NCBI GenBank assembly: GCA_031262035.1
Contig: JAISIL010000095.1
Location: forward strand, 1 to 41,152
Origin: Spirochaetaceae bacterium
GTDB taxonomy: Bacteria; Spirochaetota; Spirochaetia; Treponematales; Breznakiellaceae
DNA: 41,152 nucleotides
Reading direction: 5' to 3'
The notes below the pieces were generated by a model. The model was not told the DNA's origin. It saw only the letters and a list, made by a program, of their open reading frames with translations, and did not search any database. Of the stretch, positions 1 to 41,152 are shown one piece after another. The position numbers and the translations under genes are program-made. The stretch's first letter is position 1. Each line of letters opens with the position of its first letter.

Positions 1-2
1 AT

Positions 3-449
3 GTTGCACCTGCAAAGAAAGTGCAGATTAAGATAAAAGAAGTGCGTAATGCCGATACCAATGCGCAGATTGTCGCACAGAATATTGCAAGACAATTGGT
101 TGCACGTGGTTCATTCCGCCGTGTTATGAAAACAGCCATTTCCAATGCAATCAAAAAGGGAAATGCACAAGGGATTAAAGTCAGGCTTTCCGGACGTCTT
201 GGTGGCGCTGAAATGTCTAGAACCGAAGAGGCCAAGGAAGGGCGTATCCCCCTGCATACCCTGCGGGCGGACATAGATTATGGTTTTGCCGAAGCCCATA
301 CAACCTTTGGTTCGATTGGCTGCAAGGTCTGGATATACAACGGTATGAAATATGGGAAAGAACAAAAAGAAGATGCCGGTGCATTAGTCAGGCGTCGCAG
401 AGACCATGGTGAAGACCGTGATAACAGAGAAAGAGGAGACAGGAGTTAA
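3..449 (+). CDS. rpsC: 30S ribosomal protein S3, C-terminal part (5' end outside window)
   Basis: The frame is open from the first bases of the window, so the gene starts upstream and about 149 C-terminal residues are visible. The segment [11 protein letters not shown], then [17 protein letters not shown] and the closing GCKVWIY are characteristic of the S3 C-terminal domain, which sits at the mRNA entry channel of the small subunit. The protein ends in a charged Arg/Asp/Glu tail after residue 345 (base numbering about 370-449), as many S3 proteins do. It is followed after 2 bases by rplP, the usual S10-operon order. The product is certain; the N-terminal KH domain cannot be seen. Confidence 0.97.
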
Positions 450-451
450 TC

Positions 452-874
452 ATGCTTAGTCCGAAAAGAGTGCGCCGACGGAAGGTTCAGCGCGGAAATA
501 TGCCAGGAAATGCAACACGAGGTAACACTGTTTGTTTTGGTGAATACGGTTTGGTTGCATTGGAAAGAATGTGGATTACGAACCGGCAAATCGAGGCAGC
601 TCGTATTGCAATGAACAGACATGTGAAACGCGGTGGAAAGCTCTGGATTCGAATTTTCCCCGATAAACCGTATTCAAAGAAACCTGCTGAAACACGCATG
701 GGTAAAGGAAAGGGTGCACCTGAATATTGGGTAGCTGTTGTAAAACCGGGAACGGTAATGTTTGAATTGGGTGGTATTAGCAAGGAATTGGCTACAGGCG
801 CTATGGAGCTTGCATCTGCTAAATTACCAATCAAAACAAAGATTGTAGCCCGTGCAGATTTTGAGTTAGGTTGA
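452..874 (+). CDS. rplP: 50S ribosomal protein L16
   Basis: The 140-residue product matches the normal length of L16, a large-subunit protein near the peptidyl-transferase centre and the A-site tRNA elbow. It opens with [15 protein letters not shown] and contains the family signature blocks [21 protein letters not shown] and RMGKGKG (residues about 50-90). The ATG at 452 follows AGGAG in the end of rpsC. It lies between rpsC and rpmC as in nearly all bacteria, and is surely cotranscribed with them. Nothing odd is seen. Confidence 0.98.
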
Positions 875-893
875 TAGGAAAGAGGTTGTATAT

Positions 894-1112
894 ATGAAGA
901 ATTCGTTTAGAAATTTATCGTTTGCTGAATTAAAGGCAAAACGAGACGAATTAAACAGGAAATACATGGAACTGAGGTTTCAGATGGTGATTGGACATGT
1001 GGATAATCCTTTACAAAAAAGGGTTATGAGGCGCCAAATTGCAAGGCTCAATACTCTTATTGCAGAACATGGGCTTGGCATTGAACGCAAAACAGTGGCG
1101 GAGAAAAAATAA
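894..1112 (+). CDS. rpmC: 50S ribosomal protein L29
   Basis: The 72-residue product is a small helical-hairpin protein of the size of L29, which sits at the polypeptide exit tunnel and contributes to the docking site for trigger factor and SRP. The diagnostic parts are [26 protein letters not shown] and [14 protein letters not shown]. The stop codon overlaps the start of rpsQ by one base (TAATG), so translation of the two is probably coupled. Position between rplP and rpsQ is the standard S10-operon order. Confidence 0.97.
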
Positions 1113-1372
1113 TGGAAGCAGTGAAGAGCAAGAAAAGAGAGTTTGTAGGTATTGTCAAGAGTGATAAAATGGATAAAACCATTGTAGTTACTGTTCAAAC
1201 TACAACTTTGCATCCTCTGTATAAAAAATATGTTCGTCGCAGCAAGAAATTGAAGGCGCATGATGAGGCCAATGAGGCAAAGATTGGCGACACAGTTCGA
1301 GTAATTGAATGTCGGCCTATCAGCAAAGAAAAGCACTGGAAATTAGTTGAGATTATGGAGAGAGCAAAATGA
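1112..1372 (+). CDS. rpsQ: 30S ribosomal protein S17
   Basis: The 86-residue product is S17, a primary 16S rRNA-binding protein with an OB fold. Visible signatures are [18 protein letters not shown] near the N-terminus and [19 protein letters not shown] followed by [18 protein letters not shown]. It overlaps rpmC by one base and rplN by four bases (ATGA), so it sits in a tightly coupled string. It is the last gene of the classical S10 operon. Confidence 0.98.
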
Positions 1373-1737
1373 TTCAGGTAGAAACATTTCTGAATGTTGC
1401 CGATAACTCAGGTGCAAAATTAGCCCAGTGCATTAAGGTGCTGGGCGGTTCAAAGCGAAAATATGCATCGATTGGCGATATTGTAGTAGTTGCAATAAAA
1501 GATGCATTGCCTACTTCTACCATTAAAAAGGGAACGGTAGAGCGTGCGGTGATTGTTCGTGTGCACAAAGAATACCGCAGGCCGGATGGCACATACATTC
1601 GTTTTGACGATAATGCCTGTGTTATTATTGATGGGGCAATGAACCCTAAGGGAAAGCGTATTTTCGGGCCGGTTGCCCGTGAATTAAGGGAGAAAGACTT
1701 TATGAAGATTGTTTCCCTTGCGCCGGAGGTTTTATAA
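1369..1737 (+). CDS. rplN: 50S ribosomal protein L14
   Basis: The product is 122 residues, the canonical L14 length. It starts [17 protein letters not shown] and contains [13 protein letters not shown], the basic loop and the C-terminal [21 protein letters not shown]14 lies at the subunit interface, contacting 16S helix 14, and is the binding target of the silencing factor RsfS. It overlaps rpsQ (ATGA) and rplX (TAATGG, one base). It begins the spc operon block, which has no separate promoter here because the S10 and spc genes are continuous. Confidence 0.98.
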
Positions 1738-2063
1738 TGGCAGAAACAAAGCAGCATAAATTTAAGATTAAGAAAGAAGATACGGTCCAAATTATCACCG
1801 GCAAGGATAAGGGAAAACGAGGCCGTATATTAAAGATTATGCGGGACAAAGATAGGGTTGTCGTTGAAGGCGCAAATTTGGTAAAGAAGGCCCAGAAACG
1901 AAGAAACCAGAATGATAGAGGTGGTATTGTCGAAGTTGAAGCCCCTATTCATAGTTCTAATGTAATGATTGTCTGTAAAAAATGTGGGCCAACAAGGGTT
2001 GGTTACAAGATTGAAGGAGACAAGAAAATTCGTGTTTGTCGTAAATGCGGGGAGGCCTTATAA
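1737..2063 (+). CDS. rplX: 50S ribosomal protein L24 (zinc-ribbon form)
   Basis: The 108-residue product begins with a KOW domain ([20 protein letters not shown], residues about 9-28) and continues with the L24 block [19 protein letters not shown]24 starts assembly of the large subunit. The C-terminal part has CKKC (residues about 80-83) and CRKC (about 102-105) in place of the non-cysteine version, so this is the zinc-binding (C+) form. The stop overlaps the rplE start by one base. Confidence 0.98.
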
Positions 2064-2644
2064 TGAGTGAAAAAAAAGAAAAAGCCGCTCCGGTGAAGGT
2101 AATGGAACCTCGCTTGAAAAAACAATACCGCGAGAAATTTGCTGCTGAACTGTTTAAGGATTTTGCTTATACTTCAACGATGCAGACGCCAAAACTTGAA
2201 AAAATAGTGGTGAGTATGGGTGTTGGCGAGGCGCTGACAAACAAAAAACTCCTTGATGCAGCCATTACCGACCTGACCCAGATTACCGGTCAGCATGCGG
2301 TAAAAACAAAGGCACGAAAGAGTATTGCAAACTTTAAGATCAGGGAAGGCCAGGAAATTGGTTGTAAAGTAACTCTTCGTGGCGCTATGATGTATGAATT
2401 CCTGGACAGGCTGGTCAATGTGGCTTTGCCTCGTGTTAAGGACTTCCGTGGAGTTAATCAGAATGCATTTGATGGACATGGTAATTATGCACTTGGTATT
2501 ACCGAGCAGATTATCTTTCCGGAAATTGATTTTGATAAAATTGAACGGGTTGCCGGTTTAAACATTGTTATTTGCACAAGCGCAAAAACAGACGCAGAAG
2601 CAAAAGCATTGTTAAGCAAATTTGGCATGCCGTTCAGGAAATAG
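2063..2644 (+). CDS. rplE: 50S ribosomal protein L5
   Basis: The product is 193 residues from the ATG at 2063, which overlaps the rplX stop; an in-frame GTG 18 bases upstream lies inside rplX and is less likely. Signatures are [36 protein letters not shown] and [21 protein letters not shown]5 binds 5S rRNA with L18. An N-terminal lysine-rich lead of about 15 residues precedes the conserved fold. The downstream neighbour is rpsN, as usual. Confidence 0.98.
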
Positions 2645-2657
2645 GACAGGAGATTGT

Positions 2658-2843
2658 ATGGCAAGAAAAGCAATGATAATTAAAGCCTTGCGGAAGCCTA
2701 AATATTCAACAAGAAAGGTCAATCGTTGTAGAATTTGTGGAAGGCCGAGAGGCTATTTGCGCAAGTATGAAATGTGTCGTCTTTGCTTTCGTAAGCTTGC
2801 GAGCGAGGGATTAATCCCTGGCGTAACTAAATCGAGTTGGTAG
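2658..2843 (+). CDS. rpsN: 30S ribosomal protein S14, type Z (zinc-binding)
   Basis: The product is 61 residues, the length of the short zinc-binding S14. The start at 2658 follows GGACAGGAGATTGT, a good Shine-Dalgarno; a longer reading from 2622 would sit inside rplE. Four cysteines (CRIC near residues 22-25 and CRLC near 38-41) form the zinc site, within [16 protein letters not shown]14 is in the 30S head next to the decoding site. A 6-bp inverted repeat straddles its stop codon. Confidence 0.97.
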
Positions 2844-2859
2844 TAGATGAAATATCTAC
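2843..2859 (+). promoter_or_regulatory. short hairpin between rpsN and rpsH
   Basis: A perfect 6-bp inverted repeat (stem GTAGAT, loop GAAAT, stem ATCTAC) lies at the rpsN stop codon and ends directly before the rpsH Shine-Dalgarno GTAGGAG. It could tune rpsH initiation. S8 is a known translational repressor of the spc operon in E. coli, but this hairpin lacks the size of the S8 target, so that link is only a thought. Confidence 0.35.
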
Positions 2860-2874
2860 ATGTAGGAGAATAGA

Positions 2875-3273
2875 ATGAGCGTTTCTGATCCCATTGCGGA
2901 CATGCTAACCAAAATCCGGAATGCCGGAATGGCAAAGCACGAAAAGGTTGATATTCCAGCTTCGAATATCAAACTGGAAATTATCAAGATTTTAAAGACC
3001 GAAGGGTATATCAAAAACTTCAAGAGAATGCCTGTTGACGGAAAGGATACTATCAGAATACTCTTGAGGTATGATGATATTACAGCGCCCGTTATTCATG
3101 GCATAGAAAAAGTGTCAAAACCCGGACGGCGCGTCTACCTTGGGTATAAAAATATGCCAAGGGTATATAACGGATACGGAACCATGATTGTGTCTACTTC
3201 GATTGGCGTTACTACAGGCAGGAAGGCTGTCGAACGGAAGGTAGGCGGTGAAGTTATCTGTAAGGTTTGGTGA
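2875..3273 (+). CDS. rpsH: 30S ribosomal protein S8
   Basis: The 132-residue product starts [20 protein letters not shown] and ends [18 protein letters not shown], both diagnostic for S8. S8 binds the central domain of 16S rRNA early in 30S assembly and represses spc-operon translation in several bacteria. AGGAG lies 7-8 bases before the ATG. It is spaced 31 bases from rpsN and 9 from rplF. Confidence 0.98.
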
Positions 3274-3282
3274 GGTGAAGGT

Positions 3283-3822
3283 ATGTCGCGAATAGGAAAT
3301 ATTCCTGTTAAGGTTCCTCAAGGTGTTAAAGTATCGTTTGACGACCTTGTGATGCATGTTGAAGGGCCTAAAGGAAAGTTAAGCCAAGGGTATCACGGTG
3401 TTATTAGCTTTACACAAGAGGCTGATGCAATTCTTGTAGGCCGTGCAAACGAAGAGAAGCAGACGAAGTCTTATCATGGGCTTTACCGGAATCTTCTCAA
3501 TAATATGGTAGTTGGTGTCAGCACAGGTTGGACAAAGAACCTTTTAATTACCGGTGTTGGTTATCGTGCAGAAGTTCAGGGTAATATTTTGGTTTTGAGT
3601 CTTGGTTTTTCCAGTGATATTTATATGGGAATTCCGGATGACATTAAGGTCGCAGTTGAAGCAAATACCAAAATTACCGTAACGGGTATTGATAAACAAC
3701 GGGTAGGTGAGTTTTCTGCACAGGTGCGCAAATTGAGGCCTCCTGAGCCCTATAAGGGTAAGGGAATTCGCTATGAAGATGAACATATCCGCCGAAAGGT
3801 CGGTAAGTCGGGCGTTAAATAA
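3283..3822 (+). CDS. rplF: 50S ribosomal protein L6
   Basis: The 179-residue product begins [17 protein letters not shown] and ends with the L6 signature block [16 protein letters not shown] followed by [11 protein letters not shown]6 is located near the GTPase-associated centre and the sarcin-ricin loop. Length equals the family norm. GAGGTGAAGGT precedes the ATG as the ribosome-binding site. Confidence 0.98.
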
Positions 3823-3849
3823 GGCCTAAGGAAGAAGAAGGGTAGATAT

Positions 3850-4212
3850 ATGATTCGGAAGATGTTGGAAAAAGATAGAAAACGGGCAAAACGGAAGGTT
3901 CATATTAGGAAAACGATTTCCGGAACTGCCGAAAGGCCAAGAATGTCTGTTTTCAGAAGCAACAAGTCGCTTTCTATTCAGGTTATTGATGACACAAAGG
4001 GGAATACTCTTTGTTCAGCATCAACACTGGAAAAAGATTTGCGAAATATAAAGAAGAATATCGAAGGAGCCGGTCAATTGGGCGAAATTATGGGCAAGCG
4101 GCTTTTGGAAAAGAATATAAAGACTGTGGTATTTGACCGAAATGGTTATTTATATCATGGTGTTGTAAAAGCTATGGCGGACGGAGCCAGAAAATCCGGC
4201 TTGGTGTTGTAG
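3850..4212 (+). CDS. rplR: 50S ribosomal protein L18
   Basis: The 120-residue product contains the N-terminal basic arm [18 protein letters not shown], then [20 protein letters not shown] and the C-terminal [22 protein letters not shown] block typical of L18. L18 binds 5S rRNA together with L5 and mediates its attachment to 23S rRNA. It sits between rplF and rpsE as in other spc operons. Confidence 0.98.
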
Positions 4213-4220
4213 GGGGAAGA

Positions 4221-4910
4221 ATGGACAGTTCAGAAATGAATGAAAAAGAAGAGATTCGGACAGAGGTTCCTGTCGAAGAAAATACTCAGGTAGAAACACA
4301 GCAGGAAGAGGCTTCCGGTCAGGAAGGCCGTGGACGCGATGGCAGGCATGAAGGCCGTGGCGACAGACGCGGTGGGAGAGGCCGTGGCGATAGGCGGAAT
4401 CGTGACCGAAACCGGGACGGTGAAGGCTCTGAAAAGGAATTTGTTGAGAAATTGGTTAAGCTCAATAGAACTGCCAAGGTTGTAAAGGGTGGCCGTCGTT
4501 TCTCTTTTTCGGCTCTGGTTGTTGTTGGTGACCGAAAAGGCCGTGTTGGCTATGGTTTTGGTAAGGCGAACGATGTTTCTGAAGCAATTAAAAAGAGCAC
4601 CGAAAGGGCAAAAAGGAATTTGATTCAGCTTCCGGTAAAAAACGGCACTATTCCCCATGAAGTTATTGGAAAATTCAAGGCTTCCAGGGTTTTGTTAAAG
4701 CCGGCTTGTTCAGGAACAGGAATTATTGCAGGCGGTCCGGTGCGGGCTATAATGGAAGCAGGCGGTATAACTGATGTGTTGTCAAAATCAATTGGAGCAT
4801 CCAGCCAATACAATGTGGTAAAGGCTGCTTTTAATTGTATTGAAAAGATGCTAAATGCAAAAAGCGTAGCGAAAAACCGTGGAAAGGTAATTTCCAATAT
4901 GTGGGGTTAA
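4221..4910 (+). CDS. rpsE: 30S ribosomal protein S5 with long acidic and RG-rich N-terminal extension
   Basis: The C-terminal 160 residues are a normal S5: [36 protein letters not shown], and [19 protein letters not shown]5 acts at the mRNA entry site and in translational fidelity. The first 70 residues are unusual: an acidic segment (residues 5-36) is followed by a segment of repeated RG, GR and RD pairs (residues about 36-68) without predicted structure. S5 is commonly near 165 residues, this one 229. ATG 4221 follows AGGGGGAAGA, so the extension is probably translated; no later start before the S5 core has a comparable ribosome-binding site. Confidence 0.97.
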
Positions 4911-4912
4911 TT

Positions 4913-5095
4913 ATGGCGAAGATAAAGGTGAAACTTGTTCGCAGTACAATAGCTTGTTTGCCCAAACAAAGAGCAACGGTTCGTGCTTTGGGTTTACGAA
5001 AAATCAGTTCTGAGAGGGTTCACGATGATAATCCGGTAATCCGTGGGATGATTCGTGTTGTTGAGCATCTGGTTAAAGTAGAAGAGGCGAAGTAA
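4913..5095 (+). CDS. rpmD: 50S ribosomal protein L30
   Basis: The 60-residue product starts [19 protein letters not shown] and contains [18 protein letters not shown], the L30 core. The ATG at 4913 is two bases after the rpsE stop; a GTG 12 bases upstream lies within rpsE and is rejected. L30 is a small peripheral large-subunit protein near 5S rRNA. The stop overlaps the rplO start by one base. Confidence 0.97.
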
Positions 5096-5535
5096 TGCAG
5101 GATTTTAATTTGCATGCTCCATCTGGAGCTAATAAAAAGAAAAGAATTGTAGGACGCGGGCAAGGCTCAGGGCGTGGAACAACGGCAGGTAAGGGCAACA
5201 AGGGGCAGCAATCCCGTTCCGGTGGAAAAACCTATATTGGTTTTGAAGGCGGTCAGATGCCTCTTTACCGGAGGCTTGCGCACCGGGGTTTTTCCAATTA
5301 TCCCTTCAAAAAAGAATGGGAAGTAGTGAATCTGGCTGAAATAGAAAAGAAGTTTCAAGCCGGTGAAACGGTTAGTGTCGAAAATCTGGTGAAAAAAGGT
5401 CTTATAAAAGGAAAGGCAAATGTAAAAATTCTTGGCGATGGCGACTTGACAAAGAATCTTGCCTTTGAAGTTACTGCTATGTCTGCTTCAGCTAAGGAAA
5501 AAATAACCAAAGCTGGTGGAAGTATTAAGGAATAA
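5095..5535 (+). CDS. rplO: 50S ribosomal protein L15
   Basis: The 146-residue product has the glycine-rich N-terminal arm [21 protein letters not shown] and the signature [21 protein letters not shown], both diagnostic of L15, a late-assembling protein that spans domains II and V of 23S rRNA. It overlaps rpmD by one base and is followed after three bases by secY, the conserved rplO-secY pair. Confidence 0.98.
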
Positions 5536-5538
5536 AAG

Positions 5539-6867
5539 ATGGCTAATGCGTTTGTAGGTGTATTCAGAGTAAAAGAACTCCGGGAAAGAATCCTTTTTAC
5601 GCTTGTTATGCTGGTAATATTCAGGCTGGGAGCAGTGCTTCCTATTCCTGGCGTAAATGTGCAGGAATTAAATGCCTATTTTCTTTCTCAGCAGAATTCA
5701 GGTAATGCGATAATTGATTATCTGGACTTTTTTGCAGGCGGTGCTTTCTCAAATTTCTCGGTTTTCATGCTGGGAATTATGCCATACATCTCTATGTCAA
5801 TCATTATGCAGGTTCTTATTCTTATCTTTCCTTCTTTGAAGAAGATTTCACAGGAAGAAGGCGGTAAAAAAAGAATACAGATGTATCAGCGTGTGGGAAC
5901 TGTGGTGGTTTGTATCATACAGTCCTTTGCAGTTACCCAGTATGCACAGGCTATTTCACGGAGTGTTGAGAACCTTCTGAGTATATCAATTGTTCCATTC
6001 ACTTTGCTGGCTATATTGACAGTTACAACGGGGACAATGTTCCTTATGTGGATCGGTGAGCAAATTACCAAACGGGGTATCGGTAACGGTATTAGCCTGT
6101 TGATTTTTGCCGGTATTGTGGCACGGCTTCCCGATGCTGTTTGGGAACTGATTGGCAGGGTTCGTTCCGGCGACCTTAATCTGGTGTTTGTTATTGTAGC
6201 TTTGGTGATGTTTGTTGTTGTTGTAGCTTTGGTTGTGTATGAACAACAGGGGCAGCGGAAAATTCCCGTGCACTATGCAAAGAGGGTTGTGGGCAGACGC
6301 ATGTATGGTGCGCAGAGTACCTATATTCCCTTTAAGATTAATCCTTCGGGGGTTATTCCGGTTATTTTTGCTTCGTCAATTTTGACCTTCCCCCTGCAGA
6401 TTGCCACAACTTTTGGTGCTAATTGGCCTTGGTTGGCTGCTGTTTCAAGGGCGCTGAATCCGCAGGGTGTGTTATATAATGTGTTGTATGTGTTATTCAT
6501 CATATTCTTTGCGTATTTTTATACACAAATTACATTGAATCCGATTGAAATTGCAAAGAATATACGGGAAAATGGTGGTTCTATTCCGGGAATTAGAACG
6601 GAACAAATCGAGAAGTATCTTACAAAGATTTTGAACAGGATTGTGTTGCCCGGTTCTTTGTATCTGGCTGTGATTGCGGTGCTTCCTTCTATTATACAGG
6701 AGTTCTTCAACTTTCCGGCATCAATCTCGTATTTGATGGGAGGTACTTCGCTGTTAATCCTGGTAGGTGTTGATTTGGATACAATGAGTCAGATTGAGGC
6801 TCTGTTAAAAATGCACCATCATGATGGTTTAACACGAAAAGGCCACTTGAGGGGACGGAATCTGTAA
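5539..6867 (+). CDS. secY: protein translocase subunit SecY
   Basis: The 442-residue product is the pore-forming subunit of the SecYEG translocon in the inner membrane. Ten hydrophobic segments can be followed, starting RILFTLVMLVIFRLGAVLPIPG (residues 18-39). FFAGGAFSNFSVFMLGIMPYIS matches the plug and second helix. The cytosolic loop with KRVVGRRMYGAQSTYIPFKIN and the final loop GTSLLILVGVDLDTM followed by RGRNL are typical. It is the last gene of the spc block; adk, map and infA, which follow secY in many bacteria, are absent here. Confidence 0.98.
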   Translation: MANAFVGVFRVKELRERILFTLVMLVIFRLGAVLPIPGVNVQELNAYFLSQQNSGNAIIDYLDFFAGGAFSNFSVFMLGIMPYISMSIIMQVLILIFPSLKKISQEEGGKKRIQMYQRVGTVVVCIIQSFAVTQYAQAISRSVENLLSISIVPFTLLAILTVTTGTMFLMWIGEQITKRGIGNGISLLIFAGIVARLPDAVWELIGRVRSGDLNLVFVIVALVMFVVVVALVVYEQQGQRKIPVHYAKRVVGRRMYGAQSTYIPFKINPSGVIPVIFASSILTFPLQIATTFGANWPWLAAVSRALNPQGVLYNVLYVLFIIFFAYFYTQITLNPIEIAKNIRENGGSIPGIRTEQIEKYLTKILNRIVLPGSLYLAVIAVLPSIIQEFFNFPASISYLMGGTSLLILVGVDLDTMSQIEALLKMHHHDGLTRKGHLRGRNL

Positions 6868-6875
6868 TTTTTTTT

Positions 6876-6905
6876 AAAACTCGCTTGACCAAAAACGGGT
6901 TTTTT
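6876..6905 (+). terminator. rho-independent terminator after secY, overlapping the next promoter
   Basis: AAAACTCG (6876-6883) can pair with CGGGTTTT (6896-6903) with one T-G wobble, and the 3' arm runs into six T residues. The stem is modest and the loop contains the -35 box of the downstream rpmJ promoter, so terminator and promoter occupy the same DNA. Confidence 0.55.
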
Positions 6906-6913
6906 AGTATATT
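6885..6913 (+). promoter_or_regulatory. sigma-70 type promoter of the alpha operon
   Basis: TTGACC (6885-6890), a 17-base spacer and TATATT (6908-6913) form a near-consensus promoter. Transcription should begin near 6920, right at the base of a hairpin (6921-6937), and drive rpmJ to rplQ separately from the upstream r-protein genes. Confidence 0.8.
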
Positions 6914-6920
6914 AAATAAG

Positions 6921-6937
6921 GTGCGGTAGAACCGCAC
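6921..6937 (+). promoter_or_regulatory. 5'-leader hairpin of rpmJ
   Basis: GTGCGGT and ACCGCAC form a perfect 7-bp stem with the three-base loop AGA. It begins where the transcript should start and ends six bases before the rpmJ Shine-Dalgarno GAGGAG. It could stabilise the 5' end or serve as a protein-binding operator; S4 controls alpha operons in some bacteria, though by a larger pseudoknot. Confidence 0.6.
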
Positions 6938-6956
6938 GCGAGAGGAGTTAATAGGG

Positions 6957-7070
6957 ATGAAAGTCCGAACTAGTGTAAAACCGATTTGCGATAAATGCAA
7001 GGTTATCAAACGGAATGGGATTGTCCGCATTGTGTGTGAAAACCCCAAGCATAAGCAAAAGCAGGGTTAG
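6957..7070 (+). CDS. rpmJ: 50S ribosomal protein L36 (zinc-binding)
   Basis: This 37-residue gene reads [14 protein letters not shown] at the N-terminus and ends [11 protein letters not shown], the L36 signature. The zinc ligands Cys11, Cys14, Cys27 and His32 are all present. GAGGAG lies 7-8 bases before the ATG. L36 sits near the peptidyl-transferase centre and is the last protein to join in large-subunit assembly. It opens the alpha operon, and its stop is 8 bases before rpsM. Confidence 0.97.
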
Positions 7071-7078
7071 GAGAGAGT

Positions 7079-7444
7079 ATGGCTCGTATTTCAGGTGTTG
7101 ACCTTCCGAACAAGCATGTCAATATTGCTTTGACCTATATTTTTGGGATAGGCCGTTCAAGTGCGGATGAGATTTGTGAGAAGGCTAAAATTGATCCGAT
7201 GCGCTTAATCAATGATTTATCGCAGGAAGAACTCAATTCGCTCAGACAGCTCATTGATAATGATTATAAAGTTGAAGGCCGCTTGCGAACTGAGATAGCC
7301 TTAAATATCAAGAGGCTTATGGATATTGGTTGTTATAGAGGCTTAAGGCATAGGAAGGGCTTGCCTTTACGGGGACAAAGGACACGAACCAATGCGCGTA
7401 CACGCAAAGGTAAGAAGAAGACTGTCGCCGGGAAGAAGAAATAG
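7079..7444 (+). CDS. rpsM: 30S ribosomal protein S13
   Basis: The 121-residue product starts [21 protein letters not shown] and has [11 protein letters not shown] and the C-terminal [18 protein letters not shown], the S13 signature. S13 is in the 30S head, touches the P-site tRNA and bridges to L5. AGGAGAGAGT precedes the start. Order rpmJ-rpsM-rpsK-rpsD-rpoA-rplQ is the standard alpha operon. Confidence 0.98.
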
Positions 7445-7460
7445 GGAGTAGGAGAGTATA

Positions 7461-7850
7461 ATGGCAGGTAATGCAAAAAAGACCAAACGAAAGGAAAAGA
7501 AGTCCGTATATGAAGGCAATGTTTATATACAGGCGACTTTTAACAATACAATTGTGACAATTACAGATTTAATGGGTAATACCATTTCCTGGGCAAGTTC
7601 CGGGCAGTTACAGTTCCGGGGAGCCAAAAAGTCTACGCCTTTTGCTGCACAGTCAGTTACTGAGACTGCTGCCCAGAAGGCAATGCAGGTTGGTTTGCGG
7701 GAAGTGCATGTCTTTGTGAAGGGTCCCGGAATGGGGCGTGAGTCTGCAGTGCGTCAACTTGGGGCGCTTGGAATAAAAGTTCGTTCTATTAATGATGTTA
7801 CGCCTATTCCGCATAATGGTTGCAGGCCGCGGAAGACACGAAGGATGTAA
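7461..7850 (+). CDS. rpsK: 30S ribosomal protein S11
   Basis: The 129-residue product contains [21 protein letters not shown], then [23 protein letters not shown] and the C-terminal [11 protein letters not shown], all standard for S11. S11 lies on the 30S platform beside the Shine-Dalgarno helix. The first 20 residues are lysine-rich. AGTAGGAGAGTATA gives a good ribosome-binding site. Confidence 0.98.
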
Positions 7851-7867
7851 GGGAAGGAAGGTAAGAG

Positions 7868-8503
7868 ATGGCAAGATATACAGGCCCGGTTTGCAGATTG
7901 TGCAGGGTTGAACAACAGAAATTAATGCTCAAAGGTGCAAAGTGCAGTAGTGATAAGTGTCCTATCAATAGAAAGAGGCTTGCGCCGGGAAAAGACCCGA
8001 AAGGTCGGCAGGGGAAGCGTTCGGACTATGGAATGCAGTTGCGCGAAAAGCAGAAGCTAAAGAGAATATATGGTATGCAGGAGAAGCAATTCAGTTTGTT
8101 CTTTGAAAGGGCGCTTCGCATGCCTGGTATTACTGGCGAAAATCTTTTTGTGTTGCTTGAAAGAAGACTGGATAATATTGTCTATCGGCTTCGGTTCGCA
8201 ACAAGCAGGAGTCAGGCAAGACAGTTGGTTTTGCATGGGCATATTAGAATAAATGGTAAGAAGGTAAATATTCCTTCGTATCTGGTAAAACCTGGTGATG
8301 AGATTTCTGTAAAAGAAACAAGTCAGAAGATGCCGGTTATTAAAGATGCACTGAAAGAATATGGTAGATCGGGTGTAATGCCTTGGTTCGAACTTGATCC
8401 GGATACTATGAAGGGAAAGTTCCTTGCTGTTCCGCGAAGAAGCGATATTACAGATTTGGTGGACATAAAAGAACAGATGATTGTAGAGTTGTATTCTAAG
8501 TAA
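7868..8503 (+). CDS. rpsD: 30S ribosomal protein S4 (zinc-binding form)
   Basis: The 211-residue product starts MARYTGPVCRLCRVEQ. Cysteines in CRLC and in the later CSSDKC (residues about 9, 12, 26 and 31) make the zinc-binding N-terminal motif. It continues with PGKDPKGRQGKRSDYGMQLREK and an S4 RNA-binding domain (RLDNIVYRLRFATSRSQARQLV, about residues 98-119). S4 initiates 30S assembly and in many bacteria represses the alpha operon. GAAGGAAGGTAAGAG precedes the start. Confidence 0.98.
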   Translation: MARYTGPVCRLCRVEQQKLMLKGAKCSSDKCPINRKRLAPGKDPKGRQGKRSDYGMQLREKQKLKRIYGMQEKQFSLFFERALRMPGITGENLFVLLERRLDNIVYRLRFATSRSQARQLVLHGHIRINGKKVNIPSYLVKPGDEISVKETSQKMPVIKDALKEYGRSGVMPWFELDPDTMKGKFLAVPRRSDITDLVDIKEQMIVELYSK

Positions 8504-8528
8504 AGAATATAAACATTGAGGAGTGTTC

Positions 8529-9560
8529 ATGGCTCGTAAGAACTTATTAAAAGGGTTTAAGAGACCCAAGAATATTGTATTTGAACATGGCGAAATACGG
8601 CAGAATTATGGCAAATTCATTGGAGCGCCATTTGAACCGGGTTTTGGTGTGACGATTGGGAATACCTTGCGTCGTGTTCTCTTGAAATCAATACAAGGTT
8701 ATGCAATTTGTGCGATACGGATTAATACTTATGACTCAGAAGGTGTTGCGCATAATGTTGCCAGCGAGTTTGAAAATATACCTAATGTAAGCGAAGATAC
8801 TCTTGAAATTATCAATAGCATGAAGCAGATTCGGCTGAAGTTACCGGAAGATGTTGAGCAGTATACGGTAATGTATGAATGGACCGGGAAGCGTGAGGTG
8901 ATGAGTGAAGATTTTGCCAAAGAAGGCGAAGTTGAAATTATGAACCCCGGCCTGAAAATTATGACCCTGATGGATAATGCCAAGGTTGATTTTGAAGTTC
9001 AGTATGAGATGGGAAGAGGGTATCTTCCTGCCGAAATGAACGAAGATAACATTGATGTTATTGGCACTATTCCGATTGATGCAATATTCACGCCGGTGAA
9101 GCGGGTAAAGTATTCAGTTGAACCTACACGGGTTGGTCAGCGGAATGACTATGATAAGCTGATTATGGAAATAGAAACCGACGGCACGATTCGTCCGGAT
9201 GATGCACTTGCAGAGGCGGCAAAGATAACTAAGGAACACCTTTCTGTTTTTATCAACTTTGATGAAAGCGAATTGGGTTATGACGAGGATTTTGAAGATG
9301 GTGACGAAAGAATGCGGCAGCTTTTGAACACACCCGTTGAGGAGCTTGAGTTATCGGTTCGTTCGGCAAATTGTTTACGAAATGCAAATATTAAGACAAT
9401 TGGTGAATTGGTGAAGAAAAGCGAAGAGGATATTAAGCAGACAAGGAACTTTGGAAGCAAATCTTTGCAGGAAATTAAAGATAAACTACAGGAATGGAAT
9501 TTATCTTTAGGTTCAACCGAGGCAAGGCCAATTGCCGATTCTGAAGATGAGAAGGAATAA
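8529..9560 (+). CDS. rpoA: DNA-directed RNA polymerase alpha subunit
   Basis: The 343-residue product is RpoA. Residues 1-235 form the assembly domain, with [22 protein letters not shown] and a dimer interface; the C-terminal domain (about 260-325) contains [23 protein letters not shown], the surface that contacts UP elements and activators. ATG at 8529 (MARKNLL) is preferred over a GTG six bases upstream because GAGGAGTG lies at the right distance. It follows rpsD and precedes rplQ as in other alpha operons. Confidence 0.98.
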
Positions 9561-9565
9561 GAAAG

Positions 9566-10099
9566 ATGAAGCACAGAAGAGGGTTTAACCCCCTTGACAG
9601 AAGCGCAGCGGAAAGAAAAGCGCTGAAACGCAGTATGGTAACCTCTCTTTTTAAACATGAGAGAATTAAGACAACAAAGGCAAAGGCTCTTGAAATTAGA
9701 AGAGCTGCAGAAAAACTGATAACAAGGGCAAAGGTCGATTCTGTGCATAATCGCCGTATCGCATCGGCCCGTTTGTTTGATGAAGGGATTGTTGCCAAGT
9801 TGTTTACCGATATTGGCCCCCGGATGAAGGAAAGGGCAGGCGGTTATACGAGGATTCTGAAGCTTGGTCCTCGGCAGGGTGATGCGGCCGAGATTGTTCT
9901 GCTTGAATTGGTTGATTATCAATTGAAGACTGAGGATGATAAAAAAGCCAAGAAGGACAAGAAAGCCAAGGCTGATGATACAAAGAAAGCTGTTGCAAAG
10001 CCTGAAAAGAAGCATGAGAAAGAAGGCGTGAAAAAGGGTGCAGTGAAAAAGGCAGCAGCAACAAGAACAATCAAGCGGGTTGCACCGCAAGAAGGCTAA
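9566..10099 (+). CDS. rplQ: 50S ribosomal protein L17 with lysine/alanine-rich C-terminal tail
   Basis: Residues 1-120 are a normal L17: [20 protein letters not shown], then [21 protein letters not shown] and [26 protein letters not shown]17 surrounds the peptide exit tunnel. Residues 121-177 are an added low-complexity tail dominated by Lys, Ala, Glu and Asp (repeated [10 protein letters not shown]-like runs, then [19 protein letters not shown]), resembling a histone-H1-type tail and presumably disordered. The gene ends the alpha operon proper. Confidence 0.97.
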
Positions 10100-10111
10100 G
10101 GAGAGGATTTT

Positions 10112-10297
10112 ATGGGAAAATCACATAGAGGAAAACCTTTACGGGAACTGGTGTTAAAGGGCCGGGGTGTATGTCCTGTTTGCAAAAGAGACGGAATGAA
10201 GTTGCTCTATGAAATTGAGGCTGGCGAACAGAAGGTAAAGGTCTGTAAGAATTGTGCCGCTGCAATTAAACACGGCAAAAAGTCTGTCGCTGCTTAA
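10112..10297 (+). CDS. small zinc-ribbon protein at the end of the alpha operon
   Basis: The 61-residue product begins [19 protein letters not shown] and carries CPVC (residues 21-24) and CKNC (about 45-48), spaced like a treble-clef or zinc-ribbon fold. It is basic and ends in a lysine-rich tail. AAGGAGAGGATTTT precedes the ATG, and it lies only 12 bases after rplQ, so it is cotranscribed with ribosomal proteins. I do not recognise a named family. The size, charge and position suggest a ribosome-associated or rRNA-binding protein, but that is inference. Confidence 0.85.
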
Positions 10298-10393
10298 TTT
10301 TTACTTACGATATTATACGACATTTTTATTTACGAATTATACCACAGTGGTAGAAAATAGGTTTTACATTTCTTTTGAAATGAGCCTGTGATG
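10298..10393. other. convergent intergenic gap between the alpha operon and prmC
   Basis: AT-rich spacer between two convergent genes. It contains a 6-bp hairpin (stem CATTTC, loop TTTT, stem GAAATG at 10367-10382) and the odd palindrome TACCACAGTGGTA. Neither has a clear T-tract, so a terminator is likely but cannot be pinned down. Confidence 0.4.
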
Positions 10394-11365
10394 TCAGTTT
10401 GGCGTTTCTGCTTCTGTGGTTATTTTTTTGTTTCCAAGAATTACCCTTTCTTGTCCTGAATAATCTTTGTATATTTTTATGTCCTGGAAGCCATGGGTTT
10501 TTAGCATGGCATTTATGTTCTGCATTTGTTCCGGGGATGCTTCGAGGAGAAGGCAGCCGGGGTGGCTCAGGTGGGAGGGGGCTTGGGTGATGATGCTTTG
10601 GATGAGGATAAGACCATTTGGGCCGCCGTTGAGGGCAAGGGATGGTTCTTTTTGGACTTCGGCCTGGAGATGGGGTATTTCTGATGCAGGTATATAGGGT
10701 GCATTTGCGGTGATGAGGTTGAAACTTGCAGGCAGGAGATGGCTCTTATTTGTATGTGTGCCTGTAGAAAGGGGTGTTTTACGAAATGTCCCTACGGATA
10801 ATGCATCAAATAAATTGCCTTGTAAGAATGTAATATCATTGTCTTTTGGGAGGAGCGTTTTTGCGTTGTCTTTTGCTACAGCTAGTGCTGCAGGTGATAC
10901 ATCGGAAGCATAGACATCAAGGTTTATTCCCTGCCTTATGCTTTCGGCCTTTAGTGCAATGGCTACTGCACCTGAACCGGTGCATAAATCTAACACTCTC
11001 TGCGGTTCTGCGGTTCCGCGTGAGTTTGTGTTGTTCGTGGCTAAAATATTTAAGGCTGCTTCTACCAGCACCTCGGTGTCGGGGCGGGGGATGAGGACAT
11101 CGGGTGTGACACGGAATTGCAGGCCGTAGAAGTCTTTTGTGCCGATGAGGTAGGCGACAGGCACATGACCAAGGCGGCCTTCAATGAGGGCCTTGTAAGC
11201 AGCTTCCTGGGAAGGGGCGAGTTCGTTTGTGTCTATGAGGAAAAGGCTACTGCGACTGACCTGCAGGACATGGGACATAAGTAAGGAGGCATCCAATTGG
11301 GCATTGTCCATGCCGGCATTGCGAAGGAGGCTTGCGGCTGATTGTATGGCTTGATGTATGGTCAT
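10394..11365 (-). CDS. prmC: peptide chain release factor N5-glutamine methyltransferase
   Basis: The 323-residue product is PrmC/HemK, the SAM-dependent enzyme that methylates the glutamine of the GGQ motif in release factors. The N-terminal helical domain covers residues 1-75, including HVPVAYLIGTKDFYG. SAM-binding motif I is DLCTGSGAVAIAL (126-138). The catalytic motif, normally NPPY, reads NAPY at residues 221-224 (ITANAPYIP). The gene follows prfA in the same direction after a 58-base gap, so enzyme and substrate are encoded together. The Pro to Ala change in the active-site motif is unusual; otherwise length and domains are normal. Confidence 0.93.
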   Translation of the reverse strand: MTIHQAIQSAASLLRNAGMDNAQLDASLLMSHVLQVSRSSLFLIDTNELAPSQEAAYKALIEGRLGHVPVAYLIGTKDFYGLQFRVTPDVLIPRPDTEVLVEAALNILATNNTNSRGTAEPQRVLDLCTGSGAVAIALKAESIRQGINLDVYASDVSPAALAVAKDNAKTLLPKDNDITFLQGNLFDALSVGTFRKTPLSTGTHTNKSHLLPASFNLITANAPYIPASEIPHLQAEVQKEPSLALNGGPNGLILIQSIITQAPSHLSHPGCLLLEASPEQMQNINAMLKTHGFQDIKIYKDYSGQERVILGNKKITTEAETPN

Positions 11366-11369
11366 TTAA

Positions 11370-11415
11370 GTATCCCCCACCCAGTCTCCCCCAGAGGGGG
11401 AGGAGTAAATTCCGC
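11370..11415. repeat. C/G-rich palindromic repeat between prfA and prmC
   Basis: The 58-base gap holds CCCCCACCC followed by a perfect hairpin: stem CTCCCCC (11387-11393), loop AGA, stem GGGGGAG (11397-11403). Its plan, C-rich lead then C-stem, short loop and G-stem, resembles the element inside murJ at 16591-16626. It could attenuate prmC relative to prfA or be a resident dispersed repeat. Confidence 0.6.
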
Positions 11416-11423
11416 CCCTACAA

Positions 11424-12503
11424 TCATGCTGATTGTAACTTTTCTTCGCGGGCGGATAATTTTAGGGCGTCTAGTAGTTTGGCAAGGTCGCCGTTCATTA
11501 TGACATCAAGATTGTAGTTTTCATTGATTCGATGGTCGGTGACTCGGTTCTGGGGGTAGTTGTAGGTGCGAATCCGTTCACTTCTGTCGCCTGTTCCTAC
11601 CTGGCTCTTTCGTGCTTCACTTCTTTCGGCCTGCTTTTTTGATTCTTCCATTTCGAAAAGCCGGGAACGCAAAAGGCTCATTGCCTTTTCTTTATTGCGG
11701 AGTTGGCTTTTTTCTTCCTGCATGTGAATGACAATCCCTGAGGGAATATGGGTGAGCCGAACAGCACTATCTGTAGTGTTGACGCACTGGCCGCCGGGGC
11801 CGCCTGCACGCATCACTTCCCATTTACAATCTTCCTGCCTGATATGAATTTCAGTTTCTTCTATCTCGGGAAGTACAGCAACGGACACCGCCGAGGTATG
11901 AATTCGGCCTGAGCTTTCTGTAGCAGGAACCCGCTGGACGCGGTGAACGCCAGACTCGTATCGAAGATTCTCGTAGACATTTGAGCCGATGCCTGAACTG
12001 CCGCTAATCGAGAAAACAATCTCTTTGAAACCGCCAAGTTCTGTTTCGTTGGTGTTCATGATTTCGAATTTCCATCCCTTGGTTTCGGCAAAACGGGAAT
12101 ACATGCGGTAAAGATCGGAGGCAAAAAGGGCCGCTTCTTCGCCGCCGGTTCCGGCCCGGATTTCCATGATGATATTTTTTTCATCAAGAGGATCCTTGGG
12201 GATTAGCATGAATTTGAGTTTTTCTTCTGCCGCGGCAATTTTTTCTTCGAGGCCCTTGAGTTCTTCGCGGGCCAGTTCCTTCATTTCGGCATCATTTTCT
12301 GTTTGTAAAAGCTGCCTTGCTCCTGCTGCATCTTCTTCAAGTTTATCCAAAGCTGCTTTGGCCTCGCTGATTTCAGAGAGCGTTGAGTATTCCCGCATGG
12401 TATCGCGGTATTTTTTTGCATCGTGCACTAAATCCGGGTCTTGTATTAAAAGGGAAACTTCGGCGTATCGTGCAAGCATTGAATCTAATCTTTCGTTAGC
12501 CAT
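11424..12503 (-). CDS. prfA: peptide chain release factor 1
   Basis: The 359-residue product is RF1, which reads UAA and UAG and triggers peptide release. The stop-codon recognition tripeptide PAT is at residues 193-195 in RVPATESSGRIHTSAVSVAV. The catalytic GGQ is at 237-239 in RAGGPGGQCVNTTDSAVR; the usual His after GGQ is Cys here. The N-terminal part is a helical domain. A TATAAT box lies six bases before the ATG with no Shine-Dalgarno, so the mRNA is probably leaderless. prmC follows directly. Confidence 0.97.
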   Translation of the reverse strand: MANERLDSMLARYAEVSLLIQDPDLVHDAKKYRDTMREYSTLSEISEAKAALDKLEEDAAGARQLLQTENDAEMKELAREELKGLEEKIAAAEEKLKFMLIPKDPLDEKNIIMEIRAGTGGEEAALFASDLYRMYSRFAETKGWKFEIMNTNETELGGFKEIVFSISGSSGIGSNVYENLRYESGVHRVQRVPATESSGRIHTSAVSVAVLPEIEETEIHIRQEDCKWEVMRAGGPGGQCVNTTDSAVRLTHIPSGIVIHMQEEKSQLRNKEKAMSLLRSRLFEMEESKKQAERSEARKSQVGTGDRSERIRTYNYPQNRVTDHRINENYNLDVIMNGDLAKLLDALKLSAREEKLQSA

Positions 12504-12509
12504 ATTTTT

Positions 12510-12515
12510 ATTATA
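12510..12515 (-). promoter_or_regulatory. -10 box of prfA, leaderless arrangement
   Basis: On the minus strand a perfect TATAAT is followed by AAAAAT and then the prfA ATG (12503). Transcription would start at about the ATG itself. No convincing -35 hexamer is seen at 17 bases (TATACT there). The region is shared with the divergent promoter of the gene starting at 12559. Confidence 0.6.
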
Positions 12516-12522
12516 GAGTATC

Positions 12523-12551
12523 TTGAAAAAAAAGTATAGATGTGGTATACT
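12523..12551 (+). promoter_or_regulatory. promoter of the small membrane-protein gene, leaderless arrangement
   Basis: TTGAAA (12523-12528), a 17-base spacer and TATACT (12546-12551) precede the ATG at 12559 by seven bases. This explains why an in-frame TTG at 12523 is not the start: it is part of the -35 box. Confidence 0.75.
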
Positions 12552-12558
12552 AAATTAC

Positions 12559-13083
12559 ATGTCGGATTCATTTGATAATAATGATAGTGGGATAGAGACA
12601 GCAGAGTCCAATGCCGCTGAGAATACTGCAAAACCTGCGGGAAACCCCGTAAAAGGCATTCTCAATACACTAAAAAGCGCTCTTGGTGGTGTTTATGGGA
12701 CGGTTGCGCCGAAAATTCAGGCTGCCGGTAAGGGAATTACTATCGGTATTCTTGTCATTGTTCTTCTTATCATTCTGGTTATTCTGGGCATCAATCTAGG
12801 AACGCGGGGGGCGGCTTTGCTCGCCGATAGGCGGGCTACGCAGGCTGAACAGAAGAGCGCCGCTACGCTTGGGATCGTTGCTCCGGAGGAAATATATCTG
12901 CCTGTCGAGCCTGATTCGGCGCCCGATCTTATCTATAGTCGCGAGCAGCGGGAAAAGTGGACTGCTGACGAGGTTCGTGAATACTGGGAGCGGCCGATGG
13001 ATGATAGGTCCGGGGAGCCGGCAGACTTGTATGAAGATGAGATAAGTGCTACGGTAGACAGTATGATGGAGAAGATTCCCTAG
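12559..13083 (+). CDS. small single-span membrane protein, function unknown
   Basis: The 174-residue product has a polar, Asn/Asp/Glu-rich N-terminus (MSDSFDNNDSG), one strongly hydrophobic helix at about residues 61-84 (GITIGILVIVLLIILVILGI), and a charged, Pro/Glu-rich C-terminal part with REQREKWTADEVREYWERP. Topology is probably N-in with the C-terminal 90 residues outside, but no signal peptide is seen. It is divergent from prfA, with overlapping promoter regions. I do not recognise a family. The start is set by a -10 box seven bases upstream and the absence of a Shine-Dalgarno. Confidence 0.8.
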   Translation: MSDSFDNNDSGIETAESNAAENTAKPAGNPVKGILNTLKSALGGVYGTVAPKIQAAGKGITIGILVIVLLIILVILGINLGTRGAALLADRRATQAEQKSAATLGIVAPEEIYLPVEPDSAPDLIYSREQREKWTADEVREYWERPMDDRSGEPADLYEDEISATVDSMMEKIP

Positions 13084-13099
13084 TCAAGCATAGCGTACA

Positions 13100-13294
13100 G
13101 GGCGGGAGAGGAAAAGGGCAAATTTTCTAACTAACATATCAGAGCGTAGGGGGCACCGGATATTTTACCTTTTCACTAGATTCGAAGCTTCCCCGTCTGA
13201 CCTTCTTGAACACTCCTCATAATTCGTTCAAAGGTAAAATATCCGGCGCCCCCACAAGATATGAGTAGTTATCTGCCCTTTTCCTCTCCCGCCC
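13100..13294. repeat. large imperfect palindrome A
   Basis: A 21-base outer arm at 13100-13120 is perfectly complementary to 13274-13294, and a 24-base inner arm at 13149-13172 matches 13230-13253 with one mismatch. The inner arm begins GGGGGCACCGGATATTTTAC. Between inner and outer arms lie 28- and 20-base segments that do not pair well, and the centre is a 57-base loop. No open reading frame fits. It could be a MITE-like element or the source of a long structured RNA. Confidence 0.9.
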
Positions 13295-13342
13295 CTACCT
13301 CCTTATGCTGGAATTCAGTATTACAACGCTCAGCATGAAGCA

Positions 13343-13473
13343 GGGGGAGCAGGACAATCTTTTGTGAGGGCATTTGAAAGTTGCTGTCATAGCTTTGTCG
13401 GTAGGCAGAGTATCAAGACGCCGCCGCAGGCGGAACTTTCAACTAGCCCGAACAAAAGATTGTCCTGTCCCCC
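13343..13473. repeat. large imperfect palindrome B
   Basis: GGGGG (13343-13347) pairs with CCCCC (13469-13473), CAGGACAATCTTTTGT (13350-13365) is perfectly complementary to 13452-13467, and GAAAGTT (13376-13382) pairs with AACTTTC (13434-13440). Near the centre is a small hairpin, stem CCGCC, loop GCA, stem GGCGG (13421-13433). The arm plan (G5, four bases, GGA, then AT-rich with a T-run) parallels palindrome A, so the two may be diverged members of one family. The stretch 13084-13556 holds nothing else apart from the lysS promoter. Confidence 0.85.
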
Positions 13474-13521
13474 GTACGACAATGCTTGAATTTGTAATTA
13501 CTAGATGGCTTGATTTCCCTA

Positions 13522-13550
13522 TTGCATATTATTTTTGAAAAGATTATAAT
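13522..13550 (+). promoter_or_regulatory. lysS promoter, leaderless arrangement
   Basis: TTGCAT (13522-13527), 17 bases, and a perfect TATAAT (13545-13550) are followed by GTAAGT and the lysS ATG at 13557. There is no Shine-Dalgarno, so translation probably starts at the mRNA 5' end. Confidence 0.75.
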
Positions 13551-13556
13551 GTAAGT

Positions 13557-15173
13557 ATGAGTAACATGCATTGGGCTGATGTAACAGCCGGGAAAATTAT
13601 TCGTGAGCGGAGAGCTCTGGATGGCGGCGAAAAGGAGCTTTACACTTGTGCATCGGGGATTACACCTTCGGGAACAGTGCATATTGGCAACTTCCGCGAG
13701 ATTATTTCTGTCGATTTGGTCGTGCGTGCCCTTCGTGATCTGGGCAAAAATGTGCGTTTTATCTATTCATGGGACGATTATGATGTGTTTCGTAAGGTGC
13801 CCCTCAATATGCCCCAGCCTGAGATGCTGACCAAGTATCTTCGCTTTCCGATAACGATGGTGCCCGATCCTTGGGGGCGCGATACGAGCTACGCGCGGCA
13901 TCATGAGGTGGATATTGAGACGATGCTGCCGGTGATGGGGATTCATCCTGAGTTTTTGTATCAGGCTGACCGCTATAGGGACTGCTTTTATGCTGATTAT
14001 ATCAAGATTGCTCTGGAAAATAAGGATAAACTGAAGGATATTCTGAATTATTACCGTGATGACGAACATAAGATTCAAGGTGTTTGGTGGCCGGTTTCGG
14101 TTTTCTGCAGTGAATGTGAGAAGGATACCACAGAGATTGATGGTTGGGACGGTGATTGGGGGCTAAGCTATCACTGCACGAGCTGCGGAAAGAGTGAGAC
14201 CGTTGATATTCGGCATGCACCCGGGGTAAAGTTGCCCTGGCGTGTTGACTGGCCGATGCGCTGGGCCCATGAGCACACCGATTTTGAACCTGCCGGAAAG
14301 GACCATCACAGCCAGGGGGGAAGTTTTGATACTTCGCGCCTTGTATCGAAGCAGATATATGACTGGGAAGCGCCGGTGACCTTCCGTTATGATTTTATCG
14401 GGATAAAGGGCAACGCCGGTAAGATGTCGAGTTCGTCGGGCCGGGTGATTACTATAGAAGATTTGCTTCGGGTGTATACGCCTGAGGTTTCCCGCTTCCT
14501 CTTTGCCGGGACGCGTCCGAACACGGAGTTTACTATCAGTTTTGACCTTGATGTTATCAAGATTTACGAAGATTATGACAGGACGGAACGGATTGCTCTG
14601 GGCCTTGTTGATGTGAAGAACGAAGATGAATATAAGTATGAAAGGCGTATTTGGGAGTTGTCGCAGCCCGATAGCGAAGATATTCGGGTGATTGACTCGC
14701 ATGTGAAGGCGGGGAGGCCGCCGATACAGGTTCCTTTTAGGCATCTGTGTAATTTAATGCAGATTCATGATGGGGATATTGAGGCTACCTTAAAGCAGAT
14801 TTGTGAATATACCTCGCATGGTGAACTTGAAAAATGGCGGGAGAATTATTTCCGAGCCCGCCTGGAGCGTGCCTGGTATTGGGTGAATGAATGTGCTCCT
14901 GAGGATTTTCAGTTCCGTTTGCGGAAAGAGAAGGCGGCGGAGATTGAGCCCTGTGTGATGGCTTTGAAGGAGCAGGTTATTGAGCATCTGGATGAATTTG
15001 CCGATGATAAGGCCTGTTCGACGGCTATTTATGCGGCGGCTGAAAGTGCGGGTGTTGACCCTAAGGCTCTTTTTAAGGCAGCCTACCAGGCGCTTATTGG
15101 GAAGGACCAAGGACCGAGGCTTGCAAACTTTTTACGGACAATCGGTAAAAAACGTCTGCTGGAATTATTATAG
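13557..15173 (+). CDS. lysS: lysine--tRNA ligase, class I
   Basis: The 538-residue product is the class I (archaeal-type) lysyl-tRNA synthetase, which charges tRNA-Lys. The HIGH-equivalent HIGN is at residues 42-45 in GITPSGTVHIGNFREI, and the KMSKS-equivalent KMSSS at 289-293. A zinc-binding insertion carries C184/C187 and C207/C210. The C-terminal half is the helical anticodon-binding part. This enzyme occurs in archaea and spirochaetes and only few other bacteria, so it is a strong lineage marker. It begins the lysS, coiled-coil, GDPD, murJ string. Confidence 0.97.
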   Translation: MSNMHWADVTAGKIIRERRALDGGEKELYTCASGITPSGTVHIGNFREIISVDLVVRALRDLGKNVRFIYSWDDYDVFRKVPLNMPQPEMLTKYLRFPITMVPDPWGRDTSYARHHEVDIETMLPVMGIHPEFLYQADRYRDCFYADYIKIALENKDKLKDILNYYRDDEHKIQGVWWPVSVFCSECEKDTTEIDGWDGDWGLSYHCTSCGKSETVDIRHAPGVKLPWRVDWPMRWAHEHTDFEPAGKDHHSQGGSFDTSRLVSKQIYDWEAPVTFRYDFIGIKGNAGKMSSSSGRVITIEDLLRVYTPEVSRFLFAGTRPNTEFTISFDLDVIKIYEDYDRTERIALGLVDVKNEDEYKYERRIWELSQPDSEDIRVIDSHVKAGRPPIQVPFRHLCNLMQIHDGDIEATLKQICEYTSHGELEKWRENYFRARLERAWYWVNECAPEDFQFRLRKEKAAEIEPCVMALKEQVIEHLDEFADDKACSTAIYAAAESAGVDPKALFKAAYQALIGKDQGPRLANFLRTIGKKRLLELL

Positions 15174-15185
15174 GACTTGGCTATT

Positions 15186-15539
15186 ATGGAACTGCCTGCT
15201 TCCTTTGCGTCAAAAGAGGAGATTCTTGCTCATTTAAGCAGCCTGAAATTATATGAAAAAGACATTGCAGCCCTGAAACTGGACCTGGAAAAATGGCAGA
15301 AACGAGAAGCACTTGCCAGGGAGAAGGGGATTGCAGACCTTACCGAGGCGGCCGGGAAGCAGGTTGCCGAGATTCAGGCAAAACTAAGCGGCCTGGAGAC
15401 GGAGGCGGCGGCATTAGGCAATCAGATTGAAGAAATGAAACGAAACCTCCCTGAAATGGCAGCCCGTGAACGCAGCATCGACCCGGATTTACTGGAGCAG
15501 GAGTTTCGTATTATGCTGGGTGAAGATATGGGTAAGTAA
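15186..15539 (+). CDS. coiled-coil protein, function unknown
   Basis: The 117-residue product is almost wholly helical, with heptad-like spacing from about residue 22 to 90 (KDIAALKLDLEKWQKREALA, then KQVAEIQAKLSGLETEAAAL). It has no membrane segment or signal peptide. The ATG at 15186 is preferred; a TTG at 15177 is possible and would add three residues. It is 12 bases after lysS and so cotranscribed. A half copy of a dispersed palindromic repeat follows its stop. No family is recognised. Confidence 0.75.
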   Translation: MELPASFASKEEILAHLSSLKLYEKDIAALKLDLEKWQKREALAREKGIADLTEAAGKQVAEIQAKLSGLETEAAALGNQIEEMKRNLPEMAARERSIDPDLLEQEFRIMLGEDMGK

Positions 15540-15541
15540 TT

Positions 15542-15590
15542 AACCACGAATGACACGAATAAACACGAATAATCTATTGGTAAATGAATA
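15542..15590. repeat. ACACGAAT palindromic repeat, copy 1 (left half only)
   Basis: AACCACGAAT at 15542 is followed by two ACACGAAT units and AATCTATTGGTAAAT, matching the left half of the copies at 34600 and 36277. The right arm with ATTCGTGT units is missing: the match stops near 15585. It lies between the coiled-coil gene and the diesterase gene. Confidence 0.85.
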
Positions 15591-15600
15591 GGGTGTAATT

Positions 15601-16365
15601 ATGAAAAGGATAGAATTGCTGCCGGCTTTTAAGCGGCCGCTTTTGTTTGCGCATCGGGGGGCGTCATCGTTGGAGCCGGAAAATACAATGGCTTCTTTTA
15701 AAAAGGCTCGGGAAGTAGGTTCTCCGGGGATAGAGCTTGATGTGCATTTATCGAAAGACGGCCGCTTGGTTGTGGCACACGATGAGGGCTTTAAGCGAAC
15801 GGCACCTGAAGAGACTGTTTCCAAAGGCCGTTTTATTGAAGAAATGCAATGGGAAGAAATTAAGCAAATAGATTTGGGTAAGGGGGAACACACGCCGCTT
15901 ATGGCCGATGTGCTGGAAGAATTTTGTTCTGTGCAAAATGGAAAGATGTATATTGATATTGAGCTGAAAAGTGAGAGTATTAAAGATAAGGCTTTGCCTC
16001 TGGCTCTTGCCGATTTGTTAGGAAAAATGAAGCTTGATACGAATGACTGCCTTAGCGTTTCTTCGTTTAACCCTATTGTATTGCGGCGTTTTAAAGCGGC
16101 ATGTCCCAATGTGCCGACGGCTGTCATTTGGTGTATAGACCCCGAGGTGCCGAAAATTCTTTGGCATGGTTTGGGTTTGCCGATTGCTGATTGCGACTAT
16201 GCGAAGCCTTTTTTTAAAGAACTTATGATTTAACATATGAACAAGTATTCAAATCAAAAACGGCCGGTCGTTCCCTGGACGGTGGATACGGTAGCAGAAC
16301 GGGACAGCCTTTTGAAAATGGGCTGTGAAGGGGTCATAACCAACAGACCACAGGATTTGGTGTAA
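15601..16365 (+). pseudogene. glycerophosphodiester phosphodiesterase gene interrupted by an in-frame TAA
   Basis: Codons 1-210 encode the front of a GDPD TIM barrel: HRGASSLEPENTMASF (His18, Arg19, Glu26), the metal ligands in IELDVHL (Glu45, Asp47) and His60 in VVAHDEG. A TAA at 16231-16233 stops this. Without any frame change the next 43 codons (16237-16365) continue with RPVVPWTVDTVAERDSLLKMG and EGVITNRPQDLV, the usual GDPD C-terminus. The family is about 250 residues, which equals both parts together. The second part still overlaps the murJ ATG by one base. It is either a recent nonsense mutation, a read-through gene or a base error. GDPDs hydrolyse glycerophosphodiesters to glycerol-3-phosphate and an alcohol. 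Confidence 0.9.
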
Positions 16366-17954
16366 TGGCTAAATCATATCTTAGGGCCGGCTTCTCACTC
16401 TCTATCCTTACATTGATGTCCCGTGTGTTGGGGCTTGTTCGTGAAATGACTAAGGCTGCCTTCTTGGGGACGAGCGCATTGAGTGACAGTTTTACCGTGG
16501 CCTTTATGATTCCCAACTTTTTCAGGAGGCTCTTTGCCGAAGGGTCTATTTCGGTGGCTTTTATACCGACTTTTAAGGGTCTACTAGCCACCCCCCCCCT
16601 TCCCCCCCCGCAAGGGGGGGGGGAGAAGAACATCAGCTTGCGAGAATTTCTTTCTTGTATGCTGACCTTTCTTACCTTTTCGGTGGCTGTAGTTACCGGT
16701 TTGGGTATGTTGCTTGCACCGATTATTGTCAGGGTGTTTTTTGATATGGAAATGCCTGATGAAACGGCTTTGCTGACACGGATTATGTTTCCTTATCTTA
16801 CGATTATTTCTATTGCTGCCCTTTTTCAGGGGATATTGAACAGTGTAAAGATTTTTACCCCATCAGGGTTGGCGCCGATTTTGTTTAATATAGCAACGAT
16901 TGCAGGCACCTACATATTAAGCCCCTTTATGGTAAACCCGGCAAGAGCCATGGCCGTGGGGATTTTGGTAGGGGGCTTTTTGGAGGCGGCCATTCAATTG
17001 CCCTTTGTATTAAGGCAGGGTTTTCGCTTCTTTTTTACCGGCCTGGGGAAGGCGGCAAGGGACCCCGGTGTTAAGAAGGTGCTCTTGCTTATAGGGCCCA
17101 CCATTATTGGCATGGCAGGTTATCAGATTAATGACCTGGTGTCTACATCCCTGGCGACGGGGGCAGGGGAGGGGGTTGCTTCGAGCCTGCAATACAGTTT
17201 ACGCCTGCAGGAGCTGTTTCTGGGGGTGTTTGCTGTGTCATTAGGCACGGCCTTGCTGCCCGACCTTACCGAACATGCCAAATTGAATGACTGGAAATCC
17301 TATGGTGAAAAGCTGGCCGAAGCGATGAATATTCTAGGTCTTATTACTATTCCCATTACCTTTATTGCATTGGCACAGGGGAATAATCTTATTCGCCTGC
17401 TCTTTGAATCGAGGAGCTTTAACGAAAGGTCTGCAGCCTTGACCCTGACCGCATTTACCTTTCATATTCCCGGCCTGTATTTTATTGCCCTGAACCGTAT
17501 CCTTGCACCGGCCTTTTATGCAACAAGCAATTCGAAGTCGCCGACGATTGCAAGCCTTATCGGTTTTACGGTAAATATCAGCCTTGCTCTGCTGCTTGTC
17601 GGGCCGATGAAGGGTGGTGGTATCGCCCTGGCTCTTACCCTTGCCTCATTCTGTAATACTGTTTGTTTACTGGTATTCATGGGTCGGAATAAAACAATAG
17701 CTATTGCTCATATACTCAAGCCGGTGCTGCTCTACGATGTAAAACTCCTATTATATTCGGTAATTGCTCTTATACCTTCCTACTATTTTGGGGAGTATCT
17801 AAGCGGCGTCTTTGCCGGACGGGGAAGGCTTATATCTTATGGAGCGCCCTTTATTCTTTCGGCCCTGCTCTTTGCAGTCATTGGTGTAGGACTGCTGATT
17901 CTGACTAAAGATTCAAACTTACGAAAAATGAAGATGATAGGCAAAAAGGCTTGA
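16365..17954 (+). CDS. murJ: lipid II flippase MurJ, with in-frame C/G repeat
   Basis: The 529-residue polytopic membrane protein is MurJ (MviN), which flips lipid II for peptidoglycan synthesis. Signatures are SRVLGLVREMTKAAFLGTSALSD split over residues 19-41, then NFFRRLFAEGSISVAFIPTF and later SLGTALLPDLTEHA. About 14 hydrophobic segments can be traced. Residues about 73-88 (LLATPPLPPPQGGGEK) do not look like MurJ; they are encoded by a C9, C8 and G10 palindromic tract. The gene follows the diesterase remnant with a one-base overlap and ends before convergent lipoprotein genes. Confidence 0.94.
   Translation: MAKSYLRAGFSLSILTLMSRVLGLVREMTKAAFLGTSALSDSFTVAFMIPNFFRRLFAEGSISVAFIPTFKGLLATPPLPPPQGGGEKNISLREFLSCMLTFLTFSVAVVTGLGMLLAPIIVRVFFDMEMPDETALLTRIMFPYLTIISIAALFQGILNSVKIFTPSGLAPILFNIATIAGTYILSPFMVNPARAMAVGILVGGFLEAAIQLPFVLRQGFRFFFTGLGKAARDPGVKKVLLLIGPTIIGMAGYQINDLVSTSLATGAGEGVASSLQYSLRLQELFLGVFAVSLGTALLPDLTEHAKLNDWKSYGEKLAEAMNILGLITIPITFIALAQGNNLIRLLFESRSFNERSAALTLTAFTFHIPGLYFIALNRILAPAFYATSNSKSPTIASLIGFTVNISLALLLVGPMKGGGIALALTLASFCNTVCLLVFMGRNKTIAIAHILKPVLLYDVKLLLYSVIALIPSYYFGEYLSGVFAGRGRLISYGAPFILSALLFAVIGVGLLILTKDSNLRKMKMIGKKA
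16591..16626. repeat. C9/C8/G10 palindromic tract inside murJ
   Basis: C9 (16591-16599), TT, C8 (16602-16609), GCAA, then G10 (16614-16623). C8 and G8 pair around a GCAA tetraloop, which as RNA is of the stable GNRA class. The tract is in frame, so a slip of one base in any run would truncate MurJ. Confidence 0.85.
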
Positions 17955-17975
17955 GGTTCATCTTTTTTATATATT

Positions 17976-18947
17976 TTACTCATCACGTTTTGTGTAGGGG
18001 CCTGTCCAGGCGGTTCTGGGGTGATAGAGATACAAACCGGCTGCCTTGCCCTTACTGCTATAGTATGTATTAAATGTTTCGCCATTGTTACCAAAAGCAT
18101 CATCATTTGCAATATTCACATTTGATTCCAATAGAATAGACCGTATCGGGTTTTCGGCGAATGCATCTTCGGGAATTGTTGTTAGGCTTGCAGGAATAGT
18201 AATTATTTCTATGTTATTATTGGCAAAGGCTTTTGTGGCAAGGCTTGTCAGGTTTGGGGGCAGGGTAACATCGCTGAGCCAGCAATTAGAAAAAGCATAT
18301 TCTTCAATTGTGCTAATATGTTGGGGAATACTCAGTTTTGATAAATAGAACGAAGAATTTCTAAAGGCACTCTTGCTGATGGTAGTTATAGTTTCGGGAA
18401 ATGAAATTGATAAGATATTGTAGTAAATTCTGGCAAAGACACCTTCTGCAATGGCCGTTATTGCCTGGCCATTGTGCTGAGCAGGTATTTTGATAGGCAC
18501 GCCATCCCAGCCGGGCCAGTTTACACCGGAAATAGTCTGACCATCATACTGGTAGAATTCTTGCCAGACAGCAACAAAAGTTATATCTGTGACAGAATGG
18601 CTTTCTTCAGATTCATATTCAAAATAGTTATAGGGAAGATAAATCCACTTAAATGCTTCTCCGTCGATAGTATAGGCATCTTTCAGCTTCCAGCCTGCAA
18701 AAATTATGGTACCATCTTCACGGGTAAGATTATTTTCGGGCATTTGCATTATGAGGATAGATTCATTTTGCTTATACTGAGTGTTATCAATCGGAACAGG
18801 GCCACCGGATGGGTCAATGTAGGTAACATTGACATAAGTATCGCCATTTTCATCAGGGATATAATAGAAACAGGAGATTAATAGCAGGCTGAGCGCTATG
18901 CTTATCGGTATAAGAAGGAGCAATTTAATCTTCGCGATACGGGCCAT
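17976..18947 (-). CDS. BspA-like leucine-rich-repeat lipoprotein
   Basis: The 323-residue product has a lipoprotein signal peptide: hydrophobic residues 8-25 and a lipobox LLISC with Cys26. Residues about 35-130 form a module ending in FAGWKL and VAVWQEF, like the InlB-type B-repeat fold. Residues about 140-280 hold BspA-type (LRR_5) repeats, e.g. TITTISKSAFRNSS and HISTIEEYAFSNCWL. The C-terminus (NIANDDAFGNNG, then TYYSSKGKAAGLYLY) is shared with the next gene upstream. GGAGG nine bases before the ATG supports the start although it overlaps the preceding gene by 23 bases. Probably surface or periplasmic, for binding or adhesion. Confidence 0.88.
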   Translation of the reverse strand: MARIAKIKLLLLIPISIALSLLLISCFYYIPDENGDTYVNVTYIDPSGGPVPIDNTQYKQNESILIMQMPENNLTREDGTIIFAGWKLKDAYTIDGEAFKWIYLPYNYFEYESEESHSVTDITFVAVWQEFYQYDGQTISGVNWPGWDGVPIKIPAQHNGQAITAIAEGVFARIYYNILSISFPETITTISKSAFRNSSFYLSKLSIPQHISTIEEYAFSNCWLSDVTLPPNLTSLATKAFANNNIEIITIPASLTTIPEDAFAENPIRSILLESNVNIANDDAFGNNGETFNTYYSSKGKAAGLYLYHPRTAWTGPYTKRDE

Positions 18948-19620
18948 CCCAAGCGCCTCCTGTATAGAGATAAACGCCGCCCTTCATTCCATTGTCCCGG
19001 TAATAGGTGCGGAATTCCGCACCATAGTCTCCAAAGGAAGTATCATCGGCAATCGCTACATTTGCGGCAATCGTAATGGTCGTTATCATACTATCAAATG
19101 CAGCAGTGCCGACACTTTGTATGCTTTCAGGTAAGATGAGGTTTGTATAGTCTGTTCTGTTAAAAGCAGAATCTCCAATAGCGACAACAGGTTTATCACC
19201 AAATGTTGCCGGAATAAAAGGCCTTCTTTCGCTTCCAAAATAACTGGTGATGGTCGCTTTGCCGTCTGCGACGGTATAGCTGAACGGACTGTTATCGGGA
19301 TTGTCTTTCCATTTTGCATAAAGATAGAGGTCGGCTGATATTGTAAGTCTATCGCCCGGCTTGTATAATTTGATTCCATCTTCAGTGTTAGCAAGCCAGC
19401 CTTCAAAACTGAGGTTCCCTCGCTTTAAATTGCCCTGGCCTGCAATAGTAAAAGTTTCCCAGTCATAATACTTTTTTGTTTCAGGAATTTCCCCCGAGGT
19501 AGCGCCATTATCGTCATAGAAGACATAGAAGTCGCCGGACATATCGCAGGATAGAAAGCTTAAGAAGGTTACAGCGAAGATGAGCATCAAGAAAACCGGC
19601 CTGAAAATTTTTTGTATCAT
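18925..19620 (-). CDS. lipoprotein with B-repeat-like module and BspA-like C-terminus
   Basis: The 231-residue product starts MIQKIFRPVFLMLIFAVTF and has lipobox LSFLSC with Cys25. The first module (to about residue 95) ends LSFEGWLANTEDG and LYLYAKWKD. One or two LRR_5 units follow (DKPVVAIGDSAFNRTDYTNL). The last 45 residues, NVAIADDTSFGDYG then TYYRDNGMKGGVYLY, match the C-terminus of the following gene. The start at 19620 follows GGAGGAAGGCCT and overlaps the stop of the upstream lipoprotein (ATGA). A paralogue of the downstream gene, probably by tandem duplication. Confidence 0.87.
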   Translation of the reverse strand: MIQKIFRPVFLMLIFAVTFLSFLSCDMSGDFYVFYDDNGATSGEIPETKKYYDWETFTIAGQGNLKRGNLSFEGWLANTEDGIKLYKPGDRLTISADLYLYAKWKDNPDNSPFSYTVADGKATITSYFGSERRPFIPATFGDKPVVAIGDSAFNRTDYTNLILPESIQSVGTAAFDSMITTITIAANVAIADDTSFGDYGAEFRTYYRDNGMKGGVYLYTGGAWDGPYRED

Positions 19621-19973
19621 AGGCCTTCCTCCGGCGTCCATAGCGCAACAAATGAGTAAGTTCCAGTTCCGTCATTGGGAATGCTGATTGTGTCCCCCGC
19701 TTGATACACCTTCTCTGTTTCAAATTCAGAAAAAGAACAATAATCTATTTTCCAGCCTGAAAAAGTATGACCCGGATAAAAAACCGTTTCCGGCTTGGCA
19801 AGAATAGTAAAAGTTTGGCCTGGGAAATAAACATTTGAATCGACCGGAGCATTGCCTGTTGCTTCTTCTGTAATTGAATAGTAGACCTTTACAACAGCAT
19901 TGTCCCGATACATATCCGGACAAGCACTCAAGAGTAAGGATATAATGATAAAAATTACTCCTATTCTCTTCAT
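19617..19973 (-). CDS. short lipoprotein with B-repeat-like module
   Basis: The 118-residue product has a signal peptide MKRIGVIFIIISLLLSAC with lipobox Cys18. The rest is one module with YYSITEEATG, TFSGWKIDYC and a final YSFVALWTPEEG, matching the first module of the two downstream lipoproteins but without leucine-rich repeats. It is eight bases after the preceding membrane-protein gene, and no Shine-Dalgarno is visible in that gap, so it may rely on translational coupling. Confidence 0.82.
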   Translation of the reverse strand: MKRIGVIFIIISLLLSACPDMYRDNAVVKVYYSITEEATGNAPVDSNVYFPGQTFTILAKPETVFYPGHTFSGWKIDYCSFSEFETEKVYQAGDTISIPNDGTGTYSFVALWTPEEGL

Positions 19974-19981
19974 ATAAATAA

Positions 19982-20464
19982 CTAAAAATAATACACGACC
20001 TGGCCATTTTTGAATTTGACAGGCGATGCATGTAGTTTTTTATCGGAGACGGCATCAAGTATGATGCCGGTTATGAGTAAGGCGGTTCCTGTAGCCGCGG
20101 TGCCAATGGTAATCTCTAACCAGGGAGAGGCCGGATAAAAATCCTTGAAAAGAAAATCCCAGCCTTCCCGAAGCCAAGGCCAAAGGTTTTGGTCCGCCCA
20201 GCCGTTTTTATACACCGTCCCAAAGGTAAAAAGCGTTACGCCTAGCACTACAACAAAGTCAAAGGTAGCAAGGCCGATAATTGGAGCCGCAGGAACAGCC
20301 AGTAGACTGCCCCCTGCTAAGGTAAACCATCCCCCTACAGTAGTGGGCAATTTTGAAAAATCATACTCGTGGTGTTCTAATGCAGTAAAACCGAATTCTT
20401 GTGCAGATAAACCACAAAGACATGCAAAAAGGAGGATTATACTAATGATAATCACTTTCTTCAT
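19982..20464 (-). CDS. exported or membrane protein starting one base after tRNA-Lys
   Basis: The 160-residue product starts MKKVIIISIILLFACLCGL with probable signal-peptidase cleavage after LSA, then has hydrophobic segments at about residues 40-85 and 120-143. No family is recognised. Its ATG lies one base downstream of the tRNA-Lys discriminator base, and the sequence upstream is entirely tRNA, so there is no Shine-Dalgarno. A start three codons upstream (20473) would lie inside the tRNA and is rejected. If the tRNA 3' end is matured by RNase Z, the remaining mRNA begins T-ATG. Confidence 0.83.
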   Translation of the reverse strand: MKKVIIISIILLFACLCGLSAQEFGFTALEHHEYDFSKLPTTVGGWFTLAGGSLLAVPAAPIIGLATFDFVVVLGVTLFTFGTVYKNGWADQNLWPWLREGWDFLFKDFYPASPWLEITIGTAATGTALLITGIILDAVSDKKLHASPVKFKNGQVVYYF

Positions 20465-20465
20465 A

Positions 20466-20538
20466 TGAGCCAAGATGGATTCGGACCATCGACCACCGCC
20501 TTAAAAGGGCGATGCTCTACCAACTGAGCTATTGGCCC
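20466..20538 (-). tRNA. tRNA-Lys (UUU)
   Basis: The minus strand folds as a full cloverleaf of 73 bases. The acceptor GGGCCAA pairs with TTGGCTC with one G-T pair. The D arm is GCTCAGTTGGTAGAGC, the anticodon loop CTTTTAA (anticodon TTT), and the T arm GATGG, TCCGAAT, CCATC. Discriminator A. CCA is not encoded. It is 76 bases downstream of tRNA-Phe. Confidence 0.95.
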
Positions 20539-20569
20539 GTGCAACGGCCATTTCAGGCCAGTTGTGGAT

Positions 20570-20613
20570 AATTGCGAAGCAATTCTCTGGAAGAAAGCCC
20601 GGAGGGCTTTCTT
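20570..20613. repeat. two trinucleotide-loop hairpins between the tRNAs
   Basis: Stem AATTGC, loop GAA (20570-20584), and stem AAGAAAGCCC, loop GGA, stem GGGCTTTCTT (20591-20613). The second starts two bases from the tRNA-Phe 3' end, without a T-tract on the minus strand, so it may be a processing or stability element rather than a terminator. Confidence 0.7.
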
Positions 20614-20614
20614 T

Positions 20615-20687
20615 TGCCGCCTCGCGGAATTGAACCGCAGACACGCAGATTTTCAGTCTGCTGCTCTACCAACTGAGCTAAGGCGGC
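20615..20687 (-). tRNA. tRNA-Phe (GAA)
   Basis: The minus strand gives a 73-base cloverleaf. The acceptor GCCGCCT pairs with AGGCGGC. The D arm is GCTCAGTTGGTAGAGC. The anticodon stem GCAGA/TCTGC encloses loop CTGAAAA (anticodon GAA). The T arm is GCGG, TTCAATT, CCGC. Discriminator A, CCA not encoded. It is the first gene of the tRNA-lipoprotein transcript. Confidence 0.95.
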
Positions 20688-20690
20688 AAC

Positions 20691-20736
20691 GTAAAATCCT
20701 TCGGATTTTACTTACGGAGTTTGCTGCGCAAACTCC
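20691..20736. repeat. two perfect trinucleotide-loop hairpins before tRNA-Phe
   Basis: Stem GTAAAATCC, loop TTC, and its perfect complement at 20691-20711, followed four bases later by stem GGAGTTTGC, loop TGC, and its complement at 20716-20736. They fill the predicted 5' leader of the tRNA-Phe transcript. Confidence 0.8.
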
Positions 20737-20746
20737 ATATGTATTC

Positions 20747-20775
20747 AGTATATAAAAAATGGCAAAAAGTGTCAA
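20747..20775 (-). promoter_or_regulatory. promoter of the tRNA-lipoprotein transcript
   Basis: On the minus strand TTGACA (20775-20770), a 17-base spacer and TATACT (20752-20747) form a strong promoter. The -35 box contains the stop codon of the upstream glycosyltransferase gene. Start of transcription is expected near 20740. Confidence 0.8.
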
Positions 20776-22040
20776 GGGTTTTCTTTAAAAAAAATTTTTC
20801 TCATGGTTTTTTCGGCTTTTTGGTAGATTTGGACGAGGCGCTGGGCGAGGGGGGCTATGTCCCAGTTTTGGGAGTAGGCGAGGGCGCCTTCGGATTTTTC
20901 GCGGTAAAGGGTTTCGTCTTCAAGGAGTTGGCAAACCCGCTTTTTGAAGGCTTCTTGATTGTTGTCTACAAGGAAGCCGCTTGGCCGTTCATCTTTGTCC
21001 TTGCCGGCAATAGGAGGTCCCATTACATTGATTGTGCCCTCTGCCGCAATGGCCACTACAGGCAGGCCTGACATCATTGCTTCTATGGTGACAAGGCCCT
21101 GGGTTTCGGTAAGGGAGGGGAACAGGAAGATTGAAGAGGCGGCATAAAGCAGGGAGATTGTTTCGCGGTCAAGATAGTCTGTCCAGATGATGTAATCCTG
21201 CATGTTTTCTGTTTTGCTTTGGAAATAGTAATAGTCGGGGCCATTGCCGGCAAATACAAAAACTGCTTCCGGATGCTTTTGAACGATATCCGGTGCAATA
21301 CTTAAAAGAAAATTGATGTTTTTTTCCTGTGCAATACGGCCTGAGAATAATAGAATTTTCTTGTCTTTTACTTCAGGGAAAAGCGAATCAAACACATCCC
21401 GAAAAACATTGACCTCGACTTTGCTGTGTTTAAAAAGTGCAGATTCAATGCCTGTTGGTAATAATTCTACATCCTGCTTAACCTTCCATTTTTTGTGCAA
21501 GAGTTCTACCATTTTTGCTGTCGGGGCGGTGATAATATCTGCCTGTGCAAAAATAAATTTTCTGATTATTCTTATGGCAAGAAAAGGCAAAAATAAAGGT
21601 AGGTGCGGCATGACATGTGAGTAAGAAGGTATATAATCTTCCCAGAGTGTATGAAAAGTATACACCAATGGTTTTCTGAACAATTGTGCATAAGTTGAAC
21701 CAAAGTTAAACATGATAAATTCACTGTGTATATGAATAATATCAGGGTCAAATTTGTGTACTTCCTGCTGCACCCAGATGCTTCTATACGGTTTTGCCAT
21801 ACGGTCTTCATGCGAGAAAAAAAGCCCGTGCGAAGGAACGCGTAGAACCTTTATTCTGTTTACTTCGGAAAGATTCATTTTACTGCTTATCTTTCTTGGT
21901 GTGCCGGCTTCGGGATACTGTGAACAGATAATCATTACCTCGTGCCCCAGGCGGACAAGGGCCTTGGAAAAAGTATCTACCGCAACGGTAACACCATTAA
22001 TACGAGGCCAATAAGCGTCGGTAAACATTGCAATTTTCAT
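20772..22040 (-). CDS. glycosyltransferase family 4
   Basis: The 422-residue product has a GT-B fold. The N-terminal Rossmann part is MKIAMFTDAYWPRINGVTVAV, with DIIHIHSEF further on. The C-terminal nucleotide-sugar domain has LLFSGRIAQEKNINFL and the acidic SLTETQGLVTIEAMMSGLPVV motif of retaining enzymes. The layout resembles 1,2-diacylglycerol glucosyltransferases that make membrane glycolipids, which spirochaetes use, but the acceptor cannot be read from the sequence. Overlaps the VanZ-like gene by four bases, so cotranscribed. Confidence 0.88.
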   Translation of the reverse strand: MKIAMFTDAYWPRINGVTVAVDTFSKALVRLGHEVMIICSQYPEAGTPRKISSKMNLSEVNRIKVLRVPSHGLFFSHEDRMAKPYRSIWVQQEVHKFDPDIIHIHSEFIMFNFGSTYAQLFRKPLVYTFHTLWEDYIPSYSHVMPHLPLFLPFLAIRIIRKFIFAQADIITAPTAKMVELLHKKWKVKQDVELLPTGIESALFKHSKVEVNVFRDVFDSLFPEVKDKKILLFSGRIAQEKNINFLLSIAPDIVQKHPEAVFVFAGNGPDYYYFQSKTENMQDYIIWTDYLDRETISLLYAASSIFLFPSLTETQGLVTIEAMMSGLPVVAIAAEGTINVMGPPIAGKDKDERPSGFLVDNNQEAFKKRVCQLLEDETLYREKSEGALAYSQNWDIAPLAQRLVQIYQKAEKTMRKIFFKENP

Positions 22041-22429
22041 GGTATGTTCCTTCTAATCACCTTTCCTTTCATAAGGAGGCAGAGAAATGCACCTATCAGC
22101 GCACCCAGGGAATCGGCTAGTAAATCGAATATATTACAATCCCTGCCGGGGGTAAAGTATTGATGTATTTCATCGCTGAGACCATATAAGATAGATACAG
22201 CAATGGTGATAAGTAATGCAAAAACCGGTTTTGCTTTCCAGTCTTGTGTGCTGAACCAAAAGCCTGCACAAAAGGAAAGGCTTGCATAGGCTAAAAGGTG
22301 CTGGAATTTATCCCATCCGAAGATACCTTTTGGCTGTGGCAATACACTTTGTGCAGAAAGGCTGAAGATTCCAATTGCAATTATAAGGGCGGGAAGCCTG
22401 AATAAAATTTTAATTGCTCTGTTATTCAT
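22037..22429 (-). CDS. VanZ-like membrane protein
   Basis: The 130-residue product (from MNNRAIKILFRL) has four hydrophobic segments and the VanZ family marks DKFQHLLAYASLSF and LSDEIHQYFTPGR followed by DLLADSLGALIG. VanZ-like proteins are small inner-membrane proteins of unclear role, first met in glycopeptide resistance. The ATG at 22429 overlaps the MFS stop by eight bases; a longer frame to 22477 would sit inside the MFS gene. Confidence 0.85.
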   Translation of the reverse strand: MNNRAIKILFRLPALIIAIGIFSLSAQSVLPQPKGIFGWDKFQHLLAYASLSFCAGFWFSTQDWKAKPVFALLITIAVSILYGLSDEIHQYFTPGRDCNIFDLLADSLGALIGAFLCLLMKGKVIRRNIP

Positions 22430-23846
22430 GATGTGTGTTTGTTCTCCTTTGCAGCGAGATAAACACGCCCGCTGCACATATTATAGTAAAAATGATAAAA
22501 CCGATGCGGAAACAGCGGACAATTTGTGCTTTTGAAGCCTGTTCCAGAGTTTCGCCGCCTAGTTGCAGGCTCATAATGATACTGATAAGCCCCATACTAA
22601 TGACATCGCCTATATTACGGGATGTAGCTATGAGCGATGAGGCCATGCTATAATCACTGGCCTGAACGCTTGACATTATAGCAGTTTGATTAGGACTTGA
22701 AAAGAGGCCAAAACCAATGCCGGTAAGCAGAAGTGAGGCCATTACAAAGGCCAATGGGGTGTTTATATTAAAGAAAATAAAACACACAAGTGCCACGGTG
22801 CAGACGGCCATGCCGCTTGAGGCAAGTATAAATGGTGAGTGCTTGTCGGACATGCGGCCTGAAATAGGCGATATGATTGCCTGCAAAACAGGCTGGCATA
22901 CCATAAAAAGACCGGCAGACCAGGCATTCATTCCTTTTACTTCTTGTAAATAAATAGACATGAGATAACTTACTGCGAAGGTGGCGGCATAATTGAACAT
23001 TGCTGCAAGGTTTGACAATGAAAAATTTGGATTGCGGACAAAAATTCGCACATCTATCAAGGGGTTCTTTGTTTTTAGTTCGATGACACAAAATACTACA
23101 CAGCCGGCAAGGCCAAGGATAATCAATAAAATTGCTAAGCGGGAATCGGTTATAGTGAGTAATCCGTAGAGTAGCATAAATAGTGCTATAATAAAGATAA
23201 TAACACCAGGTAAATCAAATTTGAAAGTCTTTTTAATTAGCAGTTCTGTTCGCTCTTTTACGGGAACAAATATCAGGGAACAGAGCATGGCAATGAAGCA
23301 GATAATTGCCATAGACACAAACACTGAACGCCAGCCGAATGTTGCAGTGAGCATACCACCAAGCACCGGTCCAATGGAAATACCCATATAAGTTGCTGCT
23401 GCGTAAAAACCCATTACCTTGCCTCTTTGGTTTGCCGGAAATGCATCGACCAGTATGGCAATATTGGTGGCGAAGAGCATTGCCGATGCAATTCCCTGCC
23501 CAATACGCAGAGCAAGCATCACCGGCATTGAGGGGGCAAAAACGGCAATTGTAGAAAAGATAAAGAACAGTGCACAACCGCTAATCAGAACGGAACGGCG
23601 GTTAAAAGGGCTGCCGCTTGTGTCACCGGAATCGGCAATTTTTCCAAAGGGTAGGGCAAGGCAGACGGCCAATAAAAGGTAGGCATTTACCAGCCAGGTA
23701 AGGCCTGAAGCACTTGCGTTAAATTCATTGCCTATTGAAGGTATGGCAAGGTTCAATGCACTGCCTGAATAGGTAGTAATTAGTGCGGTGGAAATAGCCA
23801 TAGCAAGTATACCTGCATGGTTTGTTGTTACTTTTTCTCTACTCAT
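22422..23846 (-). CDS. MFS transporter, DHA2 (14-TM) drug-efflux type
   Basis: The 474-residue product has 14 hydrophobic segments. Motifs of the drug:H+ antiporter-2 group are visible: LNLAIPSIGNEFNASASGLTW (helix 1 and following loop), LPFGKIADSGD (motif A position), RIGQGIASAMLFATN, and GPVLGGMLTATFGWRSVF (motif C). Likely exports toxic compounds by proton antiport. It follows the AlkC-like gene by 25 bases. Confidence 0.9.
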   Translation of the reverse strand: MSREKVTTNHAGILAMAISTALITTYSGSALNLAIPSIGNEFNASASGLTWLVNAYLLLAVCLALPFGKIADSGDTSGSPFNRRSVLISGCALFFIFSTIAVFAPSMPVMLALRIGQGIASAMLFATNIAILVDAFPANQRGKVMGFYAAATYMGISIGPVLGGMLTATFGWRSVFVSMAIICFIAMLCSLIFVPVKERTELLIKKTFKFDLPGVIIFIIALFMLLYGLLTITDSRLAILLIILGLAGCVVFCVIELKTKNPLIDVRIFVRNPNFSLSNLAAMFNYAATFAVSYLMSIYLQEVKGMNAWSAGLFMVCQPVLQAIISPISGRMSDKHSPFILASSGMAVCTVALVCFIFFNINTPLAFVMASLLLTGIGFGLFSSPNQTAIMSSVQASDYSMASSLIATSRNIGDVISMGLISIIMSLQLGGETLEQASKAQIVRCFRIGFIIFTIICAAGVFISLQRRTNTHHE

Positions 23847-23871
23847 TTTTCATACTTCATTTATGTATATT

Positions 23872-24609
23872 TTATTTATGTATACTTCTTAGACCATGCT
23901 TGATTATCCAGGCACATTCTTTTGTAGGCACTTCTGCTTCCCATTCAGCAATTATCTCTTTTGCCTTTTCCGGAAATTCTTTGTATAAATCATTTAGATT
24001 ATTGCCAACACTTTTTTGCACAAATCGTGATGTATCGTTTCGAAGGTTGCCAAGAATTTTCTTGTAGCTAGCAAAATCAGTAAGCCCTGCGTAAGTTTTC
24101 TTTGCCCAAGGTAGCGCTATTCTGACCCCTTCGCTGGAAAGACGGCGAACGTGCACATTATCGCTCTTACTCCACTTGAGCATTGTTTTTATTGTCTCTT
24201 TTGTTTTATTTTCAAGCAAGGGACGGATTGCATACTCCCCGGTAAAACGCTGGGTCAATTGTTCAATAAATGACAGAGAAAGTGCAGCGTCCTCGCAGGC
24301 ATGCCGTTCAAGATAACGGCCTACCGGCCAGAGCCACCAGCCTTCGGTAAACATTCCGGTTTCCTGCTGCAGGGGCGGCCCCAGGATATTTTCGAAGAGC
24401 CTGATGTTAAACGAATAATCTTTGGGAAGATATTGTTCGAAGGCATCAGCAAAAACATTAACTCGGGCAGAAAAGGGCTTGTCGTCTATGTTTTTCTCGA
24501 CATACTTACGATAAGCATTCGCCGGGAAGTCCGGGTAAAAAGGCTGAACCTTCCCTGCCAAGAGTTTGGCACAGTCTGCATTGTAGTAGTCCTTAAATTT
24601 CTTTGCCAT
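23872..24609 (-). CDS. AlkC-like DNA alkylation repair glycosylase
   Basis: The 245-residue product is an all-helical HEAT-like-repeat protein. HVRRLSSEGVRIALPWAKK and RFVQKSVGNNLNDLYKEFPE, ending ECAWIIKHGLRSIHK, are typical of the AlkC family, which excises 3-methyladenine and related lesions. The Trp/Asp residues of the lesion site cannot be assigned with certainty. It has its own promoter and leads an operon with the MFS, VanZ-like and glycosyltransferase genes. Confidence 0.82.
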   Translation of the reverse strand: MAKKFKDYYNADCAKLLAGKVQPFYPDFPANAYRKYVEKNIDDKPFSARVNVFADAFEQYLPKDYSFNIRLFENILGPPLQQETGMFTEGWWLWPVGRYLERHACEDAALSLSFIEQLTQRFTGEYAIRPLLENKTKETIKTMLKWSKSDNVHVRRLSSEGVRIALPWAKKTYAGLTDFASYKKILGNLRNDTSRFVQKSVGNNLNDLYKEFPEKAKEIIAEWEAEVPTKECAWIIKHGLRSIHK

Positions 24610-24629
24610 GTGGCTTGGTTCCTACTAAT

Positions 24630-24658
24630 ATTTTAGTGTATTTGCGGGGATTAGTCAA
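24630..24658 (-). promoter_or_regulatory. promoter of the alkC operon
   Basis: Minus strand TTGACT (24658-24653), 17 bases, TAAAAT (24635-24630). Transcription would start near 24623, leaving a leader of about 14 bases that contains TAGGA before the ATG at 24609. Confidence 0.7.
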
Positions 24659-24688
24659 GGGGAGGAATTGCCCTATACCTAATGCTCC

Positions 24689-25771
24689 TCAAACTGAAGG
24701 ATAAGTAGGGGCTGCTCCATACACTGTGCCACGACCTTTGCCTGTAGTAAGGAGCATTTTTTCTGCACGCAATACTGTAAGGTCTTTTTTTAAGGTACCT
24801 GTGGGTATATCGATAAAATGAGCGGCTATATCGGCAAACTTAAGGGCTTGATGTGCTGCAATGTAGTCGCGCACTTGTCTTTGCCGGCTGTTCATATAGC
24901 TGCTTGTTTGCTTTAATCGTTCATATTTATCATCCAGTTTTTTTGTAAGTGCAACAAGGCTCTCCAGGAAAAATAGAATCCAGCTTCCGACTTTCTCTGT
25001 GTTTTTCCCTCTTTGCCGCTGTCCTTCCATGAGTACTCGATAATACTCAGATTTGTGTTCTTCAATATGATTTTCGAAAGAAATATATTGAATAAAACCA
25101 TAGCCTTGTTGCAAGAGGCAGCAGGTAGTCAAAAGCCTTGATAAACGGCCATTTCCGTCCTGAAATGGGTGAATGCTTAAAAATTCATAGACAAATAAGG
25201 CAATAACAAGTAAGGCATGAATACTCCCATCACTGAGTTTTTGATTTGTCCACTCAAGCACTGAATGAATCTCGCTTTCCACAAGAAAAGGCTCTGTTGT
25301 TTTGAAAATAATCTGTTGACTGCCATCAGGATAGCGTGCTACAACTTGATTCGAAAGTTGCTTGTAGTGTCCCCGGTGGCGATCATCTTTTTCACTGTAT
25401 TTCAACAACATTCCATGAAGCTGTTGCAGATAGCTTTCGCTTAAACGTATAGTCCTATAATTTTCATAAATAATTTCGAGAGTCTCATAGTAACCGGCTA
25501 CTTCTTGTTCATCCCTTGTTTTCATTTTAGTTATTTTGACATTTCGCATCAAATCGGAAACCTCGTCGTCAGTCATTGTTGCCCCTTCTATACGGGTAGA
25601 TGAACCGATACTCTGAACGGTAGCTATTGTTTTCAGTTCTTTAAGCGCTCTTCCTTCCTGCAATTCTCTGCCGGCCCAAAAGCCCCGGTATTGGTCTATT
25701 TGGGCTATAAGAGAGAGTGCTTTTTGGGTAAGGTCAAAACTGATATCAAGTTTGCTTTCGAATATATCCAT
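24689..25771 (-). CDS. Fic-domain protein with self-inhibitory motif and C-terminal winged helix
   Basis: The 360-residue product has the Fic active site HPFQDGNGR at residues 201-209 (catalytic His201), used for AMPylation of target proteins. The N-terminal inhibitory helix motif SxxxEG is present as S58-TRI-E62-G63, the class II arrangement in which Glu62 blocks ATP. Residues about 300-360 look like a winged helix-turn-helix (KFADIAAHFIDIPTGTLKKDL). Proteins of this build often repress their own promoter. The start codon is 11 bases after a TATAAT box, with no Shine-Dalgarno, and tandem 11-bp iterons cover promoter and start. No antitoxin gene is adjacent. Confidence 0.93.
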   Translation of the reverse strand: MDIFESKLDISFDLTQKALSLIAQIDQYRGFWAGRELQEGRALKELKTIATVQSIGSSTRIEGATMTDDEVSDLMRNVKITKMKTRDEQEVAGYYETLEIIYENYRTIRLSESYLQQLHGMLLKYSEKDDRHRGHYKQLSNQVVARYPDGSQQIIFKTTEPFLVESEIHSVLEWTNQKLSDGSIHALLVIALFVYEFLSIHPFQDGNGRLSRLLTTCCLLQQGYGFIQYISFENHIEEHKSEYYRVLMEGQRQRGKNTEKVGSWILFFLESLVALTKKLDDKYERLKQTSSYMNSRQRQVRDYIAAHQALKFADIAAHFIDIPTGTLKKDLTVLRAEKMLLTTGKGRGTVYGAAPTYPSV

Positions 25772-25799
25772 ATTGTAGCCATATTATAGCCGTATTTTG
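25767..25799. promoter_or_regulatory. 11-bp iterons over the fic promoter (set A)
   Basis: Three tandem 11-base units on the plus strand: TCCATATTGTA, GCCATATTATA, GCCGTATTTTG. Unit spacing is about one helical turn. The -10 box of fic lies in the middle unit and the fic start codon touches the first, so a bound protein would block transcription. A 31-base copy is found at 25850. Confidence 0.7.
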
Positions 25800-25812
25800 A
25801 ATGTTTTGTCAA
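25783..25812 (-). promoter_or_regulatory. fic promoter
   Basis: Minus strand TTGACA (25812-25807), 18 bases, TATAAT (25788-25783): both boxes match consensus. Start of transcription near 25776 leaves about five bases of leader before ATG 25771. Confidence 0.8.
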
Positions 25813-25848
25813 GTGGGTATCAAGTGCATCTAGGGAAATATGGATATA

Positions 25849-25881
25849 GCCATATTGTAGCCATATTATAGCCGTATTTTT
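25849..25881. repeat. 11-bp iterons, set B
   Basis: Three tandem units, GCCATATTGTA, GCCATATTATA and GCCGTATTTTT; 25850-25880 is identical over 31 bases to 25768-25798. It lies 82 bases from set A and 63 bases before the fliK start. Confidence 0.8.
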
Positions 25882-25894
25882 TTTCTAAAACTTC

Positions 25895-25921
25895 TAATCT
25901 TTGTTTTTGTTTTACCGAAAA
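25895..25921 (+). promoter_or_regulatory. possible sigma-28 promoter of the motility operon
   Basis: TAATCTTT (25895-25902), 11 bases, ACCGAAAA (25914-25921). The flagellar sigma-28 consensus is TAAAGTTT, 11 bases, GCCGATAA; each half matches at six of eight positions. Correctly placed about 25 bases before the first flagellar gene. Confidence 0.4.
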
Positions 25922-25943
25922 TGATTGTATAGAGGTTGTAGGA

Positions 25944-27524
25944 GTGATTGAATTGTTTCAGGTAAAGGCGGATTTGCAGGCGGGTAGCGCGATAATGGGG
26001 AGGGATGCTGCCTACCGCAATGATGCTTATGAAAAAACGACTCTGAAAGACAAGCCTTCGTTTAAGGATTTGTTGGAAAATGAACGGGCGAAGCAGCTTG
26101 ATAGGTCGAAAAAAGATGAAAAAGAGCCTCAGCCGGACAAAAAAATTGAACATCATGAGAAAGAAGTAGTCTTAAAGACCTATTCAAGGGCCGACGAGAG
26201 CAGAAAAGTCGCTGAAAATGCAGATGCCAAGGCTGTTAAAGCCGATGAGCAGGCTAAATCTTCTGTAGAAACCGATAATCAGGCTGAAAATACGGCCGAG
26301 ATTGAGGTGAATCTTGCTGAAACCAAGGCTGCAGGGGAAAATCAGGCTGAAAATGCTCTTGTTGCAGAGGTAAAAAACGGAAAAACAGCAAATTCTGATG
26401 AAAAGGCGAAGCAAGATGCTGAAAATCAGAGTGGTGACGGTTCTGCGGATAAGCTTTCTGCGGATTTAGGCGGTTTGCTTACAGGCCAGGCTGATGCAGG
26501 CCAAGTTGGTGCACTGAAATTGGCGGATGGGAAAGGGGACCTTGCCAATACAGAGGCGCTCAAGGCGGAGACTAATCAGCAGACCGGTGCAGGCGCGGTA
26601 GATTCTGCCCAAAAAGCAGGGCAGAATCAGTCATTAACCATTGCGGTCAGCGATTTCAGGACAAAAGAAAGTGAAAAATCTGCCTTGAAAGAGCAAAAAT
26701 CGGCTGCAGATACTGCGGATAGTGCATCAAAAGAGGTCAAAAATCTTGCTGATGGCCTAAAAGCTCTGTCTGATAGCGAAAATCTGCCGGTAAATGACCT
26801 GCAGGATGCATCAAGTGAGCAAAAAGGAGCATTTTCTGAGGGGAAGAATGCTTCAAAAGAGGCAAAATCTGTTCCGGAGAGCACAATTACGGTGAGATTC
26901 GCCAATGCAGAGGCTTCACTTGACAGTGCAAATCAGTCTAATCAGCTAAATCAGCTTGTGCAGACGGTGAATGCGAACGGCGAACTTATCAATCAAGCGC
27001 AAAGCCAGGCCTTAAGCAGTGCTCATAGCCAGGCGGGGAGCGCAGGGCTCTATCAGTCTGATAATGCCGGGACGCTTTTGGCACAGCAGCTTAACGGAAA
27101 CCTGGGCACAGACATTGTGCGCCATGCCTCGATGGTTTTGCGGGATGGCGGGACCGGTTTGATTCGCTTAAATTTAAAACCGGAAATTCTGGGAAATGTT
27201 AAGATTCGGCTCGAAATGGCCGACAACAAAGTAAGGGGTCACATCATTGTAGAAAGTGATGCGGCCTTGAGGGCTTTTCAGCAGGAGATGAAGTCGCTGG
27301 TGGAAGCCTTTCGGGATAATGGTTTTGCCGGCAGCAACATTGAGTTTGATGTCAGGCAGGACAATGCACAGCAGGGCGGCAGGGGTAATGAGGCAAACGA
27401 AAAGCAGCCTTATTTCAGTGAACGCCTGACGGCAATGGCTGCATCGAAGAGTTATGATGCAGGAATTAATTTTTCGGCCTTCCCGGTCTACAACGGGGAG
27501 AGTAGGATTAGTGTATATGCATAA
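25944..27524 (+). CDS. fliK: flagellar hook-length control protein FliK
   Basis: The 526-residue product has a long low-complexity middle rich in Ala, Lys, Glu, Asp and Gln (about residues 50-370) and a C-terminal Flg_hook domain (about 390-480) with TGLIRLNLKPEILGNVKIRLE and VESDAALRAFQQEMKSLVEAF. FliK measures hook length and switches export specificity; in treponemes the gene was named tap1 and opens the flgD operon, as here. Start: GTG 25944 or TTG 25953; AGGAG at 25940-25944 favours the TTG, AGAGG at 25931-25935 the GTG. Confidence 0.9.
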   Translation: MIELFQVKADLQAGSAIMGRDAAYRNDAYEKTTLKDKPSFKDLLENERAKQLDRSKKDEKEPQPDKKIEHHEKEVVLKTYSRADESRKVAENADAKAVKADEQAKSSVETDNQAENTAEIEVNLAETKAAGENQAENALVAEVKNGKTANSDEKAKQDAENQSGDGSADKLSADLGGLLTGQADAGQVGALKLADGKGDLANTEALKAETNQQTGAGAVDSAQKAGQNQSLTIAVSDFRTKESEKSALKEQKSAADTADSASKEVKNLADGLKALSDSENLPVNDLQDASSEQKGAFSEGKNASKEAKSVPESTITVRFANAEASLDSANQSNQLNQLVQTVNANGELINQAQSQALSSAHSQAGSAGLYQSDNAGTLLAQQLNGNLGTDIVRHASMVLRDGGTGLIRLNLKPEILGNVKIRLEMADNKVRGHIIVESDAALRAFQQEMKSLVEAFRDNGFAGSNIEFDVRQDNAQQGGRGNEANEKQPYFSERLTAMAASKSYDAGINFSAFPVYNGESRISVYA

Positions 27525-27548
27525 ATTGTGTGAGGATAGGAGTATAGG

Positions 27549-28010
27549 ATGGCTATAAATTCGGTGCTCAGTCAAAGGGAAGTGGCTGAGGTGACAAAGA
27601 TGGTGACGGACTACAATAAAACCATTAACCAGGGAAGGGCGCCGCAGCAGGAATTGGGGAAAAATGATTTTCTGAAATTGCTGGTAACACAGCTTCAGTA
27701 TCAAGACCCGACCAAGCCAATGGAAGACAAAGAGTTTATTTCGCAGATGGCTCAGTTTTCCAGTTTGGAACAAATGACTGCAATGGCAGAAGGTTTTAAT
27801 AAGGTATCAGATTTGCTGTCCGGGGGGGAAGCGGTTAGTGCGCTTGGCAAATCTGTCGAAATTTATGATGGCATAAATACTGTGCAGGGCACTGTTAATG
27901 CAGTATCTCGTGGGCAAAACCCGGAGGTTATGGTTAATGGTAGTTACTATCCCTGGTCACAAGTATTGAAGGTCTACAATGAAGTTAGTACAGGAGGAAC
28001 CCCCCTATGA
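27549..28010 (+). CDS. flgD: flagellar hook capping protein FlgD
   Basis: The 153-residue product has the FlgD signature LGKNDFLKLLVTQLQYQDPTKPMEDKEF (split around residues 38-65) and SLEQMTAMAEGFNKV. FlgD caps the growing hook so that FlgE subunits can assemble. It is short, lacking much of the C-terminal Ig-like domain of enteric FlgD, as in other spirochaetes. AGGAGTATAGG precedes the ATG. The stop overlaps flgE (ATGA). Confidence 0.95.
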   Translation: MAINSVLSQREVAEVTKMVTDYNKTINQGRAPQQELGKNDFLKLLVTQLQYQDPTKPMEDKEFISQMAQFSSLEQMTAMAEGFNKVSDLLSGGEAVSALGKSVEIYDGINTVQGTVNAVSRGQNPEVMVNGSYYPWSQVLKVYNEVSTGGTPL

Positions 28011-29452
28011 TGCGTTCATTATTTTCCGGTGTTTCAGGTTTACAAAACCATCAAACCCGGATGGATGTTATTGGTAACAACATTTCTAACATTAACACCA
28101 ATGGTTACAAGAAAGGCCGGGTGAATTTTCAGGATCTGCTCTACCAGCAGTCGGCAGCGGCTTCGCGGCCTACCGATACGGTTGGTGGTGTAAACCCCAA
28201 GGAAATAGGCCTGGGGATGAGTCTTGCCGCAATAGACACGATTCATACACAGGGCTCGTTGCAGACAACGGGTGTCGGTACAGACCTTGCCATTCAGGGA
28301 ACAGGCTTCTTTGTTTTAAGTGATGGCGCTAATCAGTATTTTACCCGCGCCGGCGACTTTAATGTTGATGCCAATGGCACATTTGTAAACCCGGCAAACG
28401 GCTACAAGGTCCAGGGATGGATGGCCGATGAAACAGGGGCTGTGAACACGGCCGGTGATGTAGGCGATTTAACCCTGCCCATTGGGAGTAAAAATGCTGC
28501 ACGGGCAACAGCCGAAGCAGACCTGATGTGTAACCTGGATAAAAGGACTACAGCCCAGGGTGAAGCATGGGGCACCTCTATCAATATATATGATAGCTTT
28601 GGTAACCCGCACACCTTACAGATTCAGTTTGAACCGGTAATGAATGCCGCAGGGAACAGCCAGAATGTGTGGAATGCCACTGTTTATGTCGACCCCGCTG
28701 TAGGTGCAGACGGTGTGCTTGCAGACGGTGTGATAAATGGTGTGCCTTTGAACACGGCCGTAGGTGCTACACAGGCCGCAGGGGCTGCAATTGCAGTGCC
28801 GGCTGCAGGGGCTGGAACACAGTTTACCCTGTATTTTTCTAACCTTGGTACACTGGAAAGTGTGGCGCCCGGAGCAATAGCACAGGGAACAGACCAGGCG
28901 CACCCGGCTGCAGGGGCAGCAGGGACAGATGTTACCTTAAATGTGGCCTATGATGTGCCCAATACCACAACTGGCGTCCCGGAAAGGCAGACAATGGCCT
29001 TAAATCTTGGCACGGTGGGCGGTTTAACCAACACGGTGACCCAATATGCCGAGGCTTCCAGCACAAAGTTCTTTAACCAGGACGGCTATGCAATGGGCTA
29101 CCTGGAAAACTTTAAGATTGACGGCACGGGAACAATAACCGGGGTGTATACAAATGGAACAACCACCACCCTTGGCCGCCTTGCCATGGCCAGCTTTACC
29201 AACCAGAGCGGTTTGGAACATGCCGGAGACACGGCATTCCAGTCCAGCACCAATAGCGGCACAGCCAATATCGGGGTGAGCGCTGAGGCAGGCAAAGGTA
29301 AAATTGTTGCAGGTACATTGGAAATGAGCAATGTGGATATGTCAGAATCCTTTGTAGACATGATTACTACACAACGCGGTTTCCAGGCCAACAGCAGAAC
29401 AATTACAACGAGCGATGAGATGTTACAGGAATTATTGAATTTGAAGAGGTAA
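28007..29452 (+). CDS. flgE: flagellar hook protein FlgE
   Basis: The 481-residue product starts MMRSLFSGVSGLQNHQTRMDV with the rod/hook motif GNNISNINTNGYKKGRVNFQD. The C-terminus has DMSESFVDMITTQRGFQANSR. Lys162 (IGSKNAA) and Cys175 (ADLMCNLDK) are 13 residues apart, as are Lys165 and Cys178 of Treponema denticola FlgE, which form the lysinoalanine cross-link of spirochaetal hooks. The middle (about 240-320) is Ala/Gly-rich. AGGAGG lies ten bases before the first ATG. Confidence 0.96.
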   Translation: MMRSLFSGVSGLQNHQTRMDVIGNNISNINTNGYKKGRVNFQDLLYQQSAAASRPTDTVGGVNPKEIGLGMSLAAIDTIHTQGSLQTTGVGTDLAIQGTGFFVLSDGANQYFTRAGDFNVDANGTFVNPANGYKVQGWMADETGAVNTAGDVGDLTLPIGSKNAARATAEADLMCNLDKRTTAQGEAWGTSINIYDSFGNPHTLQIQFEPVMNAAGNSQNVWNATVYVDPAVGADGVLADGVINGVPLNTAVGATQAAGAAIAVPAAGAGTQFTLYFSNLGTLESVAPGAIAQGTDQAHPAAGAAGTDVTLNVAYDVPNTTTGVPERQTMALNLGTVGGLTNTVTQYAEASSTKFFNQDGYAMGYLENFKIDGTGTITGVYTNGTTTTLGRLAMASFTNQSGLEHAGDTAFQSSTNSGTANIGVSAEAGKGKIVAGTLEMSNVDMSESFVDMITTQRGFQANSRTITTSDEMLQELLNLKR

Positions 29453-29457
29453 CGTCG

Positions 29458-29476
29458 GGGCGGGGTCGGCCCGCCC
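29458..29476 (+). promoter_or_regulatory. hairpin between flgE and flbD
   Basis: GGGCGGG (29458-29464), five-base loop, CCCGCCC (29470-29476), a perfect 7-bp G/C stem starting six bases after the flgE stop. No T-tract follows, so it is more likely to protect flgE mRNA from 3' decay or weaken read-through than to end transcription. Confidence 0.6.
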
Positions 29477-29523
29477 AATAAAACGATATGACAGAACAAC
29501 TATTATTAGGAGACGAGACGACA

Positions 29524-29721
29524 GTGATTAAGGTTACGCGGCTTGATAAAAAAGAATACTATATCAATCCGCATCAGATTGAATATATGGAGAGCCGACC
29601 GGACACGACATTGCATATGCTTTCGGGCAAGTATGTCGTGGTTCGGGAAAGCCTTGATGAGGTGCTTGATGCAATTGTTGCCTATCGCAGCCGAATAGGC
29701 GGCTTTAAAAATGAAGAATAG
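29524..29721 (+). CDS. flbD: FlbD-family flagellar protein
   Basis: The 65-residue product is a FlbD-like protein of the spirochaete and Gram-positive type, reading VIKVTRLDKKEYYINPHQIEY then VVVRESLDEVLDAIVAYRSRI. Its role is unclear; the gene sits between flgE and motA in spirochaetes. GTG at 29524 is chosen because AGGAG is at 29508-29512 and the family begins with this IKVTRL segment; an ATG at 29488 has no ribosome-binding site. Confidence 0.9.
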   Translation: MIKVTRLDKKEYYINPHQIEYMESRPDTTLHMLSGKYVVVRESLDEVLDAIVAYRSRIGGFKNEE

Positions 29722-29750
29722 GGAGGACGGTTTTTACCGATAAGTAATAT

Positions 29751-30533
29751 ATGGATATATCTACAATAATTGGTTTTGTTGGCTCTTGGGGTCTTCTTCT
29801 CGGTTCTATTGTAATTGCCGGTATTCCAATGATGGCCTTTGTCGACTACCCTTCATTGATGCTCGTTATTCTGGGCTCGTATGCAACACTTTTTATCTAT
29901 GGTAAAATGGACCAGATGTTAAAGATGTGGCCTGTTATGGGTCGTATCTTTAAGATACAGCAACTGAATCAGAAAAGCATTATAACAAAATTAATGGCAA
30001 TGAGCGAAAAGGCAAGGCGCGAAGGTTTGCTTGCATTGGAAGACCAGCTTGACGACCTTGACGATGATTTCCTGAAAAAAGGTATGCGCATGGTTGTAGA
30101 CGGCACCGATGCAGCGGTTATAGAAGAACTGTTGAGCACCGAAATTTCTACGATGCAGCAGCGGCATACTGACAATATTTCTGTTGTTAATATGTGGGCA
30201 ACACTGGGGCCGGGACTGGGGATGTTGGGCACTGTCCAGGGGCTTATTGGTATGCTTCGTAACCTTGAAGATAAATCATCATTAGGACCAAACATGGCAG
30301 TTGCTCTTATTACTACATTCTATGGTTCTATTTTGGCTAACCTTTTGCTGATTCCTATAGCAGGTAAACTTACTACACAGGATAATGATGAAGCAGCGGT
30401 AAAAGAAATGGAAATAGAAGGTATACTTTCGATACAAGCCGGGGATAACCCCCGTATTTTGGCACAGAAATTACTTTCCTACCTTGACCCCAAAACAAGG
30501 GTTGGTGTAGAAAAAGAAATATCCAAGGACTAG
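29751..30533 (+). CDS. motA: flagellar motor stator protein MotA
   Basis: The 260-residue product has four membrane helices (about residues 3-25, 28-50, 150-170, 180-205). The proton-channel region WATLGPGLGMLGTVQGLIGM contains the conserved prolines and glycines of helix 3. The cytoplasmic loop (55-150) carries the rotor-contact charges in KARREGLLALEDQLDDLDDDF. Works with MotB as the proton-driven stator. Confidence 0.95.
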   Translation: MDISTIIGFVGSWGLLLGSIVIAGIPMMAFVDYPSLMLVILGSYATLFIYGKMDQMLKMWPVMGRIFKIQQLNQKSIITKLMAMSEKARREGLLALEDQLDDLDDDFLKKGMRMVVDGTDAAVIEELLSTEISTMQQRHTDNISVVNMWATLGPGLGMLGTVQGLIGMLRNLEDKSSLGPNMAVALITTFYGSILANLLLIPIAGKLTTQDNDEAAVKEMEIEGILSIQAGDNPRILAQKLLSYLDPKTRVGVEKEISKD

Positions 30534-30543
30534 GGATAAATAA

Positions 30544-31278
30544 ATGGCGAAGAAGAAAAAAGAAAAAAAAGGTATGGCCGTCGGCAAGGGCTGGATGGAT
30601 ACCTATTCTGACATGATTACCCTCTGTCTCTGCTTCTTCGTTGCTATGTATGAACCTAATGCAGCAGAACCTTCGCAACTTGCAGCCCTGGCCTCCACTT
30701 TTGCAGCGCAGGGTGCAGGAGCTTCGGTTGGGGGAACAGCCTACAGTGCGGGGAAACTGGCAAACCTTGGGGCAAGTGTGATGTCGCTCCTGTCCAGCGT
30801 GCCGGGGCGTGCCTTAGGCGATGCAACCCAGATGGCGGTGAGCCTTTTCAGCCCCGATATCAAGAGCAATAAGGTTCGCGTTACCTCAAATGAACGCGGG
30901 CTTATCATCAGCCTTGCAGGAGATGCGTTTTTTAATCCTGCAAGCGCCAGAATCAATATTGACCAGACAAGGGATATTTTGCTTCGCCTTGCCAATCTTC
31001 TTAATTCAGAAGCAGTGGCGGGAAGGACCTTCCGTATTGAAGGGCACACAGACGATGCGCCAATAGACCCAAACGGCCCCTGGGAATCGAACTGGGAACT
31101 TTCAACCGCGCGTTCAATTTCCGTGCTGCATTACCTCAGCGACCTTGGCGTAGATGAAAACCGCTTCCAGGTTGCCGGCTTTGCAGACACTGTTCCCGTT
31201 GCCACAAACGATTCACCGGAAGGCCGTGCCTACAACCGCCGTGTCGATGTAGTAATCCTTACCGACGGGCATCTGTAG
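30544..31278 (+). CDS. motB: flagellar motor stator protein MotB
   Basis: The 244-residue product has a basic N-terminus, one membrane helix with the essential proton-binding Asp23 in MDTYSDMITLCLCFFVAM, and an OmpA-like peptidoglycan-binding domain with FRIEGHTDDAPI and YNRRVDVVILTDG (residues about 160-240). Ten bases after motA. The stretch of Ala/Gly between helix and OmpA domain is a flexible linker. Confidence 0.95.
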   Translation: MAKKKKEKKGMAVGKGWMDTYSDMITLCLCFFVAMYEPNAAEPSQLAALASTFAAQGAGASVGGTAYSAGKLANLGASVMSLLSSVPGRALGDATQMAVSLFSPDIKSNKVRVTSNERGLIISLAGDAFFNPASARINIDQTRDILLRLANLLNSEAVAGRTFRIEGHTDDAPIDPNGPWESNWELSTARSISVLHYLSDLGVDENRFQVAGFADTVPVATNDSPEGRAYNRRVDVVILTDGHL

Positions 31279-31337
31279 AATACAGTCCGGCGAATAAAAA
31301 AACTCTAAACTTCTTTTCTAAAATACCGAAGATATAT

Positions 31338-31365
31338 TGTATATATAATAATTTTATGTTATACT
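31338..31365 (+). promoter_or_regulatory. possible internal promoter before fliL
   Basis: TTGTAT (31338-31343), 16 bases, TATACT (31360-31365), inside a 123-base gap that is otherwise AT-rich and empty. It could supply fliL, fliM and fliY independently of the first part of the operon. Confidence 0.45.
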
Positions 31366-31401
31366 GGTAGTATATACTGCCGTAATTTATGGGGGGATGC
31401 T

Positions 31402-31962
31402 ATGGCTGATGCGAAAGAACCTGATGTGCCGGAAGAAGATGCCGGTGAAGACACGGGGCAGCAAAAGAAAAAGGGCGGTGGATTAGCCGCTCTTTTGCCT
31501 AAATTATTAAAGATTGTCGCTTTTATTCTGATTGGCCTTATTGCAGTAGTAGGGATAAGCCTTGTTACCGTAAATATTGCGATGAGCAGGGGACAGGCCC
31601 AGACAGCGGCGGCCGACCCATCCTCGCCTTATTTGGGGAAGCGGCCTATCTATGTTTTCTTTACTACAATAGGGGCTGTGCGAACCAGAACCGCAGACCC
31701 GGTTCCTTATTCTGTTAATGTGCAGATGAATGTCGGCTATGATGAAGGCGATAATGCTACATCAACAGAATTGAACGGGCGCATTTATGAACTGCGTGAT
31801 TTTGTGCGCACCTTCTTTGCCGAGAAGACAGCAGCGGAATTGGCTCCTGCAAATCAGGCACGCCTGAAGCAGGAAATAATAGAGTATCTGAATACAAGGT
31901 TATTGTCGAACTCCAAAGTGCGAATAATAACCTTCGATACATTAGATGTAACCGAAATGTAG
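31402..31962 (+). CDS. fliL: flagellar basal-body protein FliL
   Basis: The 186-residue product has a charged N-terminus, one membrane helix (LLKIVAFILIGLIAVVGISL, about residues 34-53) and a periplasmic domain ending LLSNSKVRIITFDTLDVTEM, typical of FliL. FliL surrounds the stator and boosts torque. GGGGGGATGCT precedes the ATG. Eleven bases separate it from fliM. Confidence 0.92.
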   Translation: MADAKEPDVPEEDAGEDTGQQKKKGGGLAALLPKLLKIVAFILIGLIAVVGISLVTVNIAMSRGQAQTAAADPSSPYLGKRPIYVFFTTIGAVRTRTADPVPYSVNVQMNVGYDEGDNATSTELNGRIYELRDFVRTFFAEKTAAELAPANQARLKQEIIEYLNTRLLSNSKVRIITFDTLDVTEM

Positions 31963-31973
31963 GAGATTTAAGC

Positions 31974-33002
31974 TTGACAGAAACACTGTCTCAGGAAGAG
32001 ATAGACCAGTTACTTAATGCTATGAACTCAGGCGAGACGGAACCTGAGATTAAACCGCAGGCTGAAACCCGTAAGATAAAAATCTACGACTTCAACCGGC
32101 CGGATAAATTCAGCAAGGACTCTATCCGCATGATTTCGATGATGCACGAGACCTTTGCCCGTCTTACCACAACTATGCTTTCTGCACAGTTACGTTCTGT
32201 GGTGCATGTGCATGTAGCCTCTGTAGACCAATTGACCTATGAAGAATTCATTCGTTCAATTCCTACACCTACTACACTTGCTGTTATTAATATGGATCCG
32301 CTTAAAGGGAATGCAATCCTTGAAATAGACCCGGCGATTGCATTCTCTTTTATTGACCGCTTGTTTGGCGGTGTAGGGGACGGCAGCAAGGGCCAGCATG
32401 AGTTAACTGATATTGAACAATCGGTAATGGAAAACATCATTGTGCGTATTCTGGGGAACATGCGCGAAGCCTGGACACAGGTTATCGATCTTCGGCCTCG
32501 CCTTGGCCAGATTGATACCAATCCCCAATTCGCACAGATTGTAGCGCCCGGCGAAATGGTTTTGCTTATTACCCTTGAAACAAAGGTCGGCGAAATTGAA
32601 GGTATGATGAACTTCTGTATACCCTATGTAACTATCGAGCCGATTATCGGTAAGCTTTCTACACAGTTTTGGTATACATCTGTTCGTCGTGGGGTATCTG
32701 CAGAGAACCTCAATATTATAAAAGAAAAGCTTAACACAATGGATATTAGTGTTGTAGCAGAAATCGGCAAAATTGATTTGCCGATTAAGGATGTAGTATC
32801 GCTGCGTCAAGGCGATGTTATAAGGCTGTATAATACAAAGGTTGGCGACCCATTTTCGCTTAACATTGGAAACAGGCAAAAGTTTTTATGCAGACCGGGA
32901 ATTCTTGGAAGCAAGGTTGCAGTGCAAGTTGTTAAAAAGACTGCCGATATTGCACCAAAAGACTTTGAAGAACTGGCAGAAGAAGGAGAGGATCTCCTTT
33001 AG
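31974..33002 (+). CDS. fliM: flagellar motor switch protein FliM
   Basis: The 342-residue product starts MTETLSQEEIDQLLNAM, the CheY-binding peptide, using a TTG start with AGGAGA seven bases upstream. The middle domain has HETFARLTTTMLSAQLRSVV and the GGVGDGSKG loop; the C-terminal SpoA domain is about residues 250-325. FliM forms the middle of the C-ring and receives the chemotaxis signal. Confidence 0.96.
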   Translation: MTETLSQEEIDQLLNAMNSGETEPEIKPQAETRKIKIYDFNRPDKFSKDSIRMISMMHETFARLTTTMLSAQLRSVVHVHVASVDQLTYEEFIRSIPTPTTLAVINMDPLKGNAILEIDPAIAFSFIDRLFGGVGDGSKGQHELTDIEQSVMENIIVRILGNMREAWTQVIDLRPRLGQIDTNPQFAQIVAPGEMVLLITLETKVGEIEGMMNFCIPYVTIEPIIGKLSTQFWYTSVRRGVSAENLNIIKEKLNTMDISVVAEIGKIDLPIKDVVSLRQGDVIRLYNTKVGDPFSLNIGNRQKFLCRPGILGSKVAVQVVKKTADIAPKDFEELAEEGEDLL

Positions 33003-33016
33003 AGAGAGGTATAAAT

Positions 33017-34084
33017 ATGAGTGACGGCTCTTTATCACAAGAAGAAATTGATGCCCTGTTAAACGGAGCAGATGCATCCGCATTAGGCGGAGCCCCTGCG
33101 GGAGCGGCGGCAGGCGGGAATTCCGATGCAGCATTGCAGGGATTTTTGGGCGAAGCGGCAGGCAGTGTTTCTTCCGGCCTTTCGGGGATGCTCGGCGGCA
33201 CAGTAACACTGGGCGCTCCTCAGGTGAGCACTACAAACCAGGACGGCCTTGTAGGCCAGCTTCCCGAGCAGGTTGTTGCAGTAAAGGCAGATTTTAGCGC
33301 CGGTGTTCCCGGTGAACACCTCTTTATTCTAGATGAGGATACTGCCAAGGCTATTGCAGCCCTGATGAACAAAGAAGAAAATATTGAACTTGATGATATG
33401 GCAATGTCGGTGCTTGGTGAAGTAATGAACCAAATGACCAGTTCAATAATTACTGCTTTTTCCAACAAGACAGGGAATAATCAGGTAGCGGCTGTGCCTC
33501 CACAGGCAACACATGTGCCCAAGGCGGTTGTTGCATTGCCCGCAGGGAATTTTACCCAGGCGGAATATAGCATCGATTTAGGCGATGGTAAGCAGCATGC
33601 TATCCGTGAAATATATGCAACACCGGTAAGCCAGGCTATTGCAACAGCGCTTAGTCCCCAGGCGGCGCCGGCAGCAGGTGGTGCAGGTGGCGCAAAGCCG
33701 GCCGGCAATGCAGGTTTTGCACCGGCTCAGGGCGGCATGGGTAGCGGCGGCTATGGTTTTGGCGGCCCGGTGAATGTGCAATCTGTGCAATACCCGAACC
33801 TCACTGCAGGAATGTCCTCCCAGGAAGCGGGGAACATTGGCCTTATTCTCGATGTGCCAATGGAAGTAACCGTTGAATTAGGCCGGACAAAAAAGCAAAT
33901 AAAAGAGATATTGAGTTTTGGTGAGGGAACAATCATCGAACTGGATAAACTTGCCGGCGAAGCGGTAGATATTTTGGTGAACCATAAACCCATAGCCAAA
34001 GGCGAAGTAGTTGTTATCGATGAAAATTTTGGTGTGCGTATAACCGATATTGTTTCACCGATTGAACGTGTGCAGGATAATTAG
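33017..34084 (+). CDS. fliY: flagellar motor switch protein FliY/FliN
   Basis: The 355-residue product has a FliM-like N-terminal peptide (SLSQEEIDALLNGADASAL), a CheC-like middle (about residues 90-155, with MSVLGEVMNQMTSSII), a long Ala/Gly/Gln-rich linker (about 210-255) and a C-terminal SpoA/FliN domain, ILDVPMEVTVELGRTKKQI. This is the FliY type used by spirochaetes. The stop overlaps that of the convergent kinase gene by three bases; fliO/fliP do not follow. Confidence 0.94.
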   Translation: MSDGSLSQEEIDALLNGADASALGGAPAGAAAGGNSDAALQGFLGEAAGSVSSGLSGMLGGTVTLGAPQVSTTNQDGLVGQLPEQVVAVKADFSAGVPGEHLFILDEDTAKAIAALMNKEENIELDDMAMSVLGEVMNQMTSSIITAFSNKTGNNQVAAVPPQATHVPKAVVALPAGNFTQAEYSIDLGDGKQHAIREIYATPVSQAIATALSPQAAPAAGGAGGAKPAGNAGFAPAQGGMGSGGYGFGGPVNVQSVQYPNLTAGMSSQEAGNIGLILDVPMEVTVELGRTKKQIKEILSFGEGTIIELDKLAGEAVDILVNHKPIAKGEVVVIDENFGVRITDIVSPIERVQDN

Positions 34085-34587
34085 CATTTAGCCAGTATAA
34101 GTGCGGTTATTTCTTCCGGTGTTTTATCGTCTGTGTCTATTACAAGGCCGGCAGGGGAATAATCATCGTTGTCTATGCCGTAAAGGCTGAGGTAGCGTTG
34201 GTGGTCTTCCCGGTCGCGCATTTTGGTAAAGGCGGCAATCTCAGAAAGGTTGCCGCCTTCTCTTTTTTGCACCCTTTTGGCCCGTGTTTCTTCTGTAGCC
34301 TTTAGGTAAACCTTTAAGTCTGCCTCGGGAAGCATCCAAATGGCAAGCCGCGAACCCATAACGCAACCGCCTGCCTCCCGTGCAAGAGCCACCTGCCGGG
34401 TGTCTACTTCCCTGTCCCACCAGTCATCGGTTTTTGCCTTTTCGATAATGTCTGCAAGGCTTAAATCTTTTTCTACAGCCAGATTCCGAAAAGTAAAATT
34501 GATAAACTGCAAACCGAGCTTTTCTGCTACCAGCTTAGAGATAGTGGTATTACCACAACCTGATTTACCAGAAATTGCTATCTTCAT
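34081..34587 (-). CDS. cytidylate-kinase-like P-loop nucleotide kinase
   Basis: The 168-residue product starts MKIAISGKSGCGNTTISKL, with a P-loop GKSGCGNTT at residues 7-15, then LGLQFINFTFRNLA, GGCVMGSRLAIWMLP and a LID-like KRVQKREGGNLSE. It matches the short type-2 CMP kinase family (archaeal and spirochaetal) that phosphorylates CMP/dCMP. Start at 34587 is the MKIA codon; the six codons before it come from sequence next to a repeat. The neighbouring dCMP deaminase supports a role in pyrimidine nucleotides. Confidence 0.82.
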   Translation of the reverse strand: MKIAISGKSGCGNTTISKLVAEKLGLQFINFTFRNLAVEKDLSLADIIEKAKTDDWWDREVDTRQVALAREAGGCVMGSRLAIWMLPEADLKVYLKATEETRAKRVQKREGGNLSEIAAFTKMRDREDHQRYLSLYGIDNDDYSPAGLVIDTDDKTPEEITALILAKC

Positions 34588-34599
34588 ATATATCCTATA

Positions 34600-34691
34600 A
34601 ACCACGAATTACACGAATAAAACACGAATAATCTATAATTGGTAAATAAAAATTCGTGTCCGCCGTGGGCGGATTCGTGATATTCGTGGTT
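34600..34691. repeat. ACACGAAT palindromic repeat, copy 2
   Basis: Left arm AACCACGAAT (34600-34609) with two further ACACGAAT units; right arm with ATTCGTGT, ATTCGTG and ATTCGTGGTT (34682-34691). Between right-arm units sits the micro-hairpin stem TCCGCC, loop GTG, stem GGCGGA (34659-34673). It fills the gap between the dCMP deaminase and kinase genes. Confidence 0.9.
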
Positions 34692-34696
34692 AATTT

Positions 34697-35182
34697 TTAC
34701 TGCTTATCATATTGCTGCACCTCGTCGAGCACATATTCCAGTTTGATGCCTACCTGTTTAAACATGGCCTCGCTGTCTGCAGCATCGTGGTAGCGTCTTT
34801 GGCAGACAACACGGGTAATGCCGCAATTGATAATAAGCATTGCGCAGGTGCGGCAGGGGGTCATGCGGCAGTAGAGTGTAGCCCCATTGATGGATATACC
34901 CCGTTTGGCAGCCTGGCAAATAGCATTTTGTTCTGCATGCACTGTTCGCACGCAATGGGTAGTAATGCTGCCATCCTCGTGAAGCATCTTTTTAAATTGA
35001 TGCCCAACCTCGTCGCAGTGGGGAAGGCCGGCCGGGGCTCCTACATAACCGGTTACCAGAATCTGGTTGTCCTTAGCAATAACACAACCACTCCGTCCCC
35101 GGTCACAGGTAGCCCGCTTGGAAATAGCCTCGCAGACCTCCATAAAATACTCATCCCAAGAGGGGCGCTTATAATCCGGCAT
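34697..35182 (-). CDS. dCMP deaminase
   Basis: The 161-residue product is a zinc-dependent deoxycytidylate deaminase, converting dCMP to dUMP for dTMP synthesis. Ligands and catalytic residue are His82 and Glu84 in TVHAEQNAI and Cys110 and Cys113 in TPCRTCAM. The N-terminus WDEYFMEVCEAISKRATCDRG and the insert with GAPAGLPHCDEVGH are typical. It overlaps the M42 peptidase gene by 14 bases. Confidence 0.94.
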   Translation of the reverse strand: MPDYKRPSWDEYFMEVCEAISKRATCDRGRSGCVIAKDNQILVTGYVGAPAGLPHCDEVGHQFKKMLHEDGSITTHCVRTVHAEQNAICQAAKRGISINGATLYCRMTPCRTCAMLIINCGITRVVCQRRYHDAADSEAMFKQVGIKLEYVLDEVQQYDKQ

Positions 35183-36260
35183 TGGGGAAATCCTCTATTA
35201 ACTTGACCAAGAACCGCACGGCCCATTCCATGTCGCTGAGTTTTACATTGCTTACTGCCGTGTGGATATACCGTGAGGGAAAGCCGATGCAGGCAGCCAT
35301 GGTGCCTGTTTCAGAGATTGCTGAAGGCCAGGAATCTGTTCCCCCGCCCATCATTGTGCTGAACTGGTGGGGAATGCTGTTTTCTCTTGCTATCTTCTTC
35401 AGGTAATTGGTCACCTTTTTTCGTGGGTTTGTCCCGCAGGTAATTACCTGGTCCCAGTCATACATCACAAAGGACAGGCCCTTGCCGAATTCCTGGTTTG
35501 CTTCGCAGGGTTCTACACCGGGTGTGCCACCGGAAAGGGTCACATCGACTGCCAGCATAAGGTCGGGCTTGAAGCGACGGGTCAGTGGCCCGCCGCCACG
35601 CATGCCTACTTCTTCCTGCACTGTTCCACCAAAACCGACCGTGCAGCCCAATTCTTTTCCCTTTAAGCGCCGTGCCACTTCGCAAATAACGGCAAGGCTT
35701 GCCCGGTCGTCTACAGACTTTCCCGTGTAAATGTCGGTGCCGTTCATGAAAAAACCTTTTCGGCTGTAGGAACCGTAGTCGCCAATCTCCAGGCCTAAGG
35801 CCCGTGTTTCTTCGGCACTGCTTGTTCCAAAGTCGACAAAGAGCTGGTTTATCGGTATTGCCTTATCGTGGTCTTCCATTAAGGCCAGGTGTGCAGGCTT
35901 GGAACCGGTAATCCCGTCCACATGCTTTCCTTCGCTGGTAAGGAAAACCAGGTCCTGGTTTACAATCATTCGGTCGTCGTGAAAACCAACCGGCATAATC
36001 CGTGCAAAACCGGAATCTTCTATATAACTAATCACAAAACCAACCTCGTCCATGTGTGCAGCAAGAAGAAGACGCTTGTCTCCCTTCCCCTTGCGGACAT
36101 ACAGTTGGTCGCCAATCGGGTCTTCTTCGTAAGTGTCGTAAAGGCCGCTCTCACTTGTCATCTCGGCCTTAAAGGCTGCGATAACCTCTTCCTCATTGCC
36201 CGATACACCAATAACGCTATCAAGGGCGATGAGGGACTTCGCTAATGTCGAATCTTGCAT
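35169..36260 (-). CDS. M42-family metallopeptidase
   Basis: The 363-residue product is an M42 (FrvX/glucanase-type) aminopeptidase with two metals. Visible motifs: LLLAAHMDEVGFVISY, GKSVDDRASLAVICEVA, TVQEEVGMRGGG, DVTLSGGTPG and the final IGFPSRYIHTAVSNV with a metal His. They usually form dodecameric, cobalt- or zinc-dependent cages that trim peptides. The ATG at 36260 follows TATGGAGATATAT; a frame extending to 36311 runs into the repeat copy and is rejected. Confidence 0.93.
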   Translation of the reverse strand: MQDSTLAKSLIALDSVIGVSGNEEEVIAAFKAEMTSESGLYDTYEEDPIGDQLYVRKGKGDKRLLLAAHMDEVGFVISYIEDSGFARIMPVGFHDDRMIVNQDLVFLTSEGKHVDGITGSKPAHLALMEDHDKAIPINQLFVDFGTSSAEETRALGLEIGDYGSYSRKGFFMNGTDIYTGKSVDDRASLAVICEVARRLKGKELGCTVGFGGTVQEEVGMRGGGPLTRRFKPDLMLAVDVTLSGGTPGVEPCEANQEFGKGLSFVMYDWDQVITCGTNPRKKVTNYLKKIARENSIPHQFSTMMGGGTDSWPSAISETGTMAACIGFPSRYIHTAVSNVKLSDMEWAVRFLVKLIEDFPNAGL

Positions 36261-36276
36261 ATATATCTCCATAAAC

Positions 36277-36375
36277 AACCACGAATATACACGAATCGGC
36301 TTCGCCGACACGAATAATCTATGCCCAGTAAACGAAGATTCGTGTGCCCGAAGGGCATTCGTGTAATTCGTGGTT
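36277..36375. repeat. ACACGAAT palindromic repeat, copy 3
   Basis: Left arm AACCACGAAT (36277-36286) and right arm ATTCGTGGTT (36366-36375) with internal ACACGAAT/ATTCGTGT units. Each arm holds its own micro-hairpin: stem TCGGC, loop TTC (36296-36308), and stem TGCCC, loop GAA (36345-36357). It fills the gap between nhaC and the M42 gene. Confidence 0.92.
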
Positions 36376-36381
36376 AAAAAA

Positions 36382-37815
36382 TTAACCCATAATAAACCCG
36401 AATATCAAATACAACACTGCGCTCACGCCGCCGCCTATTAGCATGTAGGGCGAGATGGCATACATTACATCCATGGGCTTAAGGTCGGTGGCCTGGGAGG
36501 TAAGGATAACGCCGTCGCCGTAGGGGCAGAGGACGTTGCCGTAAAGGGCGCCCGAGAAGACTGCGCAGAGGGCCAGGGTCGGGTTGACGCCGATGGCCAT
36601 TGCAAGGGGCACAACAATCGGTGCAATGATAAAGGTTAAATCCCAGCAGGCGCCGGTAAAGAATGCGTAAATTGCACAGATAATAAAGGTGATAAAGGGC
36701 AGCAGCGAACCTTGCATAAGCGGTGTTACAGAGCCGATGATAAAGTCGGGCATACCAAGCAGGGCATTGAGTTCGTTAAACGAATAGGCCAGGATAAAGA
36801 GAATGTAGACAAAGCCCATCCGGAGAATGCCGTTGACACAGGCGTCGAGGAAGCCGAAGAGACTCAGCTTCTTGGTAATAATATAATAAATGCCGCCTAC
36901 GGCGATACCGGCACAGGTGCCCGAAATAATATCAAAACCGGTGAATGCGGTTACCAGAATCGTTACGACAATCGGTATCAGGAAACTGAAGGGCTCAGCC
37001 TTGCTCTTTGCCGCCTTGGCCTCCGCCTCTCTCATCGTCTCGCTGATTTCCGGGGCGCTCGTTCCATCGGGGAATACATCGCCTGTCTCTGCCGCCTTCT
37101 TGTAGTTCTTCTTAATCATACCGAGCTTGGGAATGACGCCGAGGATTTGTAAGAGGAGGATGACGAGTATCACCCAGGCGTAGAAAATCAGGGGGATTGA
37201 TGAGATAAAACTGAGCATCGGGTTTGCGCCGCCGATTCCCTGTTCTTCCATGACGCCGGCATAGGTGACGGCCCAGGATGAAATTGGGATAAGAAGGCTT
37301 ACCGGGCCTGCCATTGTCAGGGCGATAAAGGCCAACTGGCTGCGGGGAACCTTGTGCTTGTCGGAAAGCCGCTTCATCGTAGCGCCGACGGTAAGGTTGG
37401 AAAGGTAGTCATCAACAAAGACGACAAGCCCCAGGAAGAACGAGCCGAGGAGCACGCCTTTTTCTGTTTTTGCCTTCGATTCAATCAGTTTGCCGAGGCC
37501 ATAGGCCGAGCCTGATTTTTCGAGCATCTCGATAAGAATGCCGATGAGGGCAACAACGATGGTTATCCACTGCCAACCTTCGCCGCCCATAACCGAGTAG
37601 AGATGTCCGATAAATTCGGGGAACACGCCGGAGACCCCTGCAAGGAAACCTCCGCCTGCTGTAGCCGCTGCCATAAAGCTGGCACTGATGACGCCGCAGA
37701 ACATAGCGAACAGGGTTCGCTTGGTAATGATGCTGACGATAAAGATGATCGCCAGTGGGATTATCGAAATCCACCCGAGGTTGTAATTTACAACTTCTTC
37801 TACCACTTCTTCCAT
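36382..37815 (-). CDS. NhaC-family Na+/H+ antiporter
   Basis: The 477-residue product has 11-12 hydrophobic segments. GKLIESKAKTEKGVLLGSFFLGLVVFVDDYLSNLTVG (split around residues 100-150) and the later FFTGACWDLTFIIAPIV are typical of NhaC-type and related Na+/H+ or substrate antiporters. Exchanges cytoplasmic Na+ (or organic substrate) for H+. The ATG at 37815 follows AGGAGGACCAC; 11 codons further upstream are leader. It has its own consensus promoter. Substrate is not certain because the family includes malate-lactate exchangers. Confidence 0.87.
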   Translation of the reverse strand: MEEVVEEVVNYNLGWISIIPLAIIFIVSIITKRTLFAMFCGVISASFMAAATAGGGFLAGVSGVFPEFIGHLYSVMGGEGWQWITIVVALIGILIEMLEKSGSAYGLGKLIESKAKTEKGVLLGSFFLGLVVFVDDYLSNLTVGATMKRLSDKHKVPRSQLAFIALTMAGPVSLLIPISSWAVTYAGVMEEQGIGGANPMLSFISSIPLIFYAWVILVILLLQILGVIPKLGMIKKNYKKAAETGDVFPDGTSAPEISETMREAEAKAAKSKAEPFSFLIPIVVTILVTAFTGFDIISGTCAGIAVGGIYYIITKKLSLFGFLDACVNGILRMGFVYILFILAYSFNELNALLGMPDFIIGSVTPLMQGSLLPFITFIICAIYAFFTGACWDLTFIIAPIVVPLAMAIGVNPTLALCAVFSGALYGNVLCPYGDGVILTSQATDLKPMDVMYAISPYMLIGGGVSAVLYLIFGFIMG

Positions 37816-37836
37816 GTGGTCCTCCTGTGTGCCCTT

Positions 37837-37865
37837 ATTATAGCACACTGGAAAATCTTTGTCAA
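37837..37865 (-). promoter_or_regulatory. nhaC promoter
   Basis: Minus strand TTGACA (37865-37860), 17 bases, TATAAT (37842-37837): full consensus with optimal spacing. Transcript leader about 15 bases with AGGAGG. It overlaps the divergent promoter of the methyltransferase. Confidence 0.85.
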
Positions 37866-37877
37866 TTACAATATAAT
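37849..37877 (+). promoter_or_regulatory. methyltransferase promoter, leaderless arrangement
   Basis: TGGAAA (37849-37854), 17 bases, TATAAT (37872-37877), then AGAAGA and ATG at 37884. Expected transcription start is the A of the start codon. Confidence 0.7.
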
Positions 37878-37883
37878 AGAAGA

Positions 37884-38738
37884 ATGCAGAAAAAACACGA
37901 TGCCGAATGGTTTAATGATGATGATTTTTGGGAACGCTTCCAGCCAATTATGTTCGATGACAGCCGCTGGCAGGAGGCTCCCGATGTGGCCGAAGGGATT
38001 TTGCATCTGGCAGGTGGTTTCGATAAGCCGGTAGCAGGTGGTCTCGACAAGCTCGACCACCGGGGGCAACGGGGGTCGAGCCTGTCGAGACCCCTACGGG
38101 TCTTAGACATGTGCTGTGGGTTTGGCCGTATTTCGGTGGAGCTTTGTAAATTGGGCTGCCAGGTAACGGGCATTGACCAAAGCCGTTTTTACCTTGAGGC
38201 TGCTCGTGATGAGGCCGGGGAAAAAGGCTATGAGATTGAATACATTGAAGGCGATATACGGGATTTTAAACGGAAAGAGGCCTTTGATATAGCCATTAAT
38301 ATATACAATTCCTTTGGTTACTTTGAAAACCCGGCAGATGATGCACTTTTTGTAAAGAATGCCTACGATTCGCTTAAAAAAGGCGGGGTTTTTATCATTG
38401 ATGTGCTGGGAAAAGAAATTGCCGTGCGTGATTACACCGAAGCGGAATGGTTCGAAAAAACCGAGTGCCTGGTTCTGACCGAAAGCTATCCGATGTATTC
38501 CTGGGGAAGCATGTATAACCACTGGATTCTATTGGAACACGATAAAAACGATAATGCCGACCATGAGGGCTCTTATACCAGGCATGAGAAAGTCTGGATA
38601 CAAAGGCTCTATGCGGCAAGCGAAATGGAAAAGCTGCTTCGAGACGGCGGTTTTTCAAAAGTGCAAATCTACGGCAGTTGGAGCGAAAAAACCTACGACA
38701 ATCAGGCACGCTCGCTTATTGCTGTGGCGAGGAAGTAG
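37884..38738 (+). CDS. class I SAM-dependent methyltransferase with in-frame palindromic repeat
   Basis: The 284-residue product opens MQKKHDAEWFNDDDFWERFQ, then has motif I VLDMCCGFGR (residues 73-82), VTGIDQSRFYLEAARDEA and IEGDIRDF (motifs II-III), and FDIAINIYNSFGYF. It resembles small-molecule methyltransferases of the Methyltransf_25 type; the substrate is unknown. Residues about 44-70 (GGFDKPVAGGLDKLDHRGQR and the next few) interrupt the usual spacing before motif I and are encoded by a palindromic repeat. The ATG at 37884 is chosen because of the promoter six bases upstream; earlier in-frame codons would lie inside nhaC. Confidence 0.87.
   Translation: MQKKHDAEWFNDDDFWERFQPIMFDDSRWQEAPDVAEGILHLAGGFDKPVAGGLDKLDHRGQRGSSLSRPLRVLDMCCGFGRISVELCKLGCQVTGIDQSRFYLEAARDEAGEKGYEIEYIEGDIRDFKRKEAFDIAINIYNSFGYFENPADDALFVKNAYDSLKKGGVFIIDVLGKEIAVRDYTEAEWFEKTECLVLTESYPMYSWGSMYNHWILLEHDKNDNADHEGSYTRHEKVWIQRLYAASEMEKLLRDGGFSKVQIYGSWSEKTYDNQARSLIAVARK
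38013..38092. repeat. palindromic repeat inside the methyltransferase gene
   Basis: GGTCTCGACAAGCTCGACC (38040-38058) is complementary to 38074-38092 with one mismatch, separated by a 15-base G-rich centre. A partial copy of the left arm (GGTGGTTTCGATAAGC, from 38013) precedes it in direct orientation. All of it is translated in frame. Confidence 0.88.
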
Positions 38739-38773
38739 GGGAATCACGCCAACCACGCGGACAATTTGTGTGG

Positions 38774-40432
38774 TCAAGATTCTGCGTCTTGCCATTGGGT
38801 AATCTGACGCTCACTGTCCTCCACCACCAGGGCCAGACGGAAGGCATCAGGGTATTCGGCACCGTAATCGCGGCTCTGGAACTGGGCAAGCGCTTCGGCA
38901 AGCTTGGCCTTGGGGTCCTCGCCCTCGTAGGCCACCTTTAGTTCAATAACCAGCGTTTTGCCTGTAGCCGCTACTACCAAATCTTCCCTTCCATTGCTAT
39001 TATGCAGCTCGCCAAATGCCAGGGTGCCGGTACCGCGCAAGAAAGAAAGCAGTATTGAACGATAGAGCCCTTCCTGGGGAGTAAATTTAAAGCATCTAAG
39101 TCTAAATGATTGTTGCGCTGCCTGAGTATAGTCATCATAAGGGATACTGCGAAGTAGCGCATTGAAGGATTCTACCACACCCTCCATATCACCGCTCTCA
39201 AAAGCATACTTAAAGCGCTTGTCCAAATTAAAAATATCATGCTCCGCTGTGAAACTTTCAACCAGCAGCGCAGACAGGGCATTCAGTACTTCCTTGTTTG
39301 GATAGTCTAAGTCATATCCATCAACCCCCTTCATTTTCCGCAGGCTCAGATAACCGGTCTGATAGAAGAAATATTCAGGGGGTACTTTGTCAATTTCATA
39401 AGATGGGGCCATAAGGCTATTTAGATCAACAGGTATACCCCTTAATTCCTCGATAATAACCCTTTTACCTCTGATATATTCAGTTAATGCCTTTGTACTG
39501 CCGGAATCAATCCAGTAATTAAAAAATGGATAGGGTGGATTCATAAAAAACAGCGCCATTGAATAAGGATTATAAAGGTAGGTTTTCCCGTCAAAGGAAA
39601 ATCCGTCATAGTAGTCGCGAATACGATCGGTCATGTCTTTCATAGTGGTGCCATACACCTTGGCAGCGTCTTTGAGATAGGCAGCAAAGTATTTTTTTAC
39701 TTCATTTTCCGTGAAACCGACGATTGCACTGTATACTTCCATTCGCGAGATGTCGGTTAAGTTGTTCATAGAGGAAAACATGCCCATTTTGGTGAATTTC
39801 GAGATGCCCGTGACAAAAATAAACCTCAAATACTGTTCATTAGGTTTTATCTGGCCATAAATGTTGCGAAGCAATTCGCGGGCGCGCTCGGCCTTTTCGG
39901 GATTAGCAAAAAAATCAAGATGCGCTTTGTCATATTCATCAATCAAAAGCACAATGCGTTTGCCGGTCTTCTGAAATAATTCAAAAATCAAGCTCTCAAA
40001 AGCTGCCGCGGGTGTTAGCCCCTTCTCCAGTTTCACACCCCTGACCTTTGCCTCTGTGTACATGATTTGCTGCATGCTTTGAATCATTGCCTCTTCGCCG
40101 TATGCAGTTTCGATTCTGCTCATATCCAGGTGAATCACCGGACAGGGCTCGTAGTCGGGGCGTTCCATCCACTCGGCTGCTGCGAGGCGGCCTTCACCCA
40201 CGGTGCCGTCGAAGAGCTCTTTCTTGCCGGAAAACATCGCTTCCAGGGTGAAGACCGTGAGGGACTTCCCGAAACGGCGTGGTCGGGCAAGGAAGTAGAT
40301 GCTCCCATTGTCTATAAGGTCTACCAGGTACTGGGTCTTATCTACATAGAGATAACCCTCCCTGCGAATCGCTTCAAAGACCTGCTTGCCGGCAGGCAGT
40401 TTGGGCAGGCGCCGCTTGTTTCTCGTTTCCAT
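38774..40432 (-). CDS. AAA-ATPase-like protein with PD-(D/E)XK nuclease domain
   Basis: The 552-residue product starts with the AAA-ATPase_like pattern LPAGKQVFEAIRREGYLYVD and a P-loop-like ARPRRFGKSL at residues 49-58. A Walker B-like VLLIDEYDKAH is at 161-171. The C-terminal domain has Asp484 and Glu497-Leu-Lys499 (KTLVIELKVAYEG), the PDDEXK_9 layout. Such genes are multicopy in Bacteroidetes and spirochaetes; the role is unknown, with mobile or defence functions proposed. Seven bases separate a TAGACT box from the ATG. Confidence 0.9.
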   Translation of the reverse strand: METRNKRRLPKLPAGKQVFEAIRREGYLYVDKTQYLVDLIDNGSIYFLARPRRFGKSLTVFTLEAMFSGKKELFDGTVGEGRLAAAEWMERPDYEPCPVIHLDMSRIETAYGEEAMIQSMQQIMYTEAKVRGVKLEKGLTPAAAFESLIFELFQKTGKRIVLLIDEYDKAHLDFFANPEKAERARELLRNIYGQIKPNEQYLRFIFVTGISKFTKMGMFSSMNNLTDISRMEVYSAIVGFTENEVKKYFAAYLKDAAKVYGTTMKDMTDRIRDYYDGFSFDGKTYLYNPYSMALFFMNPPYPFFNYWIDSGSTKALTEYIRGKRVIIEELRGIPVDLNSLMAPSYEIDKVPPEYFFYQTGYLSLRKMKGVDGYDLDYPNKEVLNALSALLVESFTAEHDIFNLDKRFKYAFESGDMEGVVESFNALLRSIPYDDYTQAAQQSFRLRCFKFTPQEGLYRSILLSFLRGTGTLAFGELHNSNGREDLVVAATGKTLVIELKVAYEGEDPKAKLAEALAQFQSRDYGAEYPDAFRLALVVEDSERQITQWQDAES

Positions 40433-40439
40433 ACATCCT

Positions 40440-40469
40440 AGTCTAGCACATTACCCCCAAAAGCGTCAA
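40440..40469 (-). promoter_or_regulatory. promoter of the AAA/PDDEXK gene, leaderless arrangement
   Basis: Minus strand TTGACG (40469-40464), 18 bases, TAGACT (40445-40440), then seven bases to ATG 40432. The -10 box matches consensus at four of six positions. AGGA four bases before the ATG could still act as a weak Shine-Dalgarno. Confidence 0.5.
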
Positions 40470-40537
40470 GCCCTCAAGGTTGTGCCGCCCAGAAAGAGGC
40501 TGCTAGCCAGCCAGCCATTCGTCCAGGCGTTGATGCT

Positions 40538-40783
40538 TTATCGCACTACCTGTAAGCCGAAGTGCTTCTCTATCGGGTCGAAGTCGCGGTCGTGGTGGAG
40601 CAGGGCGAGGTCGTTTAGTATGCAGTAGGCGGCGATGAGGCAGTCGTTAGGTTTGCGGATGGTGATGCCTTTGGTACGCAGGCTGCGGAAAATTTCCGCA
40701 CTCTTGACTTTCGGGTTGAAAAAGTCTATCCAGACTGTGCTATCGGGCAGCACATTGTCGCGCAGTTCAGGCTTTGGGATCAT
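40538..40783 (-). pseudogene. vapC-like PIN toxin gene with internal deletion
   Basis: The 81-residue product has the VapC N-terminus (VLPDSTVWIDFFN, Asp14) and C-terminus (SLRTKGITIRKPNDCLIAAY with Asp47, then LLHHDRDFDPIEKHFGLQVV), but these are joined directly. VapC toxins are about 130 residues; the missing 50 or so hold the second conserved acidic residue and two helices. The frame is intact and overlaps vapB by 17 bases. The ribonuclease site is incomplete, so activity is doubtful. Confidence 0.85.
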
Positions 40784-40967
40784 AGCCGTCGAAGAATGGG
40801 TTCTCATCGCCAATCACCTTTTCCGCTTTGATGGATGCCTCGCGCCATTTAGCGCCTGTTATGTAGTGATCCACCGTCATCTTCACCAGTTCCTGAACAT
40901 TGTTAATGCCCGAGAGTTTCTCCGCCCGCTTCACGGTGCGTTCACTTAGTTCGATCGTTGCCGTCAT
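40767..40967 (-). CDS. vapB: VapB-type antitoxin
   Basis: The 66-residue product has a ribbon-helix-helix-like start MTATIELSERTVKRAEKLSG and NVQELVKMTVDHYI, then a tail ending NPFFDGYDPKA that would bind the toxin. GGAGG lies seven bases before the ATG. Its promoter contains a G8 tract. It overlaps the following vapC remnant. VapB neutralises VapC and represses the operon. Confidence 0.85.
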   Translation of the reverse strand: MTATIELSERTVKRAEKLSGINNVQELVKMTVDHYITGAKWREASIKAEKVIGDENPFFDGYDPKA

Positions 40968-40988
40968 ATCACAGCCTCCATACCTTCA

Positions 40989-41018
40989 ACTATAGCACAT
41001 CCCCCCCCAAAAAGTCAA
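40989..41018 (-). promoter_or_regulatory. vapBC promoter with G8 tract in the spacer
   Basis: Minus strand TTGACT (41018-41013), 18-base spacer, TATAGT (40994-40989). Eight G residues (41008-41001) lie inside the spacer, so slippage would change the spacing between -35 and -10. Confidence 0.7.
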
Positions 41019-41057
41019 CCCCCTCTTCCCCCCCCGGGTGCACTTTCTTTTTGGGGG
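41004..41057. repeat. inverted repeat with two C8 tracts
   Basis: CCCCCAAAAAG (41004-41014) is perfectly complementary to CTTTTTGGGGG (41047-41057). The loop contains a second C8 run (41028-41035). It lies between divergent genes and overlaps the vapBC promoter. It could also end read-through. Confidence 0.7.
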
Positions 41058-41060
41058 TAA

Positions 41061-41090
41061 TTAACAAAAGAGGGGAAAAGGAGGTATAAT
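41061..41090 (+). promoter_or_regulatory. promoter of the gene at the right edge
   Basis: TTAACA (41061-41066), 18 bases, TATAAT (41085-41090), followed by a leader of about 22 bases with GGGAGGGG (41104-41111) and ATG 41119. Confidence 0.7.
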
Positions 41091-41118
41091 AGGAGTAATC
41101 TCTGGGAGGGGATAAGAC

Positions 41119-41152
41119 ATGGAAAAAACAGATGAAGAATTAATTAAATGGG
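41119..41152 (+). CDS. N-terminus of a probable ECF-type sigma factor (3' end outside window)
   Basis: Only MEKTDEELIKW is visible. A T/D-DEELI(K/R) opening is common in ECF sigma factors, and the start has a good Shine-Dalgarno seven bases upstream and a promoter. Eleven residues are too few for a firm call. Confidence 0.4.
   Translation, partial: MEKTDEELIKW

Follow-up and report, generated by a model that had tools for sequence, protein, structure and literature searches.

Eight of the 41 tRNA genes detected in the genome of a Spirochaetaceae bacterium are followed, 0–9 nt past their 3′ ends, by an open reading frame that starts with ATG, as against 4/171 in four relatives (p = 0.0003). 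This junction arrangement and its excess over the relatives are solid. The explanation that we consider best is that tRNA 3′ cleavage releases near-leaderless mRNAs; in the absence of RNA or protein data, we lean towards it without regarding it as established.

One of the eight junctions lies in the window (the whole stretch of DNA that was analysed, 41,152 nt), between tRNA-Lys(UUU) and a gene designated ORF1. The features of this locus are the following.

20747–20775, minus strand: strong sigma-70-like promoter, TTGACA-17-TATACT, upstream of tRNA-Phe
20691–20736, minus strand: double-hairpin leader module before tRNA-Phe, GGAGTTTGC..GCAAACTCC-GTAAG-TAAAATCC..GGATTTTA-CGTT
20614–20688, minus strand: tRNA-Phe(GAA), upstream of tRNA-Lys in tandem and in the same orientation (ARAGORN, Rfam)
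20591–20613, minus strand: hairpin between tRNA-Phe and tRNA-Lys, AAGAAAGCCC/GGGCTTTCTT
20466–20538, minus strand: tRNA-Lys(UUU) (ARAGORN; Rfam RF00005, 69.5 bits)
20465, minus strand: T between the tRNA-Lys discriminator and the start codon, that is, a U directly 3′ of the discriminator
19982–20464, minus strand: ORF1, predicted 160-aa exported orphan with signal peptide MKKVIIISIILLFACLCGLSA, without a Shine-Dalgarno (SD) sequence
19617–19973, minus strand: ORF2, predicted 118-aa lipoprotein, starting 8 nt past the ORF1 stop, without SD
18925–19620, minus strand: ORF3, predicted lipoprotein, with SD GGAGG before ATG 19620
17976–18947, minus strand: ORF4, predicted exported protein or lipoprotein with BspA-type LRRs, with SD AGGAGG before ATG 18947

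The acceptor stem of tRNA-Lys, GGGCCAA/TTGGCTC, is closed by discriminator A20466, the gene does not encode CCA, and the ORF1 ATG (20464–20462, minus strand) lies one base past A20466. No SD is present in the last bases before this ATG, TTGGCTCAT, and none exists outside tRNA-Lys. The original prediction had placed the end of the minus-strand tRNA at A20466 and the ATG at 20464, which was exact, and its statement that there is no encoded CCA and no SD outside the tRNA also held. It had further claimed that ATG 20464 opens an exported protein, and this held at the level of prediction: the start yields a standard signal peptide with n-region MKK, and the coding score is positive (0.14 per codon versus an antisense median of −0.34). 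No Pfam match was obtained for ORF1, and no homologue was found in 58 relatives, 200 family genomes or viral contigs. Since a homologue is lacking in the 200 family genomes, the ORF1 start is not fixed by conservation; it is inferred from the signal peptide and the coding score, and ORF1, being an orphan, is the weakest example among the tRNA-joined genes.

It could be argued that ORF1 starts at TTG 20473, inside the tRNA-Lys acceptor arm, or at another codon, in which case the T-ATG spacing would be incidental. Indeed, the frame is open upstream as far as this TTG, and a GTG is present at codon 4. We nevertheless find this highly improbable: ATG 20464 yields the canonical n-region, and T-ATG or TT-ATG also precedes apt and the IF-1 gene (infA), whose starts are fixed by homology.

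The genome-wide count was made on an assembly of 3.07 Mb in 215 contigs that is 99% complete, from which nearly all tRNAs were collected (41 by ARAGORN and 40 by Rfam; one ARAGORN call, a tRNA-Pro on L076, is probably false). The 171 tRNAs of the relatives come from three complete genomes, G028, G029 and G061 (47, 45 and 50 tRNAs), and from G026 (29), the relative whose apt and UvrD proteins come closest to those here. CCA is encoded by 0/41 tRNAs of the window's genome. The eight junctions have the following spacers between the tRNA and the ATG.

Leu-GAG: 0 nt
Lys-UUU: 1 nt (ORF1)
Met-CAU: 1 nt (apt)
Ser-UGA: 2 nt (infA)
Arg-CCU: 3 nt
Ala-CGC: 5 nt
Leu-UAA: 6 nt
Leu-CAG: 9 nt

All eight genes start with ATG and no SD is found at the junctions. 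The downstream proteins are IF-1, adenine phosphoribosyltransferase, a UvrD-type helicase, a Na/Pi cotransporter, an HTH-cupin protein, a DUF4015 protein and two orphans, so that six of the seven junction genes other than ORF1 (infA, apt and the genes of the helicase, the cotransporter, the HTH-cupin protein and the DUF4015 protein) are conserved.

Three further candidates were not counted. For tRNA-Val, which has an ATG at 5 nt, an SD-led ATG at +50 is the more likely start; the trigger-factor gene, 13 nt past tRNA-Leu(UAG), has an SD and a GTG start and is not of the junction type; and gltX, 16–17 nt past tRNA-Tyr and without SD, is borderline. The longer spacers of the trigger-factor and tRNA-Val genes thus contrast with the junctions of the same genome. 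In G026, the single case (L393) is a tRNA-Arg(CCG)-TT-ATG junction that opens a conserved-looking protein beginning MEPIILASGSLRRQ, probably Maf; it is an independent case, indicating that the junction occurs sporadically elsewhere in the family.

At three loci, comparison with relatives bears directly on where translation would start. In 27/29 relatives infA has a GTG start behind an AGGAG SD, and in the remaining 2/29 it has an ATG start and no SD. Here infA follows tRNA-Ser(UGA) as TT-ATG, without SD and with the same N-terminus, MAKEEAIEVEGVV. The infA start codon tracks the presence of an SD in 30/30 genes, with ATG in all three cases that lack one (p = 0.0002). For apt, a tRNA-Met of the same kind comes first in G026, then a hairpin, a spacer of about 175 nt, an SD and the gene, whereas here a single T separates tRNA and ATG, and hairpin, spacer and SD are all absent. 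That SD and spacer are missing at infA and apt is shown; it is likely that the apt junction came about when the terminator, spacer and SD still present in a relative were lost. The UvrD protein lacks the first few residues of the relatives' proteins and starts at the first ATG past tRNA-Leu; the absence of these residues leaves no possible start before the tRNA-proximal ATG. The evidence from infA, apt and UvrD therefore indicates that the tRNA-proximal ATG is the start at the three loci and that the leader of the relatives is gone.

The tRNA-Ser-infA junction was not seen in any relative examined, nor by a pattern scan of genome contigs, and its conservation across the family was rejected: it is lineage-specific. 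Separately, the infA genes of the two relatives without SD (L214, L223), with ATG in place of GTG, are apparently leaderless from a promoter of their own.

These observations leave a fair chance, though less than even, that the junctions are side effects of deletion in a lineage that is shedding intergenic DNA, functional without regulatory meaning, and that ORF1 is perhaps minor or decaying. The pattern is strongest in the window's lineage, apt shows spacer loss, and ORF1 is an orphan; against this, the ORF1 frame has stayed open, with coding bias and a signal-peptide sequence, and ORF1 is the first of four genes in an operon. The alternative bears on purpose more than on mechanism, and is compatible with release of near-leaderless mRNAs by tRNA cleavage. 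Lineage-restricted spacer loss favors tolerance at the origin of the junctions, and regulation cannot be distinguished from tolerated deletion.

Leaderless translation would have to be available to the host, and its genome carries a corresponding signature. A simple start-finder written for the task was applied to 239 genes in 369 kb of sampled sequence; we note that it is crude, and that the sample is enriched for tRNA-bearing contigs. An SD-like motif of at least four bases precedes 55% of these genes (background 14%), and 35% have none. A −10 hexamer located 4–10 nt before the ATG, the position from which transcription would begin at the AUG, is found in 29/67 ATG genes without SD versus 1/117 genes with SD (p = 3e-14). 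Overall, the leaderless-type −10 signature is present in 36/239 genes here versus 22/300 in three relatives (p = 0.005). The 16S rRNA is missing from the assembly, and the anti-SD could be checked in the relatives only, where it is intact. The signature itself is shown; that the host translates leaderless mRNAs is likely, being inferred from it and not observed. The original prediction had likened the tRNA-Lys junction to leaderless genes elsewhere in the window, which fits the finding that leaderless-type promoters are common throughout the genome.

The abundance of such promoters also speaks for a rival explanation, in which the tRNA-joined genes have leaderless promoters of their own hidden inside the tRNA genes, and adjacency reflects genome compaction only. 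In addition, a 9/12 promoter-like match spans the tRNA-Lys junction (TTGGCT at 20473, TATCAT to 20445). This match, however, would initiate inside ORF1, and such matches are near chance (9 found versus 6.3 expected). Furthermore, no −10 hexamer of at least 5/6 occurs in leaderless position inside the eight tRNA ends, where the best reach 2–4/6, as compared to 29/67 of the genes without SD. Hidden promoters are thus unlikely, and because the −10 box is missing inside the tRNAs, the eight joined genes probably need the tRNA's transcript.

For the locus in the window, the TTGACA-17-TATACT site upstream of tRNA-Phe is, on sequence evidence, the likely source of readthrough into tRNA-Lys and ORF1–4. 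The AAGAAAGCCC/GGGCTTTCTT hairpin might be a partial terminator that could limit this readthrough. No clear promoter of its own was found for tRNA-Lys and no terminator lies 3′ of it, so that transcripts passing its 3′ end run directly into ORF1; as the assembly holds one copy of tRNA-Lys(UUU), its transcript must be made and trimmed. ORF1–4 are closely packed, with 8-nt gaps or overlaps. ORF3 has Listeria-Bacteroides-repeat and BspA-type LRR matches that fall below curated cut-offs. A C-terminal motif is common to ORF3 and ORF4, GVYLYTGGAWDGPY / GLYLYHPRTAWTGPY (window 17976–19641, minus strand), and may point to a duplication.

We propose that tRNA-Lys(UUU) and ORF1–4 would form one transcription unit, transcribed either from the promoter before tRNA-Phe or from a weak one lying between tRNA-Phe and tRNA-Lys. 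An endonuclease would cut directly past the discriminator; RNase Z is the most likely enzyme, because CCA is not encoded. The cut would free the pre-tRNA 3′ end for CCA addition, and the same cut would leave an mRNA with a 5′ phosphate beginning U-AUG, to be translated by leaderless initiation, a route apparently used by many other genes here. The same device for turning tRNA ends into leaderless mRNAs would operate at about eight tRNAs of the species. It is an inference that the tRNA and the protein genes are transcribed together, that the cut falls precisely at the discriminator and that ribosomes initiate at the 5′ end so produced; translation is inferred as well. The original prediction had stated that a cut at the tRNA 3′ end would give a T-ATG mRNA and link tRNA maturation to translation; this is supported by the sequence tests, with release and translation inferred and not measured. 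Against our explanation, part of the start region is predicted to be base-paired when the freed 5′ end folds.

An RNase Z gene is encoded in the genome (TIGR02651, 354.8 bits). The RNase Z of B. subtilis is responsible for maturing CCA-less tRNAs, and a U no more than 2 nt past the discriminator raises its activity about 200-fold (PMC10100781). Such a U is found at 6/8 junctions (Lys, Met, Ser, Ala, Leu-UAA and Leu-GAG, where the AUG start codon supplies it), and is absent from the Arg (GAG-ATG) and Leu-CAG junctions. It is also present at 21/41 tRNAs of the genome; as it is not enriched at junctions over other tRNAs, it shows compatibility only. Leaderless mRNAs in E. coli need a 5′ phosphate and prefer AUG (PMC9031893). 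The products of RNase Z are known to carry a 5′ phosphate.

Alternatively, the tRNA 3′ end could be made by downstream cleavage and 3′-to-5′ trimming, in which case ORF1 would be translated from uncleaved transcripts only, if to any extent worth mention, and a given transcript would serve either as tRNA or as mRNA. Such a route is known in bacteria, mostly for CCA-encoding tRNAs (PMC4681348; PMC3848588). Here, however, no tRNA of the genome encodes CCA and RNase Z is present; housekeeping genes, that of IF-1 included, would lose their starts through trimming, and a folded tRNA directly 5′ of the AUG leaves no SD. We therefore regard this pathway as unlikely, and retain release by RNase Z cleavage as the preferred reading.

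The original prediction had also suggested comparing the junction in related genomes. An ancestral spacer with SD was seen at another junction, tRNA-Met-apt. A conserved tRNA-Lys junction was not found in the relatives, where tRNA-Lys sits elsewhere and is several times followed by a terminator; since no sister species with the tRNA-Lys-T-ATG arrangement was found, selection for this junction itself cannot be shown. The glycosyltransferase gene upstream has homologues in relatives with up to 49% identity, its closest named records being Treponema and Spirochaetaceae MAGs, and no tRNA lies near these homologues in the relatives. We infer for the genome a termite-gut lineage, probably Breznakiellaceae. 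In one relative (G139, L061), ATGGTGCATATCGCTTTTACAGGAGGTGG, which reads like a MurG start, comes 11 nt past tRNA-Lys. Attachment of a prophage or integrative element at the tRNA-Lys 3′ end was considered and rejected, because matches to the region elsewhere in its own genome are partial tRNA matches only, the ORF list holds no integrase-like gene, and the same junction precedes housekeeping genes.

Punctuation of mRNAs by tRNAs is typical of animal mitochondria and unusual in bacteria. The junctions are reminiscent of the mitochondrial system (Ojala et al. 1981; cited in PMC4633059) in that tRNA and mRNA lie 0 to a few bases apart and no separate promoter or ribosome-binding site is found for the mRNA. 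In mitochondria, tRNA excision makes the 5′ end of a leaderless mRNA starting near its AUG; here that step is inferred. Unlike mitochondria, this is a 3.07 Mb bacterial genome with mostly ordinary promoters and an SD-like motif at about 55% of genes, only about eight genes are involved, and transcripts are not genome-length. Because the processing step lacks RNA evidence, we class the arrangement as a bacterial variant of leaderless-mRNA formation and keep it apart from the mitochondrial system.

Among bacterial systems, the leaderless mRNAs of mycobacteria, Streptomyces, Deinococcus and Propionibacterium are translated without SD from an AUG lying at the 5′ end or a few bases from it, which for the junctions is an inference, and the genome studied here also has many ordinary leaderless-type promoters; at the junctions, however, the 5′ end would come from tRNA processing and not from initiation at the start codon. 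The E. coli thrU-tyrU-glyT-thrT-tufB operon is a tRNA-mRNA operon in which an SD-containing leader lies between tRNA and gene. It shares with the junctions a protein gene co-transcribed 3′ of tRNAs (for the junctions, an inference), but the distance here is 0–9 nt, without SD. In the dicistronic tRNA-sRNA and tRNA-snoRNA units of plants and archaea (PMC4247193), tRNA 3′ cleavage by RNase Z frees a downstream RNA, as proposed for the junctions; there it is non-coding, whereas here it would be an mRNA with its start codon at the cut. The leaderless mRNAs attributed to MazF in E. coli (PMC9031893) similarly come from endonucleolytic processing, although that is a disputed cleavage by a stress toxin and here housekeeping tRNA maturation would be responsible. 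We found no report of bacterial leaderless mRNAs released from tRNAs in the open-licence literature searched, although this does not prove that none exists.

If the released ends are translated, this would be a bacterium with mitochondria-like logic, using tRNAs as punctuation to make leaderless mRNAs. Maturation of tRNAs would then be linked to expression of specific proteins, including IF-1, and the species would offer a natural test bed for leaderless initiation on processed 5′-monophosphate ends. The apt locus shows a step in the evolution of a junction, as a relative keeps the hairpin, spacer and SD that are missing here. Gene finders that reject starts touching a tRNA could miss or misplace such genes. 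A bolder reading, which we are rather more inclined to doubt than to accept, is that the lineage evolved tRNA punctuation, with RNase Z cuts at several single-copy tRNAs making leaderless housekeeping mRNAs, including that of IF-1, and tying output of the translation apparatus to tRNA maturation capacity.

Two further observations concern the tRNAs themselves. U55 is nearly universal in tRNAs, where it becomes pseudouridine. In the T loop of tRNA-Lys (20466–20538; TCCGAAT; GGTCCGA), position 55 is a C, as it also is (GGTCCGA) in the tRNA-Met before apt (C155:14421–14493); the tRNA-Lys of relatives has U55, and C55 is found in tRNA-Gly(GCC) of 4/4 genomes checked. In addition, a strong hairpin (9–14 bp) lies 0–2 nt from the 5′ end of 19/41 tRNAs in the window's genome, as compared to 8/142 in three relatives, counted up to 8 nt away (p = 6e-9). 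These hairpins, seen at 20691–20736 of the window and on L012, L013, L015, L016, L017, L020, L022, L027, L030, L032, L033, L065 and L072, often belong to a double module, GGAGTTTTGC..GCAAAACTCC-GTAAG-(variable palindrome)-CGTT-tRNA. Ten copies of ACTCCGTAAG occur in 369 kb, nine of them within tRNA leaders; this is a repeat family specific to tRNA leaders, which may be mobile or act as a processing signal.
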